In this document: positions 1 to 64,000 of the stretch, piece by piece
How the letters are laid out: every line of letters begins with the position of its first letter
Numbering within the stretch: position 1 is the first letter of the stretch
DNA from: Shouchella oshimensis
GTDB lineage: Bacteria > Bacillota > Bacilli > Bacillales > Bacillaceae_D
Reading direction: 5' to 3'
Length of the DNA: 64,000 bases
Assembly: GCF_002019765.1 (NCBI RefSeq)
Contig: NZ_KV917380.1
Location: forward strand, 3,831,836 to 3,895,835
Program-made: the position numbers and the translations under genes
Notes under the pieces: generated by a model
Told to the model about the DNA's origin: nothing
The model's input: the letters and a program-made list of their open reading frames with translations, nothing else
Databases searched by the model: none

Positions 1-1562
1 CTGAACAAATGAGTTGATACAGGATAGATGATTTGATCTTTGTGGATCATATGAAGGCGATTCTTATGGGCAACCATATCGATTTCATTTAGGGGAATTC
101 TCCCTTTTAATCGATCAGTGTGGCCGATGCAATCGATAAACGTATTGCTCTCTGATCGATAAGTTAAACCGACATCTTTAAAATAATTGCTCATATAGCT
201 TAATTCTGAATAGCCATGGGAATCCACTCCTTTACTCCCCTTACAAGACGAAAAACGACCTGTAAAAGAATAACGAGGGAAAGAAAACGCGTTAGGAGGT
301 AAAAGAAATCCAGCCTTACTCTCCACAATCTTGCAATCAAATGAAATAGGAATCCTACCGTCCCCTTTTTTCCCGTATAACGCTTTAATCGATAAAAAAT
401 CTTCTTCAGTAAGGGTAAGCGTTGGTTTATCGCTCACTCTATGCCACTGCATCATTTTGTTCAGAATGTATTTTTCAATTCGATTATCTCTATCATCAAA
501 AGACAGGTGCTGCATAAAACCCAGCCCAGCATCTTTATTTATCATCTCAAGTAAAGGGACTCTTGTGTAAAAGCCATATTTCCCTATAAACCGATTGTAA
601 TAGTTGTTCCAATCGATCCCTTGGTGTTTGTCAAAAAAAGCCATTAATTCTAGGGATTCTCCATTATCAAGGGCCTGTTTAATTTGTTCTTTATTCTCCA
701 AAGAATCGTATATAGACAAATCAACAAGTAAATATGAGGAACTTTTGCACAATGCCGCCATTTTTGAAACTAACGCTTTGTATACGTCAATCCCTTTGCC
801 AACTTCCAATTCCTTATAGTTATGTATTAATTCTTTAATTGTTTTTATAGATGAAACTAATTCAACATCGTACTTACTGTAGCTTAAAAGGCTTTCTAAA
901 AAAGCATCAGCATCTCTATTGATAGAATAAGTAGAAAGTTCAGTTTTTATAATATCTGATTTTAGTAGCTCTTGTATAACTCCTAACACTAGAGCTTTTT
1001 GAGAGTCTTGATATTGATCTAATAGTGTCTGACTATAAATAGGTGATCTTAAGGAATCGAACAAGTCTTTCAAAAACCTGGAACTTTCTAAATAAATGTA
1101 GGCCGTATTTTCTTTTGAAAACGTCTCTAACAAAAACTGTTGATCTTTCTCGTATAGTTTTGGATTTAACGTCAGTTTTATGTTGGAAAACGTAAGAATA
1201 GAATTTTCGAGTTTTTTTATTACATTTTGTTCCCACTCCACAGATATACTTACCTGTTTTAATTCGGTCCGCCCACGAAAACGGTCACTGTCATTCGTAC
1301 AGATTCCTGAGTTCATACGGTTAGGCTGCGGTCTCGCCGCCATTCTTAATAAATAGTTCACTACGGTTTTTTTTGTTTTTTTATCGATCTTTCTGTCTTC
1401 ATCAACAATTTTTTTTAACTTATTGTATAGGGGAGTACTATTTAGTAATATCCTTTCCAAGAAAGCCGAGTCTCTTATTACTTCATGCAAATACTCATCT
1501 TCTTCTTCAGTAAACAATTTGCGCACAGCAGAGAATTTTAATGCGGCTTTTCTTTTAATCAT
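1..1562 (-). CDS. LanB-type lantibiotic dehydratase (N-terminal part, truncated by window edge)
   Basis: This frame stays open from the ATG at 1562 to position 1, giving about 520 residues with no stop; the gene continues left of the window. A GGAGGAG site sits 5 nt before the ATG. The protein begins with the LanB-like N-terminal domain: a segment RMAARPQ near residue 75 stands where family members have R-x-x-RPTPFG, and GKYGFYTRVPLLEM near residues 324-338 matches the family's conserved YG-VPLLE stretch. LanB enzymes glutamylate Ser/Thr of a precursor using glutamyl-tRNA and then eliminate glutamate to give dehydro-residues; a sister group (PEARL) instead adds amino acids to the peptide C-terminus. 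Which applies depends on the C-terminal half, which is not visible. Four precursor genes lie directly upstream on the same strand. The weak RPTPFG match suggests a divergent member. Confidence 0.85.
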   Translation of the reverse strand, partial: MIKRKAALKFSAVRKLFTEEEDEYLHEVIRDSAFLERILLNSTPLYNKLKKIVDEDRKIDKKTKKTVVNYLLRMAARPQPNRMNSGICTNDSDRFRGRTELKQVSISVEWEQNVIKKLENSILTFSNIKLTLNPKLYEKDQQFLLETFSKENTAYIYLESSRFLKDLFDSLRSPIYSQTLLDQYQDSQKALVLGVIQELLKSDIIKTELSTYSINRDADAFLESLLSYSKYDVELVSSIKTIKELIHNYKELEVGKGIDVYKALVSKMAALCKSSSYLLVDLSIYDSLENKEQIKQALDNGESLELMAFFDKHQGIDWNNYYNRFIGKYGFYTRVPLLEMINKDAGLGFMQHLSFDDRDNRIEKYILNKMMQWHRVSDKPTLTLTEEDFLSIKALYGKKGDGRIPISFDCKIVESKAGFLLPPNAFSFPRYSFTGRFSSCKGSKGVDSHGYSELSYMSNYFKDVGLTYRSESNTFIDCIGHTDRLKGRIPLNEIDMVAHKNRLHMIHKDQIIYPVSTHLF

Positions 1563-1641
1563 ATGTACTCCTCCTTATGAGTTAAATCAAATTGTTCGAT
1601 TTTTTAACGTATTATTAGTAACGTATACGAATAGTAAATAA

Positions 1642-1673
1642 TTGTGTGGCATGGATCTAAGCACACCACACAA
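1642..1673 (-). terminator. Hairpin between precursor array and lanB
   Basis: Eight-bp arms TTGTGTGG and CCACACAA enclose a 16-nt loop between the last precursor stop (1698) and the lanB start (1562). The run after it on the minus strand is T-rich but interrupted. Lantibiotic operons often carry a leaky terminator here so that the precursor mRNA exceeds the enzyme mRNA; that role is inferred. Confidence 0.5.
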
Positions 1674-1697
1674 CCTTTTCGGAGAATAGATTCAAAC

Positions 1698-1838
1698 TTA
1701 GTTTGCTAGTTCTGGTCGAATAATCACTGATGCATAAATGGATGCTTCCATTTCTTGCATAACTGTTGATGACTTTACGCTATAATCTTCTAGTTTTACA
1801 TTAATATCATTTGAATTGATTACTTTTTTGTTTTCCAT
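1698..1838 (-). CDS. Cysteine-free RiPP precursor peptide, copy 1
   Basis: A 46-residue peptide starting MENKKVINSND and ending in RPELAN. AGGAG precedes the ATG by about 10 nt; an upstream in-frame TTG would add 20 residues but would have no ribosome site of its own. It is one of four tandem genes in front of a LanB-type dehydratase, which makes precursor the natural reading. The likely leader is residues 1 to about 22; the C-terminal part carries Ser23, Ser24, Thr25, Ser33, Tyr35 and Ser37 but no Cys anywhere, so classical lanthionine rings cannot form. Compared with copy 2 the coding differences are silent at codons 18, 29, 33 and 38, plus Lys5 versus Arg5. Function as antimicrobial or signal is unknown. 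Confidence 0.75.
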   Translation of the reverse strand: MENKKVINSNDINVKLEDYSVKSSTVMQEMEASIYASVIIRPELAN

Positions 1839-1898
1839 TTTAGGACAGCTCCTCTTTTTTTGTTTTTTTGATTTTATAGGCTGGTCATGCTTATACAA

Positions 1899-2039
1899 TT
1901 AGTTTGCTAGTTCTGGTCGAATAATTACTGATGCATAAATAGATGCTTCCATCTCTTGCATAACTGTTGATGACTTTACGCTATAGTCTTCTAGTTTTAC
2001 ATTAATATCATTTGAATTGATTACTCTTTTGTTTTCCAT
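1899..2039 (-). CDS. Cysteine-free RiPP precursor peptide, copy 2
   Basis: Same 46-residue peptide as its neighbours except Arg5 in place of Lys5. The 201-bp unit containing it appears identical at nucleotide level to the next one upstream (copy 3), which points to recent duplication or gene conversion. The ATG follows an AGGAG site by about 10 nt. The 60-nt spacer to the preceding stop is free of stops in this frame, which is why a longer 66-residue frame with a TTG start can be read; the internal ATG is preferred because of its ribosome site and because copy 4 has only the shorter form behind a strong AAAGGAGG. Confidence 0.72.
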   Translation of the reverse strand: MENKRVINSNDINVKLEDYSVKSSTVMQEMEASIYASVIIRPELAN

Positions 2040-2099
2040 GTTAGGACAGCTCCTCTTTTTTTGGTTTTTTGATTTTATAGGCTGGTCATGCTTATACAA

Positions 2100-2240
2100 T
2101 TAGTTTGCTAGTTCTGGTCGAATAATTACTGATGCATAAATAGATGCTTCCATCTCTTGCATAACTGTTGATGACTTTACGCTATAGTCTTCTAGTTTTA
2201 CATTAATATCATTTGAATTGATTACTCTTTTGTTTTCCAT
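2100..2240 (-). CDS. Cysteine-free RiPP precursor peptide, copy 3
   Basis: Identical protein to copy 2 (Arg5 form) and, by eye, an identical 201-bp repeat unit. Leader-like N-terminus rich in Asn, Asp and Lys, then a Ser/Thr cluster SSTV at residues 23-26 and a hydrophobic tail with the motif IIRPELAN. No Cys. A canonical FNLD leader box for class I lanthipeptides is not evident; the nearest acidic-hydrophobic stretch is VKLEDY at residues 14-19. Confidence 0.72.
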   Translation of the reverse strand: MENKRVINSNDINVKLEDYSVKSSTVMQEMEASIYASVIIRPELAN

Positions 2241-2300
2241 GTTAGGACAGCTCCTCTTTTTTTGGTTTTTTGATTTTATAGGCTGGTCATGCTTATACAA

Positions 2301-2441
2301 TTAGTTTGCTAGTTCTGGTCGAATAATTACTGATGCATAAATAGATGCTTCCATCTCTTGCATAACCGTTGATGACTTTACGCTATAGTCTTCTAGTTTT
2401 ACATTGATATCATTTGAATTGATTACTTTTTTGTTTTCCAT
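2301..2441 (-). CDS. Cysteine-free RiPP precursor peptide, copy 4 (promoter-proximal)
   Basis: First gene of the array. Its ribosome site AAAGGAGGTCC is stronger and unlike those of the other three copies, and its 5' flank is unique sequence, which fixes the start at the ATG (46 residues). Lys5 form. Silent differences from copy 3 are seen at Ile12 and Thr25. The upstream segment has a TATAAT -10 box embedded in a palindrome. Being promoter-proximal with its own leader, this is probably the ancestral copy from which the 201-bp units were duplicated. Confidence 0.75.
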   Translation of the reverse strand: MENKKVINSNDINVKLEDYSVKSSTVMQEMEASIYASVIIRPELAN

Positions 2442-2507
2442 TTTAGGACCTCCTTTCTTCGTTTCTTCTTTTCTTCTTCATTAGAATACAATGGATACTT
2501 ATTGAGG

Positions 2508-2527
2508 AATGTATTATAAAATACATT
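2508..2527 (-). promoter_or_regulatory. Palindrome over the -10 of the precursor-lanB operon
   Basis: AATGTATT and AATACATT form a perfect 8-bp inverted repeat around a 4-nt centre, about 70 nt upstream of the first precursor start. The minus-strand -10 box TATAAT (2513-2518) lies inside it. No good -35 box is found 17 nt further up. Overlap of a dyad with the -10 suggests a repressor operator, or an activator-dependent weak promoter; the regulator is not in the window. Confidence 0.5.
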
Positions 2528-2724
2528 TTCAAATTTTTTAGATAATTATTTTTAAAATTGAATGCCGTCTTTGTTTTTCCTGTTGAATGACGATTATAAG
2601 AATAGATCGTATTAAGTTTTCAAGTAAGATATGTGGTTTAACATTAATCGCGACATTAACATGGGCGCTAATATCAGCCTTAATTAAACTGTTACAAAGT
2701 CATTACTCACAAATAAAGAAAAAA

Positions 2725-2987
2725 GAGGCTCGGACAAAAGTAGATAGACAGACCAAAATGACGAACATTCCCGAAAATAGGAACGTTCGTCATTTGCTTT
2801 ATATGATAAGAGAATTCGAAGATTCCTGGGGATCAGCACGTGTCTGAAGACTCTGGAGTGGCGGTTTTTCACGGAGGAGGCTGAGGCCGTGTCCCCGGAA
2901 AGCGAAGGATTCTCCTGTAGCGGTACTACTCAGCATAGTTTAGACTATTCGTCTTTTCAACTACTACTTTTCGTTATGTCCCAGCCT
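2725..2987 (+). repeat. MITE-like terminal-inverted-repeat element, copy 1
   Basis: About 263 bp, bounded by GAGGCTCGGACA and TGTCCCAGCC. Nearly the same sequence recurs at 10652-10926, 31709-31983 and 40741-41015. Near its left end a hairpin with arms close to ATGACGAACATTCC. This copy is diverged (GGCTCGGACA for GGCTGGGACA, a dozen bases deleted) and lies between the 3' end of the glutaminase gene and the 5' flank of the RiPP operon. Confidence 0.85.
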
Positions 2988-3069
2988 TTTTTTATTTTTT
3001 TCTGTTTAGCGATATAAAATTAAAAAGCCTGATATTGCTTATCGTTGTCGCTATTCTTCATCCTCTTTT

Positions 3070-3999
3070 TTAAAACATCGATAACGAATACTGCCTCGAC
3101 ATCATTTCTAGCAACCGGATACCTGCGATTGAATTCCCCTTATCATCCAAGGAGGGACCGAATATACCGATGCCACATTTTTTAGGAATGGAACCCATAA
3201 TTCCACCCGCAACTCCACTTTTTGCTGGAATACCGACATTAATCGCAAATTCTCCTGATGCATTATACATGCCGCAAGTTACCATAAACGTTTTACAAAT
3301 GCGGGCGACATCTACAGGAATGATTTGTTCATCGGTTTCAGGGTTACGTCCATCCATCGCCAACACACAGCCAATTCTTGCTAAATCATTGCAATTCATT
3401 TCAATTGCACATTGCTTCGTATAAAGGTCCATTAATCCTTCAATGTCTTCTGTGATAACATCATGTTGCTTCATAAAGAACGCAAGCGCTCGATTTAAGT
3501 CCGCTGTGTCATATTCGGACTTCGCAATTTCTTCATTATACGATATGGTCTCATTGCTTGATAAACAACGTATAAATTCAATCAACCGTTCAAAACGATG
3601 CTCAACAGACTCTCCTTTTATCATATGAGTAACGGCAAGAGCACCTGCATTAATCATTGGATTTAACGGCTTCGAAGGCTTATTTGTTTCTAATTTAGCG
3701 ATTGAATTAAACGGATCTCCCGTTGGCTCTTTTCCCACACGTTGAAACACATACTCCTCTCCGTGGTCGATTAACGCAAGGGCTAAGGCAAGGACCTTTG
3801 AGATGCTTTGTAAGGTAAAATTTTCATTTGTATCTCCTGCTGAATAGAGGCGTCCATCGGGATAAAATAACGCTACAGATAATTTTTCTTGCTCTGCTTT
3901 GGCGAGTGCAGGTATATAATCTGCTACATTCCCATCATGAATCACCTCTCTCGCTTGATTCACTAATAGCTGCAATTCATCATTTGATTGGCACAGCAT
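3070..3999 (-). CDS. glsA: Glutaminase A
   Basis: A 309-residue serine-dependent glutaminase that hydrolyses L-glutamine to glutamate and ammonia in the cytosol. The beta-lactamase-fold nucleophile motif S-x-x-K is at Ser65-Ile-Ser-Lys68, followed by the family's NPMINAGAL segment near residue 115 and a glycine-rich SGVAGGIMG near 265. Length agrees with the family (about 305-330). GAGGAG lies 9-10 nt before the ATG. It stands alone; the next gene upstream is divergent across about 200 bp. Start and identity are secure; whether it serves nitrogen metabolism or acid/ammonia balance is not shown by the sequence. Confidence 0.95.
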   Translation of the reverse strand: MLCQSNDELQLLVNQAREVIHDGNVADYIPALAKAEQEKLSVALFYPDGRLYSAGDTNENFTLQSISKVLALALALIDHGEEYVFQRVGKEPTGDPFNSIAKLETNKPSKPLNPMINAGALAVTHMIKGESVEHRFERLIEFIRCLSSNETISYNEEIAKSEYDTADLNRALAFFMKQHDVITEDIEGLMDLYTKQCAIEMNCNDLARIGCVLAMDGRNPETDEQIIPVDVARICKTFMVTCGMYNASGEFAINVGIPAKSGVAGGIMGSIPKKCGIGIFGPSLDDKGNSIAGIRLLEMMSRQYSLSMF

Positions 4000-4202
4000 T
4001 CAAACCACTCCTCTTTCTCTTTATCATCTCACCTATTTTATCCGCTATCCCACAAAGAGCTGGAATTTAAACATTGCAAGCGTTTCTCCGCTACTTTTCA
4101 ATCTGTTAAGACAGTTTTACGTAATCTTTAACAGCTCTTAACTAGTTATGGGGTCTATTCTGCCATAAACTAGAGGTAAGAAATCTCTTAGGAGTGAAGA
4201 TC

Positions 4203-4391
4203 ATGTATACAGCAGAAGATTTACGAGCAGTTGAAGAACGTGCGCAACAGTTTTTGCCAACCGCTACGAGCGAATTATCTGCCTACTTGCGCGCCATTGA
4301 AGAATATGTTCGCAAAAAACGCAACGTACTTCCTTTTGAACAAGCAGAACATCTTGAGACACAGCTACTCGTCCATTATGGCCTTGAATAA
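4203..4391 (+). CDS. Small hypothetical protein (62 aa)
   Basis: A 62-residue protein rich in Glu, Leu and Ala, predicted helical, without signal peptide or membrane segment. TAGGAG lies 8 nt before the ATG at 4203; an in-frame GTG at 4194 overlaps that site and is not preferred. I do not recognise the family. Two short helices seem likely, the second with FEQAEHLETQLL. The gene is divergent from glutaminase and is followed by about 200 bp of non-coding DNA. Confidence 0.65.
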   Translation: MYTAEDLRAVEERAQQFLPTATSELSAYLRAIEEYVRKKRNVLPFEQAEHLETQLLVHYGLE

Positions 4392-4451
4392 ACGGCCTAT
4401 ACATACTTTTCTATAAGGAGGCCTTTGTGCCCCTCTTTGTTCTTTTAACCA

Positions 4452-4486
4452 TTACCTGCTTCTTATACGATTATGAGAACAGGTAA
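4452..4486. other. Imperfect hairpin in the 4392-4594 intergenic gap
   Basis: TTACCTG and CAGGTAA form the outer arms and TTCTTAT and ATGAGAA the inner arms of a long imperfect hairpin. No clean U-run follows on either strand. It may be a weak terminator for the small gene upstream or a stabilising mRNA structure. The rest of the gap holds only the ribosome site of the ferredoxin gene. Confidence 0.3.
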
Positions 4487-4594
4487 ATTCTTAAAAATAT
4501 CTACGCCTTCTCCCCTCTGTAGAATCACCGTTCTACTTCGTTTACTTTCATGCTACACTTATTAAGAGGATGTATGTAGAAGGGAATGAATGAT

Positions 4595-4918
4595 ATGCCA
4601 ATGATTCATGCTGAAGGCTACCACAGCTTCCGTGCGGAACAAGGGAAGAAACTTGTTCTTGCTCTAGAGGATAACGGCGTTGATATCCTTCATCGCTGTG
4701 GCGGAAAAGCACGCTGTACGACGTGTCTTTGCGAAATTGTCGACGGAGATGCTGGTCCTATTAGTGAAATAGAAGCTGCTGCCCGAGAGAAAAAAGGGAT
4801 TACAGCTGAAAATTTGCGCCTCTCCTGCCAAATTCGTATTGAGAAAGACTTAAAAGTGAAACCTTTGCGAACAGCAACAAGCGAACAAATGGACCCTGGC
4901 ACTCGACCAGAGGAATGA
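4595..4918 (+). CDS. 2Fe-2S plant-type ferredoxin-like protein
   Basis: A 107-residue single-domain ferredoxin carrying electrons through a [2Fe-2S] cluster. Ligands are Cys35, Cys41, Cys44 and Cys78, giving the plant-type spacing C-x5-C-x2-C and a distant fourth Cys in LSCQ; an extra Cys46 follows. The ATG at 4595 has AGAAGGG about 9 nt upstream; an ATG at 4586 lies too close to it and would add three residues. The C-terminal tail is acidic and non-conserved. No redox partner is adjacent, so its donor and acceptor are unknown. A strong terminator follows. Confidence 0.88.
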   Translation: MPMIHAEGYHSFRAEQGKKLVLALEDNGVDILHRCGGKARCTTCLCEIVDGDAGPISEIEAAAREKKGITAENLRLSCQIRIEKDLKVKPLRTATSEQMDPGTRPEE

Positions 4919-4924
4919 CACCGG

Positions 4925-4963
4925 AAACAAGAGCTGATGCCTAGGCATCAGCTCTTGTTTTCT
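4925..4963 (+). terminator. Rho-independent terminator of the ferredoxin gene
   Basis: An uninterrupted palindrome with 17-nt arms (AACAAGAGCTGATGCC and its complement) followed by TTTTC, directly after the stop codon at 4918. Confidence 0.85.
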
Positions 4964-5040
4964 AATTCTTGAACCATCAAAGATCAATCGTGAAGGAAAG
5001 CCGCTACCGTTTTGCCTATTCTTTTTTTCGCCACCAACCT

Positions 5041-5910
5041 TTAAGAACATCCTTCCTTACTATTTTTTCCGACCTGTTCCATTACGCTATACAGTGACAA
5101 CCATTCATTTTCACGATAGACAAAATAGGTTTCGACCATACTATATTTTGAGGGTAAGGCATTGAATGTAATGTTCGTATGATTTTTCACTACAGAATAA
5201 GGCAAGATGGAAATACCCATTCCATTTTTCACACAACCAATTATGGCTTCAATTGATCCGAATTCCATTTTTCGCGTAGTCGTGAGAGCATGATCGTACA
5301 AGAAGGTTTCTAACAACTGCCGATAGGAGCATCCTGTTTTAAAAGTAAGCATATTCTGGCCTTCTAATTGAACAAATGTAGAATCAAGCCTTCCCCCTAA
5401 ACTCTTTGATGTGATTAAGACCATTTCTTCTTTGAAAATTGGAAAGCCTTTAATTCCTGACTTGTTGATGAATCCTGCGATAAATCCTGCGTCTATTTCA
5501 TAATTTATTAATTTGTTTACTATTTGTTCCGACGTTCCTGTCTCCAAGTTAATTAATACGTTAGGATACGTACGATAGACTTCCGCTAAAAGAGATGGAA
5601 GCCGTATAGCTGCTGTCGTCTCCATTGACCCAATAAACAATTCTCTGAAAATCTCTTTCTTACTCATCATTTCATTTGTTTGTTCCCAGTAATGTAACAA
5701 TGTAACTGTTCGTTCGTATAGAACTTTACCTTCATTCGTTAGTCTGACACCGTGAGGAGTTCGCAAGAAAAGATTACATTGATAATAGGCTTCCAACCGT
5801 TTCATTTTCATGGTGACATTTGATTGACCGACTCTAAAAACTTCAGCAGCCTTGGACATACTATTCTGCTTGGCAACTTCAACAAATGTTTTTAAATCAT
5901 CCATTCTCAA
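5041..5910 (-). CDS. LysR family transcriptional regulator
   Basis: A 289-residue LysR-type regulator: N-terminal winged helix-turn-helix (residues 1-60, with LKTFVEVAKQNSMSKAAEVF and SNVTMKMKRLE) and a C-terminal substrate-binding-like effector domain. The start is a TTG at 5910 with GGTGGAG 5 nt before it; an ATG two codons in is the alternative. It is divergent from the MFS transporter gene across about 115 bp and by the usual LysR logic probably controls it and itself. The inducer is unknown. Confidence 0.9.
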   Translation of the reverse strand: MRMDDLKTFVEVAKQNSMSKAAEVFRVGQSNVTMKMKRLEAYYQCNLFLRTPHGVRLTNEGKVLYERTVTLLHYWEQTNEMMSKKEIFRELFIGSMETTAAIRLPSLLAEVYRTYPNVLINLETGTSEQIVNKLINYEIDAGFIAGFINKSGIKGFPIFKEEMVLITSKSLGGRLDSTFVQLEGQNMLTFKTGCSYRQLLETFLYDHALTTTRKMEFGSIEAIIGCVKNGMGISILPYSVVKNHTNITFNALPSKYSMVETYFVYRENEWLSLYSVMEQVGKNSKEGCS

Positions 5911-6024
5911 ATTAACTCCACCTTATCAATTTTTTTGAACTCTGATATAAATTATAAACATTATTAATGATATCACAATTAGCGTAAACTAAATCAATAA
6001 GCGTTTTGATAGGTGGGAGCACAT
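5911..6024. promoter_or_regulatory. Divergent LysR/MFS control region
   Basis: AT-rich 114-bp spacer between two divergent starts with several short dyads, such as GATAT near 5943 and ATATC near 5970. A T-N11-A LysR site is plausible there but no single one stands out. Confidence 0.4.
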
Positions 6025-7194
6025 ATGAATAATAGAGAAACCTTTCGTTTACTAGTTATTGGTTTTATTAGCCTTACGATTGTTATAGGTATCGGACGAT
6101 TTCTCTTCACCCCGATACTTCCTTATATGGAAATAGGAACAAGTCAATCATTTTCAGCGCTAGGAATGTTAGCCACTTGGAACTATATTGGGTATTTTAT
6201 AGGAGCATTTGCAGCGAGGACGATCCAACCTACAGGTACATCAATGATTCTTCTGTTAATTACAAATGGGCTAATGACTGTCTTAATGGGATTAATGGAT
6301 GATTATTTTATGTGGGTTTTGTTTAGACTTCTTTCTGGTATTAGCAGCGGTTTCATATTTGTATTCGCCACTAATCTGGTTTTAGGTCGTTTCGTTCAAC
6401 TAAACCAAACTCAATACTCAGGCTATTTATATAGTGGCGTTGGCTTTGGCATCTTGTTATCTGGAGGTTTTACACCTTTCATCACGAATTCTGTTAACTG
6501 GTCATTTACCTGGCTATTCTTCGGACTCATTAGTCTATTATTAACAGTCATCGTCGCCTTTATGATGAATGTAATGCCACGGGATAAGACGGAAACCACT
6601 TTTACAGCCCGGGTCCCATCTAAGTACCATAGTAAGAAAAAAAAGATTGCCCTTTATTTATCTTATCTGTTTGAAGGGTTTGGGTATATTATTTATGCCA
6701 CTTTCATTACTGGGCTGCTTGCTAACAATAACGTTTCTTTTGAACCCTCTTATATTTGGGCAATTGTGGGTCTGGGAGCTATTCCATCTTGTATAGTGTG
6801 GTCTTGGCTTGGAAAGAAAATATCAGCTTCAAAAGCCTTAAAGTACGCATATTTTATTCAGATTCTCGCTGTCTTTATACCAGTATTATCACAACATTTA
6901 CTTTTAATTGTCCTTTCAGCATTTCTTTTTGGAGGAACATTTCTAGGGATCATTACCCTTACAATGAATATAAGCAAGCAATTTAAAGACAGTAAGAATC
7001 TCGTAAGTGGATTAACGGCAATTTACGCTTTAGGGCAAATTATAGGTCCTTCTGTTGCCAGTCTGTTTATTAAGTTCATACATTTCCAGTTTTCCTTTCT
7101 TTTAGCTGGTTTTGCTCTAGTACTATCGTTTATCATTGTAGCTGCTTCATTTACATCCAACGCTCCTTTTCATTCTAAATTTAATCGAGATTAA
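6025..7194 (+). CDS. YbfB/YjiJ family MFS transporter
   Basis: A 389-residue membrane protein with about 12 hydrophobic segments. The N-terminus IGFISLTIVIGIGRFLFTPI, with the G-x-GRF-x-(F/Y)TP signature, is typical of the YbfB/YjiJ branch of the major facilitator superfamily, whose members are small-molecule or amino-acid exporters of poorly known substrate. The ATG at 6025 is preferred because AGGTGGGAG (6011-6019) is its ribosome site; a GTG at 6013 lies inside that site. It is divergent from the LysR gene and presumably under its control. Confidence 0.88.
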   Translation: MNNRETFRLLVIGFISLTIVIGIGRFLFTPILPYMEIGTSQSFSALGMLATWNYIGYFIGAFAARTIQPTGTSMILLLITNGLMTVLMGLMDDYFMWVLFRLLSGISSGFIFVFATNLVLGRFVQLNQTQYSGYLYSGVGFGILLSGGFTPFITNSVNWSFTWLFFGLISLLLTVIVAFMMNVMPRDKTETTFTARVPSKYHSKKKKIALYLSYLFEGFGYIIYATFITGLLANNNVSFEPSYIWAIVGLGAIPSCIVWSWLGKKISASKALKYAYFIQILAVFIPVLSQHLLLIVLSAFLFGGTFLGIITLTMNISKQFKDSKNLVSGLTAIYALGQIIGPSVASLFIKFIHFQFSFLLAGFALVLSFIIVAASFTSNAPFHSKFNRD

Positions 7195-7283
7195 GGAAGA
7201 TTACATTAACGAGGCGAATTGACATTCACTATGAACTTTACTTTGTATCGCATGAATAAACTTGTTAATCTATGCCTAATCTA

Positions 7284-8081
7284 TTAAAGATTACGAATAA
7301 ATAAAAGCTCAGTTAAAATGTTATTCGATAGTTCGGTGTTAGCCTTTTTTTCTATTAGATTTAAATAGATAGCGTTTAAAAGTGCCATATAATTTGTTCG
7401 TATTCTATAAAAAGACACCCCAGCTACATTTCGCTCTAATTCTAATTTCTGTTTCATCCAAGCTAATAATTCGTTTAACTCTGTTTGTGTCTTACTTAAA
7501 CAAATGATACTTGTTAAAGGAAATGCTATTCTTTCTTGCTCATCATCTATAAATACGATCCCTTTTGACAGAGGCTCCACCACTTTAGTTATTGAACTAG
7601 ATAGTATTTTTCTACCGATTGAAGAGTATTGAACAATGGAATCCAGTAGATCCGCTGTATGCGCAATCGAGTGTGCCCATCCTTTATTTTCCACATAGCC
7701 TCGTAGATCTTTTTCACCCACCATCACCTTTAGACTATTACTGGCCAGATCTTTTAACAAGTCGTCATCCACCGTGTATCGAGCGTTTAAAATTGCAGCA
7801 CATACAATAGCCGAGAAAGACCTTTTAAAAACAGAATCAGTCTCTTTTTCACCTAATCCTGTTAACAAATTTTTGTTGCAAACCTCTAGTATAAAATTTA
7901 CTTGTTTGTGTTCTAATTGTTTATTACGTATCCATTTATGAAAAGTCCCGTATATCAGGTTATCTCTTAAAACTGGATCCGTACTTCCAATTGAATGCAA
8001 CATATTATTAATTAATTCATTTGAGTGTGTTGTTGTCGAATTTGATAGTAGATCTTTTAAATTTGAATACGGTTCCTTCAT
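7284..8081 (-). CDS. DUF2785 domain protein
   Basis: A 265-residue soluble protein. The stretch KGWAHSIAHTADLLD near residues 133-147 is the hallmark of DUF2785, a helical-repeat family of unknown activity found mainly in Bacillales. No signal peptide or membrane segment. The ribosome site is weak (AGAGTG). It is convergent with the MFS gene and sits upstream of nothing on its own strand except arsenic genes oriented the same way, with a terminator-like hairpin downstream of arsC separating them. Confidence 0.8.
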   Translation of the reverse strand: MKEPYSNLKDLLSNSTTTHSNELINNMLHSIGSTDPVLRDNLIYGTFHKWIRNKQLEHKQVNFILEVCNKNLLTGLGEKETDSVFKRSFSAIVCAAILNARYTVDDDLLKDLASNSLKVMVGEKDLRGYVENKGWAHSIAHTADLLDSIVQYSSIGRKILSSSITKVVEPLSKGIVFIDDEQERIAFPLTSIICLSKTQTELNELLAWMKQKLELERNVAGVSFYRIRTNYMALLNAIYLNLIEKKANTELSNNILTELLFIRNL

Positions 8082-8149
8082 TCTTTTTTCACTCTACCCT
8101 CATCATTTAATTTAAGCCATCATGCCTTATTAGGAATTCCTGCTAGTAG

Positions 8150-8188
8150 AAAAAACACAGAATCCTGCAAAGGAGCTGTGTTTTCCAC
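8150..8188 (-). terminator. Terminator of the arsRBC operon
   Basis: On the minus strand, AAAACACAG and CTGTGTTTT arms with a U-run, immediately after the arsC stop at 8190. Confidence 0.8.
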
Positions 8189-8189
8189 T

Positions 8190-8606
8190 TTATTCCCCTG
8201 TTTCTTTAAATGCTTTTATTCTTAGACCAATCTCATCACGGACACGTTGAAAACATGCCCATTTTTCTTCTTCGGAACCTTCTGCTTTGGCAGGATCATC
8301 AAACCCCCAATGAGCACGCTTTACATGAGGTGGCGTCATTGGACATTTATCAGCCGCATCTCCACATAACGTTACAACGAAGTCTGCGTTGTTAAGCAAT
8401 ACATCGTCAACCATGTCTGACGTCTGGTTGGAAATGTCCATTTCTACTTCCTCCATCACTTTAACAGCATTTGGATTTAAACCATGGGCTTCAATGCCTG
8501 CACTATATACATCCCATTCATCTTGCAAATAATACTTTGCCCAGCCTTCAGCCATTTGCGAGCGGCATGCGTTTCCTGTACATAAAAAGTAGATTGTTTT
8601 TTTCAT
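8190..8606 (-). CDS. arsC: Arsenate reductase, thioredoxin-coupled
   Basis: A 138-residue low-molecular-weight phosphatase-fold arsenate reductase that converts As(V) to As(III) for export. The P-loop CTGNACRS carries nucleophile Cys9; the redox pair used for thioredoxin recycling is Cys81 and Cys88 in CGDAADKC. This is the pI258/B. subtilis type, not the glutaredoxin type. GAAGGAG precedes the ATG. Last gene of arsR-arsB-arsC, 13 nt after arsB. Confidence 0.96.
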
Positions 8607-8619
8607 GCTTCATTCTCCT

Positions 8620-9918
8620 TCAGTAAATGATTAATAGCCATATATATAAGCCAAGTAAGGTAAGGAATAGAACAGGAATCGTAATAATAATCCCTGTCTT
8701 GAAATATGTTCCCCATGAAATTCTCACACCTTTTTTAGAAAGCACGTGTAACCAAAGCAACGTAGCAAGTGAACCAATTGGGGTAATTTTCGGCCCTAAG
8801 TCCGCGCCAATAACATTGGCATAAATTAAGGCTTCCTTCGTCAACCCAGTTGTTCCTGATTCACCTATGGCAATGGCGTTAATTAAAACCGTTGGCAAGT
8901 TGTTCATAATGGATGAAAGAATAGCGGCTATAAAGCCCATTCCCATTGTCGCAACAAAAAGCCCTTGGTCTGCTATGATAAAAATAGCATCTGCTAATAC
9001 ATCGGTTAACCCGACATTGCGTAGTCCATAAACAACGACATACATTCCAATAGAAAAGAAAACGATATTCCATGGAGCTCCTTTTAGGACAGCTGTTGTA
9101 TTTACGACAGAGCTCGTTCTAGAAATAAGTAAGAATAAAATAGCTATGACACCAGCAACAATCGATACTGGCATTCCAACGAATTCACTGCCCATGTAGC
9201 CAACAAGAAGTAATCCTAATACGACCCAAGAGAGGCGAAACATTCTTCGATCTTTAATCGCCAACATCGGCTCTTTGAGTTGAGCGTAATCATACCGTCT
9301 CGGGATGCTCTTTCTAAAATAAAGAAGCAAGACAATAATACTTGCGATTAGAGCAAAAAGGTTTGGCACGATCATATGTGTGGCATATTCAATAAAGCCA
9401 ATACCAAAATAATCTGCTGAAACAATGTTCACTAAATTACTCACGATAAGTGGAAGTGACGTTGTGTCAGCAATAAATCCACTTGCAATAATGAATGGGA
9501 AAACCATTTTTTCGTTAAAATTTAACGAACGAACCATTGCTAACACAATAGGCGTTAAAATTAATGCAGCACCATCGTTGGCAAAAAAAGCGGCAACAAT
9601 TGAACCTAGTAAACAGACATAAACAAACATAAGAACGGCATTTCCTTTAGCCACCCTCGCCATATGGAGAGCTGACCATTCAAAAAAGCCAATCTCATCT
9701 AGAATGAGGGAGATAATAATGACGGCAATGAACGTAAGCGTTGCATTCCAGACAATCCCTGTTACATCAATCACATCAGTAAAATGAACCACACCAAGTA
9801 AAAGAGCAAGTAAAGCTCCCCCACAAGCTGACCATCCAATGTTCAAGTTTTTTGGTTGCCAAATAACAAACACTAACGTTACGACAAAGATCAACGAAGC
9901 TATTATGACATCTACCAT
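8620..9918 (-). CDS. arsB: Arsenite efflux permease ArsB
   Basis: A 432-residue polytopic membrane protein of the ArsB/NhaD ion-transporter family, with about 11-12 hydrophobic segments and family motifs [15 protein letters not shown] and [11 protein letters not shown]. It exports arsenite (and antimonite) using the proton motive force. Length matches B. subtilis/staphylococcal ArsB (429-430). It has an AAAGGGGA ribosome site and lies 13 nt after arsR. No arsA ATPase is present. Confidence 0.95.
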
Positions 9919-9931
9919 TGTTTAGTCCCCT

Positions 9932-10273
9932 TTAACAGCTCGCAAGCCCTTCTCTTTCTAAAGCTTGAAGATAACGTTCATCTTGATCGTCACTATATTG
10001 AAGAAGATCACGAACTACAGGAAAATAAGTAGAGGTCGTATTGAGAGTGAAGTAGCGCCATTGCTCTCTTTTTTCTTCTGTTAGTATCCCTAAATCTTTT
10101 AATTTCCGTAAATGCTGACTCACAGCTGGTTGACTGATCCCGAGCATTTCAACGAACTCGCACACACAATAGGTCTTCTTCTCAACTAATTTAAGCATTA
10201 AAAAACGAGTTGGATCACCAATAACCTTTAAGCATGCAGTTAGCTCAGACATTGGTAATGTTGTATGTTCCAT
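9932..10273 (-). CDS. arsR: ArsR family arsenic-responsive repressor
   Basis: A 113-residue winged-helix repressor. Cys36 and Cys38 in YCVCEF occupy the alpha-3 metalloid site (family motif ELCVCDL); the recognition helix region is SQPAVSQHLRKLKDLG. As(III) or Sb(III) binding releases the operator. It is the first gene of arsRBC, and an inverted repeat upstream fits its operator, implying autoregulation. Confidence 0.95.
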   Translation of the reverse strand: MEHTTLPMSELTACLKVIGDPTRFLMLKLVEKKTYCVCEFVEMLGISQPAVSQHLRKLKDLGILTEEKREQWRYFTLNTTSTYFPVVRDLLQYSDDQDERYLQALEREGLASC

Positions 10274-10314
10274 ATATGAATCACCTCTCTGAAAACCATT
10301 ATATAATCAAATAA

Positions 10315-10352
10315 ATATATAAGTCAAAGTATATATTAATATTGACTTATAT
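10315..10352. promoter_or_regulatory. ArsR operator candidate
   Basis: ATATAAGTCAA (10317-10327) and TTGACTTATAT (10342-10352) are perfect inverted arms separated by 14 nt, 40-80 nt upstream of arsR. The TTGAC half-sites would also supply a -35 box. Long AT-rich dyads of this sort are typical of ArsR-family operators. Confidence 0.65.
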
Positions 10353-10441
10353 AACTTCTTCCTTCTTTCCTGTATCATCAAAATCTACAGATACACCTGT
10401 TCAATGAAATGTTAAAACACTAGATATGGAAGAAACTCTCA

Positions 10442-10466
10442 GTTTACATTGCGATAAAGAGGGAAT
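10442..10466 (+). promoter_or_regulatory. Sigma-B-type promoter of the lmo0937-family gene
   Basis: GTTTAC (10442-10447), 13-nt spacer, GGGAAT (10461-10466): close to the sigma-B consensus GTTTAA-N12-15-GGGTAT, 33 nt before the start codon at 10499. Confidence 0.6.
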
Positions 10467-10498
10467 CGATAACATATCCATAAAAGGAGGGCTGACTT

Positions 10499-10645
10499 AT
10501 GCTCTGGACTGCACTTATTGTTATTTTAGTATTATGGTTACTTGGCTTTATTGGCGATATTGGTGGGAATCTTGTTCACATTTTATTAGTCGTTGCACTC
10601 GTTGTATTGATTTTTCAACTCATTTCTGGTCGTCGAAAAGTTTAA
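10499..10645 (+). CDS. Lmo0937-family small membrane protein (48 aa)
   Basis: A 48-residue peptide with two hydrophobic segments (about residues 4-18 and 24-42) linked by GFIGDIGGN and ending in SGRRKV. This pattern is the lmo0937 family of small membrane proteins, common in Firmicutes and linked to general stress in Listeria. AAAAGGAGG lies 8 nt before the ATG. The sigma-B-type promoter just upstream fits a stress role. Molecular function is unknown; a membrane-protective role is a guess. Confidence 0.82.
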   Translation: MLWTALIVILVLWLLGFIGDIGGNLVHILLVVALVVLIFQLISGRRKV

Positions 10646-10651
10646 CGAAAA

Positions 10652-10926
10652 GAGACTGGGACAAAAGTAGATAGACAGACCAAAATGACGAACATTCCTG
10701 AAAATAGGAATGTTCGTCATTTGTTTTATATGAACATGAGCGGAAGGAGAATCCGAAGCCTCCTGGGGGATCAGCACGTGTCTGAAGACTCTGGAGTGGC
10801 GGTTTTTCACGGAGGAGGCTGAGGCCGTGTCCCCGGAAAGCGAAGGATTCTCCTGTAGCGGTGCTACTCAGCATAGTTTAGACTATTCGTCTTTTCAACT
10901 ACTACTTTTCGTTATGTCCCAGCCTC
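10652..10926 (+). repeat. MITE-like terminal-inverted-repeat element, copy 2
   Basis: 275 bp with ends GAGACTGGGACA and TGTCCCAGCCTC; same orientation as copy 1. It begins 6 nt after the stop of the lmo0937-family gene and fills the gap to the convergent nucleotidase gene, so it may also act as a terminator for both. Short frames inside it are conserved among copies only because the element is. Confidence 0.9.
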
Positions 10927-10978
10927 TTTTTACTTTAAAACATAGAAATAGTGATGGCTGGTGCTCTTCACATTGGCT

Positions 10979-11503
10979 TTATTTAAGAAAATAGTCTCTT
11001 ACATTTGCCCACGAGTTCACACGAATAAAACGATTCTCATGAATGTTATGAGGTGCTGTAAAAAGAATACCCTCTCCTGTAAATCGCTCGAGCTGATACA
11101 CATTGTCATCTATTAAATAATCTGCTTTTATGACACTCTTATCGCCACAAAAGACAAAATGCTGGTCATCTAAAAAAGGAAAATGCTCTTGAAGCCATTC
11201 ATACTTTGCTGTAAAAGAGGTTGGAAAATGCATCGCTGCTGTCGCAATATAAATTTCAAACGACTCGCTTAATTCTTTAATCACCTCTTGTGCGTCTTTC
11301 ATCACGTCTAAATCGCGAAAATAAGTAGGGTCTTTTAAATACTCTCTAATCTCATCCACTAAGTGCGGACGCAAATCCCTTAGTTTTTTACCTTGTAAAT
11401 CTTCCAATGTGATCGCTTCATTGTAATCTGCATTAAAAAGTGCAAGATGTTTTTTTGTGAAGTCCGCCATCACTTCATCCATATCAATGGCAATGCGCTT
11501 CAT
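10979..11503 (-). CDS. 5'(3')-deoxyribonucleotidase-like HAD phosphatase (NT5C family)
   Basis: A 174-residue protein of the NT5C branch of the HAD superfamily. Motif I is DMDEVMADF near the N-terminus (nucleophile Asp7, acid Asp9), and the late acidic motif YLIDDNVYQLE is near residue 133. Family members dephosphorylate deoxynucleoside monophosphates. The ATG at 11503 follows GGGAGTGG by 5 nt; the longer frame to 11545 adds 14 residues without a ribosome site. It is divergent from pspA. Substrate is inferred from the family. Confidence 0.85.
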   Translation of the reverse strand: MKRIAIDMDEVMADFTKKHLALFNADYNEAITLEDLQGKKLRDLRPHLVDEIREYLKDPTYFRDLDVMKDAQEVIKELSESFEIYIATAAMHFPTSFTAKYEWLQEHFPFLDDQHFVFCGDKSVIKADYLIDDNVYQLERFTGEGILFTAPHNIHENRFIRVNSWANVRDYFLK

Positions 11504-11606
11504 ACGTCCACTCCCTGTCTTCTGTCTTTTCCTTAAGCATACCACAGTGAGGTAGTTCGGCAGAAGCTAAGCCCGCCTTTTTTTGATCAGAACATGAAAT
11601 TGAAAA

Positions 11607-11633
11607 TGAAACCATTTCGATTTCCTTTACGTA
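11607..11633 (+). promoter_or_regulatory. Sigma-W-type promoter of pspA
   Basis: TGAAAC (11607-11612), 17-nt spacer, CGTA (11630-11633), matching the ECF sigma-W consensus TGAAAC-N16-17-CGTA, about 70 nt upstream of pspA. The B. subtilis pspA homologue is also controlled by sigma-W. Confidence 0.65.
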
Positions 11634-11705
11634 TTTACATCTATAAGCAAGCAAGATATGCTATGTTAGGAATAGTTCGTTATTATAGTAAAGGGGGAAG
11701 ATCCG

Positions 11706-12380
11706 ATGTTTCGTTTCTTTAATCGTGTTCGTACTATTGTCTCTTCCGAATTAAATTCAATGTTGAACAAAGCAGAAGATCCAGGCAAGATGCTTGATCA
11801 ATATTTGCTTGATATGGAAAAAGACATTTCTGAGGTTGAAGCAGCAGTTGCCAAGCAAATCGCAAACGAAAAAATGCTTAAAAAACAAGCCGATGAGGCT
11901 GCTGAACTCGTTTCTAAACGAGAAGAGCAAGCCATGCGCGCACTTGAATCTGGTGACGAAGACCTTGCTCGTCGTGTATTGGAAGACAAAAATAAACATG
12001 TAGGTCAACGCGATGCACTACAAGAGTCTCATGCTGAATCAGCGAGATTATCAGAAGAACTAAAAGATAAGCTTCGTGAGATGAAAGACGAATACCGTGA
12101 TATGAATATGAAGAAAGATTCACTAAAAGCACGTTCAGAAAGCGCTAAAGCTCGTGCAAAAGTAAATGAATCACTTTCTTCTATTGGTAATAGTGGTGCT
12201 CGTGGCGGTTTTAACCGAATGGAAGAAAAGGTCATGCGTCAAGAAGCAGAGGCAGACGCTAAAGGTGAGCTAAGAAGTGCTAATAAATCACTTGATGATG
12301 AATTAGCGGCTCTTGATAAATCCAGCGGCGTTGACGATGAGCTTGCCGCTTTAAAAGCAAAGCTAAATAGTAATAAATAG
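11706..12380 (+). CDS. pspA: PspA/IM30 family membrane-stress protein
   Basis: A 224-residue, mostly coiled-coil protein of the PspA/IM30/LiaH family (ESCRT-III-like). It begins with the amphipathic FRFFNRVRTIVSSELNSML segment that contacts membranes, continues with charged heptad helices to about residue 150 and ends with a short variable tail. Such proteins form membrane-bound rods or rings that seal stressed membranes. AAAGGGGGAAG precedes the ATG. It is monocistronic with a terminator after the stop; the sigma-W-type promoter upstream supports induction by cell-envelope stress. Confidence 0.93.
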   Translation: MFRFFNRVRTIVSSELNSMLNKAEDPGKMLDQYLLDMEKDISEVEAAVAKQIANEKMLKKQADEAAELVSKREEQAMRALESGDEDLARRVLEDKNKHVGQRDALQESHAESARLSEELKDKLREMKDEYRDMNMKKDSLKARSESAKARAKVNESLSSIGNSGARGGFNRMEEKVMRQEAEADAKGELRSANKSLDDELAALDKSSGVDDELAALKAKLNSNK

Positions 12381-12384
12381 CCTC

Positions 12385-12415
12385 AAAAAGGATGATCAGC
12401 TGATCATCCTTTTTT
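12385..12415 (+). terminator. Terminator of pspA
   Basis: Perfect palindrome AAAGGATGATCAGC and its complement, then a T-run, just after the stop at 12380. Confidence 0.88.
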
Positions 12416-12476
12416 CTTGCCCTCTTCGTGATTCAAACTGATTTGATTATTTTCTTAACAAAAACGTTTAAAAGGT

Positions 12477-12503
12477 TCAACATGCTACTATTCATGACGA
12501 TAT
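12477..12503 (+). promoter_or_regulatory. Sigma-D-type (motility) promoter of the chemoreceptor
   Basis: TCAA (12477-12480), 15-nt spacer, GACGATAT (12496-12503), close to the sigma-D consensus TAAA-N15-GCCGATAT, 45 nt before the start codon. Confidence 0.6.
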
Positions 12504-12548
12504 TAAGGATGTTGCGGTCTATGTAGAACAGTTAGGAGAAGATTGATC

Positions 12549-14555
12549 ATGTTAAAACGTTTTTTACAAAATATTCAATTTATGCAGTTACGAACGAAAT
12601 TATTTATTGGTTTTACTGCTATTTTAGTCATTCCAAGTTCTCTCATTGGGGTTATTTCTTATCAAAATGCAAAAGAAGCCGTAATGGATGAGATGACTGC
12701 TGCTACTGAAGAGAGCCTTGCCATTGTAGATGAAACTCTTAGTCTTTTTATAGAATCTCAAGTAGAGAATATTGACTATATTGCTTCAGCCAGTGATTTA
12801 GCGGATTTCTCCGAGGACGATCCAGGAGCTCAGCGATTCTTGCTTGATTCTTTCCAAGCAACTAAAAACCATGTTGAACAAACTTATGTTGGTATGGAAA
12901 CTGGCGATTTCATTAACTCACCCTCGTCTTTTCAAAATCCACCTGACTATGATCCAAGAGAACGACCTTGGTACCAACGTGCGATGGAACAGTCTGGAGA
13001 CGTTATTATCACATCTCCTTATATCTCTCAGTCTTCCGAACAACCTGTCACGACTATTGCCCGTACGACAGATGACGGATTAGGTGTTGCCGCTCTAAAT
13101 TTAGAGTTAACCGTTATCTCAGATCTATTATCCAGTATTTCCATTGGCCAAACAGGCTACGTTTTTTTATTAGATGAAAACAATATGTATGTCTCTCATC
13201 CTTATGAAGAACCCGGCACTGAAGCGGACGAGTCTTTTCTCTCCTATAGTGAAAATAACGCAGGCTTCCTATCTTATACATCTAACGGAGACGATCAACT
13301 TTTAACCTTTAAATCCAATGAAATTACTGGTTGGACCATTGCGGCATCGATGTATGAAGAAGAGATGAATGAAGCAGTTATGCCGATTCTCATTAGCGCT
13401 ATTACCGTACTATCAATTGCTATTCTAATTGGAGGTACCGTCATCTATTTCCTAGTTAAATCCATCACTTCACCTATCCAGACATTAATTAGTGTATCCG
13501 AACGTATGGCAGGTGGTGACTTGTCAGTTGCTTATGAAGTAAACCCTAGACAAAAAGACGAAATGGGACGTCTTGGTCGTTCGTTTGAAAAAATGCGTGC
13601 CTCTCTTGTGCTCATGATTACAAACATTCAAGACAAATCATCTGACCTTTCTCAAGCGGCTGATACATTAGCATCCATTACACATGAGAATATGAGTGCA
13701 ACCGAACAAATTACAGAGGCTGTTCAAGAAGTAGCAAGCGGCGTCGAAAAGCAAAGCACAAGCGTGCGGGAAAGTGAAAAAGTGGCTAGTGATATGTCAA
13801 ACGATGTAAATGATGTCGTGGTGAAGACCAATCACATTCATAGCACTACTGACAACGCAGCGATAACTGTTTCAAAAGGAAATGACGCCATTACCGATGC
13901 CATTAAACAAATGACTCAAATTAAAGACACCTTTAAACATTTATCCGTACACATTGATACATTAGGAAAGCGCTCTAGCGAAATTGAAGAAGTAACTGAA
14001 ACAATCAAAGGTATTGCTACACAGACCAACCTCTTAGCATTAAATGCAGCAATTGAGGCGGCACGAGCAGGAGAACATGGACGTGGATTCTCAATTGTAG
14101 CCGATGAAGTAAGAAAACTTTCCGACATGACGGCGTCTTCAACTGAAACCATTTCTGAATTGGTTTTATCCGTGCAACAAGACACCGAGCGTACCATTGA
14201 ACAAATGAATACGAGCTCAGACCAAGTGAACAAAGGGATTGAAGTTGTTCAGACTGCTGGACTATCATTTGAAGAGATGAAGCAATTTGTTCAAGTTGTT
14301 GCAACAGAAGTGAATGAATCAGCTAAGAATGTAGCTTCTCTTGGGAAGGATAGCGAGGCCTTTGTCACCACCTTCCAAGATCTATCTTCTATAAGTGAAA
14401 CGGCTTCAGCAAGTATGCAAAACATTTCAGCATCAACAGAAGAACAACTTGCTTCTATGGAGGAAATTTCTGCTTCTGTAGAACAATTAAGTGAAGTAGC
14501 AGATGAATTAAAAGAGTTGATACGCCAATTTGACGTTAATACAGATACCGTTTAA
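12549..14555 (+). CDS. Methyl-accepting chemotaxis protein
   Basis: A 668-residue transmembrane chemoreceptor. Membrane segment 1 is at about residues 16-37, an extracellular Cache-type sensor (with [13 protein letters not shown]) spans to about 278, segment 2 lies at about 279-304, then HAMP (about 305-357) and the cytoplasmic signalling helices. The hairpin tip [20 protein letters not shown] near residue 500 contacts CheA/CheW. The Cache motif RPWY suggests amino-acid or small organic ligands, as in B. subtilis McpB/McpC. The ATG at 12549 follows TTAGGAGA by 10 nt; a TTG at 12543 is the alternative. It is a single gene with its own terminator and a sigma-D-like promoter. Confidence 0.94.
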
Positions 14556-14573
14556 CTTGCCAAAAAAAACAAC

Positions 14574-14602
14574 AAAAGCACTCTTTTTAGAGTGCTTTTG
14601 CC
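14574..14602 (+). terminator. Terminator of the chemoreceptor gene
   Basis: AAAAGCACTC and GAGTGCTTTT arms around a short T-rich loop, directly downstream of the stop; usable in both directions between the convergent chemoreceptor and pxpA genes. Confidence 0.8.
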
Positions 14603-14628
14603 TTTTCACTTCGAGAAATCCGATTGGA

Positions 14629-15393
14629 CTATGCCTTTATTCGTTGCACCATTATACCACTTGCTGTAATCTTTTCATGAATATCTTTTGCAAACGCAAG
14701 AGCATGTGCACCATCACCATGAATACAGATCGTGTCTGCTGCAATATCAATATCTTCGCCTTGTTGAGTCATGACTTTTCCTTCGTTGATCATACGTAGT
14801 ACCTGTTTACTCGCTTGTTCAGGATCATGGATAAGAGCATCAGGTGACCGTCGGGATGTTAAGCTCCCGTCTGCTTGATACGTACGGTCAGCAAACACTT
14901 CACTCGCTGTTTGTAGCCCGACTTCCTTCCCGGCATCAATCAGAGCGCTTCCTGCAAGACCATATAATACAAGCGTAGAATCAAGTCGATAAACGGCTTT
15001 AGCAATAGCGGTGGCAAGTTCTTTGTTCTTTGCAGCCATGTTATAAAGAGCGCCGTGAGGTTTTACGTGATGCAATGTTCCACCTTCTGCTTTTGTAATT
15101 CCTAGAAGCGCGCCAATTTGATAGAGCACGAGATCATAGCCTTCCTCAGGGGTAATCTCCATTGGTCTTCTTCCAAACCCAATTAAGTCTTGTAATCCAG
15201 GATGTGCACCTATTCCAACACCCAATTCTAATGCATGTTTCACTGTTTCACGCATTGTCTTCGGATCTCCTGCATGAAAGCCACACGCAACGTTTGCAGA
15301 TGAAATATAAGCCATTATGTCGCTGTCATTCCCTATCGTATACGCACCAAAACTTTCACCCATATCACTGTTCATATCTACTACGCTTCTCAT
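14629..15393 (-). CDS. pxpA: 5-oxoprolinase subunit A (LamB/YcsF family)
   Basis: A 254-residue cytosolic protein of the LamB/YcsF family, opening with [15 protein letters not shown] and containing CGFHAGDP and [10 protein letters not shown], all family hallmarks. With PxpB and PxpC it opens 5-oxoproline (pyroglutamate) to glutamate using ATP. The ATG at 15393 follows GGAGAGGAGAG by 3-4 nt; a TTG at 15411 overlaps that site. Last gene of the operon pxpB-pxpC-ycsI-ycsG-pxpA, an order like B. subtilis ycsFGI-kipIA but rearranged. Confidence 0.93.
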
Positions 15394-15412
15394 AAACTCT
15401 CTCCTCTCCAAG

Positions 15413-16624
15413 TTAATTGCCAGTCCATAAGTTCACGATGCCTTCAAGTGCAATATAGCCTGCACCCAACGTTACCACTACCGTCAAGGCACCAAATACG
15501 ATTAACCATGTTGGATGATGATAATCACCGACAATCGATTTTTTCCTTGAAGCGATTAAGATTGTCGTTAACACTACCGGCAAGATTAAACCGTTCAACG
15601 CACCTGCTAAAATCAGTAGCTGCACAGGCTGGCCTATCGTTAAAAAGATAAGCACTGAAATGATAATAAATCCCGCAATGAAAAAGTTATTTTGTTTTGC
15701 AAAAATGGGGTGAAAGGATCGTAAAAACGATACGCTTGTGTACGCACAACCAATCACTGAACTAATCGCTGCTACAAACAACACAAGGCCAAATAAATAA
15801 TAACCAACATCCCCTAAGCCGACTTGAAAGACGGTTGCTGCTGGGTTGTTCTCATCCAAACTGTAACCAGCTGTTACAACACCGAGTACAGCTAAAAATA
15901 AAAACACCCGCATGACGCCTGTTGTAAGTATACCTAAGTTCGCTGCACGCCCAACAAACTTAACGTTCTCTTTCCCTGTAATTCCTGCATCAACAAGCCG
16001 GTGACCACCAGCAAAAGAGATGTACCCGCCGACTGTGCCACCAACAATGGTGACAATCGGCAACAGAAGCATCATGTAACCCTCTGGTACAATGGCTCGG
16101 TATGCTGCTTCTTGAACAGGTGGATTACTATTGAACATGACATAACCAACCATTAATAGCATAATGATTCCACACACTTGCATGACTCGGTCCATCACCG
16201 GCCCAAATCGTTTAAACATAAACAAGCCAATAGTTAAAACAGCTGTAATGACACCCCCAGCCGTTAAAGGTAAATCAAATAATACATTAAGACCAAGTGC
16301 GGCCCCACCAATGTTTGCAATATTAAAGGCAAATCCACCAAATAAAATAAGGCCAGCAATGACATACCCTAGTCCAGGGAGAAGCGCATTGGCTATCTCT
16401 TGACCCCGTTTACCAGATACTGAAATAACCCGCCAAATGTTCATTTGCACACCAATATCAATAATAAGTGAAATTAAGATGGCAAAGGCAAAGCTCGCTA
16501 GAAATTGCTCTGTGAATCGAGCGGTCTGTGTTAAAAAAGCAGGTCCAATGGCAGACGTCGCCATTAAGAAAATAGCACCAGTTAAAAACTTTCTGCGATC
16601 TTTGTCGCTAATGGGATGGTTCAT
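15413..16624 (-). CDS. ycsG: NRAMP-family transporter YcsG
   Basis: A 403-residue membrane protein with about 11 hydrophobic segments, related to NRAMP divalent-metal transporters but of the YcsG branch that accompanies the 5-oxoprolinase genes. The N-terminus carries [15 protein letters not shown] where NRAMPs have the DPGN segment, and no DPGN is seen here, so metal transport is doubtful; uptake of an organic substrate such as oxoproline would suit the neighbourhood. It begins 1 nt after the ycsI stop and ends 19 nt before pxpA. Confidence 0.85.
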
Positions 16625-17410
16625 CTACAAGACTCCTAATTGTTCATTTTTTTTGGTTGTAATATACATATGCCCAGGGGCATGTGTAATCATTAAATCT
16701 GGTTTGCTCGCCATCGCAGCAGCTTGAGGCGTTACGCCACATGCCCAAAATACAGGAACCTCCCCTACTTTTATCGTGACTGAATCCCCAAAGTCAGGCT
16801 TCTGAATCGTTTCAATGCCAATGGAAGCTGGATCACCAATATGAACAGGCGCTCCATGTACAGAAGGAAAACGCGCAGTCACAAGGGATGCTCGGATGGC
16901 GTATTCTTGTGACATTGGCCTCATGCTGACGACCATATTGCCATGGAAAGATCCAGCTTGTTCACAAGGGATGGAGGTAAGGTACATTGGCACATTCACA
17001 TTCTCTTCTTGATGTCTTATCGGTATGCCGTTGGCAAGTAGCGCTTCTTCAAATGTGAAGCTACAGCCAATTAGAAAACAAACCATATCCTCTTCCCAAA
17101 ATTCTCCTATCTCCGTTCGCTCCTCTGTTAAAACACCGTCTCGATAAACACGATACCGCGGAAGATCTGTTCGTAAGTCAGCATGAGTGCCCATCATTTT
17201 TGGAATAGCAGAGCCAACATCCGTCACATCTAATAATGGACATGATTGAGGATTTCGCTGGCAGAAAAGCAGGAAGTCATATGCATCTTTTTTGCGTAAC
17301 ACAACTAAATTGGCTTGAGCATATCCTCTAGCTAACCCAGATGTAGGACCTGTATAGCGTCCATTTCGAATGTCCATCATAAGCTGTTCACGTTCGTTTT
17401 GATCCGTCAT
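16625..17410 (-). CDS. ycsI: Putative hydro-lyase YcsI (DUF1445 / D-glutamate cyclase-like)
   Basis: A 261-residue protein of the YcsI family (DUF1445), related to D-glutamate cyclase, which interconverts D-glutamate and 5-oxo-D-proline. Features include RGYAQANLVVL near residue 30, CQRNPQSCPLLDV near 57-70 and a C-terminal VFWACGVTPQAAA. The ATG at 17410 follows AAAGGAGA by 7 nt; upstream in-frame starts lie inside that region. Context with pxpABC makes a role in feeding 5-oxoproline to the ATP-dependent ring-opening enzyme likely. Confidence 0.88.
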   Translation of the reverse strand: MTDQNEREQLMMDIRNGRYTGPTSGLARGYAQANLVVLRKKDAYDFLLFCQRNPQSCPLLDVTDVGSAIPKMMGTHADLRTDLPRYRVYRDGVLTEERTEIGEFWEEDMVCFLIGCSFTFEEALLANGIPIRHQEENVNVPMYLTSIPCEQAGSFHGNMVVSMRPMSQEYAIRASLVTARFPSVHGAPVHIGDPASIGIETIQKPDFGDSVTIKVGEVPVFWACGVTPQAAAMASKPDLMITHAPGHMYITTKKNEQLGVL

Positions 17411-17423
17411 CTCATCGTCTCCT

Positions 17424-18446
17424 TTATTCATTTTCACTTCCACACTGTTTCCACTTTAATAGAATCCCCTGCTTCCTGATCGCTGTGGCTCTTTCATACT
17501 CCACATACAAGCGCTCTGCTTCTTCAAGTGAGACTTTTGTAAATGTAAATGACTGTCCCGGTCGTAATTGAGCGATTTTCCAAATATCAACAGAAGTAAC
17601 TTGTAGCGCACGGGGGTACCCGCCTGTCGTTTGTCGGTCTGCCATTAAAATAATAAGCTGACCATCTGGCGGCGCTTGAACCGTACCAAGTGCAACTGCT
17701 TCTGATAAAAGACTAAATGAATCGTTAAACTCGATACGTACTTGAGACTGCAAACGATACCCCATTCGGTCTGATTGATTTTTAACCGTAAAGGTAGTCT
17801 GAAACAACTGACGCTTACTCTCTTCATTTAACCGTTCAAAATGTGTACCAGGAATAGCACGTATAACGTTTCGATTTAATTCATGTGCTTCATTGATTGG
17901 ACCATTAACATGCCAGCTTGATCTCCACACTTGATTATTTTGATTTGTCTTTTCGATAACTGGTTGAACCAGTTTAGTTGGACTACCTAGCTCAAGACAA
18001 TCTCCTTGTTTTAGGCTTCTCCCTTGATAACCACCTATACCGGCTCGAATATATGTACTTTTACTGTCCATTACGTCTGGAACATTAAATCCACCTGCAA
18101 CCGCTAAGTACGTACGCATGCCTTCTTTCTTTGCTTTAAACGATAAAGTCGTCCCCTTTGGAACAACGAGAGGATAACCAATTGGGTATGGATCACCATT
18201 CAGAAAAGGGGTCATCCCATCTCCTGTCATGCAAATGAGTGCGGTTGTTTGGAAGGTAAGCACTGGGCCAATCAGGGTCATCTCAAGAACTGCTTCCTTT
18301 TCGTCATTTGCAACGGCTATATTCGCATTACGGGCAGCCCGACGATCCATTGCACCACTCTCTAACACGCCTTGGTGAAGAAAGCCTCTTCGACCTAAAT
18401 CTTGAATGGTCGTAAACAACCCTCCCTCTTCAACTAAAATACTCAT
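17424..18446 (-). CDS. pxpC: 5-oxoprolinase subunit C (KipA/biotin-dependent carboxyltransferase family)
   Basis: A 340-residue protein starting MSILVEEGGLFTTIQDLGRR, the typical KipA/PxpC opening, and containing ADRQTTGGYPR near residue 270. It forms a complex with PxpB that, with PxpA, hydrolyses 5-oxoproline; in B. subtilis the same pair was first described as the sporulation-kinase antagonists KipI-KipA. Its start overlaps the pxpB stop by 4 nt, indicating translational coupling. No biotin carboxylase genes are nearby, so the generic urea-carboxylase-like annotation is rejected. Confidence 0.93.
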   Translation of the reverse strand: MSILVEEGGLFTTIQDLGRRGFLHQGVLESGAMDRRAARNANIAVANDEKEAVLEMTLIGPVLTFQTTALICMTGDGMTPFLNGDPYPIGYPLVVPKGTTLSFKAKKEGMRTYLAVAGGFNVPDVMDSKSTYIRAGIGGYQGRSLKQGDCLELGSPTKLVQPVIEKTNQNNQVWRSSWHVNGPINEAHELNRNVIRAIPGTHFERLNEESKRQLFQTTFTVKNQSDRMGYRLQSQVRIEFNDSFSLLSEAVALGTVQAPPDGQLIILMADRQTTGGYPRALQVTSVDIWKIAQLRPGQSFTFTKVSLEEAERLYVEYERATAIRKQGILLKWKQCGSENE

Positions 18447-19156
18447 TGTTCCCCTTCTTTCATCTGTAAAAATTCTTCTTTTGTAATCTGCTTAAATGTG
18501 ACGTGATCCCCCGCACGTAGCAAGCTTGGAACTTCTCGACTTGCTGAAAAAAGAGTTAAAGGGGTTTGTCCAATCAGCTGCCACCCTCCAGGTGTTGAAA
18601 TTGGGTATACACCTGTTTGGCTACCTGCAATGCCAACGGAACCTGCCGGAATTTCTGTTCGAGGTTGAGCGTGCCTCGGCGTGGCAATGCGCTCATCCAT
18701 TCCTCCAAGAAAAGGAAATCCAGGGGCAAAGCCAATCATATATACAAGGTAGTCACCAGATGTATGAATCTGAATCACTTCTTCTTTTGATAAGCCATTT
18801 TTTGTCGCAACATCGTTTAAATCAGGTCCATATTCAATGTCATAACAAACTGGAATGGTTACGCGATTTCCACTTTGCTCAATCGCCTGATTGCCTAATT
18901 GATTGACTCGTTCTTTTAAAATGGCCTTCACTTCAGTCGCAACACTGCCAGCTGCTGTTTCTACCTTCATTGGATCATAAAAAACCGTTAAGCCTATATA
19001 ACTTGGAACCGATTCTTGATAACCGGGAAACGGTTCGTGATTAAGATTTGTGAGTAGCTGTTGAACACGTGCTTGTACAGTAGGACTTACGGAATTACCA
19101 AGGTTCACCGTAACGGATGTTTCGCTAAGTGAATAAAAATAGGGTGTCTCTTCCAT
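18443..19156 (-). CDS. pxpB: 5-oxoprolinase subunit B (KipI family)
   Basis: A 237-residue protein with the KipI-family core YMIGFAPGFPFLGGMDE near residues 137-153, followed by PRTEIPAGSVGIAGSQTGVY and a cyclophilin-like C-terminal fold. It is the first gene of the five-gene oxoproline operon; AAAGGTGG lies upstream of the ATG. A candidate promoter TTGAAC-N16-TATTTT is 55-75 nt upstream. In B. subtilis KipI also inhibits kinase KinA; no kipR gene follows here, so that regulatory role is uncertain. Confidence 0.93.
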   Translation of the reverse strand: MEETPYFYSLSETSVTVNLGNSVSPTVQARVQQLLTNLNHEPFPGYQESVPSYIGLTVFYDPMKVETAAGSVATEVKAILKERVNQLGNQAIEQSGNRVTIPVCYDIEYGPDLNDVATKNGLSKEEVIQIHTSGDYLVYMIGFAPGFPFLGGMDERIATPRHAQPRTEIPAGSVGIAGSQTGVYPISTPGGWQLIGQTPLTLFSASREVPSLLRAGDHVTFKQITKEEFLQMKEGEQ

Positions 19157-19291
19157 TCCAAAACCACCTTTAAAATTCCTATGTAATTAAAATAGTCAGA
19201 AAATAATATCGTTCAATCTTTCTTTAATAATGTACCATTCTACCACACTAAACCACTGAGCACTATGGCATAACTTTACTAGTTTACTAGG

Positions 19292-19325
19292 AAAAAGCCG
19301 CTATTAGTTACAACGGCGGCTTTGC
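19292..19325 (-). terminator. Terminator of the TIM-barrel isomerase gene
   Basis: On the minus strand, AAGCCGCCG and AGCGGCTT arms with a short U-run, right after the stop at 19331. Confidence 0.78.
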
Positions 19326-19330
19326 TTTCC

Positions 19331-20155
19331 TTATAAAAATTCCTTTACTACTCGTTTCACTTCATTAATACCTGCCCACATATCGTCTGGTCCATCATAC
19401 ACAATGGTTAAAGGACCAGCGTATCTTGCTTGTCTTACTAATTCTAAGTTTTCCATGAGTTCAGGTTTATTTATTGTACCATCCCGATTTCGTAACGCTT
19501 TTACATGAATAGACTTGCTATATGGTACTGTCAGGCGAATGTCGTTCTTTTTCCCTACACCAGAAAAATTACCAAAATCGGTTATTAACCCTTTAATTTC
19601 AGAATGATGTTGTAGGAACAAACAGTTCTCAGACGTGGAAGTGAGGCTTTTGAAGTTTTCAGTAAGGACACCAATCCCTTTTCGTTCTCCATATGCTGCT
19701 AGTTCCGTTAACTCACTAGACACCCTTTTTACGCTTTCTTTATCGTCAGGGTGCGCCTCTCCGCCAATTACGCGAGTGCATGTTGCTCCAACTTCAGCAG
19801 CAATATCAATCCACTTTTTAATAAACCCTTTATCAGCAGATCGTCTAACAGGATCTTTATGGCTTAAATCGCCATAATCGACCAGAATTGAAAATAGCTG
19901 TATCGATGCTGTTTCAAAAGCAGCTCGTACACGTTGTAAGTAACTCAAATCTGTTGAAGAGAAGTGAGGGTGTATTACTTCCAAAGCGTCGAACCCTTCT
20001 TGTTTCAACAACTTTGGCAGCTCTTCTAAAGTGTAGATCGCTGGCATTTCTTCTATTTTTGTCGTAATTTCTTGATTCTCTTCGTCCCATTCATTCCAAT
20101 AAAGAGGGCCTAATAATCGGTTTAAGCTCCAAGTTGTTAGTGATAAATAACGCAT
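19331..20155 (-). CDS. Sugar phosphate isomerase/epimerase family TIM-barrel protein
   Basis: A 274-residue protein of the xylose-isomerase-like TIM-barrel superfamily (AP endonuclease 2 fold). Recognisable strands include GFDALEVIHPHF, GATCTRVIGGEAH, GVLTENF (metal-ligand Glu region) and LITDFGNFSG (Asp). Members isomerise or epimerise sugars, inositols or related compounds with a divalent metal; the substrate cannot be told. The ATG at 20155 is preceded by AAGAGGCTG; the longer frame to 20203 adds a basic stretch with no clear ribosome site. Isolated from other sugar genes. Confidence 0.82.
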   Translation of the reverse strand: MRYLSLTTWSLNRLLGPLYWNEWDEENQEITTKIEEMPAIYTLEELPKLLKQEGFDALEVIHPHFSSTDLSYLQRVRAAFETASIQLFSILVDYGDLSHKDPVRRSADKGFIKKWIDIAAEVGATCTRVIGGEAHPDDKESVKRVSSELTELAAYGERKGIGVLTENFKSLTSTSENCLFLQHHSEIKGLITDFGNFSGVGKKNDIRLTVPYSKSIHVKALRNRDGTINKPELMENLELVRQARYAGPLTIVYDGPDDMWAGINEVKRVVKEFL

Positions 20156-20209
20156 GTTCTCACAGCCTCTTCTCTTATAGTCTCTAGATAAAAAAACGTT
20201 CAAAAATCC

Positions 20210-20413
20210 TTATTCACAAGGGATAATGAGTGAGGAATGCTTCTCTATATACGCGACTGTCCAATAGTCTGATGGATCTATTTCTTTTAAAAGCATGCTA
20301 TTAAGCTTAACCGCTAATAAATGTGCTTCTTCATAGCTGGAAAAGAATTTACGCTTATTACCACTCGTTAAAAACCATTGATTACCGTTAACATTGCGAT
20401 ATAGAACAAACAT
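20210..20413 (-). CDS. Small hypothetical protein (67 aa)
   Basis: A 67-residue soluble protein starting MFVLYRNVNGNQWFL with a strong TGAGGAGG ribosome site 8 nt before the ATG. Mixed beta/alpha content, with SSYEEAHLLAVKLNSM as a likely helix. I do not recognise a family. It lies 54 nt upstream of the isomerase gene on the same strand and may be cotranscribed with it. Confidence 0.65.
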   Translation of the reverse strand: MFVLYRNVNGNQWFLTSGNKRKFFSSYEEAHLLAVKLNSMLLKEIDPSDYWTVAYIEKHSSLIIPCE

Positions 20414-20507
20414 TTTGATCCCTCCTCAATTTACACTATTATTACACAAACATTCTGACAACAAAAGACTAATAACTGGTAAATCCCTTATTTTATACTG
20501 ACACACG

Positions 20508-20536
20508 AAAAAGACCACAAAAAAGCGTGGTCTTAA
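20508..20536 (-). terminator. Terminator of the siderophore uptake operon
   Basis: On the minus strand, AAGACCAC and GTGGTCTT arms around a T-rich loop followed by TTTTC, 7 nt past the permease stop. Confidence 0.85.
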
Positions 20537-20542
20537 GCGAAA

Positions 20543-22513
20543 TTAAAGCTTCCTCATCACATAAAGAATATACGGTGCACCGACTAATGCAACAAGCAAC
20601 CCAGACGGAATTTCGGTTGGGTATAGGATATAGCGACTTAAAAAGTCAGCGATAATAAGTAAAGTGCCTCCAATCATCATGGAAACAGGAATGACTCGTT
20701 GAAACGCTGATCCTACCAATGCACGTGCTGCATGTGGTGCTAATAAGCCGATAAAACCAATTGCTCCCACGATCGATACACAGACTGCTCCAATTAAAAC
20801 GGCTATGACAATGGACGTAATCCGCAGCAGCTTTACCTTTGAACCTAATGAAATCGATACTTCATTTGAAAAAGCAAGTACATTCAAATGCTTGCTCAAA
20901 GAAAGGGTAAACGGAACAAGAATGACTAGCATCACCAATAACCAAACGACATTGTCCCAGGTGGATCGGTATGTACTTCCTGCTAACCATACAAGCGCTG
21001 GTGAAACACTTAAACTTGCTTTGACCGTCAAGATTTGAATCACACCCGATGCCATTGCCGAAACCGCCACGCCCATTAGCGCCAAGGAAATTGGCTCAAA
21101 GCCTGATCGTTTTGTTGCCAAGATCACAATTAAAACGGCCATAATTGATCCTATTACAGCACCTATCGGTAAAAAGATATACGGTAACGATGGAAATACC
21201 ACAAGAATAAGAAGTGCACCAGCTCCACCGCCCGAAGTGATACCAATAATAGAGGGGTCGCCTAATGGATTTTTTAAAACGTTTTGCAATAGTGCTCCAC
21301 ACAAAGCGAGCAATGCCCCGACCAAAAAGGAAACCAAGACTCTAGGCCAACGAAACTGTATCGTCACTTGATCTACTAGTTTGCCTGCGAACATTTCTTG
21401 TATACTCGTGAATTGTCCACCACCAAAAGAAATAGATACATAGGCAACGACAAGTGATACACCTATAAGAGAAATTGTTACGACAATCGGATTCAACGTT
21501 TTTTTGGAACTAGTTAGCTTTTGCTTATCGCTTCTCATTTTCCGAGCAGCTTTGTAAGCTAAATACATTAACCATGGACTTCCAATAAAAGCAGTCATCG
21601 CCCCAACAGGAAGTTCACTATTTGGTGAAATCAAGCGCGAAAGCACATCTGCTGCAATTAGAATAACTGCTCCCCACATAAACGTATGAACAAATTGTAG
21701 ACGGTGTCCACGAATACCCATTAACCGAACGAGATGTGGTGCCATTAAGCCAATAAATCCAATCGGTCCAACGACACTGACGGTTGCAGACGCTAGCAAA
21801 ATTCCTAGTGCCCACCCCCAAGTCTTTACGAACCCTAAAGGTAAGCCTAATCCTTTAGCCGCTTCATCACCTAAGTGGATAAGATCAAATTTCTTTCCGC
21901 TTAGAATGGCTAGTAACCCTAAAAAGAGCGCAAATGGCCAAATAAAAGCGACACCTGACCAATCATTTTGCATTAATGTGCCTGCACCCCATAAAAACAA
22001 ACCGTTTGATTCTTGCTCATACATGAGCTGTAGGCTACTTGTTAAGGCACCGAACAGTAATGTAATAATCATACCTGTTAAGACAATCCGTACTGGTGAC
22101 ATCGTTTTTCCTGCTAACATAAAGACGAGAAAAGCTGCAAAACACGCTCCTAGAAATGAAAAAAGAAATGAAGCGTTCACTCCTGGAAAGAAAAGAGTAC
22201 CGATGACAACGAATAAATAGGCCCCTGCATTAATACCCAATGTTCCGGCGGAGGCTAATGGATTTTTCGTCATGGTCTGTAAAACCAAACCCGCCATTGC
22301 TAAACAGCCTCCAGCTAGGATACCCACCATTAACCGAGGGAAGCGCACACCCATAATTGCCTCGGTTCGTTGATCCCAACTTGAAAACAAATCACCAATT
22401 GATAAATCCGCTTGCCCCTGTATAAGATGCACAACCGATAACCCGATTAAAATCAAGCTTCCTAATAAAAAAGACAGAGCGGACTTGTTTTTTTTGTATT
22501 TCATTGCGCTCAT
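20543..22513 (-). CDS. Fused two-domain FecCD iron-siderophore ABC permease
   Basis: A 656-residue integral membrane protein made of two tandem FecCD/BtuC-type permease halves (about residues 1-325 and 335-656). Each half shows the family pattern: RFPRLMVGILAGGCLAMAG and RWPRVLVSFLVGALLALCG at the starts, and GPIGFIGLMAPHLVR versus GAIGFIGLLAPHAAR near the ATPase-contacting ends. The fusion equals the FhuB architecture; in most Bacillus the two halves are separate genes. It begins 3 nt after the substrate-binding-protein stop. No ATPase gene is adjacent, so it must borrow one encoded elsewhere, as B. subtilis systems do with YusV. Confidence 0.92.
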   Translation of the reverse strand: MSAMKYKKNKSALSFLLGSLILIGLSVVHLIQGQADLSIGDLFSSWDQRTEAIMGVRFPRLMVGILAGGCLAMAGLVLQTMTKNPLASAGTLGINAGAYLFVVIGTLFFPGVNASFLFSFLGACFAAFLVFMLAGKTMSPVRIVLTGMIITLLFGALTSSLQLMYEQESNGLFLWGAGTLMQNDWSGVAFIWPFALFLGLLAILSGKKFDLIHLGDEAAKGLGLPLGFVKTWGWALGILLASATVSVVGPIGFIGLMAPHLVRLMGIRGHRLQFVHTFMWGAVILIAADVLSRLISPNSELPVGAMTAFIGSPWLMYLAYKAARKMRSDKQKLTSSKKTLNPIVVTISLIGVSLVVAYVSISFGGGQFTSIQEMFAGKLVDQVTIQFRWPRVLVSFLVGALLALCGALLQNVLKNPLGDPSIIGITSGGGAGALLILVVFPSLPYIFLPIGAVIGSIMAVLIVILATKRSGFEPISLALMGVAVSAMASGVIQILTVKASLSVSPALVWLAGSTYRSTWDNVVWLLVMLVILVPFTLSLSKHLNVLAFSNEVSISLGSKVKLLRITSIVIAVLIGAVCVSIVGAIGFIGLLAPHAARALVGSAFQRVIPVSMMIGGTLLIIADFLSRYILYPTEIPSGLLVALVGAPYILYVMRKL

Positions 22514-22516
22514 TTT

Positions 22517-23500
22517 CTACTGGTCTAACACTTCTAACGTGCGGTGTACGAGTTTTTCTGCTGACAACGGGCCACCGTATGGCCATGTGTCACCACCAAG
22601 AGCATAGACTCGATTTTCTTTTGTAAACGTAAGGTCATTCCAGACAGAGTTATCCTTTAGTTGATTCTCAAACACATTGTCATCGCCTTGTACAATATGT
22701 AGGAGGTTTGCATCTTCTACTTTAGTAAACTCTTCTACGCCTACCGTCGAAAATCCATAAGGCTCAAAGCTCCCAGATTCGTAGACATTTTCTAATCCCA
22801 TACGTTCTAAAACCTCAACAGCAAGAGCATTTGGTGTAGAAATACGAAATGCAGGTGCTTGATTATCACTGTATGCCATCGTCAATGCAAATTCGTTTGT
22901 GTCTAACTCTATATCAGCTAGCGCCTGCTGTGCTTCTTCATATGTCGTTTCTAAATCAGCTAGCACATCGTTTGCCTCATCGGTCTTATCAAACAATTTA
23001 GCCATTTCTAAATAAGTCTCTTCCATCTCTTCGTACTGGGTTTGACCAAGCTCTTCTTCTGGATAAGGATTATAGACGAGCACAGGCGCAATTTTATTCA
23101 ACTCTTCCATCATCGCGTCTGCTCTGAAATTAATTGCATAGATTACGTCTGGTTCTAGTTGAGCAATGGCTTCTAGATTCGGTTCTGATCGTGAACCAAC
23201 ATCTACTGTATTTTCTAATCCTTCTGAACCAATATCTACCCATTCTTGATAGGAATCAATTTCAGCCATCCCTGTTGGCTCTACTCCTAGAGATAAAAGG
23301 TTCTCAGCAAAAATCCAATCAAGCACAACGGCTTTCTCAGGTACTGACTCAAATGTATGTTCACCGTGAATATCTGAAACTGTTATACTTTCTTCACTAT
23401 TGCCTTCGTTAGTGGACTGGTCAGAATTCGTTTCTCCACCTCCACATGCTGCTAACAAGCCAATCGATAATACAGATAAGAATTTACTCGCTGTCTTCAA
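22517..23500 (-). CDS. Iron-siderophore-binding lipoprotein
   Basis: A 327-residue extracellular substrate-binding lipoprotein of the FhuD/FecB class. The signal peptide ends in LLAAC with lipidated Cys19, followed by a Gly/Ser/Glu linker and the two-lobed domain starting near ITVSDIHGEHTFE. The start is taken as TTG at 23500 because GGGGGAG lies 6 nt before it and gives a normal signal peptide; an ATG at 23539 would overlap the Fur box and extend the signal by 13 residues. It feeds the downstream fused permease. A Fur box 24 nt upstream implies repression by iron. Confidence 0.9.
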   Translation of the reverse strand: MKTASKFLSVLSIGLLAACGGGETNSDQSTNEGNSEESITVSDIHGEHTFESVPEKAVVLDWIFAENLLSLGVEPTGMAEIDSYQEWVDIGSEGLENTVDVGSRSEPNLEAIAQLEPDVIYAINFRADAMMEELNKIAPVLVYNPYPEEELGQTQYEEMEETYLEMAKLFDKTDEANDVLADLETTYEEAQQALADIELDTNEFALTMAYSDNQAPAFRISTPNALAVEVLERMGLENVYESGSFEPYGFSTVGVEEFTKVEDANLLHIVQGDDNVFENQLKDNSVWNDLTFTKENRVYALGGDTWPYGGPLSAEKLVHRTLEVLDQ

Positions 23501-23523
23501 TCTATTCTCCCCCATAAACCAAA

Positions 23524-23538
23524 TGATAATGATACTCA
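23524..23538 (-). promoter_or_regulatory. Fur box of the siderophore uptake operon
   Basis: TGATAATGATACTCA matches the Bacillus 7-1-7 Fur consensus TGATAATNATTATCA at 13 of 14 specified positions or close to it, on the correct side of an iron-uptake operon and just upstream of the TTG start at 23500. Confidence 0.8.
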
Positions 23539-23596
23539 TTTACGATTATACTACTCCATTAAAGAATAGCAATCCCTAAAATGTAACAAACATAAG

Positions 23597-23638
23597 AAAA
23601 AAAGCAGTTTACGCTCGTACGGAAACGTTAAACTGCTC
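23597..23638 (-). terminator. Terminator between Nudix gene and siderophore operon
   Basis: On the minus strand AGCAGTTTA and TAAACTGCT arms with a following run of seven T; ends transcription from the Nudix gene. Confidence 0.85.
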
Positions 23639-23694
23639 GACTCAATCATTTGTTTTTGCTTTTTACAGATCGACTGACTCCTACTTAAGCTAAT

Positions 23695-24141
23695 TTAATT
23701 CAGTAGTTTTTTTAAGATAAGAGCTGCACGTGAATCCATTTTTGCTGGTAACGCTTCTTTAGAGAAATAAGCAAGTGCTAGGCTCTCACCATCACTACCA
23801 CCTAATACTCCGTACACTTCCTCAGCTCGATAAACCGCACTGACATTATACGTTTCATCCCCATTTGGATATTGAAAGTAGTAGTCTTTACCTGAAACCA
23901 CGTCGACTAATGTGAAAGCTTTCGCCTGCAAGCCGGTCTCTTCCAATAACTCCCTTTCTGCTGTTTCTTCAAAACACTCCCCGAGTTCCATCACCCCACC
24001 AGGCAATCCCCACTCACCCGTATCTTTCCGATGCTGCAGTAAGATTTCTCCTGCTCGGTTATAGACAAGAATGGTTGCACCAACGAGAATAAATGGTCGT
24101 TGTCCAATTAATGCTCGTATTTCTTTAATATAATCTGCCAT
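23695..24141 (-). CDS. Nudix hydrolase
   Basis: A 148-residue Nudix-fold pyrophosphohydrolase. The Nudix box G-x5-E-x7-REUXEEXGU is read as GGVMELGECFEETAERELLE followed by ETG at about residues 48-70; the catalytic REL-EE glutamates bind Mg. Family members hydrolyse nucleoside diphosphates linked to another moiety. The substrate here is not evident. AGAGGAGG lies before the ATG. Downstream of the YneR-like gene on the same strand, ended by its own terminator. Confidence 0.92.
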   Translation of the reverse strand: MADYIKEIRALIGQRPFILVGATILVYNRAGEILLQHRKDTGEWGLPGGVMELGECFEETAERELLEETGLQAKAFTLVDVVSGKDYYFQYPNGDETYNVSAVYRAEEVYGVLGGSDGESLALAYFSKEALPAKMDSRAALILKKLLN

Positions 24142-24231
24142 TTTGTCCTCCTCTAAGATATAGACGTGTCGGAATACGGAATGTCATGATGACAGGGACG
24201 AGTCTGTTTCGGGTAAATATGAATTTCTGCT

Positions 24232-24525
24232 TTATTTCTTATAATCAAAACGTAACTCATCTTCTTTTTCATCATAGTCAACATACAAATCGTGGCCATC
24301 GAAGAACCACACATCTTCCTCCTCAACAAAGAATTCAACGCCATTTCTTTCAGTTCTTACAGCCATTTTATTCGGTGCATCCTCTGCTGTAAAACCTAGG
24401 GCAAAGTTTTCTTGTACAGGACTAGAACCATACACTTTCGAAAAGAATTTAATTTTATCGTTCTTCCCCATTGAAAAGTCCTCTTTAAACCATTTCGCCG
24501 CTGGATCACTTATGACAATCTTCAT
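24232..24525 (-). CDS. yneR: HesB/IscA-like protein YneR
   Basis: A 97-residue HesB/IscA-fold protein resembling B. subtilis YneR. It begins MKIVISDPAAKWFKEDF and contains FFSKVYGSSPVQENFALGFT and a C-terminal acidic strand. The three conserved cysteines of true A-type Fe-S carriers (in IscA) are absent, as in other YneR proteins, so Fe-S delivery is not supported. The ATG at 24525 matches the family start; an ATG at 24564 would add 13 residues. Confidence 0.82.
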   Translation of the reverse strand: MKIVISDPAAKWFKEDFSMGKNDKIKFFSKVYGSSPVQENFALGFTAEDAPNKMAVRTERNGVEFFVEEEDVWFFDGHDLYVDYDEKEDELRFDYKK

Positions 24526-24590
24526 TAACTGCTCGCCTTCTTTCTTAAACTCATACTTATCCATAGCATACCAGACTTATTGGTGCATAC

Positions 24591-24621
24591 TAAAAAAAGA
24601 GGCTTATGAGTAAGCCTCTCC
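24591..24621 (-). terminator. Terminator of the TPM/coiled-coil gene
   Basis: On the minus strand GAGGCTTA and TAAGCCTC arms followed by seven T; the U-run abuts the stop of the TPM gene at 24621. Confidence 0.85.
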
Positions 24622-27035
24622 TAAAACTTCCGTCCGCCGCCTTTTCCTCGAAAGCTGGAGCCACCTCCGCGGCCACCCATACTTCGACCGCCTCCGCGCG
24701 AACCGCTTGAACCACCAAATCCACCTCCGCGTGAACCCCCTGAGCCACCAAAGCCGCCCCCTCGTGAGCCCCCTGAGCCACCTCCACGTGAGTTACGGTT
24801 ATTGTTTCGATTTACTGTATGAAGTACGGCAGCCGTTTGCGCAGCTTTTCTTGCCATTCTTCTTTCTTCATCACGCATTTCATCTACTAGTCTGCGCGTT
24901 AGTTCAACCTCTCGTTTTGCACTTGCAAACTGTCCCTCAGAAATCAAGTAATCCACTTGTCGAGCAGATTCATCGTAACGTCTTTTGAACGTCGACTGGC
25001 TAAAATTCAAACCTAGTTTTCGAGACATATGCTGATAGGAAGAAGAGACATCTCGCCACTCTCGTTCTAATCGCTCTTTATCCTGAATAAAGGACTGCAC
25101 TTCTTTTTGAACATAAGGCAATTCTTGCTTAACATGCTCTAGTTCATCTTCTACTGCAAATAACTCGATAGGTGTAACGTCCAATAACCGAATGGCATTA
25201 TTCACAGAACGATACAATTCTTCCATGCGATGACTGTTTAATCGAAGTCGATGATGGTGAAGTTGATGTTCCAATGATTGAATAGTATCATTCAAAGCTC
25301 TCGCTTCTCTATAAAGAGATTGTTTCTGCTGTTCTAACCGATCAAATAAATAGAAGCTTTGCCCATGAAGATCAGACAATGTTTTATACTGCGCTACTAA
25401 ATCCTGCATAGTTTGATTGGCCTTTTTGTATTCTTGACGATCGAGCTGAAGCATCGTGTCCACGTTACTCATTGTATGAAGCATATTGTCATACAAAGTC
25501 GTCGCCTCATGATAATCAGATTCAATTGAATGCCAATGGGAAGAATGATACGTGTGACGCACTTTGTCCATTTGAATGCGAAATGATTCTGGATCAAGTC
25601 GGATAGACCGCATCTGCTCTTGTAATTCGCCTAGTTCTTTTTTTGTTTCATCTCGGTACACAAGTAACTGCTTTACTCGCTGAAGCGCATCGTTAATGGC
25701 TGCATCCATTGAATCGTAGATGTACATGGCTTCTTTTGCGTTTCCAACCTCGATTGCATGATGTAGCTGAGAATAGGATTGTCGAGCTGCTTCTAACAGA
25801 GCATGAGGATCTTCCTCTTTTAATTGTAATTGCTCTCGCTCTACAATGTGATCAATCTCTCTCGCTTGCTTGTCAATTCGATCGATCAGTTCAGCTTCTT
25901 TCGCTAAAAGTGTCTTAATCTGATCAGCATGTGTTTCTGCTGTCGCACACGCCTCTTCTGCTGCCTCTGCTAGTTGGGCAGCATATAGATAGTCGAGGGA
26001 ATCATCAGCTGACGACATTTCTGTCATTTTTTCTTCTGCTACTTGGATATCCCTTTCCAAGTATGTGTACGGAAGATTTGTCTTACGCTTCATCTCTTCA
26101 AGCGCGTCTCTCACACCTTTTACTTTCTCTTCAATGGCTTTAATTAACCCCGAAATTTTCAACTCTTGATCGAACATCTCTTTTAATTGCTCTTTTTTCG
26201 TTTCGAGTTGTTCTTCTTGAGCAGTAATGTTGTTCGTGAAATCAACAGTTGCTTGTAACACGTCGTTTTTCTTTTTCTTACCTGCTCCGTCAAGCCATGT
26301 TTTTATTTGCTGTTCTTGTTCTTGAGCGTTTGTTAAAATCGCAAAAAGCTCTTCTTGTTTTTCACTAAACAATTGCTGCGTATTTCCACGAGAAAGTTCC
26401 ACGCGCTCTTTCGCTTCGTGATAAGGCTTTAATACATCTGCCAAAATTCGTTTTTGACGGTCAAGAAGAGATTGAACATGCGCTAGACGCTTTTTCTTTT
26501 GTGCTCGTAAATAAAACAACGCAATGACAAGAGCAATCATTAAAGCTCCAACAAATAAAAACGTGGCAACCGTCCCACTCGTTCGCTCTCTTTCAAGGTG
26601 TTCCATTATATTGACTACACCTTGACCGTATTCTCCTGTAGCAGCAGCTGGCAAGAACTCATTATCAATTATTCGTACGGCATTTCGCTCGTTGCCAATA
26701 ACAGACTCCGCTTCTCCATTAGGTATGTAGTTTAAATACACTTCACTGGCCTCTGCATCAATGAAAATAGAATAATGATAGCCTTCACTACCAACACGGT
26801 CAATGACCTCTAGTGCCGCGTTTGAAGACGATTGCCCATCAACACCCTCTACTGTGCTGACATAATAATTAAAGTATGTATCGTTTGCGGCTGCTTCAAT
26901 AGCAGCAACTTCCTCAGCAGAAAAGAAATTTGCTTCATCCTCAATTGTAACACTCGCAAACGCCTGCATCGGAACCATCCATACGAGACAGAGTACAACA
27001 AAGATTACGATAGTACGTTGTTTCCTTCCATTCAT
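24621..27035 (-). CDS. TPM-domain membrane protein with long coiled coil and Gly/Arg-rich tail
   Basis: An 804-residue protein. A signal/anchor (residues 1-28) precedes an extracytoplasmic TPM (YgcG-like) domain at about 30-145, then a membrane segment FLFVGALMIALVIALFYLRA near 160-180. About 540 residues of charged, largely coiled-coil helix follow (cytoplasmic if the topology is as read), and the last 55 residues are Gly/Ser/Arg repeats of the type SRGGGFGGS. TPM proteins normally pass from the membrane segment to a short Gly-rich tail; the long spectrin-like insert recalls EzrA but the order differs. GGGGGAG precedes the ATG. Monocistronic. A scaffold role at the envelope is a guess. Confidence 0.8.
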   Translation of the reverse strand: MNGRKQRTIVIFVVLCLVWMVPMQAFASVTIEDEANFFSAEEVAAIEAAANDTYFNYYVSTVEGVDGQSSSNAALEVIDRVGSEGYHYSIFIDAEASEVYLNYIPNGEAESVIGNERNAVRIIDNEFLPAAATGEYGQGVVNIMEHLERERTSGTVATFLFVGALMIALVIALFYLRAQKKKRLAHVQSLLDRQKRILADVLKPYHEAKERVELSRGNTQQLFSEKQEELFAILTNAQEQEQQIKTWLDGAGKKKKNDVLQATVDFTNNITAQEEQLETKKEQLKEMFDQELKISGLIKAIEEKVKGVRDALEEMKRKTNLPYTYLERDIQVAEEKMTEMSSADDSLDYLYAAQLAEAAEEACATAETHADQIKTLLAKEAELIDRIDKQAREIDHIVEREQLQLKEEDPHALLEAARQSYSQLHHAIEVGNAKEAMYIYDSMDAAINDALQRVKQLLVYRDETKKELGELQEQMRSIRLDPESFRIQMDKVRHTYHSSHWHSIESDYHEATTLYDNMLHTMSNVDTMLQLDRQEYKKANQTMQDLVAQYKTLSDLHGQSFYLFDRLEQQKQSLYREARALNDTIQSLEHQLHHHRLRLNSHRMEELYRSVNNAIRLLDVTPIELFAVEDELEHVKQELPYVQKEVQSFIQDKERLEREWRDVSSSYQHMSRKLGLNFSQSTFKRRYDESARQVDYLISEGQFASAKREVELTRRLVDEMRDEERRMARKAAQTAAVLHTVNRNNNRNSRGGGSGGSRGGGFGGSGGSRGGGFGGSSGSRGGGRSMGGRGGGSSFRGKGGGRKF

Positions 27036-27100
27036 TATTCGCTCCCCCTTTTCTTCTATTCTATTATACGGTGCAATGAGTTGAAAAGTTGCAATTGATC

Positions 27101-27143
27101 ATAAAAAATAAACCGAGCATACTTCTTTCTATGCCCGGTTTAA
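27101..27143 (-). terminator. Terminator of the murQ-murP-mupG operon
   Basis: On the minus strand AAACCGGGCATA and TATGCTCGGTTT arms with a U-rich tail, 8 nt past the mupG stop. Confidence 0.85.
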
Positions 27144-27150
27144 ACACATG

Positions 27151-28206
27151 CTAGCTCCATTTAATAGAAAATAGTTGATTGGCCTTGAGGTGTTCCAACA
27201 AAGGACGATCTTCTTCAATCACTCTACCAATAACATTCACTTTATCGTCAGCTTGTAAATCTCGCTTCGTTAATTGTATTTCTCCTTGATAGCGTCCGTA
27301 CCGTTCGTTGTCCATGGTTATGGTCCCTAGCAAACGCTCAGTGGTTTGATTTGGTTTAACCTTTTGTTTCATTTGTTGAGCTATTTCTCGTGACTGGACG
27401 GAACGAATAACATCTCTTGCTTCGTCCGGTCGATTACACTGTTTATCTATAATAGGAGGATTTTCCACACATGCTTTCGCTCGTAATAAAATGACTCCTT
27501 GTTGTTGAAAAAGCGCTAACTGCTGTAAACTTTCTTCACTTAATTGAGGGTCACCAACGATTACCGTATCTACTGCTTTTTGGCTATATAAATCTAGCCA
27601 AGCCGCAAATGGACTCCAATGGCGATGGGCTTCTAACGTCGGCAACCCCTCATAGAGTGGTCCTCGCTTAACATCACCAGGTATAAACGACATTCGCTTA
27701 AATCCTGCCTCTCGTAAGCGCTCATTAATCTTGTTGAAATTTTCTCGACCTAAGCCGGTTTCCGGACGAGGGTAAAAATTATGCCATCCTTCAATGTGGT
27801 CAAACGCCACGCCTGCATGCTTTAATGCTGCAATGTCTTCCGCCCTTACTGTGCTGGCGTTCACAACAATCGCTAAAGATCTGGAAATACGAGCAACTGT
27901 CTCGGCATCAATTCCATAATCAATTCGCAATCCTGTAACACCCCAATCACGTAAAAGACTAGCCTTTTCCCACGTTAGTTGCAGATGAGCCATTGATTGA
28001 GGGGATACATCACAAACAAGCGCCATCCCTTTCTTTTCAGCAAAACGACCTAGCCGTTGCAAGCGGTCTGCGTATAGACTGACATCGTCTTCTGGAATGT
28101 GAAGGGATGTAAAGAGTGTTTGAAAACCATACAGATTGATTTTTTCTAAATAGGATAACTGTTCTTCAATTGGTACATGAAGATAAACCGATGCACCGAG
28201 TTTCAT
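27151..28206 (-). CDS. mupG: 6-phospho-N-acetylmuramidase MupG (DUF871)
   Basis: A 351-residue TIM-barrel protein of the DUF871/MupG family; an N-terminal barrel (about 1-235) with GVAFDHIEGWHNFYPRPETG and GDVKRGPLYEGLPTLE, and a C-terminal cyclophilin-like domain (about 240-351). MupG is an exo-6-phospho-muramidase that cleaves cytoplasmic MurNAc-6P-GlcNAc from cell-wall turnover. It is third in the operon after the MurNAc PTS transporter and the MurNAc-6P etherase, which fits this pathway. AGGAG precedes the ATG. Confidence 0.92.
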   Translation of the reverse strand: MKLGASVYLHVPIEEQLSYLEKINLYGFQTLFTSLHIPEDDVSLYADRLQRLGRFAEKKGMALVCDVSPQSMAHLQLTWEKASLLRDWGVTGLRIDYGIDAETVARISRSLAIVVNASTVRAEDIAALKHAGVAFDHIEGWHNFYPRPETGLGRENFNKINERLREAGFKRMSFIPGDVKRGPLYEGLPTLEAHRHWSPFAAWLDLYSQKAVDTVIVGDPQLSEESLQQLALFQQQGVILLRAKACVENPPIIDKQCNRPDEARDVIRSVQSREIAQQMKQKVKPNQTTERLLGTITMDNERYGRYQGEIQLTKRDLQADDKVNVIGRVIEEDRPLLEHLKANQLFSIKWS

Positions 28207-28220
28207 GATTGCTCACACTC

Positions 28221-29576
28221 CTAGATTCCCTTTGCCATCTCTTCTTTGAAGCCAAACAAGTACGTAAATAGAAAGCCTAACGAATACGCTACAGCAATTC
28301 CAATTAAGTATTGCACATAATTCCCTTCCGCAATGAGTGGAGTCAGGGATAGACCAGAAACACCAATCCCTAGCGCCCCTGTTCCAAACGATGCTTGTAT
28401 AGCTCCTCCAACCGCAGCTCCCATACTTGCTGTTATAAACGGTCGCCCTAAAGGAAGGGTTACGCCATATAATAACGGTTCACCTATTCCTAAAAACCCT
28501 ACAGGCAAGCCGCCTTTAATAATTGTACGTAAACGTTGATTTTTCGTTTTCATAAAGATTGCAATAGCAGCACCAACTTGACCTGCTCCTGCCATCGCTA
28601 ATATAGGTAGTAATGTTGTAAAATTAAACGTGTTAATGAGTTCTAAATGAATAGGCGTTAAGCCATGATGAAGACCAACCATGACAAGTGGTAAGAAGAA
28701 ACCTGCCATTACTGCTCCTGCAAGTGGTCCGCCAATTGATAAGACCGAATTAATTCCAGATGTAATGCCTTCTGCTAATACGCCTGCTACTGGCATGACA
28801 GCGTAAATAGAAAGTGCTCCAACGATTAATACAGTGAATAGTGATGTGAAAATAATATCAATGGATCGTGGCATCACCTTACGAATGTTCCGCTCAAAGA
28901 AAACCATTAGCCAAGCTGCAAAGATAACGCCAAACAGTCCACCACGTCCAGGCTGCAGCTGCTCTCCAAATATCGTTACTTGTTCAAGAGCCGGATTAAA
29001 AATAAACATACCGGCGATTGCCCCTAAAACCGGTGTTCCGCCAAATTCTTTTGCTGTATTCCAACCTACTAAAATAGCGAGATACATAAACAAGCCGCCG
29101 CCAAGAATTGTCATTAACAGGAGCCAAGTGTGATCTTCCGTTTTCAACCCGTAGTTAATTAAGAATTGCGCCACTCCATTTATAATACCTGACGCAACTA
29201 AACCAGGAATAAGCGGAATAAAAATATTTCCGAGTCGCCTTAAAAACTGCTTAAACGGTGTTTTATTTCGTTCTTTACGAGCTGCAGCATCTCTAGCATT
29301 TTTTTCTTCAAACGACAGCTCGTTGTTTTCACCTATAAGCTTTTGAATTTCTGCTGTGACGACATTCACCGTTCCTGGACCGACAACAATTTGCCATGTA
29401 TCGTCTTCTACTACGCCCATAACCCCATCAATGTTTTTTAACGCTTCCTTATCCACTGCTGTGTCGTCTTTTGCTCTAATACGTACTCTTGTCATGCAGT
29501 TCGTGAGGTTATCAACATTCTCTTTTCCACCAACATGCTTTAAAATAGCCGCAGCCATTTGTTGGTCTTTGTTCAT
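28221..29576 (-). CDS. murP: PTS MurNAc-type transporter, EIIBC component
   Basis: A 451-residue phosphotransferase permease: EIIB domain at the N-terminus with the phosphorylated Cys in NLTNCMTRVRIR (about residue 27) and a ten-segment EIIC domain including GIGEPLLYGVTLP. It imports N-acetylmuramic acid (and MurNAc-GlcNAc) as the 6-phosphate. No EIIA domain, so an EIIA from another system must supply phosphate. The ATG at 29576 follows GAGGAAGG by 8 nt; a GTG three codons earlier lies within that site. It is 16 nt after murQ and 14 nt before mupG. Confidence 0.92.
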   Translation of the reverse strand: MNKDQQMAAAILKHVGGKENVDNLTNCMTRVRIRAKDDTAVDKEALKNIDGVMGVVEDDTWQIVVGPGTVNVVTAEIQKLIGENNELSFEEKNARDAAARKERNKTPFKQFLRRLGNIFIPLIPGLVASGIINGVAQFLINYGLKTEDHTWLLLMTILGGGLFMYLAILVGWNTAKEFGGTPVLGAIAGMFIFNPALEQVTIFGEQLQPGRGGLFGVIFAAWLMVFFERNIRKVMPRSIDIIFTSLFTVLIVGALSIYAVMPVAGVLAEGITSGINSVLSIGGPLAGAVMAGFFLPLVMVGLHHGLTPIHLELINTFNFTTLLPILAMAGAGQVGAAIAIFMKTKNQRLRTIIKGGLPVGFLGIGEPLLYGVTLPLGRPFITASMGAAVGGAIQASFGTGALGIGVSGLSLTPLIAEGNYVQYLIGIAVAYSLGFLFTYLFGFKEEMAKGI

Positions 29577-29592
29577 GCGCTTCACCTTCCTC

Positions 29593-30486
29593 TTATGAAT
29601 TCACTGCTTTTCGAATAAATCCATTTGCCATTTCCAATTTCGCTTTTGCTTCATGTGCTGGGCAGTCTAACAATAGCATGACGATCGCCGTTTTGACATG
29701 ACCATCAGCTTCTTGCAAAGCACGTTCAACATCTGCTCCTTTCCTATCGGTTGCTTCCATAACAATTCGTTTTGAGCGTTCGACAAGCTTTGCATTTGTC
29801 GGCTGCACGTCTACCATTAAATTCTGATACACTTTGCCAATCCCAATCATGGAAACCGTCGAAATCATATTTAATACAAGCTTCTGTGCCGTTCCTGCTT
29901 TTAATCGCGTTGAGCCAGTCAATATTTCTGGACCCGTTTCCAACTCAATCGCCACATCCGCATAGGAACTCATTTCAGCCTGACGATTACAACTAATCGC
30001 TACCGTATGAGCCCCCCTTTCGTTGGCTTCCTCTAATACCCCAATCGCATAAGGAGTGCGTCCACTTGCGGCTAACGCAATAACCGTATCTTTCTCGGAC
30101 ACATTAATGCGCTTACATTCATTCACGCCAAGAATACGCTGGTCTTCTGCTCCTTCAACAGCTTTTAAAAAAGCCCCCTCTCCTCCTGCTATAAGGCCTA
30201 AAACCCGCTCTGCCGGCATATCAAATGTTGGTGTGCACTCAACAGCATCTAGCACGCCTAGACGCCCTGATGTTCCTGCCCCCGCATAAATGAGCCTGCC
30301 ACCAGAAGAAAGGGAATCGATAACACAGGTTGTCGCTGCTTCAATTTCATCAAGTACATGTTCAATGGCTTTTGGTACTGTCGCATCTTCTTCATTCATT
30401 AATTTAAGAATATCGTAGCGATTCATTTCGTCGAGTTGCATGGAACGATTGTTTCGTCGTTCTGTTTGCAATTTGTCTAACAACAC
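29593..30486 (-). CDS. murQ: N-acetylmuramic acid 6-phosphate etherase
   Basis: A 297-residue SIS-domain lyase that removes the lactyl ether from MurNAc-6-phosphate, yielding GlcNAc-6-phosphate and D-lactate. Family signatures are GGRLIYAGAGTSGRLGVLDA near residue 60, ALAASGRTPYAIG near 135 and TGSTRLKAGTAQKLVLNMIS near 185-205. The start is a GTG with AAAGGA 8 nt upstream. First gene of murQ-murP-mupG; the RpiR-type regulator MurR found in the B. subtilis cluster is absent here. Confidence 0.95.
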   Translation of the reverse strand: MLLDKLQTERRNNRSMQLDEMNRYDILKLMNEEDATVPKAIEHVLDEIEAATTCVIDSLSSGGRLIYAGAGTSGRLGVLDAVECTPTFDMPAERVLGLIAGGEGAFLKAVEGAEDQRILGVNECKRINVSEKDTVIALAASGRTPYAIGVLEEANERGAHTVAISCNRQAEMSSYADVAIELETGPEILTGSTRLKAGTAQKLVLNMISTVSMIGIGKVYQNLMVDVQPTNAKLVERSKRIVMEATDRKGADVERALQEADGHVKTAIVMLLLDCPAHEAKAKLEMANGFIRKAVNS

Positions 30487-30626
30487 TTCTCACGTCCTTT
30501 ACTCTAGTTAAATAAGCTGGAACACTCCCTATCTATAAGAACAGATGAAAGAGATTCATTAAAAGCTTGTTACCTAATCTTATTATCATTCCATTGAAAT
30601 TATATGTCAATTATTAAATCAATATA

Positions 30627-30643
30627 AATAAAATTTTATTTCA
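30627..30643 (-). promoter_or_regulatory. Candidate RpiR/MurR operator upstream of murQ
   Basis: AATAAAATTTTATT is a perfect 14-nt palindrome about 140 nt upstream of murQ, continuing to a TTTCA half-site. AT-rich dyads of the form TGAAAT...ATTTCA are used by RpiR-family sugar-phosphate regulators. No regulator gene is adjacent, so this is tentative. Confidence 0.35.
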
Positions 30644-30671
30644 AAAAGAAAATAGGTCATTGATACCACAA

Positions 30672-30712
30672 ATCAAAAAGAAGTGCTTCTTTGCGAGAAA
30701 GAAGCACTTCCA
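30672..30712 (-). terminator. Terminator of the oxidoreductase gene
   Basis: On the minus strand GAAGTGCTTCTTT and AAAGAAGCACTTC arms followed by TTTTT, directly after the stop at 30713. Confidence 0.88.
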
Positions 30713-31648
30713 TTAAAACGTAATGACGATTTTTCCTGACACATGACCAGTTTCGCTTAGAGAATGGGCGTCCTTTATTCCTTTCTCGCTGAAAGGATAA
30801 GACGCATGAATGACAACCTTTAGCTGACTTTCTTCAACAAGAGCCGCGAGTCGTTTTAATTGTTCACCGTCAGGTTCTAACCATACACCGTAAGCTTTAA
30901 CGTCGTATGCAGCAGCTTCTTTTTCGTCTTGTATACCTACAATTGTAACCAGTCGACCAGTTTCCTTTTTCAATACTTTGTAGCTATTCGACTGGACATC
31001 TCCTCCAACCGTATCGAAAACAAGATCTAGTTCAGATAAGCGATTTTCAAACGATTCCGTTTTGTAATCAATCACTTCATCAGCACCTAATTGTTTAACG
31101 AGCTCATGGTTTTTCTTACTAGCTGTTGTATATACGTATGCCCCTGCATGTTTAGCTAGTTGAATCGCAAGGTGACCGACACCACCTGCACCAGCATGGA
31201 TCAACACACGTTCTCCTTCTGCTACATTGCCATGGGTAAAGAGTGCCTGCCAAGCCGTTAGCCCTGCAAGAGGAACCGCAGCCGCCTCCACAGAGGTCAT
31301 ATTATCAGGTATGAAAGACAATAAATGAGCATCTACAGCGACAAACTCCGCATACGTACCATGGCGAGTTGTTTCCGGACGGGCAAAGACCCGATCTCCT
31401 ACCTTCCACTCCGTTACATTTGCTCCTACTTCTTCAATCACACCAGCCGCATCCCAACCTAATACGATAGGGAATGACCAATCGAGCATTTGCCGTAAGT
31501 ACCCTTCACGAAGCTTCCAATCAATTGGATTCACTGATGTCGCCTCTAAACGCACGAGCACCTGTCCCGATTCTATCGTCGGTCTTTCCAATTCTATTTC
31601 TTTCAATTGTTCGATACCACCATACTGTTTAATTGCTACTGCACGCAT
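30713..31648 (-). CDS. Zinc-independent quinone oxidoreductase-type NADP-dependent oxidoreductase (MDR family)
   Basis: A 311-residue medium-chain dehydrogenase/reductase. The nucleotide-binding Rossmann motif AGAGGVGHLAIQLAKHAGA lies near residues 152-170; the N-terminal GroES-like domain has VNPIDWKLREGYL but lacks zinc ligands, placing it with quinone oxidoreductase-like enzymes (QOR/YogA type). It reduces quinones or enones with NADPH; the true substrate is unknown. GGAAAGGAG precedes the ATG. Single gene between a terminator and a MITE-like element. Confidence 0.9.
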   Translation of the reverse strand: MRAVAIKQYGGIEQLKEIELERPTIESGQVLVRLEATSVNPIDWKLREGYLRQMLDWSFPIVLGWDAAGVIEEVGANVTEWKVGDRVFARPETTRHGTYAEFVAVDAHLLSFIPDNMTSVEAAAVPLAGLTAWQALFTHGNVAEGERVLIHAGAGGVGHLAIQLAKHAGAYVYTTASKKNHELVKQLGADEVIDYKTESFENRLSELDLVFDTVGGDVQSNSYKVLKKETGRLVTIVGIQDEKEAAAYDVKAYGVWLEPDGEQLKRLAALVEESQLKVVIHASYPFSEKGIKDAHSLSETGHVSGKIVITF

Positions 31649-31708
31649 CGAAACACTCCTTTCCTCGTTTATTCATTCCCTTAAAATAAGATTTCAATCG
31701 AACGAAAA

Positions 31709-31983
31709 GAGGCTGGGACATAATTAAAAGTAGTATTTGAAAAGACGAATAGTCTAAAATATGCTGAGTAGCACCGCTACAGGGAATCCTTCGCTTTCCG
31801 GGGACACGGCCTCAGCCTCCTCCGTTGAAAACCGCCACTCCAGAGTCTTCAGACACGTGCTGATCCCCCAGGAGTCTTCAGATTCTCCTTCCGTTCATTT
31901 TCATATAAAATAAATGACGAACGTTCCTATTTTCAGGAATGTTCGTCATTTTGGTCTGTCTATCTACTTTTGTCCCAGCCTCT
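31709..31983 (-). repeat. MITE-like terminal-inverted-repeat element, copy 3 (reverse orientation)
   Basis: 275 bp with GAGGCTGGGACA and TGTCCCAGCCTC ends, inverted relative to copies 1 and 2. It lies between the start of the oxidoreductase gene and the 3' end of the chloramphenicol acetyltransferase gene, only 6 nt from the latter's stop. Confidence 0.9.
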
Positions 31984-31989
31984 ACAACA

Positions 31990-32640
31990 TTATTTTATCC
32001 ACTCATGTGCTTGATTCGCCAATTGTTGGCAGTCATTCATAAACATACTTGCATGATACCCGTCGCAAACAGCATGATGGACTTGCAATGATACTGGTAA
32101 ATAAAGTGTTTGATTTTTTTCTATCAGTTTACCAGCCGTAACAATAGGAAGAAGGTAATTGGTGTCTTGTTGAATCATTAAGTTAAACCCTGTGAAAGAA
32201 GTCCAAGGTATCATTGAGACAGAAACTGTATTTTCAGGCATGTGTTTTTTTGGAAAAAGCGCCTTACTCCCTTGATAAGTCATAACATCCTGTAAGTAAG
32301 ATGTATGGAAGTGATTAAAGTCTCTGTTCATTGACGTCCAAATACCTGAAAAAAGCTTTGTCTTCTCATGAAAAATCGTATAGACCGGTTCAAGTTGAGA
32401 CCAATAGCCAAGCTCTCCTTCTTGGTTAAAGCTCATCCGAAAGGCGACATGTTTATTAACAACGGATGTTACCAGATAGAGAAAGGCAGGGTAAAATGTA
32501 TACCCTTTTTGCTTCACTCTTTTATACAGCACGTCTACTTCAAGCTCAGTGGTAAGACTAAATGAAGTCTTTTGCTTTATATAATGCGAAAACACCTCTT
32601 CGCGCTTCCATGTTCTTCGATTAATAACTGTAAATGTCAT
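31990..32640 (-). CDS. cat: Type A chloramphenicol O-acetyltransferase
   Basis: A 216-residue CAT that inactivates chloramphenicol by acetyl transfer from acetyl-CoA. The catalytic motif H-H-A-V-C-D-G is within SLQVHHAVCDGYHAS near residues 184-198, and SMIPWTSFTGFNL near 140-152 matches the conserved chloramphenicol-site segment. Length is typical (215-220). Its ribosome site lies inside a hairpin preceded by a 9-codon leader peptide, the classic drug-inducible translational attenuator. No plasmid or transposon genes flank it; chromosomal cat genes are known in B. clausii relatives. Confidence 0.95.
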   Translation of the reverse strand: MTFTVINRRTWKREEVFSHYIKQKTSFSLTTELEVDVLYKRVKQKGYTFYPAFLYLVTSVVNKHVAFRMSFNQEGELGYWSQLEPVYTIFHEKTKLFSGIWTSMNRDFNHFHTSYLQDVMTYQGSKALFPKKHMPENTVSVSMIPWTSFTGFNLMIQQDTNYLLPIVTAGKLIEKNQTLYLPVSLQVHHAVCDGYHASMFMNDCQQLANQAHEWIK

Positions 32641-32646
32641 GATTAT

Positions 32647-32681
32647 GCCTCCTAAATGTAATCGTTTCTAGTTTAGGAGGC
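32647..32681 (-). promoter_or_regulatory. cat translational attenuator hairpin
   Basis: GCCTCCTAAA and TTTAGGAGGC are perfect 10-bp arms. The 3' arm contains the AGGAGG ribosome site of cat; the 5' arm overlaps the last codons and stop of the leader peptide. A ribosome stalled on the leader would melt the stem and expose the site. Confidence 0.93.
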
Positions 32682-32702
32682 TAGCTTATCTGTTTTAACC
32701 AT
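32673..32702 (-). CDS. cat leader peptide MVKTDKLAS
   Basis: A nine-residue frame M-V-K-T-D-K-L-A-S ending at TAA inside the attenuator stem, with AAAGGA 11 nt before the ATG. The first six residues equal those of the known cat-86 leader peptide, whose nascent MVKTD inhibits peptidyl transferase and, with chloramphenicol, stalls the ribosome at codon 6. Confidence 0.9.
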   Translation of the reverse strand: MVKTDKLAS

Positions 32703-32862
32703 CTTTTCATCATTCCTTTACACGACTCTCTTTGAACAACTGTTTATCCTATATTGTCTCGTATTTTACACCAAAATGATTATTTTTCAACTAGAAGGGG
32801 AAAGGACTTTCATGTTTCATAGCGAAAACAAGCTATACCTATTAAAAAAGGAGACATGCTCT

Positions 32863-33363
32863 ATGCCTAACCTAAATACAATCGAGGTTCGGAATCAACT
32901 CGTACAAGAGCTAGAAGCTTTGACCAATGAACAGCTTAACTTCCGCATTCAATCGAACTGGACCATTGGTGAAGTGTGTGATCACCTAATTAAAATGGAC
33001 CATCAAGTCTTGTTAATGTTGCAATATACACTAACGAAAAATAAAGAAGAGGAAGCACCGCTAAAACCGATTGAGCGAGCATTGGACCGGTCAATAAAGC
33101 TCGAAGCCCCAGATATCGTTGCCCCTAACCCCGGTCCGTTTTCAAAATCGATTTTGCTTGAACGGTTACAACAAGAGAAACATCTACTTGACGAAGAAAT
33201 TGCTTCTATTGAACAAGATCGCCTTACTAAACTATCAGCAAAGCATCCTGTTTTCGGTCGTTTATCTCTACAACAATGGATTGACTTACGAACGTATCAC
33301 GAACAACGTCATATTGATCAAATCCATGAGTTAAAATCAACTCCTTCTTTTCCAACTACTTAA
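32863..33363 (+). CDS. DinB-like metal-binding helix-bundle protein
   Basis: A 166-residue DinB/YfiT-type four-helix bundle. Metal-ligand candidates are the His in VCDHLIKMDHQ near residue 42-50 and the two in RTYHEQRHID near the C-terminus. Such proteins are putative metal-dependent hydrolases or thiol transferases; activity is not inferable. The ATG at 32863 follows AAAAGGAGA by 8 nt; the longer frame to 32776 covers the divergent cat promoter area and is rejected. Confidence 0.85.
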   Translation: MPNLNTIEVRNQLVQELEALTNEQLNFRIQSNWTIGEVCDHLIKMDHQVLLMLQYTLTKNKEEEAPLKPIERALDRSIKLEAPDIVAPNPGPFSKSILLERLQQEKHLLDEEIASIEQDRLTKLSAKHPVFGRLSLQQWIDLRTYHEQRHIDQIHELKSTPSFPTT

Positions 33364-33404
33364 AAAGAACGATCGCGCCTCTTTCATCATAGGCCGCGAT
33401 CGCT
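33364..33404. terminator. Bidirectional terminator between DinB-like and ABC exporter genes
   Basis: Inverted repeat GATCGCG ... CGCGATC around a short loop between two convergent genes. Confidence 0.65.
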
Positions 33405-33407
33405 TCT

Positions 33408-35150
33408 TCAATCTACATGGAGCTGCTGTTTAACCAGTTCTTGATACAAACCATGATTCTCTAACAATTCTTGATGAGTTCCTGAACCTGTCACTCTTCC
33501 GCCTTCTAGTACAATTAATTGATCAGCGTTACGGACAGTCGCAAGTCGGTGGGCAATGACTAACGTTGTACGTCCAGACATTAATCGCTCAAGCGCTTCT
33601 TGAACAAGCTTTTCTGACGCGCTATCCAAGTGTGCAGTTGCTTCATCGAGAAGCAAAATTTCTGGATTTCGTATCATTGCCCTTGCAATAGCGAGACGCT
33701 GTTTTTGTCCACCCGATAAGCGAACGCCTCTCTCTCCTACCTCTGTTTCAAGTCCATCAGACAAACCATCTAAAAACTGCTTTAAATTAGCAGCATGCAC
33801 AGCCTCTTCCACCGTCTCATTGGGGACATTTTCTAACCCATACGTTAAATTGCTTCGTATGGTTCCTGACATGATGGGAGAGTCTTGGGAGACGTAGGCA
33901 ATCTTCTCTCTCCATTCATTAAGCGGTATAGATGCCGTTGGTACACCACGGTACTGTATGGTTCCGCTTGTCGGTAAGTAAAATCGTTCAATCAGTGAGA
34001 ACAACGTTGTTTTTCCAGCTCCACTCGGACCTACAAAAGCTGTCATTTCACCAACCCTCGCTGTAAAGTCAACATGTTGAAGAATCTTCTTATCCTCTGC
34101 ATACTGGAACGACACATCTTGAAAGGCTAACGCATCAAGTTTGTTCACTGTGTTCATAGCCTCTAACGAATCTTGTTCCACTTCAGCATGCAAAATCGTT
34201 TCCATTCGCTCGCTTGCTCCGAGTGCTTTCTGCAATTGCGTAAAGAAGTTCGCCATCTGAGTAAATGGAACCGATATTTGAAATAAATAAAAGATAATGG
34301 CAACTAGCGCCCCTGCTGTTAACGTATTAGCTGCAACACGCATTCCGCCATATCCAAAAATAACAACGAGCATAATAAGCATTAAACTCATCATAATCGG
34401 CTGGATCACAGCCATAATCTTTCCTTCACGTAAACCAAAACCAAATAGATTTGCCATTCGCTTAATCCCTACTTGTTTCTCTTGATCTTCAGCTAGAGAC
34501 GCCTTAACAAGACGAATATCAGCAAGTACGCGCCCTAAATCACCTTGGAATGATGCCGTTTCATCTTGCAAGGAGCGGGAGACTCGATACATCTTTCTAC
34601 CAAGTGGCATCATGACCAGTAATGATGCAGGAACAACTGCCAGCATCATTAGAGTAATTTTCCAATCTAAAACAAATAGAATAATAATCGAACCAATAAT
34701 GGAGATTAAACCCGAAATAAAGGGTATCAATTGCATCGTCATAAAGTCTTTAATAACAAGGGTATCATTCGTCATACGACTCATCATTTCTCCTGATGAA
34801 TGACGGTCGAAAAATGAAACAGGTAAGTGTAAGATCCGCTTCCAAGCCGTTTCTCTTAATGAATAAACGACTTTTTGCCCGATGTAGACCATGGTATAGA
34901 TGGCGATTCCTGACATGATTAACTGCGCTAGAAACACTACTCCTAATAAGGCAATGGTTGACCATTCAAACCCGATCACCGTCATCTCATCAATAAAATT
35001 CATCGTTAATAACGGTACGATAAGAGCAAGCGCCGTCTCAAAAACAACAAGTACGACTGCAAGCAAAAGCAATAGCTTTCTTGGTAAGAATGGACGGATC
35101 ATGGCTATAAAAGCTTTTATATTAATGGATTGATGCTGTTTCTCTTCCAT
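33408..35150 (-). CDS. BmrA-like multidrug ABC exporter (half transporter)
   Basis: A 580-residue ABC half-transporter: six-segment membrane domain (residues about 18-315) and ATPase domain (about 340-575) with Walker A GPSGAGKTT, signature LSGGQKQR, Walker B ILLLDEATAHLD and the switch His in VIAHRLATVR. Homodimers of the BmrA/LmrA type export lipophilic drugs. It starts 5 nt after the MerR-type regulator stop; AGAGGAG precedes the ATG. Regulation by that neighbour is likely, with the exported drug presumably the inducer. Confidence 0.93.
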   Translation of the reverse strand: MEEKQHQSINIKAFIAMIRPFLPRKLLLLLAVVLVVFETALALIVPLLTMNFIDEMTVIGFEWSTIALLGVVFLAQLIMSGIAIYTMVYIGQKVVYSLRETAWKRILHLPVSFFDRHSSGEMMSRMTNDTLVIKDFMTMQLIPFISGLISIIGSIIILFVLDWKITLMMLAVVPASLLVMMPLGRKMYRVSRSLQDETASFQGDLGRVLADIRLVKASLAEDQEKQVGIKRMANLFGFGLREGKIMAVIQPIMMSLMLIMLVVIFGYGGMRVAANTLTAGALVAIIFYLFQISVPFTQMANFFTQLQKALGASERMETILHAEVEQDSLEAMNTVNKLDALAFQDVSFQYAEDKKILQHVDFTARVGEMTAFVGPSGAGKTTLFSLIERFYLPTSGTIQYRGVPTASIPLNEWREKIAYVSQDSPIMSGTIRSNLTYGLENVPNETVEEAVHAANLKQFLDGLSDGLETEVGERGVRLSGGQKQRLAIARAMIRNPEILLLDEATAHLDSASEKLVQEALERLMSGRTTLVIAHRLATVRNADQLIVLEGGRVTGSGTHQELLENHGLYQELVKQQLHVD

Positions 35151-35155
35151 TTTTA

Positions 35156-35908
35156 TTACTCCTCTTCCCCATGTAAATAATTTGTAAGGGCAGTATACAT
35201 AAAGTCGCCTAACTCCTCCGGAAAATACGTATTAAATAAATTGCTGTGTCTCTGAATAAATGCATCATCTTTTACAATCCCTAGCATCTTTTTCAACTCA
35301 GGGTTTCGCTTAACTAAGCATTGTACCAATTCTTTTGTGTAGAGGCTATCTGGTGTCTCTCCTTTTTGCATAGCCAAGTGAATATTAAGACAGAACTGCA
35401 ACCCTTCTTTATCCATTAGTTGCTGTACCTCTGGTTCATCATATTTATTTAGTTGTGAAACAACCGATTTGTCACTTGAAAAATACTGTTTGAACGCTTG
35501 AATTTGATCTTTTTCACGTCTAAACGCATCTAACAAACTAAATGTTAACTCATCCGTCACTTGACCCTTTGTAGATTCTTCTTCATATAAACGTTGCACC
35601 CTAGTAATAAGTTTCATTGTTTCATTTAATTCAGTCTGTTTTTTTTCAATCACTTCTTTTTGAAAGGAAAGTAATTCTTCACCACTCATAACACGATCTT
35701 TCAGCTGAGCTTTAATCTCTTCAAGTGTCATCCCTAAATATTTGCATACAGCAATCTGTTGATACGTTTTCCATTCTGTACTTGTATAAAGCTTTTGACC
35801 TTTTTCATTTAAACGAAGTGGAACAAGCAAGCCAATCTGATCGTAATACCGTAAAGTTCGAACGGTTGTACCTACTTGTTTTGCAAATGATCCAATTGTT
35901 AGCTCCAT
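35156..35908 (-). CDS. MerR family regulator (TipA/Mta-like) of the ABC exporter
   Basis: A 250-residue MerR-type activator: N-terminal winged helix (TIGSFAKQVGTTVRTLRYYD at about 3-22), dimer helix with LGMTLEEIKAQL, and a C-terminal TipAS-like helical domain of about 130 residues that binds drugs in TipA and Mta. The ATG at 35908 follows a run of seven G; upstream in-frame starts overlap the promoter. A 19-bp-spaced promoter precedes it, as expected for MerR control of its own operon with the exporter. Confidence 0.9.
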   Translation of the reverse strand: MELTIGSFAKQVGTTVRTLRYYDQIGLLVPLRLNEKGQKLYTSTEWKTYQQIAVCKYLGMTLEEIKAQLKDRVMSGEELLSFQKEVIEKKQTELNETMKLITRVQRLYEEESTKGQVTDELTFSLLDAFRREKDQIQAFKQYFSSDKSVVSQLNKYDEPEVQQLMDKEGLQFCLNIHLAMQKGETPDSLYTKELVQCLVKRNPELKKMLGIVKDDAFIQRHSNLFNTYFPEELGDFMYTALTNYLHGEEE

Positions 35909-35928
35909 CAAATCCCCCCCTTCAAACC

Positions 35929-35959
35929 ATCGTACCCTATGACGTAACGTAACAGTCAA
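35929..35959 (-). promoter_or_regulatory. MerR-type promoter (19-bp spacer) of the regulator-exporter operon
   Basis: On the minus strand TTGACT (35954-35959), a 19-nt spacer with the repeat GTTACGTTACG, then TACGAT (35929-35934). Overlong spacers of 19 bp are the signature of MerR-activated promoters. Confidence 0.75.
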
Positions 35960-36024
35960 TCTAAATCTTATGAAGAAGCTTAGAAGAACACTCTTTACAC
36001 GTTCATTCTAAGAACGTATGTCAC

Positions 36025-36531
36025 TTAAACAAACTGCGCCATACGAACATCATCGACGTATGTTCCATCATCGAGACGTGCATTTCTTTTTAATCGCCCT
36101 TCCTCTTCGAAACCTAACTTTTTATACAAATAAAGACCACGCTCATTATTTGAGAATACTTCTAGTGAGACTTTTTCAATATTCGGTTGCGCTTTTGCCC
36201 AGCTCAGAAGACGTGTTAGTAATTCAGTTCCTATTCCTTTTCCTGCATAATGCTCCTTCATACTAATACCTACCATACCTTGGTGAGAAAAACGTTTGCT
36301 TTCAGAAGGAAGGAAATGAATCATTCCTGCTAGTACACCATCTTGTTCTGCCAAATAAAGAAAGCCACGCTTTTGATGTTTTTCGATCCATTGTTTTTCC
36401 TGTTCAACGGTCAGTTGAAATTCATCTGCTCGCGTCCCGTAAAAAGTAGGGTTTTCTGTGAAAACAAACTTCATATGATCAATCATTCTTTGTGCGTCTT
36501 CTTTTCTAGCTTCACGATAAACGATATTCAT
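36025..36531 (-). CDS. GNAT family N-acetyltransferase
   Basis: A 168-residue GCN5-related acetyltransferase. The acetyl-CoA loop region is MKEHYAGKGIGTELLTRLLS (Q/R-x-x-G-x-G/A variant AGKGIG) near residues 90-110, and motif B is NNERGLYLYKKLGFEEEGR near 128-146. It resembles the RimJ/RimL-YhhY type; acceptor unknown. GGAGGGG precedes the ATG, 3 nt after the S51 peptidase gene, so the two form an operon. Confidence 0.9.
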   Translation of the reverse strand: MNIVYREARKEDAQRMIDHMKFVFTENPTFYGTRADEFQLTVEQEKQWIEKHQKRGFLYLAEQDGVLAGMIHFLPSESKRFSHQGMVGISMKEHYAGKGIGTELLTRLLSWAKAQPNIEKVSLEVFSNNERGLYLYKKLGFEEEGRLKRNARLDDGTYVDDVRMAQFV

Positions 36532-36534
36532 CTG

Positions 36535-37188
36535 TTAATTCCCCTCCAACTTACGTAAAACCCCTGCTTCAATGCTGTAAACACCTGATCCCTCAGTCAT
36601 GTCTCTTATGCCATCTTCGAAATATATACCTGATTTTTCATTGATACCAAAACCTTCAATCGCATAGTCTTTCGTTATTCTACGCAAATGCTCCTCTTCC
36701 TCCCATTCACTAAAATGAACGGCCACTTGTGTATGTTTTTGCAAACCTAATCCTTTTCGTACACGTAACCGTTTACTTGAATGGTCTTTAGCAGATATCA
36801 TACTCGTTTCCATGCTAATGATGGCGCCTGCAGAAAAACCTGCAACAGGGATACCTTTATAAAATTGTTCTCTAATCGTTAGACCAATCGTTTTTTCAAC
36901 TACTTCATCTATGTATCTTTCCGTATGACCACCACCGATTACAATCCCACCACAATCGTTCAATTCATTGCAAATCTCCTGTTCTGATACTGCTGGAAGT
37001 GGACGAAACAAACAACGTACTCCCAACGATTTCAACGACCCCTCATACGTTTTCCGGTAATCCTCAATTTCTGGTCGATCGATAACAAGAATGATACATG
37101 TTTTCTTTCTCATAACCTCGACGAAACGCTTTCCTAACGTTTCAGTGAACGGTGGCCCGCTTCCAAATAAAAAAAGATGGGTGCTCAT
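36535..37188 (-). CDS. Peptidase S51 / dipeptidase E-like protein
   Basis: A 217-residue class I glutamine-amidotransferase-fold serine peptidase. The nucleophile elbow AGFSAGAII near residue 118 carries the catalytic Ser, preceded by GGIVIGGGHTERY near 83. Relatives are aspartyl dipeptidases (PepE) and cyanophycinases; the size suits PepE-type enzymes. AGGAGGG precedes the ATG. Same operon as the following acetyltransferase. Confidence 0.85.
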   Translation of the reverse strand: MSTHLFLFGSGPPFTETLGKRFVEVMRKKTCIILVIDRPEIEDYRKTYEGSLKSLGVRCLFRPLPAVSEQEICNELNDCGGIVIGGGHTERYIDEVVEKTIGLTIREQFYKGIPVAGFSAGAIISMETSMISAKDHSSKRLRVRKGLGLQKHTQVAVHFSEWEEEEHLRRITKDYAIEGFGINEKSGIYFEDGIRDMTEGSGVYSIEAGVLRKLEGN

Positions 37189-37242
37189 TGACCATCCCTC
37201 CTATTGTCTTTTTCCAATCATAGCATTTATCGTAAGAACCAT

Positions 37243-37280
37243 AAAAAATAAGGCGCCTATATCTTATATAAGCACCTTAC
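37243..37280 (-). terminator. Terminator of the PepSY lipoprotein gene
   Basis: On the minus strand AAGGTGCTTATA and TATAGGCGCCTT arms followed by ATTTTTT, overlapping the stop region at 37288. Confidence 0.75.
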
Positions 37281-37287
37281 TCTTTTT

Positions 37288-37875
37288 TTAGTCTCGGTCA
37301 ATTTCAATAATCTCTCCGGTTTCTGCGTCAACCGTTACTTCATGTTCTTCTTGGTCTACTTCAATCTTTACCTCATAGTAGATTCGGTTTCCTTCTCGTT
37401 CGAGTTCCCAGCTTCTCAATGCTCCTGGAACCTCGCCTTGAGCTGTTCCAACAGCATCGGTTGGTTCAATTAATTCATCTATCTCAATAGCTTCTCTTTC
37501 ACGCTCAGCACCTCCGGCATCTTCAGCATCGAGAGGCTCAGTTTGTTGATTTATTTCTTCTTCCGTTTCTGCATGTATGACTAGTTCGTACTCAGAATCG
37601 TCATCTATACCATCTAGTTCATAATGTAAGTTTTGCGCATCGTACGTAACCGATGTAAGTGATGCATCTGGAAACGCATTGTTGAAATGTTGGAGTGCAC
37701 CTTCTAAACGAATATAGGAATTCATTGTTTCATTCTCTTGTTCGACGTTGTCTTCTTCTACAGTTCCAGGTGCTGGGTTAGGGTTCATTTCCCCAGGGCC
37801 TTCATCTTGATTACAAGCTGCTAGTAGTGATAGAGCGGTGAATACCGTTAGATACATAAATGGTGTTTTTTTCAT
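37288..37875 (-). CDS. Lipoprotein with PepSY domains
   Basis: A 195-residue lipoprotein: signal peptide ending LLAAC with Cys21, an acidic Pro/Glu/Asn linker to about residue 50, then two PepSY-like modules (about 53-110 and 125-193), the second ending in the typical HEVTVDAETGEIIEIDRD. PepSY domains are thought to inhibit peptidases or regulate the cell envelope. AAAAGGAG precedes the ATG. Strongly acidic overall, in line with an alkaliphilic or alkalitolerant host. Confidence 0.85.
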   Translation of the reverse strand: MKKTPFMYLTVFTALSLLAACNQDEGPGEMNPNPAPGTVEEDNVEQENETMNSYIRLEGALQHFNNAFPDASLTSVTYDAQNLHYELDGIDDDSEYELVIHAETEEEINQQTEPLDAEDAGGAEREREAIEIDELIEPTDAVGTAQGEVPGALRSWELEREGNRIYYEVKIEVDQEEHEVTVDAETGEIIEIDRD

Positions 37876-37927
37876 TGTGTCTATACTCCTTTTCCTATGA
37901 TCGTATCAGTATGCCCATTTTTATCCA

Positions 37928-39469
37928 CTAATATGATGTAGATGTTACAACTTTAAATGCATCAGGTAATTTTGCAATTAAATGACTTGGTGTGATGCTC
38001 TCTGTACTCCATCCTTCCTTTTTATACAAATCAGCTGCATAACCGTGTAGATAAACGGAAGTGGATAAAGCGACTTGCGTCTTTTGCCTCGTAACCAGTG
38101 CTGTTATCATTCCAGTTAATACGTCACCGGATCCTCCTTTAGCTAGCCCTTCATTCCCAGACATGTTAACCGTTAGAAATCCATCTGGCATCGCTACAAT
38201 GGTATGAGGACCTTTTAAGACCACATAAATACCATTTTCTCGTGCAAACGCTTCTGCTATTTCGAATCGCCGTTGCTTTATTTGCTCGACTTCATAGCCT
38301 GTTAGCACCCCCATCTCACCAGGATGAGGGGTTATAATTAAAGGTTCTTTGCGCTTACGTATGGAATCAAGGCAGTCTGCAACGACTCGCAAAGCGTCTG
38401 CATCTAATATTAAGGGTCCGTTAAAATGCGTAATGGCATGTAAGACCATGTCTTTTACATGCTCTCCCCTTCCAACACCCGGTCCAATGGTAACTACTGT
38501 CTTATTCTCATAAAATGCAAACAGTTCCTTTTCTGTAGGTGCCAACAAGCCGTCTTCATTTGAAGATAACGTTGTAAACATGGCTTCTTTCACATGAGTG
38601 GCAATGGCTTGAATAACAGGACGTGTTGTTCCAACAGTTAGCAAGCCCGCACCACTTTGAACTGCTGCAGTTGTAACAAGACTCGCTGCTCCCGGCATAT
38701 TGTCATTTCCAGCAATAATACCAACCCGACCATTATTCCCTTTATGTGCAAACGAACTCGAGGTGAACCAGCTATGAAAAACTTCTTCTTCTCCCCATAC
38801 ACAGCGTTGCTTTTCAAGGTGCTTAAACGTGGCTGGTGGCACACCAATTGGCAACACTTCCATTTCCCCATAAAATGGTTTTGTCGCTTCTAGAAAATAA
38901 CTTAGCTTCATGAGCTGTAAGGAATAGGTCTTAGCTGCATACACTGCTTCATGAGCAATCGCTGTTTCATCTGCAGGTACGCCAGACGGTAAATCAATGG
39001 AGACAATCTCCTTCTGTGACCGATTTAGTTTTTTTATAATAGCCGGATAAGGATCTTTTAGCGCACCTTTTATTCCCGTTCCAATCATCGCATCAACAAT
39101 AACATCTAGATCACAAAGCATTTCCAACCATTCGTGCTCAATATCATGCCAGTACTTCCATCTGTAGCCACTCTGCTCATAAATTCGCTTGTGTTGCTTT
39201 GCATCTCCAACGAATCGACTCTCATCAGGAATAATACATGTCATGACCGTGATTCCTTGTTCCATTAGCATTCGCGCAACAGCAAAACCATCTCCGCCAT
39301 TATTCCCTGCACCTATTACTATCAAATAGCGTTTATCACCGTACTGCTCTATCAACTTACGGGCAATTTCTCTACCTGCATTTTCCATTAACACAACACC
39401 AGGTAAACCAATTTTGTTCATGGTAATCGCTTCAACGCTTGCCATTTCTTCTCCGGTTACTATTCGCAT
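37928..39469 (-). CDS. nnr: Bifunctional NAD(P)H-hydrate epimerase / ADP-dependent dehydratase
   Basis: A 513-residue metabolite-repair enzyme. The N-terminal YjeF_N epimerase domain (about 1-210) has VIGAGNNGGDGFAVARML; the C-terminal ribokinase-like dehydratase domain (about 225-510) has the catalytic motif NEGLAKGGSGDVLTGMI. It restores NAD(P)H from damaged R- and S-NAD(P)HX. ATG at 39469 is 8 nt past AAAGGG; a GTG three codons earlier is possible. Monocistronic and divergent from the AI-2E family gene. Confidence 0.95.
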   Translation of the reverse strand: MRIVTGEEMASVEAITMNKIGLPGVVLMENAGREIARKLIEQYGDKRYLIVIGAGNNGGDGFAVARMLMEQGITVMTCIIPDESRFVGDAKQHKRIYEQSGYRWKYWHDIEHEWLEMLCDLDVIVDAMIGTGIKGALKDPYPAIIKKLNRSQKEIVSIDLPSGVPADETAIAHEAVYAAKTYSLQLMKLSYFLEATKPFYGEMEVLPIGVPPATFKHLEKQRCVWGEEEVFHSWFTSSSFAHKGNNGRVGIIAGNDNMPGAASLVTTAAVQSGAGLLTVGTTRPVIQAIATHVKEAMFTTLSSNEDGLLAPTEKELFAFYENKTVVTIGPGVGRGEHVKDMVLHAITHFNGPLILDADALRVVADCLDSIRKRKEPLIITPHPGEMGVLTGYEVEQIKQRRFEIAEAFARENGIYVVLKGPHTIVAMPDGFLTVNMSGNEGLAKGGSGDVLTGMITALVTRQKTQVALSTSVYLHGYAADLYKKEGWSTESITPSHLIAKLPDAFKVVTSTSY

Positions 39470-39604
39470 TGCGCTCACCCTTTAGTGGATCGTAGTACTT
39501 GAGGTATTCCCTATTCTAGCGACTTCAAACTGCAGCAATGGAAATTTCATTGGATTTTAAGTATTTTATGATATAGTGTTTTTACGAATCTCTTTTGACT
39601 ACAA

Positions 39605-40732
39605 ATGAAAAGGAAATGGAAGGAGGGCATACATACCTTGATGGAGAGTAAAGCGTTTCGATTCGCTTGTTGGATTATCATTATTTTTCTAATTATTTAT
39701 TTAGGATCACTTGTAAATTTTATTTTCAGACCGATAGCGGTTTTATTCCAGACATTGTTTGCTCCAATCGTTATTGCGCTCATTATTTATTACTTACTGA
39801 GACCATTTGTGAATATGCTCAGTAAAAAAATACATCGTGGCGTGTCTATTTTAATTGTGTTCCTTGTATTAATCGGTCTCTTAACTAGCGCCGTATTGTA
39901 TATAGGACCAATTATTCAAAACCAAATTATGTCGTTTGTTAACAACATTCCAAGGTACGCAAACATGGTACAAGAATTTTTTGAAGGCTTACAAGAGCAG
40001 CCAGCCTTTCAAAACGTGCTCGACTCCATGGATTTTTCTCTTGAGAATATATCCAATACCTTATCCGAGAACTTGCAAGGGTATTTAGAATCTGCTGTTG
40101 ATAGCATCGGATCATTTATTGGTGCAGTAGCAAACTTTGTTATTGTGGTTGTGATTATACCGTTTGTTCTGTTCTACATGCTTAAAGAAGGAAATAAAGC
40201 ACCAATGATGGTGATTAATCAATTTCCAGCAAGAGAGCAAGAAGAAGGTAAGCGCGTATTGAGCGACTTAGATAATGCGTTAAGTAGTTATATTCAAGGA
40301 CAGCTCCTTGTTAGTGCTTGTGTTGGTGTCCTTTGTTTGATTTGGTATTTAATTCTAGGCTTAGATTACGCGTTAATCTTAGCACTGGTTGCCTTATTTA
40401 CAAATGTTATTCCCTTTATTGGTCCATGGATTGGGACTGCTCCAGCGGTTGTTGTTGCATTATTTGATTCACCTTTCACAGCACTGCTCGTTATTGGCGG
40501 TGTCGTGATTATTCAACAAATTGAAAGCAATGTATTCTCTCCACAAATTATGGGACGCCAACTTGCGGTTCACCCCCTGACCATTATTTTCGTCTTACTT
40601 GTCGCGAGCCAACTAGCAGGTTTTATTGGCATTCTACTTGCTGTTCCGACTTATGCCGTTGGTAAGGTCATTGTGCAGCATACGTATCGATTAATACGGA
40701 TTCGAATGCGATCTACCCCAAAGAAAGTTTAA
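39605..40732 (+). CDS. AI-2E family transporter (DUF20-type membrane protein)
   Basis: A membrane protein of up to 375 residues with seven to eight hydrophobic segments, family PF01594. Signature segments are PFVLFYMLKEGNK near 185 and IPFIGPWIGTAPAVV near 280, ending with the conserved LAGFIGILLAVPTYAVGK. Members include Na+(Li+)/H+ antiporters and the disputed AI-2 exporter; in alkaline-tolerant bacilli antiport is plausible. AAGGAGGG lies at 39620-39628, inside the long frame, so translation may really start at TTG 39638 or ATG 39641 (364 or 363 residues). Confidence 0.85.
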   Translation: MKRKWKEGIHTLMESKAFRFACWIIIIFLIIYLGSLVNFIFRPIAVLFQTLFAPIVIALIIYYLLRPFVNMLSKKIHRGVSILIVFLVLIGLLTSAVLYIGPIIQNQIMSFVNNIPRYANMVQEFFEGLQEQPAFQNVLDSMDFSLENISNTLSENLQGYLESAVDSIGSFIGAVANFVIVVVIIPFVLFYMLKEGNKAPMMVINQFPAREQEEGKRVLSDLDNALSSYIQGQLLVSACVGVLCLIWYLILGLDYALILALVALFTNVIPFIGPWIGTAPAVVVALFDSPFTALLVIGGVVIIQQIESNVFSPQIMGRQLAVHPLTIIFVLLVASQLAGFIGILLAVPTYAVGKVIVQHTYRLIRIRMRSTPKKV

Positions 40733-40740
40733 GGAAATAA

Positions 40741-41015
40741 GAGGCTGGGACATAACGAAAAGTCGTATTTGAAAAGACGAATAGTCTAAACTATGCTGAG
40801 TAGCACCGCTACAGGAGAATCCTTCGCTTTCCGGGGACACGGCCTCAGCCTCCTCCGTGGAAAACCGCCACTTCAGAGTCTTCAGACACGTGCTGATCCC
40901 CCAGGAGTCTTCGGATTCTCCGTCCGCTCATTTTCATATAAAATAAACGACGAACGTTCCTATTTTCAGGAATGTTCGTCACTTTGGTCTGTCTATCTAC
41001 TTTTGTCCCAGCCTC
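40741..41015 (-). repeat. MITE-like terminal-inverted-repeat element, copy 4 (reverse orientation)
   Basis: 275 bp, GAGGCTGGGACA to TGTCCCAGCCTC, starting 8 nt after the AI-2E gene stop. Very close to copy 3. An internal frame that can be read on the plus strand is also present in other copies and is judged not to be a gene. Confidence 0.9.
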
Positions 41016-41056
41016 TTCGTTTAGTAACCGTGCTGTTTAGATGCGTTTACGCCTAT

Positions 41057-41083
41057 ACCGCTTTTCCTTTTCCTACATAGACT
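41057..41083 (+). promoter_or_regulatory. Sigma-K-type promoter of the CotD-like gene
   Basis: AC (41057-41058), 16-nt spacer, CATAGACTA (41075-41083), matching the sigma-K consensus AC-N16-17-CATANNNTA, just before the ribosome site at 41092. Confidence 0.6.
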
Positions 41084-41108
41084 AATAGAGCAAAGGAGGT
41101 ATGTGTAG

Positions 41109-41312
41109 ATGTTTCATCGACCTAAGCACCTACAACGACCACATGTAGAAGAATACGTTGTCCGTGAAATTCAACCAGTCGTTACACACTATGTCACAAA
41201 CAAAGTGTACCGACATGTTCATCAATACCCTCATACAGAGTCGTTTGTGAACAGAGAATTACCACCACCACCTATCAACATACAGCAGCCCTGGAGACAA
41301 CCGCCTCGCTAA
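41109..41312 (+). CDS. CotD-family spore coat protein
   Basis: A 67-residue basic protein rich in His, Pro, Arg and Tyr. The central stretch VYRHVHQYPHTESFVN matches the CotD-family core (HVH-x-FPHT). CotD is a late inner-coat protein made in the mother cell under sigma-K and GerE. AAAGGAGG lies 10 nt before the ATG, and a sigma-K-type promoter directly precedes it. The terminal PPPPINIQQPWRQPPR tail is unusual. Cys residues found in B. subtilis CotD are lacking. Confidence 0.78.
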   Translation: MFHRPKHLQRPHVEEYVVREIQPVVTHYVTNKVYRHVHQYPHTESFVNRELPPPPINIQQPWRQPPR

Positions 41313-41330
41313 ATCGTGGCGGTTTATTTT
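41297..41330 (+). terminator. Terminator of the CotD-like gene
   Basis: AACCGCC and GGCGGTT arms overlapping the stop codon, followed by TATTTTG. Confidence 0.7.
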
Positions 41331-41401
41331 GTATACCGATTGGCATAATGACTAGCTACATAAGCAAATGGCTTAAGTCTCGCTGGAAACCCAAGTCGCA
41401 G

Positions 41402-41809
41402 TTAGCGATCACTTAACTCTTTTGCATAGCGAGCTGAATAAAACTGGCTTGCTTCACTGATATCTAAATGCGCTTCGAAGGTTATGTTTTCTTTGTTCTT
41501 GAGGCTCTCTCGTAATGACGTTAACACGTCTTCTGTTAACAAGGTTTCATAAAGCAATCGCTCGTAAATGGAGTGTATTTTATAAGGCTTCGTTAATCGT
41601 TGTGTACCTGTCCACATTTCCTTCATGTTTGAAATAACAACGACACCAATAACGAAACGAGTGGTTTGACCGTGAACTTGAGAGTCCGTCCCTACAATAA
41701 TGTGGCAAGGTTCAAAGTTACAAGCATTTAAATGAGCTGCAACACGTGTAAAGATATCACGAAGTAACGTTTGTCTTTCTAAACAAGTCTCTGTACAATG
41801 TTCAGGCAT
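41402..41809 (-). CDS. YkuK-like RNase H-fold protein, apparently shortened
   Basis: A 135-residue protein of the YkuK/DUF458 family, recognised from VGTDSQVHGQTTRFVIGVVV near residues 38-58 and TFEAHLDI near 109-116. The family is usually about 170 residues; here the sequence runs from EAHLDI almost straight into ASQFYSARYAKE, which resembles the family's C-terminal end, as if about 30 residues had been lost in frame. If so the RNase H-like fold may be incomplete. Function of YkuK is unknown. Confidence 0.72.
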   Translation of the reverse strand: MPEHCTETCLERQTLLRDIFTRVAAHLNACNFEPCHIIVGTDSQVHGQTTRFVIGVVVISNMKEMWTGTQRLTKPYKIHSIYERLLYETLLTEDVLTSLRESLKNKENITFEAHLDISEASQFYSARYAKELSDR

Positions 41810-41873
41810 GTATGGAAAACCTCACTTACACTATGACCTTGTTCATTGTATGCAAGTGAGCAAGAAAATAAGC

Positions 41874-42335
41874 CTAGAGCTTGCTATGCTTTTCTAGAAA
41901 AGCAAACACAGTCGCTTCGCCAGGTAATGTACTGTAAGACACAATGGTATACCCTAATGTTTGATAAAGAAATAGGTTTTTTTCGCTTTTGGACCCTGTA
42001 AATAATGCATATGTTTGAGAGGGAAGCTCTTTTTCAATAGCCTCCATAAGGGCTCTACCGACACCTTGATTTTGTGCTGATGGGTGAACCATAAGCTTTC
42101 CAATCTTTGTGACCCCTGTTTCTATTTTCCCTCTTACAGATCCAAGAATCTTGCCTTCGTCATCTAATGCTTTTAAGACTAGATGATTTGAGAAAGCTTC
42201 TTGTGTATGCTCAATTTTCTCGTGCAAAGGTAAAATGGTATAGTCATTATAAAGAGCTGCTTCACTTTGGTAAGCTACTTTTTGTAAGGCTAAAATGGTT
42301 TCTGCATCCTCTAAAGTCGCTTTTACTATCTGCAT
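41874..42335 (-). CDS. GNAT family N-acetyltransferase
   Basis: A 153-residue acetyltransferase; the CoA-binding motif is VHPSAQNQGVGRALMEAIEK near residues 87-106 with the Q-x-x-G-x-G core QNQGVG, and the motif-B region LFTGSKSEKNLFLYQTLGY follows. Acceptor unknown. AAGGAG lies 11 nt before the ATG. It lies downstream of nothing in its own direction except the YkuK-like gene. Confidence 0.9.
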   Translation of the reverse strand: MQIVKATLEDAETILALQKVAYQSEAALYNDYTILPLHEKIEHTQEAFSNHLVLKALDDEGKILGSVRGKIETGVTKIGKLMVHPSAQNQGVGRALMEAIEKELPSQTYALFTGSKSEKNLFLYQTLGYTIVSYSTLPGEATVFAFLEKHSKL

Positions 42336-42359
42336 ATCATCTCACACTCCTTAAATAAT

Positions 42360-42390
42360 AAAAAAAGACAGTCCTAAGACTGTCTTTATT
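42360..42390 (-). terminator. Terminator of nupC
   Basis: On the minus strand AAAGACAGTC and GACTGTCTTT arms followed by a run of T, directly after the stop at 42394. Confidence 0.88.
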
Positions 42391-42393
42391 ATA

Positions 42394-43617
42394 CTACCCA
42401 CCAATTAACATTCCTGCAATCGTTGCGTTCATTAAGTTAACAAGTGTCGCAGCAATAAGGGCCTTCACACCATATTTTGCAATAAGCGAACGACGTTCTG
42501 GAATCATTCCGCCTAGTCCCCCAAGTAAAATCGCAATAGAAGAGATATTTGCAAATCCACAAAGAGCAAAAGCAGTAATAGTAAAGGTACGCTCGGATAA
42601 TTCCCCTGCTCCTGACATAAGCGCTTCAAAACCGATAAATTCATTTACAATCGTCTTCTGACCAATAAAGGAGCCAGCTTGTAAAGCTTCAGACCAAGGT
42701 ACACCAATAATCCACGCAACTGGTGCAAAAACAAACCCAAGGATTTCCTCTAACGTAATAACACCTAGTCCAAAAATATCGTTCCCTACAAACGATAACA
42801 ATAAGTTAATTAGTGCAATCAATGAGACAAAGGCAATCAGCATTGCACCTACGTTTAATGCTAATTTTAAACCATCCAATGCTCCGTTTGATGCTGCATC
42901 AATAAAGTTACGAGACTCACTTTTGACTTTTAAATTAATTGTATCTTTTGTCTCACTTACTTCTGTTTCTGGTACAAGCATTTTTGCCATTAATAGGCCA
43001 CCTGGCGCAGACATAAATGTAGCGGCAATTAAATATTCTAATGGAATCCCCATTAACGAGATCCCTGCCATAACAGACCCTGCAACAGTTGCCATACCAC
43101 CTGTCATAACGGCAAATAGCTCCGATGCAGTCATTTTATTTAAATAGGGTTTAATCATTAATGGTGCTTCTGTTTGTCCAACGAAAATATTCCCTGTTGC
43201 AGAGACAGATTCAGCACGGCTCGTTTGTAGTAAACGAGAAATTCCCCCACCAAGATAACGCACAATAAATTGCATGATGCCATAATGGTATAATACACTT
43301 ATAACAGCGGAGAAAAAGATAATAACTGGTAACACTTGGAATGCAAAAATCATTCCGACCCCTTCAACTGCAAAGATCCCTCCAAAGAGCATATCAATCC
43401 CTGCACCTGAAGTATCAATGGCAGCTTGTACACCCCTTGTTACTTGCTCAAGCACATAGCTTCCTATATCCGTCCATAATACAATAAATGCAAAAATAAT
43501 TTGTAAAGCTAGCGCGGTCAAAATCGTTCGCCAGTTAATCGCTTTCTTATTTGTAGAAAGCAAAAAAGCAAAGGCAAGCAAAATGACAATGCCCATAATA
43601 CCCCATAATACGTTCAT
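42394..43617 (-). CDS. NupC-family concentrative nucleoside transporter
   Basis: A 407-residue membrane protein of the CNT family, with FVGQTEAPLMIKPYL near residue 145 and the C-terminal FALCGFANISSIAILLGGLGGM, both CNT hallmarks. It imports nucleosides with H+ or Na+. GGGGAGG precedes the ATG. B. subtilis NupG has a purine riboswitch; none is recognisable in the 355 bp upstream here, so control differs. Monocistronic. Confidence 0.93.
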   Translation of the reverse strand: MNVLWGIMGIVILLAFAFLLSTNKKAINWRTILTALALQIIFAFIVLWTDIGSYVLEQVTRGVQAAIDTSGAGIDMLFGGIFAVEGVGMIFAFQVLPVIIFFSAVISVLYHYGIMQFIVRYLGGGISRLLQTSRAESVSATGNIFVGQTEAPLMIKPYLNKMTASELFAVMTGGMATVAGSVMAGISLMGIPLEYLIAATFMSAPGGLLMAKMLVPETEVSETKDTINLKVKSESRNFIDAASNGALDGLKLALNVGAMLIAFVSLIALINLLLSFVGNDIFGLGVITLEEILGFVFAPVAWIIGVPWSEALQAGSFIGQKTIVNEFIGFEALMSGAGELSERTFTITAFALCGFANISSIAILLGGLGGMIPERRSLIAKYGVKALIAATLVNLMNATIAGMLIGG

Positions 43618-43972
43618 ATTAGCCTCCCCGACGCAATTTTCCTTTATTGCGCCTTACTATTCCCTTAAATATGAGATTCTTGCACGTTTCTTTTAAAAAA
43701 TTATCACTAACAAGATTCAGCTTATGAAATGCGAGTAAGGAAGTCAATGCGTTCATAAAAAGTTACAATACTAAGAATCATTTCTACAATACATAAATAT
43801 AGGAAGAAATGTATAGAAACAACCACTTACATGCTGTAACGTATTCAAGCTTCTCTATGAACAAAAAGAATAAGCACATCGATTGCTCCCCTAGCTAGAA
43901 TTCTATAGAACTAGCTGGCGTGTGCAGTCGACGCGCTTTTATCATGTATCTCTTTATTCCTTTTGGCACAGC
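43618..43972. other. 355-bp intergenic region upstream of nupC
   Basis: No gene. A small hairpin (GACGCAAT / ATTGCGCC arms, 43630-43653) sits just upstream of the nupC ribosome site. At 43893-43916 a 24-nt near-perfect palindrome AGCTAG...CTAGCT with an inner TTCTATAGAA lies past the hydrolase stop but has no U-run. No purine riboswitch core was found. Confidence 0.5.
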
Positions 43973-44836
43973 TTACGCAGAGTGTTGATTTAAAAAGCCA
44001 ATCACTTCATTATTATGCTCTTCAGAACCTTTTCCTAACGAGAGTAGATGCCCCCACGTATTTAAACAACATAGTCTTGCTGTTTGAATATGACCTTTTG
44101 CATACTCAGCATGCTCTAAAGGAACAATGGCATCATTAACGCTATGCACAATAAGCGTTGGTGCTTGAATGGAATCAAGTTCTTCTTCTAATGACCGTCT
44201 TATTTGATTCATATCAATTAAGAATCCATGTCTAGAGCGCTGAAATTCCGTCATTCGATCAAACAAGTACCAATCTCTTGATAAGGTCCGAGCTTTAATT
44301 TCCTCGTAAGGCAATTTGCTATAAATCGGCGCGATCGTTTTGAAGGCAATGTCTGGTGAAAATCGCGCTAAACTCGACACACCTTTCCATACAAACTTCT
44401 CCACATACGGATAGAATAAGAAACGACTAATGAGTGCATCACGCTTTCTCGATTCTTTCCATGGCTTTGTTACAGCCCCTTGTAGTGTAAACGTTTTGAC
44501 ACGTTCGGGATAATGACTTGCTAGATAAATACCTGAAGGACCGCCTGTGGAAGCGGCAATTACGTGCACGCGTTCAATGTGCAATTCATTTAAAAGCTCA
44601 ATATAAAAGCTGCATGCTGTTTCCAATGATTTTCCGATTCTCTTTGATGTATGACCGTAACCTGCTCTAGAAGGAATAATAACCGAATATCCTTGTTCAA
44701 CAAGCTCTTCTAAACCAAGTTGTTCTAAACAATTGGAATGACCACCATGTAAATATAATATCGGTTCTCCTTCTCCCGTAATCGAATACTCTAAAGTCAA
44801 ATCCTCATACGTAAAAGAAGCAACGCCTCTCTCCAT
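43973..44836 (-). CDS. Alpha/beta hydrolase
   Basis: A 287-residue alpha/beta-hydrolase-fold protein. The nucleophile elbow is AASTGGPSG near residues 93-101 (A-x-S-x-G form, Ser95), the acid lies in HSVNDAIVPL near 230 and the His in WGHLLSLG near 262; HGGHSN near residue 30 forms the oxyanion loop. Esterase, lipase or haloperoxidase-like; substrate unknown. AAAAAGGAGA precedes the ATG. Single gene. Confidence 0.88.
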   Translation of the reverse strand: MERGVASFTYEDLTLEYSITGEGEPILYLHGGHSNCLEQLGLEELVEQGYSVIIPSRAGYGHTSKRIGKSLETACSFYIELLNELHIERVHVIAASTGGPSGIYLASHYPERVKTFTLQGAVTKPWKESRKRDALISRFLFYPYVEKFVWKGVSSLARFSPDIAFKTIAPIYSKLPYEEIKARTLSRDWYLFDRMTEFQRSRHGFLIDMNQIRRSLEEELDSIQAPTLIVHSVNDAIVPLEHAEYAKGHIQTARLCCLNTWGHLLSLGKGSEEHNNEVIGFLNQHSA

Positions 44837-45159
44837 GATGACTATCTCCTTTTTCTATAGTAGTTTGTAAAAAAATCTAAGATGAATATTACTCCCCTTC
44901 AGAAGGAAAGTCAACGGGCATTTGACTATTTTTTATCTACAAATTCATACCAATTTCTACATAGATTACGTAGCAAGAGTAAACCGTGTGACAGAGGAAA
45001 CAAGATCCGAAACACTTCCCTTATTCCAGCAACAAAAAAAAAATAAAACGGAATAGTATGTATTTTTAAAATTGATGTTGTAATTTCCTTCTGTAAGGGT
45101 ATGGATATCGAATATACAAACCTATTACATAATAAAAACCTTATAAGGAGTTGTTGCTT
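44837..45159 (+). promoter_or_regulatory. Upstream region of the BCCT transporter with sigma-B-type promoter
   Basis: In this 323-bp gap GTTGTA (45077-45082), a 14-nt spacer and GGGTAT (45097-45102) resemble a sigma-B promoter with a perfect -10, 58 nt before the start. Osmolyte carriers such as B. subtilis OpuD/OpuE use sigma-B in part. A minus-strand frame at 44926-45198 is judged spurious. Confidence 0.4.
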
Positions 45160-47058
45160 ATGGCTAGTACGTCTAATAAAGAAAGCATAAAAGAACAAGC
45201 ATCACCGTTTGTATTTATTTCCTCGACGATTCTTATCGTTCTGTTTGTACTATGGGGAATTATAAGTCCAAGTCATTTAGGATCAACGGCAGAGACTGCG
45301 CTCGATTGGATAATTGAAAACTTTGGTTGGTTCTATATGACCATTGCTAGCTTGTTTATTTTATTTGGGCTCGTTGTGGCGATATCACCTTTTGGAAAAC
45401 TAAGGTTAGGGAAAGACCATGATCGACCAGAACATTCATTTATATCCTGGGTAGGGATGTTATTTGCTGCCGGACTAGGCGTTGGCTTTGTATTCTTTGG
45501 CGTAGCAGAACCCATTCTCTATTACTCAGAACAGCCACCTGGTTATTCTTTTAGCTTACCAGAACAAGGTGGAGATGCAGCAGAAGTCGGTCTTCGTTAC
45601 GGAGTCTTTCATTGGGGACTGCATGCTTGGGGGGCATTTTCCATAGTCGGTTTAACCCTTGCGTATGTACAGTTTCGAAAAAACCGACCCGCTCTCATTA
45701 GTTCGGCTTTTTACCCGTTGCTTGGAAATAAAACAGATGGTTGGATGGGCAAAGGAATTGATTTATTAGCTGTCATTTCAACTTGTGCTGGTGTAGCAAC
45801 AACATTTGGCATAAGCGCGTTACAAATATCAGGAGGGATTTCCTTTTTATCACCACTTGAAAATGGAATTCCTTTACAATTAAGTATTATTGCTATTATT
45901 ACCATATTATTTTTATTCTCAGCAGTTCGAGGAATAAATAAAGGGATTAAACGGCTAACCAACTTGAACCTTGTCCTAGCAGGAATATTGATGTTTTTTG
46001 TTTTATTTGCTGGTCAGACTATTACACTTTTAGAAAGTATGGTAACGACTCTAGGAAGTTATGCCGCAAATGTTGTGTCCATGTCTTTTTCAATGGACCC
46101 TTATAGTGATGACGGTTGGTTAGGAGCAAATACGATTTTCTTTTGGGCTTGGCATATGTCTTGGTCACCATTTGTTGGTTTATTTATTGCTCGTATTTCA
46201 AAAGGTCGTACGATACGGGAGTTTATTGCTGGTGTTCTTCTCGTTCCAACCCTTATGGCTGTTATTTGGTTTTCTGTCTTTGGCGGCACAGCCCTCGACA
46301 TACAGCTTAGCGGCGTTTTTGATATGGCGTCTGTCGCAACAAATGAAGTGGAGTTAACATTATTTTATATGCTTGATCAACTCCCTTTAACGATGATTTC
46401 GAGCATACTAGCCGTTTTAGTTGTTGGGATTTTCTTTGTTACATCAGCTGACTCTGCTGCTTTTGTTCTTGGTTCAATGACGTCAAACGGTTCGTTAAAC
46501 CCGAGCTTTAAGATAAAAATTCTATGGGGAGTACTCATCGCCGGTACCGCTTCCGTTCTTCTTGTAAGTGGGGATGGTGGACTCGATGCCCTGCAAACGG
46601 CAGCACTCACAGCCGCGCTTCCATTCGCTTTTATTCTTGTTTTTATGCTGATTGCAATGGGTACGATGCTAACACGAGATTGGAAGACCGACCAGCGTCG
46701 GAAGCAAAATGCCCATGATGACGAGCTTAAAAAAGCAATGAAAGAAGAAGCATACGAGGATTTAAAGAAAGAGTTAACGTCTGAGTGGCGCGAGGAATTA
46801 AAACGAGAGCTATTAGCCAACGGTCGAGCAACAGCAGAAATGGTTCATTTTCAAACAACTGAAGACTCTTGGATTACTGGAAAGACACTCGCAGAAATTA
46901 AATTTCCGGCTCATGTAAATGTCAGCGCGATTGAACGTGGTGATTCCATGCTTTCCCCAACAGGGAGTACAATGATTCAAGCTGGAGACTACCTCTATAT
47001 CCTTGTAGAAATAGAACAAAAAGAAGCCGTTCAAGACATTTTGCGCAAGACCATTTAA
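45160..47058 (+). CDS. BCCT-family osmolyte transporter with C-terminal RCK_C-like domain
   Basis: A 632-residue protein. Residues 1 to about 505 form a twelve-segment betaine/choline/carnitine transporter, with the BCCT signature FFWAWHMSWSPFVGLFIARIS near 325-345. A charged helix of about 55 residues (KKELTSEWREELKREL) follows, then a C-terminal domain of about 70 residues, ITGKTLAEIKFPAHVNVSAI ... ERGDSMLSP ... IQAGDYLYILVE, that reads as a TrkA-C/RCK_C fold. RCK_C domains in potassium carriers bind c-di-AMP, so glycine betaine or choline uptake may be ligand-gated here. AAGGAG is 9 nt before the ATG. Usual BCCTs of bacilli (about 500-550) lack this domain. Confidence 0.88.
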   Translation: MASTSNKESIKEQASPFVFISSTILIVLFVLWGIISPSHLGSTAETALDWIIENFGWFYMTIASLFILFGLVVAISPFGKLRLGKDHDRPEHSFISWVGMLFAAGLGVGFVFFGVAEPILYYSEQPPGYSFSLPEQGGDAAEVGLRYGVFHWGLHAWGAFSIVGLTLAYVQFRKNRPALISSAFYPLLGNKTDGWMGKGIDLLAVISTCAGVATTFGISALQISGGISFLSPLENGIPLQLSIIAIITILFLFSAVRGINKGIKRLTNLNLVLAGILMFFVLFAGQTITLLESMVTTLGSYAANVVSMSFSMDPYSDDGWLGANTIFFWAWHMSWSPFVGLFIARISKGRTIREFIAGVLLVPTLMAVIWFSVFGGTALDIQLSGVFDMASVATNEVELTLFYMLDQLPLTMISSILAVLVVGIFFVTSADSAAFVLGSMTSNGSLNPSFKIKILWGVLIAGTASVLLVSGDGGLDALQTAALTAALPFAFILVFMLIAMGTMLTRDWKTDQRRKQNAHDDELKKAMKEEAYEDLKKELTSEWREELKRELLANGRATAEMVHFQTTEDSWITGKTLAEIKFPAHVNVSAIERGDSMLSPTGSTMIQAGDYLYILVEIEQKEAVQDILRKTI

Positions 47059-47067
47059 TATTTAATT

Positions 47068-47105
47068 AAAGCCCTCAATTGATTTTACATTTGAGGGCTT
47101 TTCTA
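47068..47105 (+). terminator. Terminator of the BCCT gene
   Basis: AAAGCCCTCAA and TTGAGGGCTTT arms and a short T-run, 10 nt after the stop. Confidence 0.88.
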
Positions 47106-47319
47106 AAATTGATAAAAATTTTTTCACAATTGAATTGTCCTTTTCTTCATATATCTTAAGGTAAAAAATGAAGAAAATGTTATCGTACCCTCTAACAAAA
47201 AGTTCATCTACTTAGGGTAACTACTAGTTAATCAGAATGATGATCACCTTTCAGGTATTTATTTGTCCATGAAAATACGTGTAACAACGTTTAAGATCAT
47301 CTAATAAATAAAATAAAAT

Positions 47320-47349
47320 TTGACATTTTTCTTTATTTTTAAGTAATAT
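47320..47349 (+). promoter_or_regulatory. Sigma-A promoter of the TAXI-TRAP operon
   Basis: TTGACA (47320-47325), 18-nt spacer, TAATAT (47344-47349), 40 nt before the start. The rest of the 47106-47388 gap is AT-rich with no other feature recognised. Confidence 0.6.
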
Positions 47350-47388
47350 TATAGACTAAGATGATTATTTATTAGGGGGTCTATTTAA

Positions 47389-48360
47389 ATGAAAAAATCT
47401 TTACCTTATCTAGTTGCTTTCAGTGCTATTTTAGCGTTGGGAGCTTGCGGGAACGATGACAGCAATGACAATGGTGGCGATGATGCTGGCGGTGACGAAC
47501 CTCAATTCATGAACTTGTTAACTGGTGGAACCGGTGGTACATACTATCCACTTGGTGGGGAAATCGCCAATATCTTAGGTGATGCTACAGATACAACGAT
47601 CGATGCTCAATCGTCTAATGCATCTGCCGATAATTTGATGAGTTTAAGCGATGATAATGCGGAAATTGCATTTACACAGACAGATGTTATGTCTAATGCT
47701 ATCGACGGTATTAATGCATTTGAAGGAGAGGCTATTGATAACATTTCTGCCATTGGTTCACTTTATCCAGAAACTATTCAGATTGTTACAACGGCTGGGA
47801 GTGGGATTGAAACCATCGAAGATTTAGAAGGAAAAGCTATTTCTGTAGGTGCACCTGGTTCTGGGACTTACTTAAATGCAGAACAAATTCTTGATGTCGC
47901 TGGTTTAACAATGGACGACATAAATGCACAACACTTATCTTTCGACGAATCTACTAGCGGCTTGCAAGATGGTAATATTGATGCCGCCTTTATTACAGCT
48001 GGGACACCAACTGGTGCCGTAGAAGGTTTATCTGCCACCAATGACATTGCGATTGTTTCTATGACCGATGAGCAAGTAAATTCGTTAGTCGATGAATTTC
48101 CTTTCTATGCACCTTTTACAATTGAAAGCGGAACGTATGCAGGGCTAGATAGCGAAGTAAACACAGTAGCTGTGTACGCCATGCTCGCTGTCACAAATAA
48201 TCTTTCAGAAGATCTGGTTTACGAAATGACAAAAGCCCTGTACGAACGTACTGATGAAATGTCTCATGAAAAATCAAACGAAATCTTATTAGAAACTGCT
48301 CAAGAAGGTATTGGTTTTGATATTCATCCTGGCGCACAACGCTTCTTTGACGAACAATAA
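47389..48360 (+). CDS. TAXI family TRAP transporter solute-binding lipoprotein
   Basis: A 323-residue lipoprotein: signal peptide ending LGAC (Cys20), an Asn/Asp/Gly linker, then the TAXI solute-binding domain opening with LLTGGTGGTYYPLGGEIAN. TAXI proteins deliver organic acids or amino acids such as glutamate/2-oxoglutarate to TRAP permeases. Strongly acidic. Ribosome site AGGGGG. It heads an operon with a DUF1850 gene and a fused permease; an intervening hairpin would make it the most abundant product. Confidence 0.93.
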   Translation: MKKSLPYLVAFSAILALGACGNDDSNDNGGDDAGGDEPQFMNLLTGGTGGTYYPLGGEIANILGDATDTTIDAQSSNASADNLMSLSDDNAEIAFTQTDVMSNAIDGINAFEGEAIDNISAIGSLYPETIQIVTTAGSGIETIEDLEGKAISVGAPGSGTYLNAEQILDVAGLTMDDINAQHLSFDESTSGLQDGNIDAAFITAGTPTGAVEGLSATNDIAIVSMTDEQVNSLVDEFPFYAPFTIESGTYAGLDSEVNTVAVYAMLAVTNNLSEDLVYEMTKALYERTDEMSHEKSNEILLETAQEGIGFDIHPGAQRFFDEQ

Positions 48361-48381
48361 GTAAACGCTATATAACACACT

Positions 48382-48425
48382 AAACCGGCTGCCTAGCCAT
48401 TACAACGAGCAGTCGGTTTTTTTAA
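48382..48425 (+). terminator. Attenuating terminator inside the TRAP operon
   Basis: AAACCGGCTGC and GCAGTCGGTTT arms with seven T, between the binding-protein and DUF1850 genes; expected to lower downstream expression. Confidence 0.8.
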
Positions 48426-48439
48426 TGGGAGATGCACCC

Positions 48440-48976
48440 ATGAATTCGTTTAAACGACGGTCTTTTCTTTTGATTGCCGGCTTTTTTTTAATCGGTATTG
48501 TGTTGACACTTTTTCCTTACCAATCTGTACTCGTATTTTCAAAGCAACATACAAATGAACTGATTGCCTATACTCCAATGAATGAAGGAGATCGCTTTCA
48601 AATCATTTATACTCATTCCATTCATTTAACTGATGTCATTGAATCCTATCTTATAACAGAAGATCGACAAATTGAGCAATATGAGATGAGCTTTGAGGAA
48701 TTTGGTATTGGTATGCCCTCAAGGGCAACGGGAGCACAACAGCTTATCATTAAAGATGGCCGTTATTATTTAACAAATATGACAAACCGCCATTCTTACC
48801 TCCCTATACGTGTCGCGGATGTCGTGCCTCAACAACGATTCTTGTGGAACGATGGAAATCACCTTATCTGGTTCAAAGAGTATTTTGAACCACAATCATA
48901 CATAACCGTGGAGATGAAAAAATTATCTCTATGGCAGCTACGGAAGGGAGTAAAATTACGTGAGCACAATGAATGA
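48440..48976 (+). CDS. DUF1850 protein of the TAXI-TRAP operon
   Basis: A 178-residue DUF1850 protein with one N-terminal membrane segment (residues about 8-26) and a extracellular domain containing FQIIYTHSIHLTDVIESY and GIGMPSRATG. The family is found almost only between TAXI binding proteins and fused TRAP permeases and may be an accessory subunit. ATG at 48440 follows GGGAG by 7-8 nt; an ATG at 48425 lies before it. Its end overlaps the permease start by 17 nt. Confidence 0.88.
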   Translation: MNSFKRRSFLLIAGFFLIGIVLTLFPYQSVLVFSKQHTNELIAYTPMNEGDRFQIIYTHSIHLTDVIESYLITEDRQIEQYEMSFEEFGIGMPSRATGAQQLIIKDGRYYLTNMTNRHSYLPIRVADVVPQQRFLWNDGNHLIWFKEYFEPQSYITVEMKKLSLWQLRKGVKLREHNE

Positions 48977-50951
48977 AACTTTGTCCCAAGATGAACAAGA
49001 TAAATTAATGCAAAAATACGATCCAGAGTCACGTACACGCAATGTGAAAGGAATTACCGCAGCCATCGTTTTTATTGGTTTGCTTTCGTTTTCGTTATTC
49101 CATATTTATACAGGTGTTCAAGGAGCATTTACCGCTCAAATTCAAAGAACCATTCACCTTGGTTTTGCTTTATCTCTGATATTCCTACTATTCCCAGCTA
49201 GAAGGAAAACTACCAGAGACAGCGTGCCTTGGTACGATTACCTTCTTGCCATAGCAGCAGTCGTTGTCTGTGCATACTGGCCCATTTTTTATAGTGATTT
49301 GGTTCAGCAAGTTGGAGGTATTAAAACAACCGCCCAATTCGTGATTGGGGCTCTAGCCGTTATCCTCGTCTTTGAAGCAACAAGACGTGCCGTTGGGCTT
49401 CCAATCGTTATCATTGCAGGGCTGTTTGTGATCTATGCCTTATTCGGCCCCTATATGCCTGGCTTTCTCGCTCATCGAGGATTAAATGTAGATCAATTTA
49501 TTCATTCTATGTTTTTTACAACCCAAGGTATTTTAGGTACACCGCTACAAGTATCATCTACTTTTATCTTTTTATTCTTGTTATTCGGTGCGTTTCTCAT
49601 TCAAACTGGCGTTGGTGGATATTTTAACGACCTTGCAATTACGATTGCAGGACGACGTATTGGGGGACCTGCAAAAGTAGCCATCTTCTCAAGCGCCTTA
49701 AATGGAACTATATCAGGTAGTTCAGTTGCAAACACCGTTACAACAGGAGCTTACACCATTCCAATGATGAAAAAACTAGGCTATAAACCAAATTTTGCTG
49801 GAGCAGTAGAAGCTGCAGCCTCTACAGGCGGACAAATTATGCCCCCTATTATGGGTGCAGCAGCCTTTTTAATGATTGAATTTGCAGGTGTTAGCTATTG
49901 GGAAATCGCTCGTGCTGCTATCATTCCAGCTATCCTTTATTTTTCAGGTATTTGGATTATGACCCATTTTGAAGCGAAACGACTTAACTTACTCGGTTTG
50001 CCAGAAGATCAGATCCCATCAAAGAAAATTATTATAAAAAAGATACACCTTTTATTACCTATTTTACTTATTATATATTTACTCTTCCAAGGATTCAGTA
50101 TTGAAAGAGCTGCTTTACTCGGTATATTATCAACCGTTATCGTCAGCCTATTTTTAAAAGAAACACGCATTACCCCGAGCAAATTTATTTTAGCCTTAAC
50201 AAGCGGAGCAAGAACGGCTCTAGGTATTGCAGCTGCAACCGCATGTGCTGGTATTATCGTTGGGGTAGTAACCACTACAGGATTAGGCTTAAAAATGGGT
50301 AATATGATTGTTGGTCTCGCTGGAACCTTCACAACAAGCCCAGAATTACAGCTTATTTTCACGCTTATACTCACAATGATAACTTGTATTATTATCGGGA
50401 TGGGTTCTCCTACGACAGCTAATTATATTATTACATCGACTATCGCATTACCTGCTATTCTCGCATTAAATGGTCAGCTCGAGGTCGCTATACCGGTACT
50501 CGCTGCTCATATGTTTGTTTTCTATTTTGGAATTGTTGCAGATATTACACCACCAGTTGCTTTAGCCGCATTTGCTGCCACAGGCATATCCGGTGGAGAG
50601 CCAATTCGTACAGGTATCAATGCAACAAAGCTTGCAATAGCCGCATTTATAATTCCGTATATGTTTGTTTTGCAGCCACAGTTATTAATGATTGATTCTG
50701 CTCCGCTTGAAATAGGTGTAGCCTTTGTAACCGCTTTTGTAGGTATGATTGCAATTGGTGCATGTATGATAGGATATTGGTATCGCCAATTGAATTGGTT
50801 TGAGCGAATAGTATCTTTAGCAACAGGGCTATTATTGATTTATCCTGAAAGTTACTCAGACATTATTGGATTTGTACTGTTTGTAGGTTTAATTGCACTA
50901 CAATTAATTACCATGAAACGCAAAACACAACCACCTTTAGAATCTTCATAA
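48960..50951 (+). CDS. TRAP transporter permease, fused small and large subunits (DctQ-DctM type)
   Basis: A 663-residue membrane protein. A four-segment DctQ-like N-terminal part (to about residue 150) is fused to a DctM part with signatures FGAFLIQTGVGGYFNDLA, GSSVANTVTTGAYTIPMMKK, STGGQIMPPIMGAAAFLM and GMGSPTTANYI. It performs Na+-driven uptake of the ligand delivered by the TAXI protein. The start is a GTG with AAGGGAG 9 nt upstream, overlapping the DUF1850 gene, so the two are probably translationally coupled. Confidence 0.94.
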   Translation: MSTMNETLSQDEQDKLMQKYDPESRTRNVKGITAAIVFIGLLSFSLFHIYTGVQGAFTAQIQRTIHLGFALSLIFLLFPARRKTTRDSVPWYDYLLAIAAVVVCAYWPIFYSDLVQQVGGIKTTAQFVIGALAVILVFEATRRAVGLPIVIIAGLFVIYALFGPYMPGFLAHRGLNVDQFIHSMFFTTQGILGTPLQVSSTFIFLFLLFGAFLIQTGVGGYFNDLAITIAGRRIGGPAKVAIFSSALNGTISGSSVANTVTTGAYTIPMMKKLGYKPNFAGAVEAAASTGGQIMPPIMGAAAFLMIEFAGVSYWEIARAAIIPAILYFSGIWIMTHFEAKRLNLLGLPEDQIPSKKIIIKKIHLLLPILLIIYLLFQGFSIERAALLGILSTVIVSLFLKETRITPSKFILALTSGARTALGIAAATACAGIIVGVVTTTGLGLKMGNMIVGLAGTFTTSPELQLIFTLILTMITCIIIGMGSPTTANYIITSTIALPAILALNGQLEVAIPVLAAHMFVFYFGIVADITPPVALAAFAATGISGGEPIRTGINATKLAIAAFIIPYMFVLQPQLLMIDSAPLEIGVAFVTAFVGMIAIGACMIGYWYRQLNWFERIVSLATGLLLIYPESYSDIIGFVLFVGLIALQLITMKRKTQPPLESS

Positions 50952-50952
50952 T

Positions 50953-50996
50953 AAAAAACGTCCGAAAGCATTTAAATGCTTTCGGACGTTTTTACA
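50953..50996. terminator. Bidirectional terminator between TRAP permease and GNAT genes
   Basis: AAAAACGTCCGAAAGCATTT and its exact complement form a 20-bp stem flanked by A- and T-runs; the GNAT stop at 50972 lies inside it. Confidence 0.9.
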
Positions 50997-51433
50997 TTTG
51001 TACTCAACGAATAAATCATGCGAATCGTGCTACTGTCTTCCTCACTTTTTTCCTCAAATCCAACTTCTTCAAAAACATGTTTTGCCTTTGTATTATCGGC
51101 GCCCATTAACACACATATTTTCTCTGGATTTGTTTCTGCCTTTAAGAAATCTACACATTTCTGAACAAACGCTCTCCCCTTGCCCTTACCAGTTTCCTCA
51201 GGATTTAATCCAGGAGCGATCTCAATCATGCCATTTATTCGCTTCACGCCAATAAACCCGATGATTTCATTCTCACGGTAAACCGCGTATTGCCAAGTGT
51301 TTTTCTTTCCAAACTCTAAAAAAGACGTTGTCCGAGAATTTTTTTCATCATGAAAAAAAGAATAAGCTCCCTTATACTGCCATTGATACGCAATCCACTT
51401 TGCTTGATCTTCAGTCATAGCCACAAAGCGCAT
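50972..51433 (-). CDS. GNAT family N-acetyltransferase
   Basis: A 153-residue acetyltransferase with the CoA-binding motif PEETGKGKGRAFVQKCVDFL near residues 78-97 (ETGKGKG) and the motif-B region NTKAKHVFEEVGFEEKS. It belongs to the YesJ/YkkB-like group; acceptor unknown. GGGGGAG precedes the ATG. The final codons lie within the shared terminator stem. Confidence 0.88.
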   Translation of the reverse strand: MRFVAMTEDQAKWIAYQWQYKGAYSFFHDEKNSRTTSFLEFGKKNTWQYAVYRENEIIGFIGVKRINGMIEIAPGLNPEETGKGKGRAFVQKCVDFLKAETNPEKICVLMGADNTKAKHVFEEVGFEEKSEEDSSTIRMIYSLSTNVKTSESI

Positions 51434-51558
51434 ACGATCTCTCCCCCAATCGAATTTACATCTTCTCTTTTTTTATTGTTTAGAATTTCTCTTCATACAA
51501 AATGACAGGTATATTGCTTCCCTAAAACAGAAAAACTGAATAAAAAGGAGGTATATAT

Positions 51559-52002
51559 TTGAAACATATTAGTATCTTTCTAACCAAGTTACTCATTGCC
51601 TTATTTGCTTTTAGTATCGGCTTTCTTTTTTTTACAGAAGCAACCTATGTTGATGTACTAACCTTTGCTTTGTTAACAACCACGGTATCCTATATTGCTG
51701 TCGATTTAATCATCCTGCCTCAGTTTGGTAACCGTGTTGCACTAGTGAGTGACTTTATCCTCACTTACTTTATTGTATGGGTATTTGGTTCGGTTTTATT
51801 TGCGAACTACATGCTTATTGCATGGGGTAGTATTTTAGCAACAGGCATCATTACCTTTTGCGAAGTCTTTGTTCATAGCTACCTTGTGAAGCATGTGTAT
51901 ACGAAAGAAAGCCATCGTCAGCATAAAGCACGCTTCGCTTTTGATACGGAATTCGCAAAAGAGGAAGACCCAACTTCATCCATAAAAAAAGAGCGCGAAT
52001 AA
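51559..52002 (+). CDS. YndM family (DUF2512) membrane protein
   Basis: A 147-residue protein with four hydrophobic segments in the first 115 residues and a charged tail, the layout of DUF2512/YndM. The start is TTG with AAAAAGGAGG 7-8 nt upstream. Function is unknown; the family is common in Bacillus. Followed by a strong terminator. Confidence 0.85.
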   Translation: MKHISIFLTKLLIALFAFSIGFLFFTEATYVDVLTFALLTTTVSYIAVDLIILPQFGNRVALVSDFILTYFIVWVFGSVLFANYMLIAWGSILATGIITFCEVFVHSYLVKHVYTKESHRQHKARFAFDTEFAKEEDPTSSIKKERE

Positions 52003-52042
52003 GTCAACTTGTCGAACCAATCGACAAGTTTCTTCTTTTTCT
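52003..52042 (+). terminator. Terminator of the yndM-like gene
   Basis: AACTTGTCGA and TCGACAAGTT arms, then TTCTTCTTTTT, directly after the stop. Confidence 0.85.
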
Positions 52043-52149
52043 ACGAGAATCGCTTCCATTCCATCATCGATACTGCTCCTATAGTGTACCACAACCGACA
52101 AAAACTGCACGTATCGAGTTTGCCATTTCGTCACATTTTTAATTGTCTA

Positions 52150-52180
52150 CAAAAAGCCGTTGCACTCGATCGCAACGGCT
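52150..52180 (-). terminator. Terminator of the SLAP gene
   Basis: On the minus strand AGCCGTTGCGATCG and the complementary GTGCAACGGCT arms followed by TTTTTG, 15 nt past the stop at 52195. The remaining 52043-52149 stretch shows nothing recognisable. Confidence 0.75.
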
Positions 52181-52194
52181 ACACCCATTTTCAT

Positions 52195-52551
52195 TTAACG
52201 TTCTTCCAATTTCCCCGTCTTCATAGATGTTTGGATAAAACGATCTTTTGGAAAAATAAAGGTCCACGGCATACTTGTGTTAGGAGGCACTGTATCGATG
52301 GAAAACGAACGCTCTGCAATCGTTTTTCCTTCTTCAACATAGGCAACAAGCTTGGTATCCCATACATCCCCCATAGATGACAGGTTTTGAATTAGGACGG
52401 TAACAAGTAAATCACCTTGATGATTAAAGGCTTGACGGTACGGAATAAATCGCTCTGTCTTACCGACTGCTAATAGCGCTTTTAATTCGTTTAAGTCACC
52501 TTCAGCAATCGTCTTTTTCCAAGCTGATTGCAAGTGAATGGTTTGCATCAT
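52195..52551 (-). CDS. SLAP domain protein
   Basis: A 118-residue protein of the SLAP-domain family (all-beta; typical PWTFIFPKDRF near residues 92-103 and LLVTVLIQNLSS near 45-57). SLAP-domain proteins in Bacillus are linked to the accessory SecA2 secretion locus, but no other gene of it is here, so this is an orphan. The paired ATG codons at 52551/52548 follow GTAGGTG; a GTG at 52560 is also possible. Confidence 0.78.
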   Translation of the reverse strand: MMQTIHLQSAWKKTIAEGDLNELKALLAVGKTERFIPYRQAFNHQGDLLVTVLIQNLSSMGDVWDTKLVAYVEEGKTIAERSFSIDTVPPNTSMPWTFIFPKDRFIQTSMKTGKLEER

Positions 52552-52571
52552 GACGAACACCTACTATCCTT

Positions 52572-53558
52572 TTAAGTCAATCCTAGCTCTTTTTTTATCG
52601 TTTGTAAAAAAGGTACACTCACCTGTCGAACTCTATCTGCCCCATCTTCTAAGACTCGTTCCATCTTCTCAGAGTTTGCTAGCCATTCTTTATAGAGCTC
52701 TCTTGGCTCCTCAAGCTCCCGGTTTGCGACACGGAATAGTTCCCCTTTTGCATCGCCCCAGCCGATTCCTTCCTGAAAGGCGCCTTCCAACCCTTTCACC
52801 TCTTCAGTGGTTGCGAACTGTTTATATAGCATGTAAATCGTCGATGTTGCAGGATCTTTTGGAGCAGACGGAGGCAACGAGTCCGTTTTAATTTTATAAA
52901 TACGCTTCTTAAGCTCGTTTTTCTCCACAAATAATGGGATCGTATTTCCGTAACTCTTGCTCATTTTCCTCCCATCTAAACCAGGAAGCACTGCAACATC
53001 CTCCATAATGTAAGGCTCTGGAAGCTTCACTGTTACCTTATGCTGATTACGTAGTGCCAGACCTAGATCGCGCGCTATTTCAATATGCTGCATTTGATCT
53101 TTTCCAACTGGGACGACATCAGGTTCTACTAAAAGAATATCAGCAGCCATTAGAATAGGATAAGTAAAGAGTCCCATATTGATACCTGCATCTAATTCTC
53201 TGCTGTTCGCTTCGTTTTCATCAACCATTGCTTTATACGCATGGGCTCTGTTCATTAATCCTTTTGGAGAAAGAGTAGCAAGAATCCAACTTAACTCAAA
53301 TACCTCAGGGATATCAGATTGCCGATACAAGGTTGTTTGATTCGGATCAAGCCCTAAAGCAAGCCAACTCGCTACAACCCCTTTCGTTAAAGCATGCAAC
53401 TCTTCTTTTTGGTGAGGCTTCGTTAGACCATGACCATTGGCAACAAAATAATAAGATTCATGGTTTGCTGCTAACTTTAAAGCTGGCTTAATAGCGCCAA
53501 TATAATTTCCAAGGTGAATATCTCCCGTTGGCTTTATACCTGTTAAACTTCGCTTCAT
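52572..53558 (-). CDS. trpS: Tryptophanyl-tRNA synthetase (T-box controlled, non-canonical type for a Bacillus)
   Basis: A 328-residue class I synthetase charging tRNA-Trp. The HIGH-like motif is in PTGDIHLGNYIGA (residues about 10-22) and KMSKS is in DGRKMSKSYGNT near 203. The sequence around these motifs (FVANGHGLTKPHQKEELH, SPKGLMNRAHAYK) differs strongly from the standard Bacillus TrpS and resembles the second TrpRS type seen in Proteobacteria and others; it may be an additional or replacing copy. ATG at 53558 follows AAGGAGGAG by 7 nt; the frame running to 53687 is the leader RNA. Controlled by the T-box upstream. Confidence 0.94.
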   Translation of the reverse strand: MKRSLTGIKPTGDIHLGNYIGAIKPALKLAANHESYYFVANGHGLTKPHQKEELHALTKGVVASWLALGLDPNQTTLYRQSDIPEVFELSWILATLSPKGLMNRAHAYKAMVDENEANSRELDAGINMGLFTYPILMAADILLVEPDVVPVGKDQMQHIEIARDLGLALRNQHKVTVKLPEPYIMEDVAVLPGLDGRKMSKSYGNTIPLFVEKNELKKRIYKIKTDSLPPSAPKDPATSTIYMLYKQFATTEEVKGLEGAFQEGIGWGDAKGELFRVANRELEEPRELYKEWLANSEKMERVLEDGADRVRQVSVPFLQTIKKELGLT

Positions 53559-53579
53559 CTTGTCTCCTCCTTTTTTGAC

Positions 53580-53860
53580 AATATAAAAAGGGTTACCCAT
53601 CCAAAAAGGACGGATAACCCGTGGTGCCACCTTTGTTCGCTTCATCATTGAAACGCACTCGAATACGTACGCGAGTCTAGCTCTCATACGTTGTCTTTTT
53701 TAACGGTAAGACGTCCGCCTCGCCTACTATAGGTTCAGCAAGGAAGCTCCGAAGCCCATTCCATTCGCACGCTACACTAGTTCACACCAACCACTAGCTC
53801 TCTTCAGTAACGCCACCAATGTACTTACTCTCCATCTACGCTTATCAAACTAAACTTTAT
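53580..53860 (-). ncRNA. T-box leader (tRNA-Trp responsive) of trpS
   Basis: On the minus strand: AGTAAGTAC motif of stem I near 53825, a specifier-loop GAATGGAA with the Trp codon TGG at 53761-53763, the T-box AGGTGGCACCACG at 53620-53632, and a terminator hairpin GGGTTATCCGTCC / GGATGGGTAACCC plus T-run at 53586-53620. The TGGC of the T-box would pair with GCCA of tRNA-Trp, whose discriminator base is G. Uncharged tRNA-Trp would stabilise the antiterminator and turn trpS on. A promoter TTGATT-N17-TAAAGT lies at about 53853-53881. Confidence 0.92.
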
Positions 53861-53937
53861 ATGATTTCCCTATAAAAATCAACGTGTGTAAGTGAAAATG
53901 ATAAAATAAGATGATCATGTAAAAGGAGGAGTCTCTT

Positions 53938-54785
53938 TTGAAAATTGTCGATACAACGCCAGCTTTTCTAACAACAAGTGCTCATAGCCTTTCTACACTT
54001 CGCCAGTATTATGCAACCTTTCCTTCTGTCTTTGAAGAATACTTCTCCTACCATTGTACACAGACGGATTCTCGCCTACAGAGTGCCCTCGCACGCTACC
54101 CCACTGATTTACTCCATATAAACAATCTCCGTGAACAGCTCCCTCACTCCTACATGACATCGTGCACCTTTATGAAGAACGCTTCTATATATCCTATAAG
54201 CAAACGATTCACCACATTGTTGGCGCTTATGGTTCAAATGCCTATACACACCGGCAGATTCTGCCTGATATTACGTTTTCTTTAGAACAACTGCCTAAAA
54301 ACAGCGATGGTTTACGAGTGTTAATTGCTCATGAAATAGGGCACGCCATTCACAATCAGTGGACCGATTTAGAAGGGATCGACTGGGAACAGATTCGCTG
54401 GGAAAGTCTATTGCTCGGCATGTATCGAGAAGGAGTAGCAACGCATTTCTCGAGACGAATTGTCCCGAATGTAGCAGAAGAACTTTACTATACCTACGGG
54501 TCGTTAGGTGGGAAAGAGTGGATTTTATTCGCTCAAGAAAATCAGATAGACATAAAACGCGCTTTTTTAAAGGATTTTAACGAGCTTTCAGAGAAACAGT
54601 TATATCGTGAGTGGTATTCCATTAATGGTGGAGAGCGGTTTGGTTATCCACGGCTCGCTTACTTCTTAGGTGACCTTTTTTTTCAACATGAACGAAAAAT
54701 AAAAGGCGATAAAACAGCTATCCTAGCATGGCGCCATCCCAATTATTTGTCTGAAATACATGCATGGATGCAGCTTCTAGAGTGA
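53938..54785 (+). pseudogene. Zinc-metallopeptidase-like gene broken by a single frameshift
   Basis: Starts at TTG 53938 with AAAAGGAGGAG 6 nt upstream. The first frame reads to about NNLREQLP (54143); the second frame continues naturally as SLLHDIVHLYEERF and runs to the stop at 54785, so together they give about 282 residues. The switch lies in the C-run of CTCCCTC at 54138-54145 and is explained by loss of one base. The distal part has the metallopeptidase motif HEIGHAIHN (HExxH) near 54328 and a downstream Glu-rich region REGVATHFSRR. I do not recognise the family precisely. A base-calling error is possible instead of a true null mutation. Confidence 0.7.
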
Positions 54786-54835
54786 CAGTTTCAAAAATGA
54801 TACCAAGTTACAATTATGTGCATACTTGTGTATAG

Positions 54836-54848
54836 GTTTGAATCAAAC
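54836..54848. promoter_or_regulatory. Palindrome upstream of wrbA
   Basis: GTTTGAATCAAAC is a perfect 13-nt dyad 55 nt before the wrbA start; GTTTGA with GGAGTA 14 nt downstream also resembles a weak sigma-B promoter. Either a redox/quinone-responsive operator or part of the promoter. Confidence 0.35.
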
Positions 54849-54902
54849 TACACTAGGAGTATACAAATATTGCGGATCAAAGAGATCCAAAAGGAGACGA
54901 TT

Positions 54903-55511
54903 ATGAGTAACGAAAAGATTGCGATTGTCTATTACAGTTCTACTGGTACAAACTATCAGCTTGCAAAATGGGCAGAAGAAGCGGCTACAGCAGCTGGTGC
55001 TGATGTTAAAGTACTAAAATTCCCAGAATTAGCTCCAGATGCAGCAATTGATTCTAATCCAGCATGGCGTGCCCATGTTGAAGAAACAAAAGACGTTCCA
55101 GAAGTAACACCTGAAGATATGGAATGGGCAGACGGCTTTATTTTCTCTGTACCGTCTCGTTTTGGTAACGTTCCTGGTCAAGCAAAACAATTTTTCGATA
55201 CTTTAGGCGGTTTATGGGCAGGCGGTAAGCTTGCTAACAAAGTAGTTAGCGGTATGTCTTCTGCAGCGAACGCCCATGGCGGTCAAGAACAAACCGTTCT
55301 TTCCCTTTACACAACAATGTTCCACTGGGGTGCAATCATTGCAGGTCCTGGTTACACTGATCCAGTCGCGTTTGCTTCTGGCGGAAACCCTTATGGAACA
55401 AGCGTAACCGTTGACCAAGAAGGCAATATGGTTGAAGACGTTGAAGAAGCTGTTAAACACCAAGCTAGACGTACAGTATCTGTTACGAGCTGGGTAAAAG
55501 CAGGTCAATAA
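54903..55511 (+). CDS. wrbA: NAD(P)H:quinone oxidoreductase, WrbA type
   Basis: A 202-residue flavodoxin-like FMN protein. It begins KIAIVYYSSTGTNYQLAKWA (FMN phosphate loop STGTN), contains FSVPSRFGNVPGQAKQFFD near residue 80 and GGQEQTVLSLYTTMFHWG near 117-135, all WrbA hallmarks. It reduces quinones by two electrons, protecting from redox cycling. ATG at 54903 follows AAAAGGAGA by 7 nt; the longer frame to 54816 is untranslated leader. Single gene with a terminator. Confidence 0.94.
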   Translation: MSNEKIAIVYYSSTGTNYQLAKWAEEAATAAGADVKVLKFPELAPDAAIDSNPAWRAHVEETKDVPEVTPEDMEWADGFIFSVPSRFGNVPGQAKQFFDTLGGLWAGGKLANKVVSGMSSAANAHGGQEQTVLSLYTTMFHWGAIIAGPGYTDPVAFASGGNPYGTSVTVDQEGNMVEDVEEAVKHQARRTVSVTSWVKAGQ

Positions 55512-55517
55512 GAAAAG

Positions 55518-55545
55518 AAAGAGCACATGATGTGCTCTTTTTTTA
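55518..55545 (+). terminator. Terminator of wrbA
   Basis: AAAGAGCACAT and ATGTGCTCTTT arms with a run of T, 6 nt past the stop. Confidence 0.88.
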
Positions 55546-55590
55546 TAAAAAAAAGAATGGACAACAGCTCCCCACTCTCTATAATTCATT

Positions 55591-55854
55591 TTATTGTATG
55601 GTTGATCCACTAATGCGATAGCCTTTCCGCTTTAGGAAATGTGCAGATCGACTAATTTCTTGCTCATCTCTTCCAATTAAGTGAACGGTCTTTCTGTTTA
55701 TCTCTTTATAATAACGCTTTAAATAAGGCAAAGGAATGTTTATCGTGTTTACTAAATCGTCCTTATAGGCAAGATGGTAATCTCTTACATCCACACATTG
55801 TACGTCGATATTATCCTCGCACTGTGACGTAACCGTATCTCCCACACAACACAT
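55591..55854 (-). CDS. Rhodanese-like domain protein lacking the active-site cysteine
   Basis: An 87-residue single rhodanese-like domain: VQCVDVRDYHLAY (strand with the conserved DVR) near residue 19, NTINIPLPYL near 37, and TVHLIGRDEQEISRSAHFLK near 56-75. In active rhodaneses the loop after the strand is C-x-x-G-x-R-S; here the Cys position is Ile/Gly, so sulfur transfer is unlikely. Two other Cys (residues 2-3) and Cys20 exist. GAGAGGAA precedes the ATG. Function unknown, perhaps ligand binding. Confidence 0.72.
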   Translation of the reverse strand: MCCVGDTVTSQCEDNIDVQCVDVRDYHLAYKDDLVNTINIPLPYLKRYYKEINRKTVHLIGRDEQEISRSAHFLKRKGYRISGSTIQ

Positions 55855-55962
55855 GCGTATCGTTCCTCTCCATCGTTTCCGGTGCTTTCCTATTTGTTTC
55901 TATATGACACATCTTCATGTTGTATCATATAGACATTGAACGACTTTGCCAACAAATAAGTC

Positions 55963-56352
55963 TTACGCCATTTGACCTGCAGTTGTTTCAACTTGTTTAT
56001 CCTTACTGATGGATTCATATTGAGCAATTTTTTGATCCAATCGATCAAGTGTGTCTGTCATTTCTTTTAATCGTTCTTTTAGTTGCCCTCGCTGCTCAAT
56101 TAATAGTTTTTTTCTTGGATTGGCAGTTTCCTCGCCTTGTTGATAAAGTGCTACATATTCAATTAGCACTTCTATTGGTAGTCCTGCTCTGCGCATACAT
56201 TTTGCAAACTCAATTCTACGAAAGTCTAATTCAGTGTATTCACGAATTCCACTTTTACTACGTTTTACCGGAGGAATTAGACCAATTCGTTCATAATAGC
56301 GAAGTGTATCTTGCGATAAACCTATTTTTTCACTGACTTCTGAAATTAACAT
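55963..56352 (-). CDS. MerR family regulator, AdhR-like (aldehyde-responsive)
   Basis: A 129-residue MerR regulator: winged helix LISEVSEKIGLSQDTLRYYE at the N-terminus, a conserved Cys in RRIEFAKCMRRAGLPIEVLI near residue 52, and a long dimerisation helix. The Cys position is that of the B. subtilis AdhR sensor for formaldehyde/methylglyoxal. It is divergent from an aldehyde dehydrogenase gene. AAAAGGAGGG precedes the ATG. The promoter upstream carries the AdhR-type dyad. Confidence 0.9.
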   Translation of the reverse strand: MLISEVSEKIGLSQDTLRYYERIGLIPPVKRSKSGIREYTELDFRRIEFAKCMRRAGLPIEVLIEYVALYQQGEETANPRKKLLIEQRGQLKERLKEMTDTLDRLDQKIAQYESISKDKQVETTAGQMA

Positions 56353-56373
56353 CGGATGCCCTCCTTTTCACTA

Positions 56374-56404
56374 ATCGTAACACTTGGAGTTCACTTTAAG
56401 GCAA
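56374..56404 (-). promoter_or_regulatory. AdhR-type MerR promoter (19-bp spacer)
   Basis: On the minus strand TTGCCT (56399-56404), a 19-nt spacer and TACGAT (56374-56379). The spacer holds CTTAAAGTGAACTCCAAG, an interrupted dyad like those bound by AdhR-type regulators. Confidence 0.82.
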
Positions 56405-56455
56405 GAAGATCTAGAGACATTTTTGTCATGGAAACGTCCTTTTCTCCCCTATAAC

Positions 56456-56516
56456 AGAAAACGCTTACGCCATGTACGATCATATTGCCCATGTTTAATT
56501 CCCATTCATATGGGAA
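56456..56516 (+). promoter_or_regulatory. Possible cre site and palindrome upstream of aldA
   Basis: AGAAAACGCTTACG (56456-56469) matches the CcpA cre consensus TGWNANCGNTNWCA at all but the outer bases. TTCCCAT and ATGGGAA (56499-56516) form a perfect 7-bp dyad around 4 nt, 36 nt before the aldA start. Confidence 0.4.
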
Positions 56517-56551
56517 TACAGTGAGAAATCAAATGATCAAGGAGTGGAAAA

Positions 56552-57997
56552 ATGAGCGTACAACCTTTATATATGAACGGCGAATTTGTGACTTCACAAT
56601 CACATGATCTCATTGATGTACTTAATCCTGCTACAGAGGAAGTGCTATCTCAAGTTGCAGATACTACTGAAGAAGAAACCAATCATGCAATTGAATCGGC
56701 TTGGACTGGTCAGAAAGAGTGGGAAAAGGTTCCACAAGTAGAGCGAGGTCGCATCGTTCGTCAAATTGGCGACGCGATTGCGGCTGATAAAGAAACGTAC
56801 GCTAGACTGTTAAGCGAAGAACAAGGTAAACCTCTTGAAGAGGCCCGTGGTGAAGTGGATACGGCTGTCGACTTCTTCCACTATATGTCAGAATGGAATC
56901 GAAAAATTGGCGGTGACATTGTTCCAAGTGATGATCCAAATGAACAAATTCTCATTCAAAAGAAACCTATAGGCGTTGTAGCAGGTATTATTCCATGGAA
57001 CTACCCTGTTTTTATTTTTGCTCGAAAAGTCGCTACAGCTCTTATTACTGGTTGTTCAGTCGTCATTAAACCGTCTGAAGAAACACCGAATACTGCGATT
57101 GCTTTTGCAAAAGTCATCGATAAAGCAGGCTTACCTAAAGGCGTATTTAATTTAGTTACTGGTAAAGGGGATACAGTAGGAAACCGACTTGCCAGCCATC
57201 CGAAAGTAGCACTTATTAGCATGACAGGTAGTGTGCCTGCAGGAACGAAGGTAATGGAAGCGGCCGCTCAAAATATTACAAAAGTAAATCTGGAGCTCGG
57301 CGGAAAAGCACCTATCATTGTATCGAAGCACGCTGACCTCGATTTAGCCGTCAAACATATTAAAGCGTCTCGAATTGAAAATGCTGGACAAGCTTGCATT
57401 TCAGCAGAACGTGTTTACGTCCAAGAAGAGGTTGCCGAAACCTTCACAAAGAAAATGGTGGCAGCTATGGCAGATACGAAGGTTGGCTATTCTCTGAGTG
57501 AAGATCAGATTGATATGGGACCATTAGCAAGTTCCCATCATTTAGAGAAAGTCGAACAGCTCGTGAATCATGCGAAAAAAGCTGGCGCTCATGTTGAACT
57601 TGGCGGAGAACGAATGGATAAAGACAGAGGCTTTTTCTACGCCCCAACTGTATTAACCAATGTAAATCATGACGATGAGATTATGACAACGGAGGTTTTC
57701 GGTCCCGTTCTACCGATTACCACGTACAAGACATTTTCAGAAGCCATTGACTATGCCAATGACTCCATTTATGGCTTGGCATCAGCACTCTACACAAATG
57801 ATTACAATGAAATGATGCAAGCAGCACGAGATTTACATTACGGAGAAACGTTTGTTAACCGGGAGACAGGTGAAGCCATTCAAGGTTATCATGCCGGTAT
57901 GCGCCAGTCTGGAATTGGTGGTACAGATGGAAAGCATGGGTTAAATGACTTTTTATCAACCCATGTGATGTATCTTGCCTTTAAAGACGAAAATTAA
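56552..57997 (+). CDS. NAD(P)-dependent aldehyde dehydrogenase, AldA (lactaldehyde dehydrogenase)-like
   Basis: A 481-residue aldehyde dehydrogenase. The nucleophile is Cys282 in NAGQACISAERVYV; the general base Glu is in NLELGGKAP near residue 249; PWNYPVFIFARK near 148 is the cofactor entry. The C-terminal segment ETGEAIQGYHAGMRQSGIGG is a feature shared with E. coli AldA, which oxidises lactaldehyde and glycolaldehyde. Automatic tools would likely call it succinate-semialdehyde dehydrogenase, which is less fitting. AAGGAGTGG precedes the ATG. The divergent AdhR-like regulator suggests an aldehyde-detoxification role. Confidence 0.9.
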   Translation: MSVQPLYMNGEFVTSQSHDLIDVLNPATEEVLSQVADTTEEETNHAIESAWTGQKEWEKVPQVERGRIVRQIGDAIAADKETYARLLSEEQGKPLEEARGEVDTAVDFFHYMSEWNRKIGGDIVPSDDPNEQILIQKKPIGVVAGIIPWNYPVFIFARKVATALITGCSVVIKPSEETPNTAIAFAKVIDKAGLPKGVFNLVTGKGDTVGNRLASHPKVALISMTGSVPAGTKVMEAAAQNITKVNLELGGKAPIIVSKHADLDLAVKHIKASRIENAGQACISAERVYVQEEVAETFTKKMVAAMADTKVGYSLSEDQIDMGPLASSHHLEKVEQLVNHAKKAGAHVELGGERMDKDRGFFYAPTVLTNVNHDDEIMTTEVFGPVLPITTYKTFSEAIDYANDSIYGLASALYTNDYNEMMQAARDLHYGETFVNRETGEAIQGYHAGMRQSGIGGTDGKHGLNDFLSTHVMYLAFKDEN

Positions 57998-58030
57998 GAA
58001 GGGTGGCGTAAGCCCCCCTTCTTTTTTACG
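57998..58030. terminator. Terminator between aldA and HAD genes
   Basis: GAAGGGTGGC and GCCCCCCTTC arms around GTAA, followed by TTTTTT; serves aldA and lies next to the convergent HAD gene stop. Confidence 0.8.
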
Positions 58031-58643
58031 CAAATTGAAGCAAGTCTTTAAAGGTGGTTAGCTTATAATCATGGTGATCCGATTGGCCAAACCCATAAGA
58101 AGCATAAGCAAACCGGACACCTGCATGATGAGCAGCCTTTTGATCCCCTATTGTGTCTCCTACATAGAGTGGTGCTTGCAGACCATTCCGCTCAAGAATA
58201 AGCTTAATATTCTCCCCCTTAGGTAAACCAGTGCGGCCAGGGTTTTCATAGTCAGTAAAATAATGACTAAGACCGTGAGAATGAAAAAATGCCTCAATGT
58301 AACCGTCCCGACAATTACTTACAATAAAAAGCTTGTATGTATTCGATAAGGCACGTAACACCTCTTCTAACCCATCGTAAAGAACAGCCCCCTTTTCCTT
58401 TAAAAGCGCTAATTCTTCAACACCACAAGCATCCATCAACTGCTTTTGTTCCCTTTCTGTCAACTGGGGGAATAACACCCTTGCAATTTCTGGAATTACC
58501 AATCCCATTGTACGGGTTAAATCTGCTTTTTCCACCTTTTCAATTGGAAACTCGCTTTTTCCAATGGCTTTGTTCCAGGCTTCAACAACTTGTTCCCTTG
58601 AATCCCAAAGCGTACCATCCAAATCAAAAATTATACTGTCCAT
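58026..58643 (-). CDS. HAD hydrolase, phosphoglycolate phosphatase-like
   Basis: A 205-residue HAD phosphatase. Motif I FDLDGTLWDS at the N-terminus, motif II LFIVSNCRDGY near residue 108, and motif III YVGDTIGDQKAA near 160; an alpha-helical C1 cap lies between. It resembles Gph/PpaX-type phosphatases; substrate unknown. ATG at 58643 follows GGGAGTGG by 8 nt; a GTG at 58655 is within that site. Confidence 0.88.
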   Translation of the reverse strand: MDSIIFDLDGTLWDSREQVVEAWNKAIGKSEFPIEKVEKADLTRTMGLVIPEIARVLFPQLTEREQKQLMDACGVEELALLKEKGAVLYDGLEEVLRALSNTYKLFIVSNCRDGYIEAFFHSHGLSHYFTDYENPGRTGLPKGENIKLILERNGLQAPLYVGDTIGDQKAAHHAGVRFAYASYGFGQSDHHDYKLTTFKDLLQFA

Positions 58644-58769
58644 TCTCTTAACCACTCCCTACACATTCACTCTATCGGTATGATTTGTTAAAAATTGCTT
58701 TGGTTCGGATTTGCTTTTTAGCAAATTCTAAACTTAATTATACGTAATTGTTGGAAAGGGGGTAAACAC

Positions 58770-60236
58770 ATGAAACCCATTCATCTATTATTTCAATCCA
58801 TCTCTCCATTACCTGCGACTGTTAATCCCGCTCAACTTATTCAAGGTGTGACAGACCGTTCATTAGACGTTCGACCTGGATACACTTTTATAGCGGTGAA
58901 AGGATACGCCTCCGATGGTCATGCTTACATCCATGACGCCATTCGAAAAGGAGCTACCATTATTGTTGGAGAAGAAACGTTAACAGACTTGCCTGTTCCT
59001 TACGTACAAGTTACGAATAGCCGACTTATACTGGCTAAATTAGCGAGCCGTTTTTATGAAAATACCAAAAAGAAGCCTATTATGATCGGTATTACTGGTA
59101 CAAACGGAAAAACAACTACCTCGTTTATGCTTAAACATTTAGTCGAAACGGCTGGATATTCATGTGCCTTGTTCGGGACAGTCGTTACGATTATTAATGG
59201 GTCAGAAAGGACTTCCGACAAAAATACAACATTAGGTCCAATTGAACTTCATAAACACCTAGCTAAAAGCACAGACGATATTGTCATTATGGAAGTCTCT
59301 TCTCATGCATTAGCACAACATCGGGTTGCTGGTTTATCCTTTGATTTTGCCCTTTTTACCAATCTAAGTCACGATCACCTTGATTACCATCAGACGATGA
59401 CAAATTATTTTCACGCAAAAAAAACCCTTTTTTCACTCCTCCATGTCGATGGAAAAGCGATTATTAATACGTACGACAACTGGGGGAAAAAATTGGTTGC
59501 AGAATTAGAAAATGAACCTCTTTCTTTACACACAATCGGCAGCGGGCAAGAGTTGGAAATAGCATCCATTACTCATGACTTGCCGATGAAAACAACTCTG
59601 ATCCACAATGGGGAACCTGTATCATTAAATGTCCCATTAAGTGGTGAGCATAATATGTATAACGCGGCTATGGCTTATTTAACAGCAAGACTAATGAATA
59701 TAAAACAAGAAGCCATATGTAGTGCCTTCCATACCTTCAAAGGAGCACCAGGACGATTTGAAACATTTCAGCATCCAAGTGGAGCCGTGTTTGTGATAGA
59801 CTATGCCCACACTGAAGACGCTTTTTCCTATTGTTTGCAAGCCATTAATCAGTTAGGCGCTACACATATTACCCACATATTCGGCTTTAGAGGTGGACGC
59901 GACACAGGAAAACGCAAAGCGATGATTCAAGCAACTGAGAAATGGAGTCAATCGATCATATTAACATTTGATGATCTAAACCAGATGACACCGGAAGAAA
60001 TGCGCCGCACTTTGCATGCTATTCCTTTAGCTCACGGAAAAGTGATACCTGATCGAACAGTCGCTATCCTAAAAGCATGGCAACATGCTAAAAAAGGAGA
60101 TTGGGTCTTAATTACAGGAAAAGGCCACGAACGATATAAACAACCTTTCCACTATGACGTTCATTCCGATAAAGACATGTTGGAACAATTACAAAACGGT
60201 ACGCTTAAGCCTCGAAACGTCACAAGAACATCTTAA
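58770..60236 (+). CDS. MurE-like Mur ligase, stand-alone paralogue lacking the DNPR motif
   Basis: A 488-residue three-domain Mur ligase. The N-terminal UDP-substrate domain covers about 1-95; the ATPase domain has GITGTNGKTTT near residue 108 and EVSSHALAQHRV near 177; the C-terminal domain has PGRFETF near 330 and ITGKGHERYK near 450. In MurE that adds meso-diaminopimelate the C-domain carries DNPR; here the aligned place reads TFDDLNQMTPEE, so DAP is probably not the amino acid. It is outside the division/cell-wall cluster, next to a HAD phosphatase. GGAAAGGGGG precedes the ATG. Likely a second MurE-type ligase with other specificity. Confidence 0.88.
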   Translation: MKPIHLLFQSISPLPATVNPAQLIQGVTDRSLDVRPGYTFIAVKGYASDGHAYIHDAIRKGATIIVGEETLTDLPVPYVQVTNSRLILAKLASRFYENTKKKPIMIGITGTNGKTTTSFMLKHLVETAGYSCALFGTVVTIINGSERTSDKNTTLGPIELHKHLAKSTDDIVIMEVSSHALAQHRVAGLSFDFALFTNLSHDHLDYHQTMTNYFHAKKTLFSLLHVDGKAIINTYDNWGKKLVAELENEPLSLHTIGSGQELEIASITHDLPMKTTLIHNGEPVSLNVPLSGEHNMYNAAMAYLTARLMNIKQEAICSAFHTFKGAPGRFETFQHPSGAVFVIDYAHTEDAFSYCLQAINQLGATHITHIFGFRGGRDTGKRKAMIQATEKWSQSIILTFDDLNQMTPEEMRRTLHAIPLAHGKVIPDRTVAILKAWQHAKKGDWVLITGKGHERYKQPFHYDVHSDKDMLEQLQNGTLKPRNVTRTS

Positions 60237-60244
60237 CATACACC

Positions 60245-60271
60245 AAAGGTTCAGCTAAGCTGAGCCTTTAT
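60245..60271. terminator. Terminator of the MurE-like gene (bidirectional)
   Basis: AAAGGTTCAGC and GCTGAGCCTTT arms around TAA, 8 nt past the stop. Confidence 0.8.
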
Positions 60272-60403
60272 TAAGCGGATTCGACCACGGTGATTGATTT
60301 CATCTTCAAGCACGTGATACCAAAGAAAATAGTGATTAATGATTGTACCGTCTGGCCCATGCACTCTCTTTATAAAGCCAATATAGCCTACAATGGCATA
60401 CAT
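60251..60403 (-). CDS. Possible small protein (50 aa) downstream of the HD hydrolase gene
   Basis: A 50-residue frame from ATG 60403 to TGA 60251, reading MYAIVGYIGFIKRVHGPDGT at the start and ending RLIKAQLS. It begins 14 nt after the HD gene stop. Composition is protein-like (balanced, aromatic-rich) and the frame extends upstream without a stop into the HD gene, but there is no good ribosome site, and its last codons lie in the terminator stem of the convergent gene. Family not recognised. Confidence 0.4.
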   Translation of the reverse strand: MYAIVGYIGFIKRVHGPDGTIINHYFLWYHVLEDEINHRGRIRLIKAQLS

Positions 60404-60416
60404 TCTTTGATCAAAG

Positions 60417-61361
60417 TCATCGCTTCCATTTAACAGTATAGGTCTTTTCGAGTTTCTGTAACTGTCTAATTTTCATTGTGCCGTCATTCGTCTCAACGTA
60501 TGATTTCCCGTTATAGAGTGGTGCTTTATTGTAGATTTTTTTAACGTTCAATAGCAATCCCTCACCTGTGAGCGTTTCACTAAATGAAAGTGTTTCTGTT
60601 CGATAAAGAAGCACATCGAGTAGCTCTTCCACTTCCTTAATTTGAGATTGCTTTAGAACGCTTAGCAATTCATCATCTGTTAACAGATGAATGCTTGCAT
60701 CATTATAGGTTTCGCAATAACGATGAACAGCTTTTGCTAACAGTTGATCTGCTGCCAGTAACAAAGGCGAGAGAAACAATCGATGATCGTTCACCATGCA
60801 GTCCATTATAAACGAGCTCGTCGTTTCATCTGCCTCTACCCCTGCTTTTGTGCACTTCATAAACGGAAGAACTTCCTTAGGCAATCGATTCAAACCACCC
60901 ATCATATACATATCACGAAAAAAGCTGTCCACATGATCAAGACCGATAATGTCCCTCGTACCCGTTAAACCATTCTCTTGATTTAAGCAAGCTACTACAT
61001 CTTCAACCCTAATCTTATTGTCCCTCAAGATGGTACAGATCTCTTCTGATTGAATGAGCTTTTCTGTTAATTCATGATGGTTGTATCCAAGTGTTCGCTC
61101 AACAGCATGTGAAAAAGGGAGATGTCCAATATCATGTAAAATGGCTGCGGCACGTAATGCACGATCCTCATGAAAAAACCATACTGTCAGCTTCCAAACT
61201 CCTACAGTGTGCTCGAACCTAGAGTGAGTAACAGGAGAAACCAATGAACCTGCCCCATAGTGCGCTAAATATTTTAGTCGTTTAACGGATCTCGTTTGAA
61301 AAAGCGCTTTTTCCCAAGGAAGCATGCATATGTCGGGATACAACGGCTCGTTGATGATCAT
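60417..61361 (-). CDS. HD-domain phosphohydrolase
   Basis: A 314-residue HD-superfamily protein. The metal site shows as SRFEHTVGVW (first His) near residue 46, ILHDIGHLPFSHAVE with the HD pair near 74-88, and DHVDSFFRD near 142. Such a layout is shared by dGTPase/SAMHD-like and YdhJ-like hydrolases acting on nucleotides or other phosphomonoesters. Shorter than B. subtilis YwfO (about 430). GGGAGGAG precedes the ATG. It lies 15 nt downstream of the cysteine hydrolase gene, same strand, so the two form an operon. Confidence 0.85.
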   Translation of the reverse strand: MIINEPLYPDICMLPWEKALFQTRSVKRLKYLAHYGAGSLVSPVTHSRFEHTVGVWKLTVWFFHEDRALRAAAILHDIGHLPFSHAVERTLGYNHHELTEKLIQSEEICTILRDNKIRVEDVVACLNQENGLTGTRDIIGLDHVDSFFRDMYMMGGLNRLPKEVLPFMKCTKAGVEADETTSSFIMDCMVNDHRLFLSPLLLAADQLLAKAVHRYCETYNDASIHLLTDDELLSVLKQSQIKEVEELLDVLLYRTETLSFSETLTGEGLLLNVKKIYNKAPLYNGKSYVETNDGTMKIRQLQKLEKTYTVKWKR

Positions 61362-61376
61362 TTTCTCTCCTCCCTT

Positions 61377-61934
61377 CTATCGATACATATGGTGAGTTGG
61401 TGTAAATACCTCTTCCCGCGTTTCGCGCACAATAGAAAAATGGTCAACATTATAATGTCCATGGAGTGCATGGTTATGATGATCAATGATTTGTTGTGCT
61501 GCTAAGTATTTCGTATTTGAGGTAGAATGAGCATCGCCAACCAATGTTACGTCAAGGCCATTCACTGTAGCGGTACGTACTGCCGTATCAATGCAATGTT
61601 CTGTTTTACAACCGGCAATAACAAGATGCTGCATGCCTTTTTCCTTAATATACTGAAGTAACCCTGTCTGATAAAACGCATTTGTTGCTTCTTTATCAAA
61701 CACAATATCGCTCTGCTCTCTCCATAAAGAAGGGTGAACATCAAACCCGTCTCCCATTCCATTTGCAACATCTTTATCTCGAATGAACAGAACAGGAACT
61801 CCCAGTTCACGCGCTTTTTTAATAAGGTGATTTATATTCCCAAGCAATCGTTGTTTATCAACAACTCCTTCCTCTACATCGTTTCCATCTACTAAGTCTT
61901 TTTGCGTATCAATAATGAGTAAACCTTGTTTCAC
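61377..61934 (-). CDS. Isochorismatase-family cysteine hydrolase
   Basis: A 185-residue cysteine hydrolase of the isochorismatase/nicotinamidase fold. The catalytic Asp is in LLIIDTQKDLV near residue 9, and the nucleophile Cys in VIAGCKTEHCIDTAVRTA near 113 (the second Cys fits the family position). Substrates in the family are amides or isochorismate; the one here is unknown. The start is GTG at 61934 after a run of six G; the frame to 62048 spans the divergent promoter area and is rejected. Confidence 0.88.
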   Translation of the reverse strand: MKQGLLIIDTQKDLVDGNDVEEGVVDKQRLLGNINHLIKKARELGVPVLFIRDKDVANGMGDGFDVHPSLWREQSDIVFDKEATNAFYQTGLLQYIKEKGMQHLVIAGCKTEHCIDTAVRTATVNGLDVTLVGDAHSTSNTKYLAAQQIIDHHNHALHGHYNVDHFSIVRETREEVFTPTHHMYR

Positions 61935-62081
61935 ATTAATCCCCCCATTTTTTCGGAATAAGAAGGATTCGTTAAGCAACCGATTAATTCCTTCATATAT
62001 TTTTTCAAAACGAGATTTGACGAATAAGGTAAAATAAAGAGTAAGCATACGTAATGGATTACATTCAGGGGGATAGAAAAG

Positions 62082-62918
62082 ATGAATAACCTATTTAAGG
62101 ACGTAGATTTAGTCATTTTTGATTTGGATGGTACACTCTATGAAGATACGGATCATTTTGATTACTACGCTGACACACTTGCAAAAGAACTTTCAGAAGA
62201 GACACAGGAGCGTTTCTTTACTGACTATAAAGAAATGAAAAAAGGCAATCACATTGTCTCAATTGGGAAGGCTTACGATGTTAAGAACGACTATGTCATT
62301 GAAGTAGATCCATTTAAAGGACATGTGGAAAAAGTACATCAATGGGATGGAGAAGAAGTTCCAGCTACCGAATGGGAAAACATTTATCCATCACCTGTCA
62401 GCTACGATTTTGATCAGCTTATTGCAATTGGTGACGGTTGGTGGCTCCCTAATGTCGCTGCTCGTCATTATGGTATTTCCGATCCACAGCCTGCCTATGA
62501 TGCAACAAAAGAATACATGGCAACTGAACACTTTTCTCTCACGGTTATAGAAGGTTTACGCGAAGGGCTTCTTTCCTTAAAAAAGAAAAAATCGGTTGTT
62601 CTTTTGACAAATAGTACCGAGGACGATGTTGAACGACTCCTCCACCTGTTACAGTTAGAAGGCGTGTTCCACGAAGTCATTACTTCAGCTCGAAAACCAC
62701 AATATACGAAGCAGCGATTCGAAGAGATTATCGCCCGTTACAACACATCACCTGAGAGTACCCTCTCTATTGGTGACAACTATTTAAATGAAATCATTCC
62801 TGCTCAAACACTCGGAATGAAATCAATCTATATCGATTTAGAAGAAGGAGCAATGACTTTCGGCGATGTAAAGGTTCGAAGCATTTCCAACCTCATTGAA
62901 CAAATGAAAGAAGCGTAA
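62082..62918 (+). CDS. HAD superfamily hydrolase
   Basis: A 278-residue HAD protein with motif I VIFDLDGTLYEDTDHF at residues 10-25, motif II VVLLTNSTEDDV near 168, and motif III SIGDNYLNEIIPAQTLG near 228. The cap between motif I and II is unusually large and contains GDGWWLPNVAARHYG. AGGGGGGA precedes the ATG. Phosphatase of unknown substrate; divergent from the cysteine hydrolase gene. Confidence 0.87.
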   Translation: MNNLFKDVDLVIFDLDGTLYEDTDHFDYYADTLAKELSEETQERFFTDYKEMKKGNHIVSIGKAYDVKNDYVIEVDPFKGHVEKVHQWDGEEVPATEWENIYPSPVSYDFDQLIAIGDGWWLPNVAARHYGISDPQPAYDATKEYMATEHFSLTVIEGLREGLLSLKKKKSVVLLTNSTEDDVERLLHLLQLEGVFHEVITSARKPQYTKQRFEEIIARYNTSPESTLSIGDNYLNEIIPAQTLGMKSIYIDLEEGAMTFGDVKVRSISNLIEQMKEA

Positions 62919-62928
62919 AAAGCTGTTG

Positions 62929-62968
62929 TCGCCTATCTCTACATAATAGTGGATAGGCGGTTGTTTTA
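62929..62968 (+). terminator. Terminator of the HAD gene
   Basis: CGCCTATC and GATAGGCG arms with a T-rich tail (GGTTGTTTTATTTAT), 10 nt past the stop. The 62969-63159 stretch holds only AT-rich DNA and the ribosome site of the next gene. Confidence 0.75.
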
Positions 62969-63159
62969 TTTATCTTTAACAATGCTGGTTGAACTCCCTT
63001 ATATTCCTTATAAAGTTATAAATGCGACTAATTACCTGTTTTATTTGTCAGATTATTTTACAAATACTATACCAAATTCCTCTTTTTTCTTTTATCATTG
63101 AACTATATGATAAAGATTATCTAAATCTTTATTTCTATATATACTTAGGAGGATTATTT

Positions 63160-64000
63160 ATGGAGGCATTTATAAGTGCTGTGAATAACGTCTTGTGGAG
63201 TTCACCAGTCGTCTACACATTACTTGGTATCGGTTTAATATTTTCAATTTTGACTCGCTTCTTACAAGTAAGGCACATTAAAGACATGTTCGTCCTCATG
63301 TTTAAAGGAAAATCTTCTGATGCTGGTGTTTCGTCTTTTCAAGCTTTGTCTGTTGCTTTAGCTGGAAGAGTTGGTACAGGTAATATAGCAGGCGTCGCCT
63401 CAGCGATTTTTTACGGTGGTCCAGGAGCTGTATTTTGGATGTGGGCAATTGCATTTTTAGGTGCATCTAGTGCTTTCATAGAATCAACACTGGCTCAAGT
63501 CTATAAAACAAAAATTAACGGTCAATACAGAGGTGGGCCAGCTTATTATATTGAAAAAGGTTTAGGTCAAAAATGGTTTGGTATCGTCTTTGCAATTGCA
63601 GCATTAATGGCAATGGCTTTACTTATGCCTGGTGTCCAATCGAATGCCATTGCAGCAGCAATGACAAATGCTTTTGAAATACCCAATTGGGTGACAGGTG
63701 TATTTCTAGTAGCGGTTCTTGGTTTAATTATACTTGGAGGAATTAAATGGATTGCTAATACAGCAGCTTTTATTGTTCCATTTATGGCAATTGCCTATAT
63801 GATTATGGCTGCGGTTATTATCGGAATGAATATTACAGAAATACCAAATACAATTCAACTTATCGTCAGTAGCGCTTTTGGGATGGACTCATTATTCGGT
63901 GGTCTAATTGGAAGTGCCATTGCATGGGGAGTCATGCGTGGAGTTTATTCTAATGAAGCTGGTCAAGGGACAGGGCCACACCCTGCTGCGGCAGCAGAGG
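63160..64000 (+). CDS. AgcS-type alanine/glycine:cation symporter (5' part, cut by window edge)
   Basis: The first 280 residues of a sodium:alanine (or glycine) symporter. The conserved ALAGRVGTGNIAGVA near residue 65-80 and GGPAYYIEKGLG near 125-137 are AGCS signatures, and the window ends in MRGVYSNEAGQGTGPHPAAA, the family's conserved NEAG-x-G motif. Imports alanine or glycine with Na+. AGGAGGATT precedes the ATG. Runs off the right edge; full proteins are about 470-500 residues. Confidence 0.93.
   Translation, partial: MEAFISAVNNVLWSSPVVYTLLGIGLIFSILTRFLQVRHIKDMFVLMFKGKSSDAGVSSFQALSVALAGRVGTGNIAGVASAIFYGGPGAVFWMWAIAFLGASSAFIESTLAQVYKTKINGQYRGGPAYYIEKGLGQKWFGIVFAIAALMAMALLMPGVQSNAIAAAMTNAFEIPNWVTGVFLVAVLGLIILGGIKWIANTAAFIVPFMAIAYMIMAAVIIGMNITEIPNTIQLIVSSAFGMDSLFGGLIGSAIAWGVMRGVYSNEAGQGTGPHPAAAAE

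Follow-up and report, generated by a model that had tools for sequence, protein, structure and literature searches.

What can a LanB-type enzyme make from a precursor without cysteine? This question is raised by a 64,000-nucleotide stretch of Shouchella oshimensis DNA (here called the window), in which four tandem genes for short cysteine-free peptides stand directly before a lanB gene that is cut by the window's edge. The initial annotation had rightly noted that such peptides make lanthionine rings impossible, and had offered three ways out: a product with dehydro- or D-residues only, another use of Ser/Thr, or a PEARL-type extension of the C terminus. With a leftward extension of the window (L005; window position = L005 position - 15000), we consider it likely, at a probability of roughly 0.8, that the cluster encodes a pyridine-forming (pyritide) pathway. 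The partner gene that is decisive for this reading lies outside the window and was therefore not visible from its sequence.

Four cysteine-free precursors under apparent selection

All four precursor genes lie on the minus strand (copy 1, 2301 to 2441; copy 2, 2100 to 2240; copy 3, 1899 to 2039; copy 4, 1698 to 1838), each with 46 codons from ATG to TAA and with GGAGG or GAGGAG on its 5' side. The leader, MENKK...EMEA in copy 1, is followed by the core SIYASVIIRPELAN. As originally described, the four 46-residue proteins are the same apart from residue 5, which reads K, R, R, K along transcription, and codon 5 is the only replacement site among the copies. Copies 2 and 3 have the same 201-bp unit, base for base; copies 1 and 4 show 6 codon differences, each of them silent, in line with the count of about six made earlier. 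Selection on the peptide or gene conversion had been proposed as the cause. When compared to the four copies in a second genome of the genus (L008), ours showed 5 to 11 silent codon differences and no replacement codon (K5 copies) or one (R5 copies); because these differences are mostly silent, they point to selection on the precursor peptide, and it is this part of the proposal that gained support. A precursor search of the 4.06-Mb genome gave four matches at E ≤ 1.

The gap between array and lanB holds a terminator-like hairpin of 14 pairs (1640 to 1675, minus strand), the only one found in a scan for this type (shuffled sequences gave 0.6 ± 0.8). Its z-score is -2.27, with 6 of 200 shuffles equally good. 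The hairpin sequence is also present in L008 and was not evident in two other relatives (L027 and L033). Attenuation between array and lanB is possible.

The initial annotation had warned that a cysteine-containing precursor elsewhere in the operon might be the true substrate. None emerged from a scan of the cluster's gaps: two Cys-bearing mechanical ORFs (L005:12626-12706, minus strand, and 12349-12435, plus strand) had no precursor-like leader, and neither was present in the same gap of L008.

LanB is a fused dehydratase by its domains and motifs

LanB is encoded by the next gene on the array's strand, as had been reported from its 5' part (window positions 1 to 1562, minus strand); the full gene (L005:13701-16562) specifies 953 amino acids. 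Profile searches of the full protein, including the elimination-domain check suggested earlier, gave Lant_dehydr_N at 2.7e-45, Lant_dehydr_C at 3.8e-13 and TIGR03891 at 8.9e-16. By these matches it is a fused dehydratase, with predicted glutamylation and elimination domains in one protein, and it can be aligned to NisB and MadB. All 11 homologues examined retain RYGG and HMxxNR, and 10 of the 11 retain HxRxR, with VLRIR instead in G397; in NisB, these three motifs hold the residues for elimination. The glutamylation half still has both Arg of R-x3-R, and the usual PFGLF is PNRMN in our protein (region of residues 73 to 86). This position is occupied by PNRMN, PNRIN, PNRLN or PSRLN in 4 of 4 LanBs of the azole-free group described below, and by PFGLF or PYGLF in the 7 others.

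The elimination domain bears directly on the idea of a PEARL-type ligase extending the C-terminal ELAN, which a LanB-like enzyme beside a Cys-free peptide might suggest. PEARLs have a glutamylation-like domain and, according to PMC11962472, typically no elimination domain, whereas our LanB has this domain together with its motifs. The precursor C termini moreover differ among relatives (ELAN, VTK, IDR, TRP and TKP) and a pyridine synthase homologue adjoins lanB, so that a PEARL is now hardly credible.

The gene after lanB encodes a putative pyridine synthase

The extension showed the following gene order: four precursors, LanB, a 333-aa protein, a 41-residue peptide, a 198-aa protein, a Crp-like regulator, a divergent XRE-TPR regulator and an MFS protein (L005:8102-9367, minus strand). 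The search for further partners recommended at the outset thus yielded a synthase homologue, regulators and a transporter, with no YcaO or LanC found in the cluster.

The 333-aa protein (PyrD; L005:12713-13714, minus strand, outside the window) is encoded with a 14-base overlap with lanB. A Pfam scan of it was without match. Against NCBIfam NF045556 (TbtD_PbtD_pyrid, 'thiopeptide maturation pyridine synthase') it scored 1.9e-4, or 20.8 bits versus a cut-off of 325, and 7 of 7 aligned family members matched the same model at E ≤ 1 (best, 1.1e-8). A PDB sequence search with the synthase profile returned one chance match only (E 1.4). An AlphaFold model was made for the Virgibacillus homologue, which is 58% identical to our protein (8-row alignment, pLDDT 86.6). 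When this model was compared to the PDB with Foldseek, the first 12 chains were all pyridine synthases or [4+2] aza-cyclases (TbtD, PbtD and variants), at E 4.3e-9 to 7.9e-7 and with TM 0.65/0.68 for the first; the next chain was a LanB, at E 5.7e-3. By alignments chained from PbtD/TbtD through the synthase of G299 to ours, PbtD FRRYRLLLNLTYLQMSRLG aligns without gaps to LIANRWVTNALYKKLLLLG, and the catalytic Tyr (PbtD Y293, TbtD Y319) corresponds to Y289, numbered by hand after removal of a three-residue offset. This Tyr is present in 13 of 13 synthase sequences, one of them the G299 outgroup, and TbtD Y319 variants have been reported to accumulate a non-aromatic intermediate (PMC12018205). 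From alignment and model, the 333-aa protein appears to be a [4+2] pyridine synthase of the TbtD/PbtD kind at the family level, with this putative activity.

Among the original suggestions, it is the other use of Ser/Thr that fits such a neighbor, and a product with only dehydro- or D-residues has lost ground to it. The only reductase among the seven ORFs scanned is a short-chain dehydrogenase (L005:7140-7991), which we place outside the cluster because its DNA also matched in the cluster-free genome G012. One could still picture LanB making dehydroalanines in a peptide that stays linear or is cross-linked otherwise, with another role for the synthase-like protein, and the low sequence similarity to characterised synthases would agree with this. 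The family-level fold match and the conserved catalytic Tyr speak against it, as does the result that neither LanC nor protease families were found among the seven ORFs, and we judge it improbable.

In sum of its parts, the cluster has a Cys-free precursor with two core serines, glutamylation and elimination encoded as judged by domains and motifs (the glutamylation motif being diverged), and a candidate [4+2] synthase of the TbtD/PbtD/MroD kind, assigned at family level and below the NCBIfam cut-off. Azole-forming genes, which would be expected of a thiopeptide and not of a pyritide, were not found in the cluster ORFs. The core Cys and cluster LanC of a lanthipeptide are both missing. In place of the two-protein dehydratase that is usual for pyritides, though not defining, there is one 953-aa protein.

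The azole-free clusters form a clade beside azole-bearing relatives

LanB matches at 1e-10 were found in 18 of 398 related genomes, with at most two candidates scored per genome; 7 (ours included) were full-length, and the other 11, aligned in the N-terminal part only, were set aside. A synthase gene directly follows lanB in all 7 full-length loci. The synthase is rare, given its few matches across the samples: its profile matched in 8 of the 397 genomes that represent the order, the remote G299 included, in 1 of 398 genomes of the phylum sample (our own) and in 1 of 44 of the Halobacillus family, and our sequence alone matched in 2 of 149 relatives. Scanning genome contigs with the single sequence gave 14 stretches with no relative among them, and the alignment-based scan gave 54 stretches that included 9 relatives. 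No match to plasmids or phages was obtained by tblastn.

The relatives belong to two groups. The azole-free group comprises our cluster, that of G007 (L008), Halobacillus litoralis, Virgibacillus sp. YIM 98842 and a 3.3-kb Lentibacillus fragment (L034), on which no precursor was found. The azole-bearing group comprises Sutcliffiella (two named species), Priestia taiwanensis, Chengkuizengella axinellae, Paenibacillus caui, G378 and G397. Loci on the same contigs (L027/L032, L028/L040 and L030/L038) were counted once, and so were L035/L036, which come from a single strain and carry the same precursor on separate contigs. In both trees the azole-free group was one clade with support 1.0. Its branch is long, and in the synthase tree the outgroup joins that branch too (0.77).

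Four azole-free loci carry 4, 4, 5 and 7 precursor copies, 5 being those of Halobacillus and 7 those of Virgibacillus. The distinct cores are SIYASVIIRPELAN, SYVGSVIIVTK, SWVGSVITIDR, SGVMSIIVITRP and SGVASIIIITKP; they start with SIYAS, SYVGS, SWVGS, SGVMS or SGVAS, so that only S1 and S5 are invariant within the first five positions. Like ours, the sister clusters have a fused LanB, a homologous synthase and a similar leader box, SS(A/S)TVLxxMGA|S. Unlike ours, they have YcaO and MatE genes (Pfam-tested in Priestia only, elsewhere judged by gene order and size) and two extra proteins at ThiF-like and SagB-like places, which are named by position and gave no Pfam match in Priestia. Their cores, SxGxNSCS, contain Cys in 7 of 7 precursors. 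Since some sister tails, e.g., VVVTQQ, resemble VIIVTK, S8 of the sister cores may correspond to S5 of the azole-free ones.

A recent insertion of the cluster in the genus was considered and is disfavoured: cluster-free G012 still encodes the final 57 residues of the MFS protein at 100% identity, a remnant that suggests deletion there.

A predicted 11-membered ring and its rivals

In the proposed pathway, LanB would turn S33 and S37, which are S1 and S5 of the core, into dehydroalanines by tRNA-dependent glutamylation followed by elimination, and the TbtD/PbtD-like enzyme would couple the two by a formal aza-[4+2] reaction. Once water is lost and the leader has left as a carboxamide, the result would be a 2,3,6-trisubstituted pyridine, which would complete an 11-membered ring spanning Ile-Tyr-Ala and carry the tail VIIRPELAN. 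The leader would come off without a protease, and the MFS protein would probably export the product. The predicted monoisotopic mass is 1473.80 ([M+H]+ 1474.81) with the tail untrimmed, and that of the leader amide is 3671.78 with the start Met kept. The doubly dehydrated precursor would have a mass of 5163.59, and for the Halobacillus litoralis locus (L032) products of 1093.62 and 1160.60 are predicted.

The ring size follows from the pyritides of Micromonospora rosaria, in which MroA1 (S1/S6) gives 14 atoms and MroA2 (S1/S7) gives 17 (PMC9247985): with the second Ser at position j the ring has 3j - 4 atoms, and S1/S5 would give 11. Our precursor also shares the A|S junction of MroA, and its hydrophobic tripeptide after the second Ser resembles the WVI of MroA (PMC9247985, Table 1). 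It differs in that the Trp important in MroA is absent and in that further residues follow the tripeptide, which is the C terminus of MroA (PMC9247985). Closure of 8- and 11-membered rings failed with MroD (PMC9247985), and the Laz enzymes likewise gave no 11-membered ring (PMC7210931); 14 atoms was the smallest ring obtained with MroBCD (PMC9247985) and with the Laz enzymes (PMC7210931). Either the azole-free clade closes a smaller ring, or the ring partners differ. We place the 11-membered ring between S1 and S5 only a little above even odds.

Different partners could be S24 and S33, as core positions 1 and 10, which would make a 26-membered ring of the thiopeptide type, a known size (PMC7210931), and leave S37 as dehydroalanine. 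A Ser nine residues before S33 is indeed conserved in 7 of 7 distinct azole-free precursors, and one of the 7 sister precursors, that of Priestia, has it too, an occurrence that moved our estimate slightly away from the 11-membered ring and toward this alternative. In the other 6 sister precursors, however, Ala stands at that place beside homologous enzymes and a nearly identical leader box. The stretch that S24 and S33 would enclose is leader-like and near-invariant, whereas the residues between S33 and S37 vary, and the A|S junction at S33 is the same as that of MroA (PMC9247985). The S24/S33 pairing is thus unlikely, while being the strongest of the rivals.

The failure of 11-membered closure in two other systems (PMC9247985, PMC7210931) could also be taken to mean that the reaction is intermolecular, with Dha1 meeting the position-5 azadiene of another peptide to give a head-to-tail cyclic dimer or oligomer joined through pyridines. 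An intermolecular reaction of TbtD has been reported, according to a reference title in PMC9247985, and the many precursor copies (4, 4, 5 and 7) would suit such a product, although copy number has simpler reasons. If it were true, the tandem array would supply a ribosomal product of a new kind, a cyclic dimer (predicted mass 2947.60) or oligomer. We know of no natural pyridine-linked, head-to-tail dimer or oligomer of this kind and consider the reading a long shot, on a par with the linear or cross-linked peptide.

A candidate operator and regulators accompany the array

Upstream of the array lies a candidate palindromic operator, ATGTATTATAAAATACAT (2509 to 2526), whose 16-bp core TGTATTNTANAATACA matched once in the 4.06-Mb genome, with 0 matches for the reversed-pattern control. 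A candidate -10 box, TATTCT (2483 to 2488, minus strand), begins 22 bases after GTATTTTATAATAC. The combination of GTATTTTATAATAC, 20 to 24 bases and a -10 pattern was found at 6 sites in 4 azole-free loci (one before each of the four arrays, one before the Halobacillus lanB and one before a small Virgibacillus gene), with 22-base spacing in 6 of 6; the palindrome was spotted first and the -10 rule added later, TANNNT occurring at 2.2 to 2.6% of positions in the loci scanned. In seven sister loci the palindrome was absent or had 3 to 4 mismatches. In Virgibacillus, the array operator at L033:2186 also precedes a gene for a 34-residue peptide, MKKTNSN...NEQQ.

A sigma-70 consensus scan of window positions 1400 to 2800 gave 2 sites (6.6 expected), none at the array. 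This speaks against a promoter there, but would agree with one that lacks a -35 box and depends on an activator. NtcA-activated promoters have the form GTA-N8-TAC, with TAN3T some 22 bases further on. The Crp-like protein of the cluster (L005:11008-11736 as listed, minus strand; a start at 11613 is likelier) matched the models for PtrA (3.6e-11) and NtcA (3.8e-10), in both cases with a score well short of the cut-off, and on account of these matches it is probably the activator that would turn on the array.

The Crp-like gene adjoins that for the 198-aa protein (L005:11603-12199, minus strand) in four azole-free loci; the latter has no Pfam family above cut-off and its structure model reached a pLDDT of 32.5. 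Beside the XRE-TPR gene (L005:9622-10929, plus strand), this run is headed in four loci by a short peptide with A(S)DE(Y/L)QPGP(F/Y), here of 41 residues with a hydrophobic N terminus (L005:12202-12327, minus strand; homologues at L008:13429-13557, plus, L027:15360-15485, minus, and L033:11290-11421, plus). This arrangement suggests a candidate RRNPP-type pheromone, a cell-density signal, with secretion judged by eye. PADLOC matched ten models on the three regulatory or unclassified proteins, with every match confined to the N-terminal HTH part of the XRE protein, and an Rfam scan of window positions 1 to 12000 gave no match at the gathering threshold.

Relation to known systems

The closest described pathway, mro for pyritides A1 and A2 (PMC9247985), shares Cys-free precursors, the absence of azole genes, LanB-type dehydration of two Ser, a [4+2] synthase, the A|S junction and hydrophobic residues after the second Ser. 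It differs from ours in having MroB plus MroC rather than a fused LanB from Bacillota, S-X4-S or S-X5-S cores (14 or 17 atoms) rather than S-X3-S (11, as predicted), and two precursors rather than the 4 to 7 in tandem of our family; our tails are longer and without Trp after the second Ser, and regulators and exporter differ (PMC9247985). Thiopeptides such as thiomuracin and GE2270 (TbtD/PbtD) have the pyridine synthase fold and catalytic Tyr in common with our cluster, and unlike it have azoles, a split dehydratase and 26- to 35-membered rings (PMC7210931). Class I lanthipeptides (NisB) share the fused LanB, unlike our cluster with its Cys-free precursor and no LanC. According to PMC11962472, the dehydratases of thiopeptides and pyritides consist of two proteins, and according to PMC12710340, Bacillota thiopeptides use another recognition sequence.

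A search of open-licence PMC full text showed no Bacillota pyritide, fused-LanB pyritide or 11-membered natural product in the titles and abstract starts among the matches listed; such relatives may already be listed in the founding pyritide paper (Org. Lett. 2021) or in a supplementary table of natural precursors. From sequence, the cluster is best read as a new type of pyritide pathway, with Bacillota hosts, a fused LanB, tandem precursors, an S-X3-S core and a dedicated operator. Two enzymes, one a fused dehydratase, would suffice for it, to our knowledge the shortest such line. Pyritide enzymes are useful for macrocyclic peptide libraries, and a natural S-X3-S family offers a direct test of the 14-atom limit and might be a source of enzymes that close tighter rings. 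With the sister clade, one enzyme pair is represented both with and without azoles, which also opens the step between thiopeptides and pyritides to study.

Other observations at and beyond the locus

Window positions 2587 to 2847 hold the remnant of a transporter gene, EamA-like by eye, which is intact in G007 (L008:7031-7918) and part of whose DNA matched in G012. A dispersed repeat occurs in two copies (2684 to 2936 and 10586 to 10874), and the ORFs on both translate nearly alike.

A YcaO encoded elsewhere in the genome could act in trans, which we counted against the pyritide reading. The match (G000:C1:3608013-3608567, L064) lies about 225 kb from the array in a further possible RiPP cluster, with a second ORF similar by eye and ABC-transporter-like ORFs alongside. 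The only LanC-like match of the genome (G000:C1:3623717-3624040, L065), about 210 kb from the array, falls in an 881-aa open frame, a possible RiPP gene, which by eye also has kinase-like features, the combination found in class III/IV lanthipeptide synthetases. The outgroup genome G299 carries a different, thiopeptide-like cluster (L049, G299:C1:1446000-1460500) with separate proteins of 298 and 382 aa, the latter matching TbtD and PbtD weakly (E 0.046 and 0.57).
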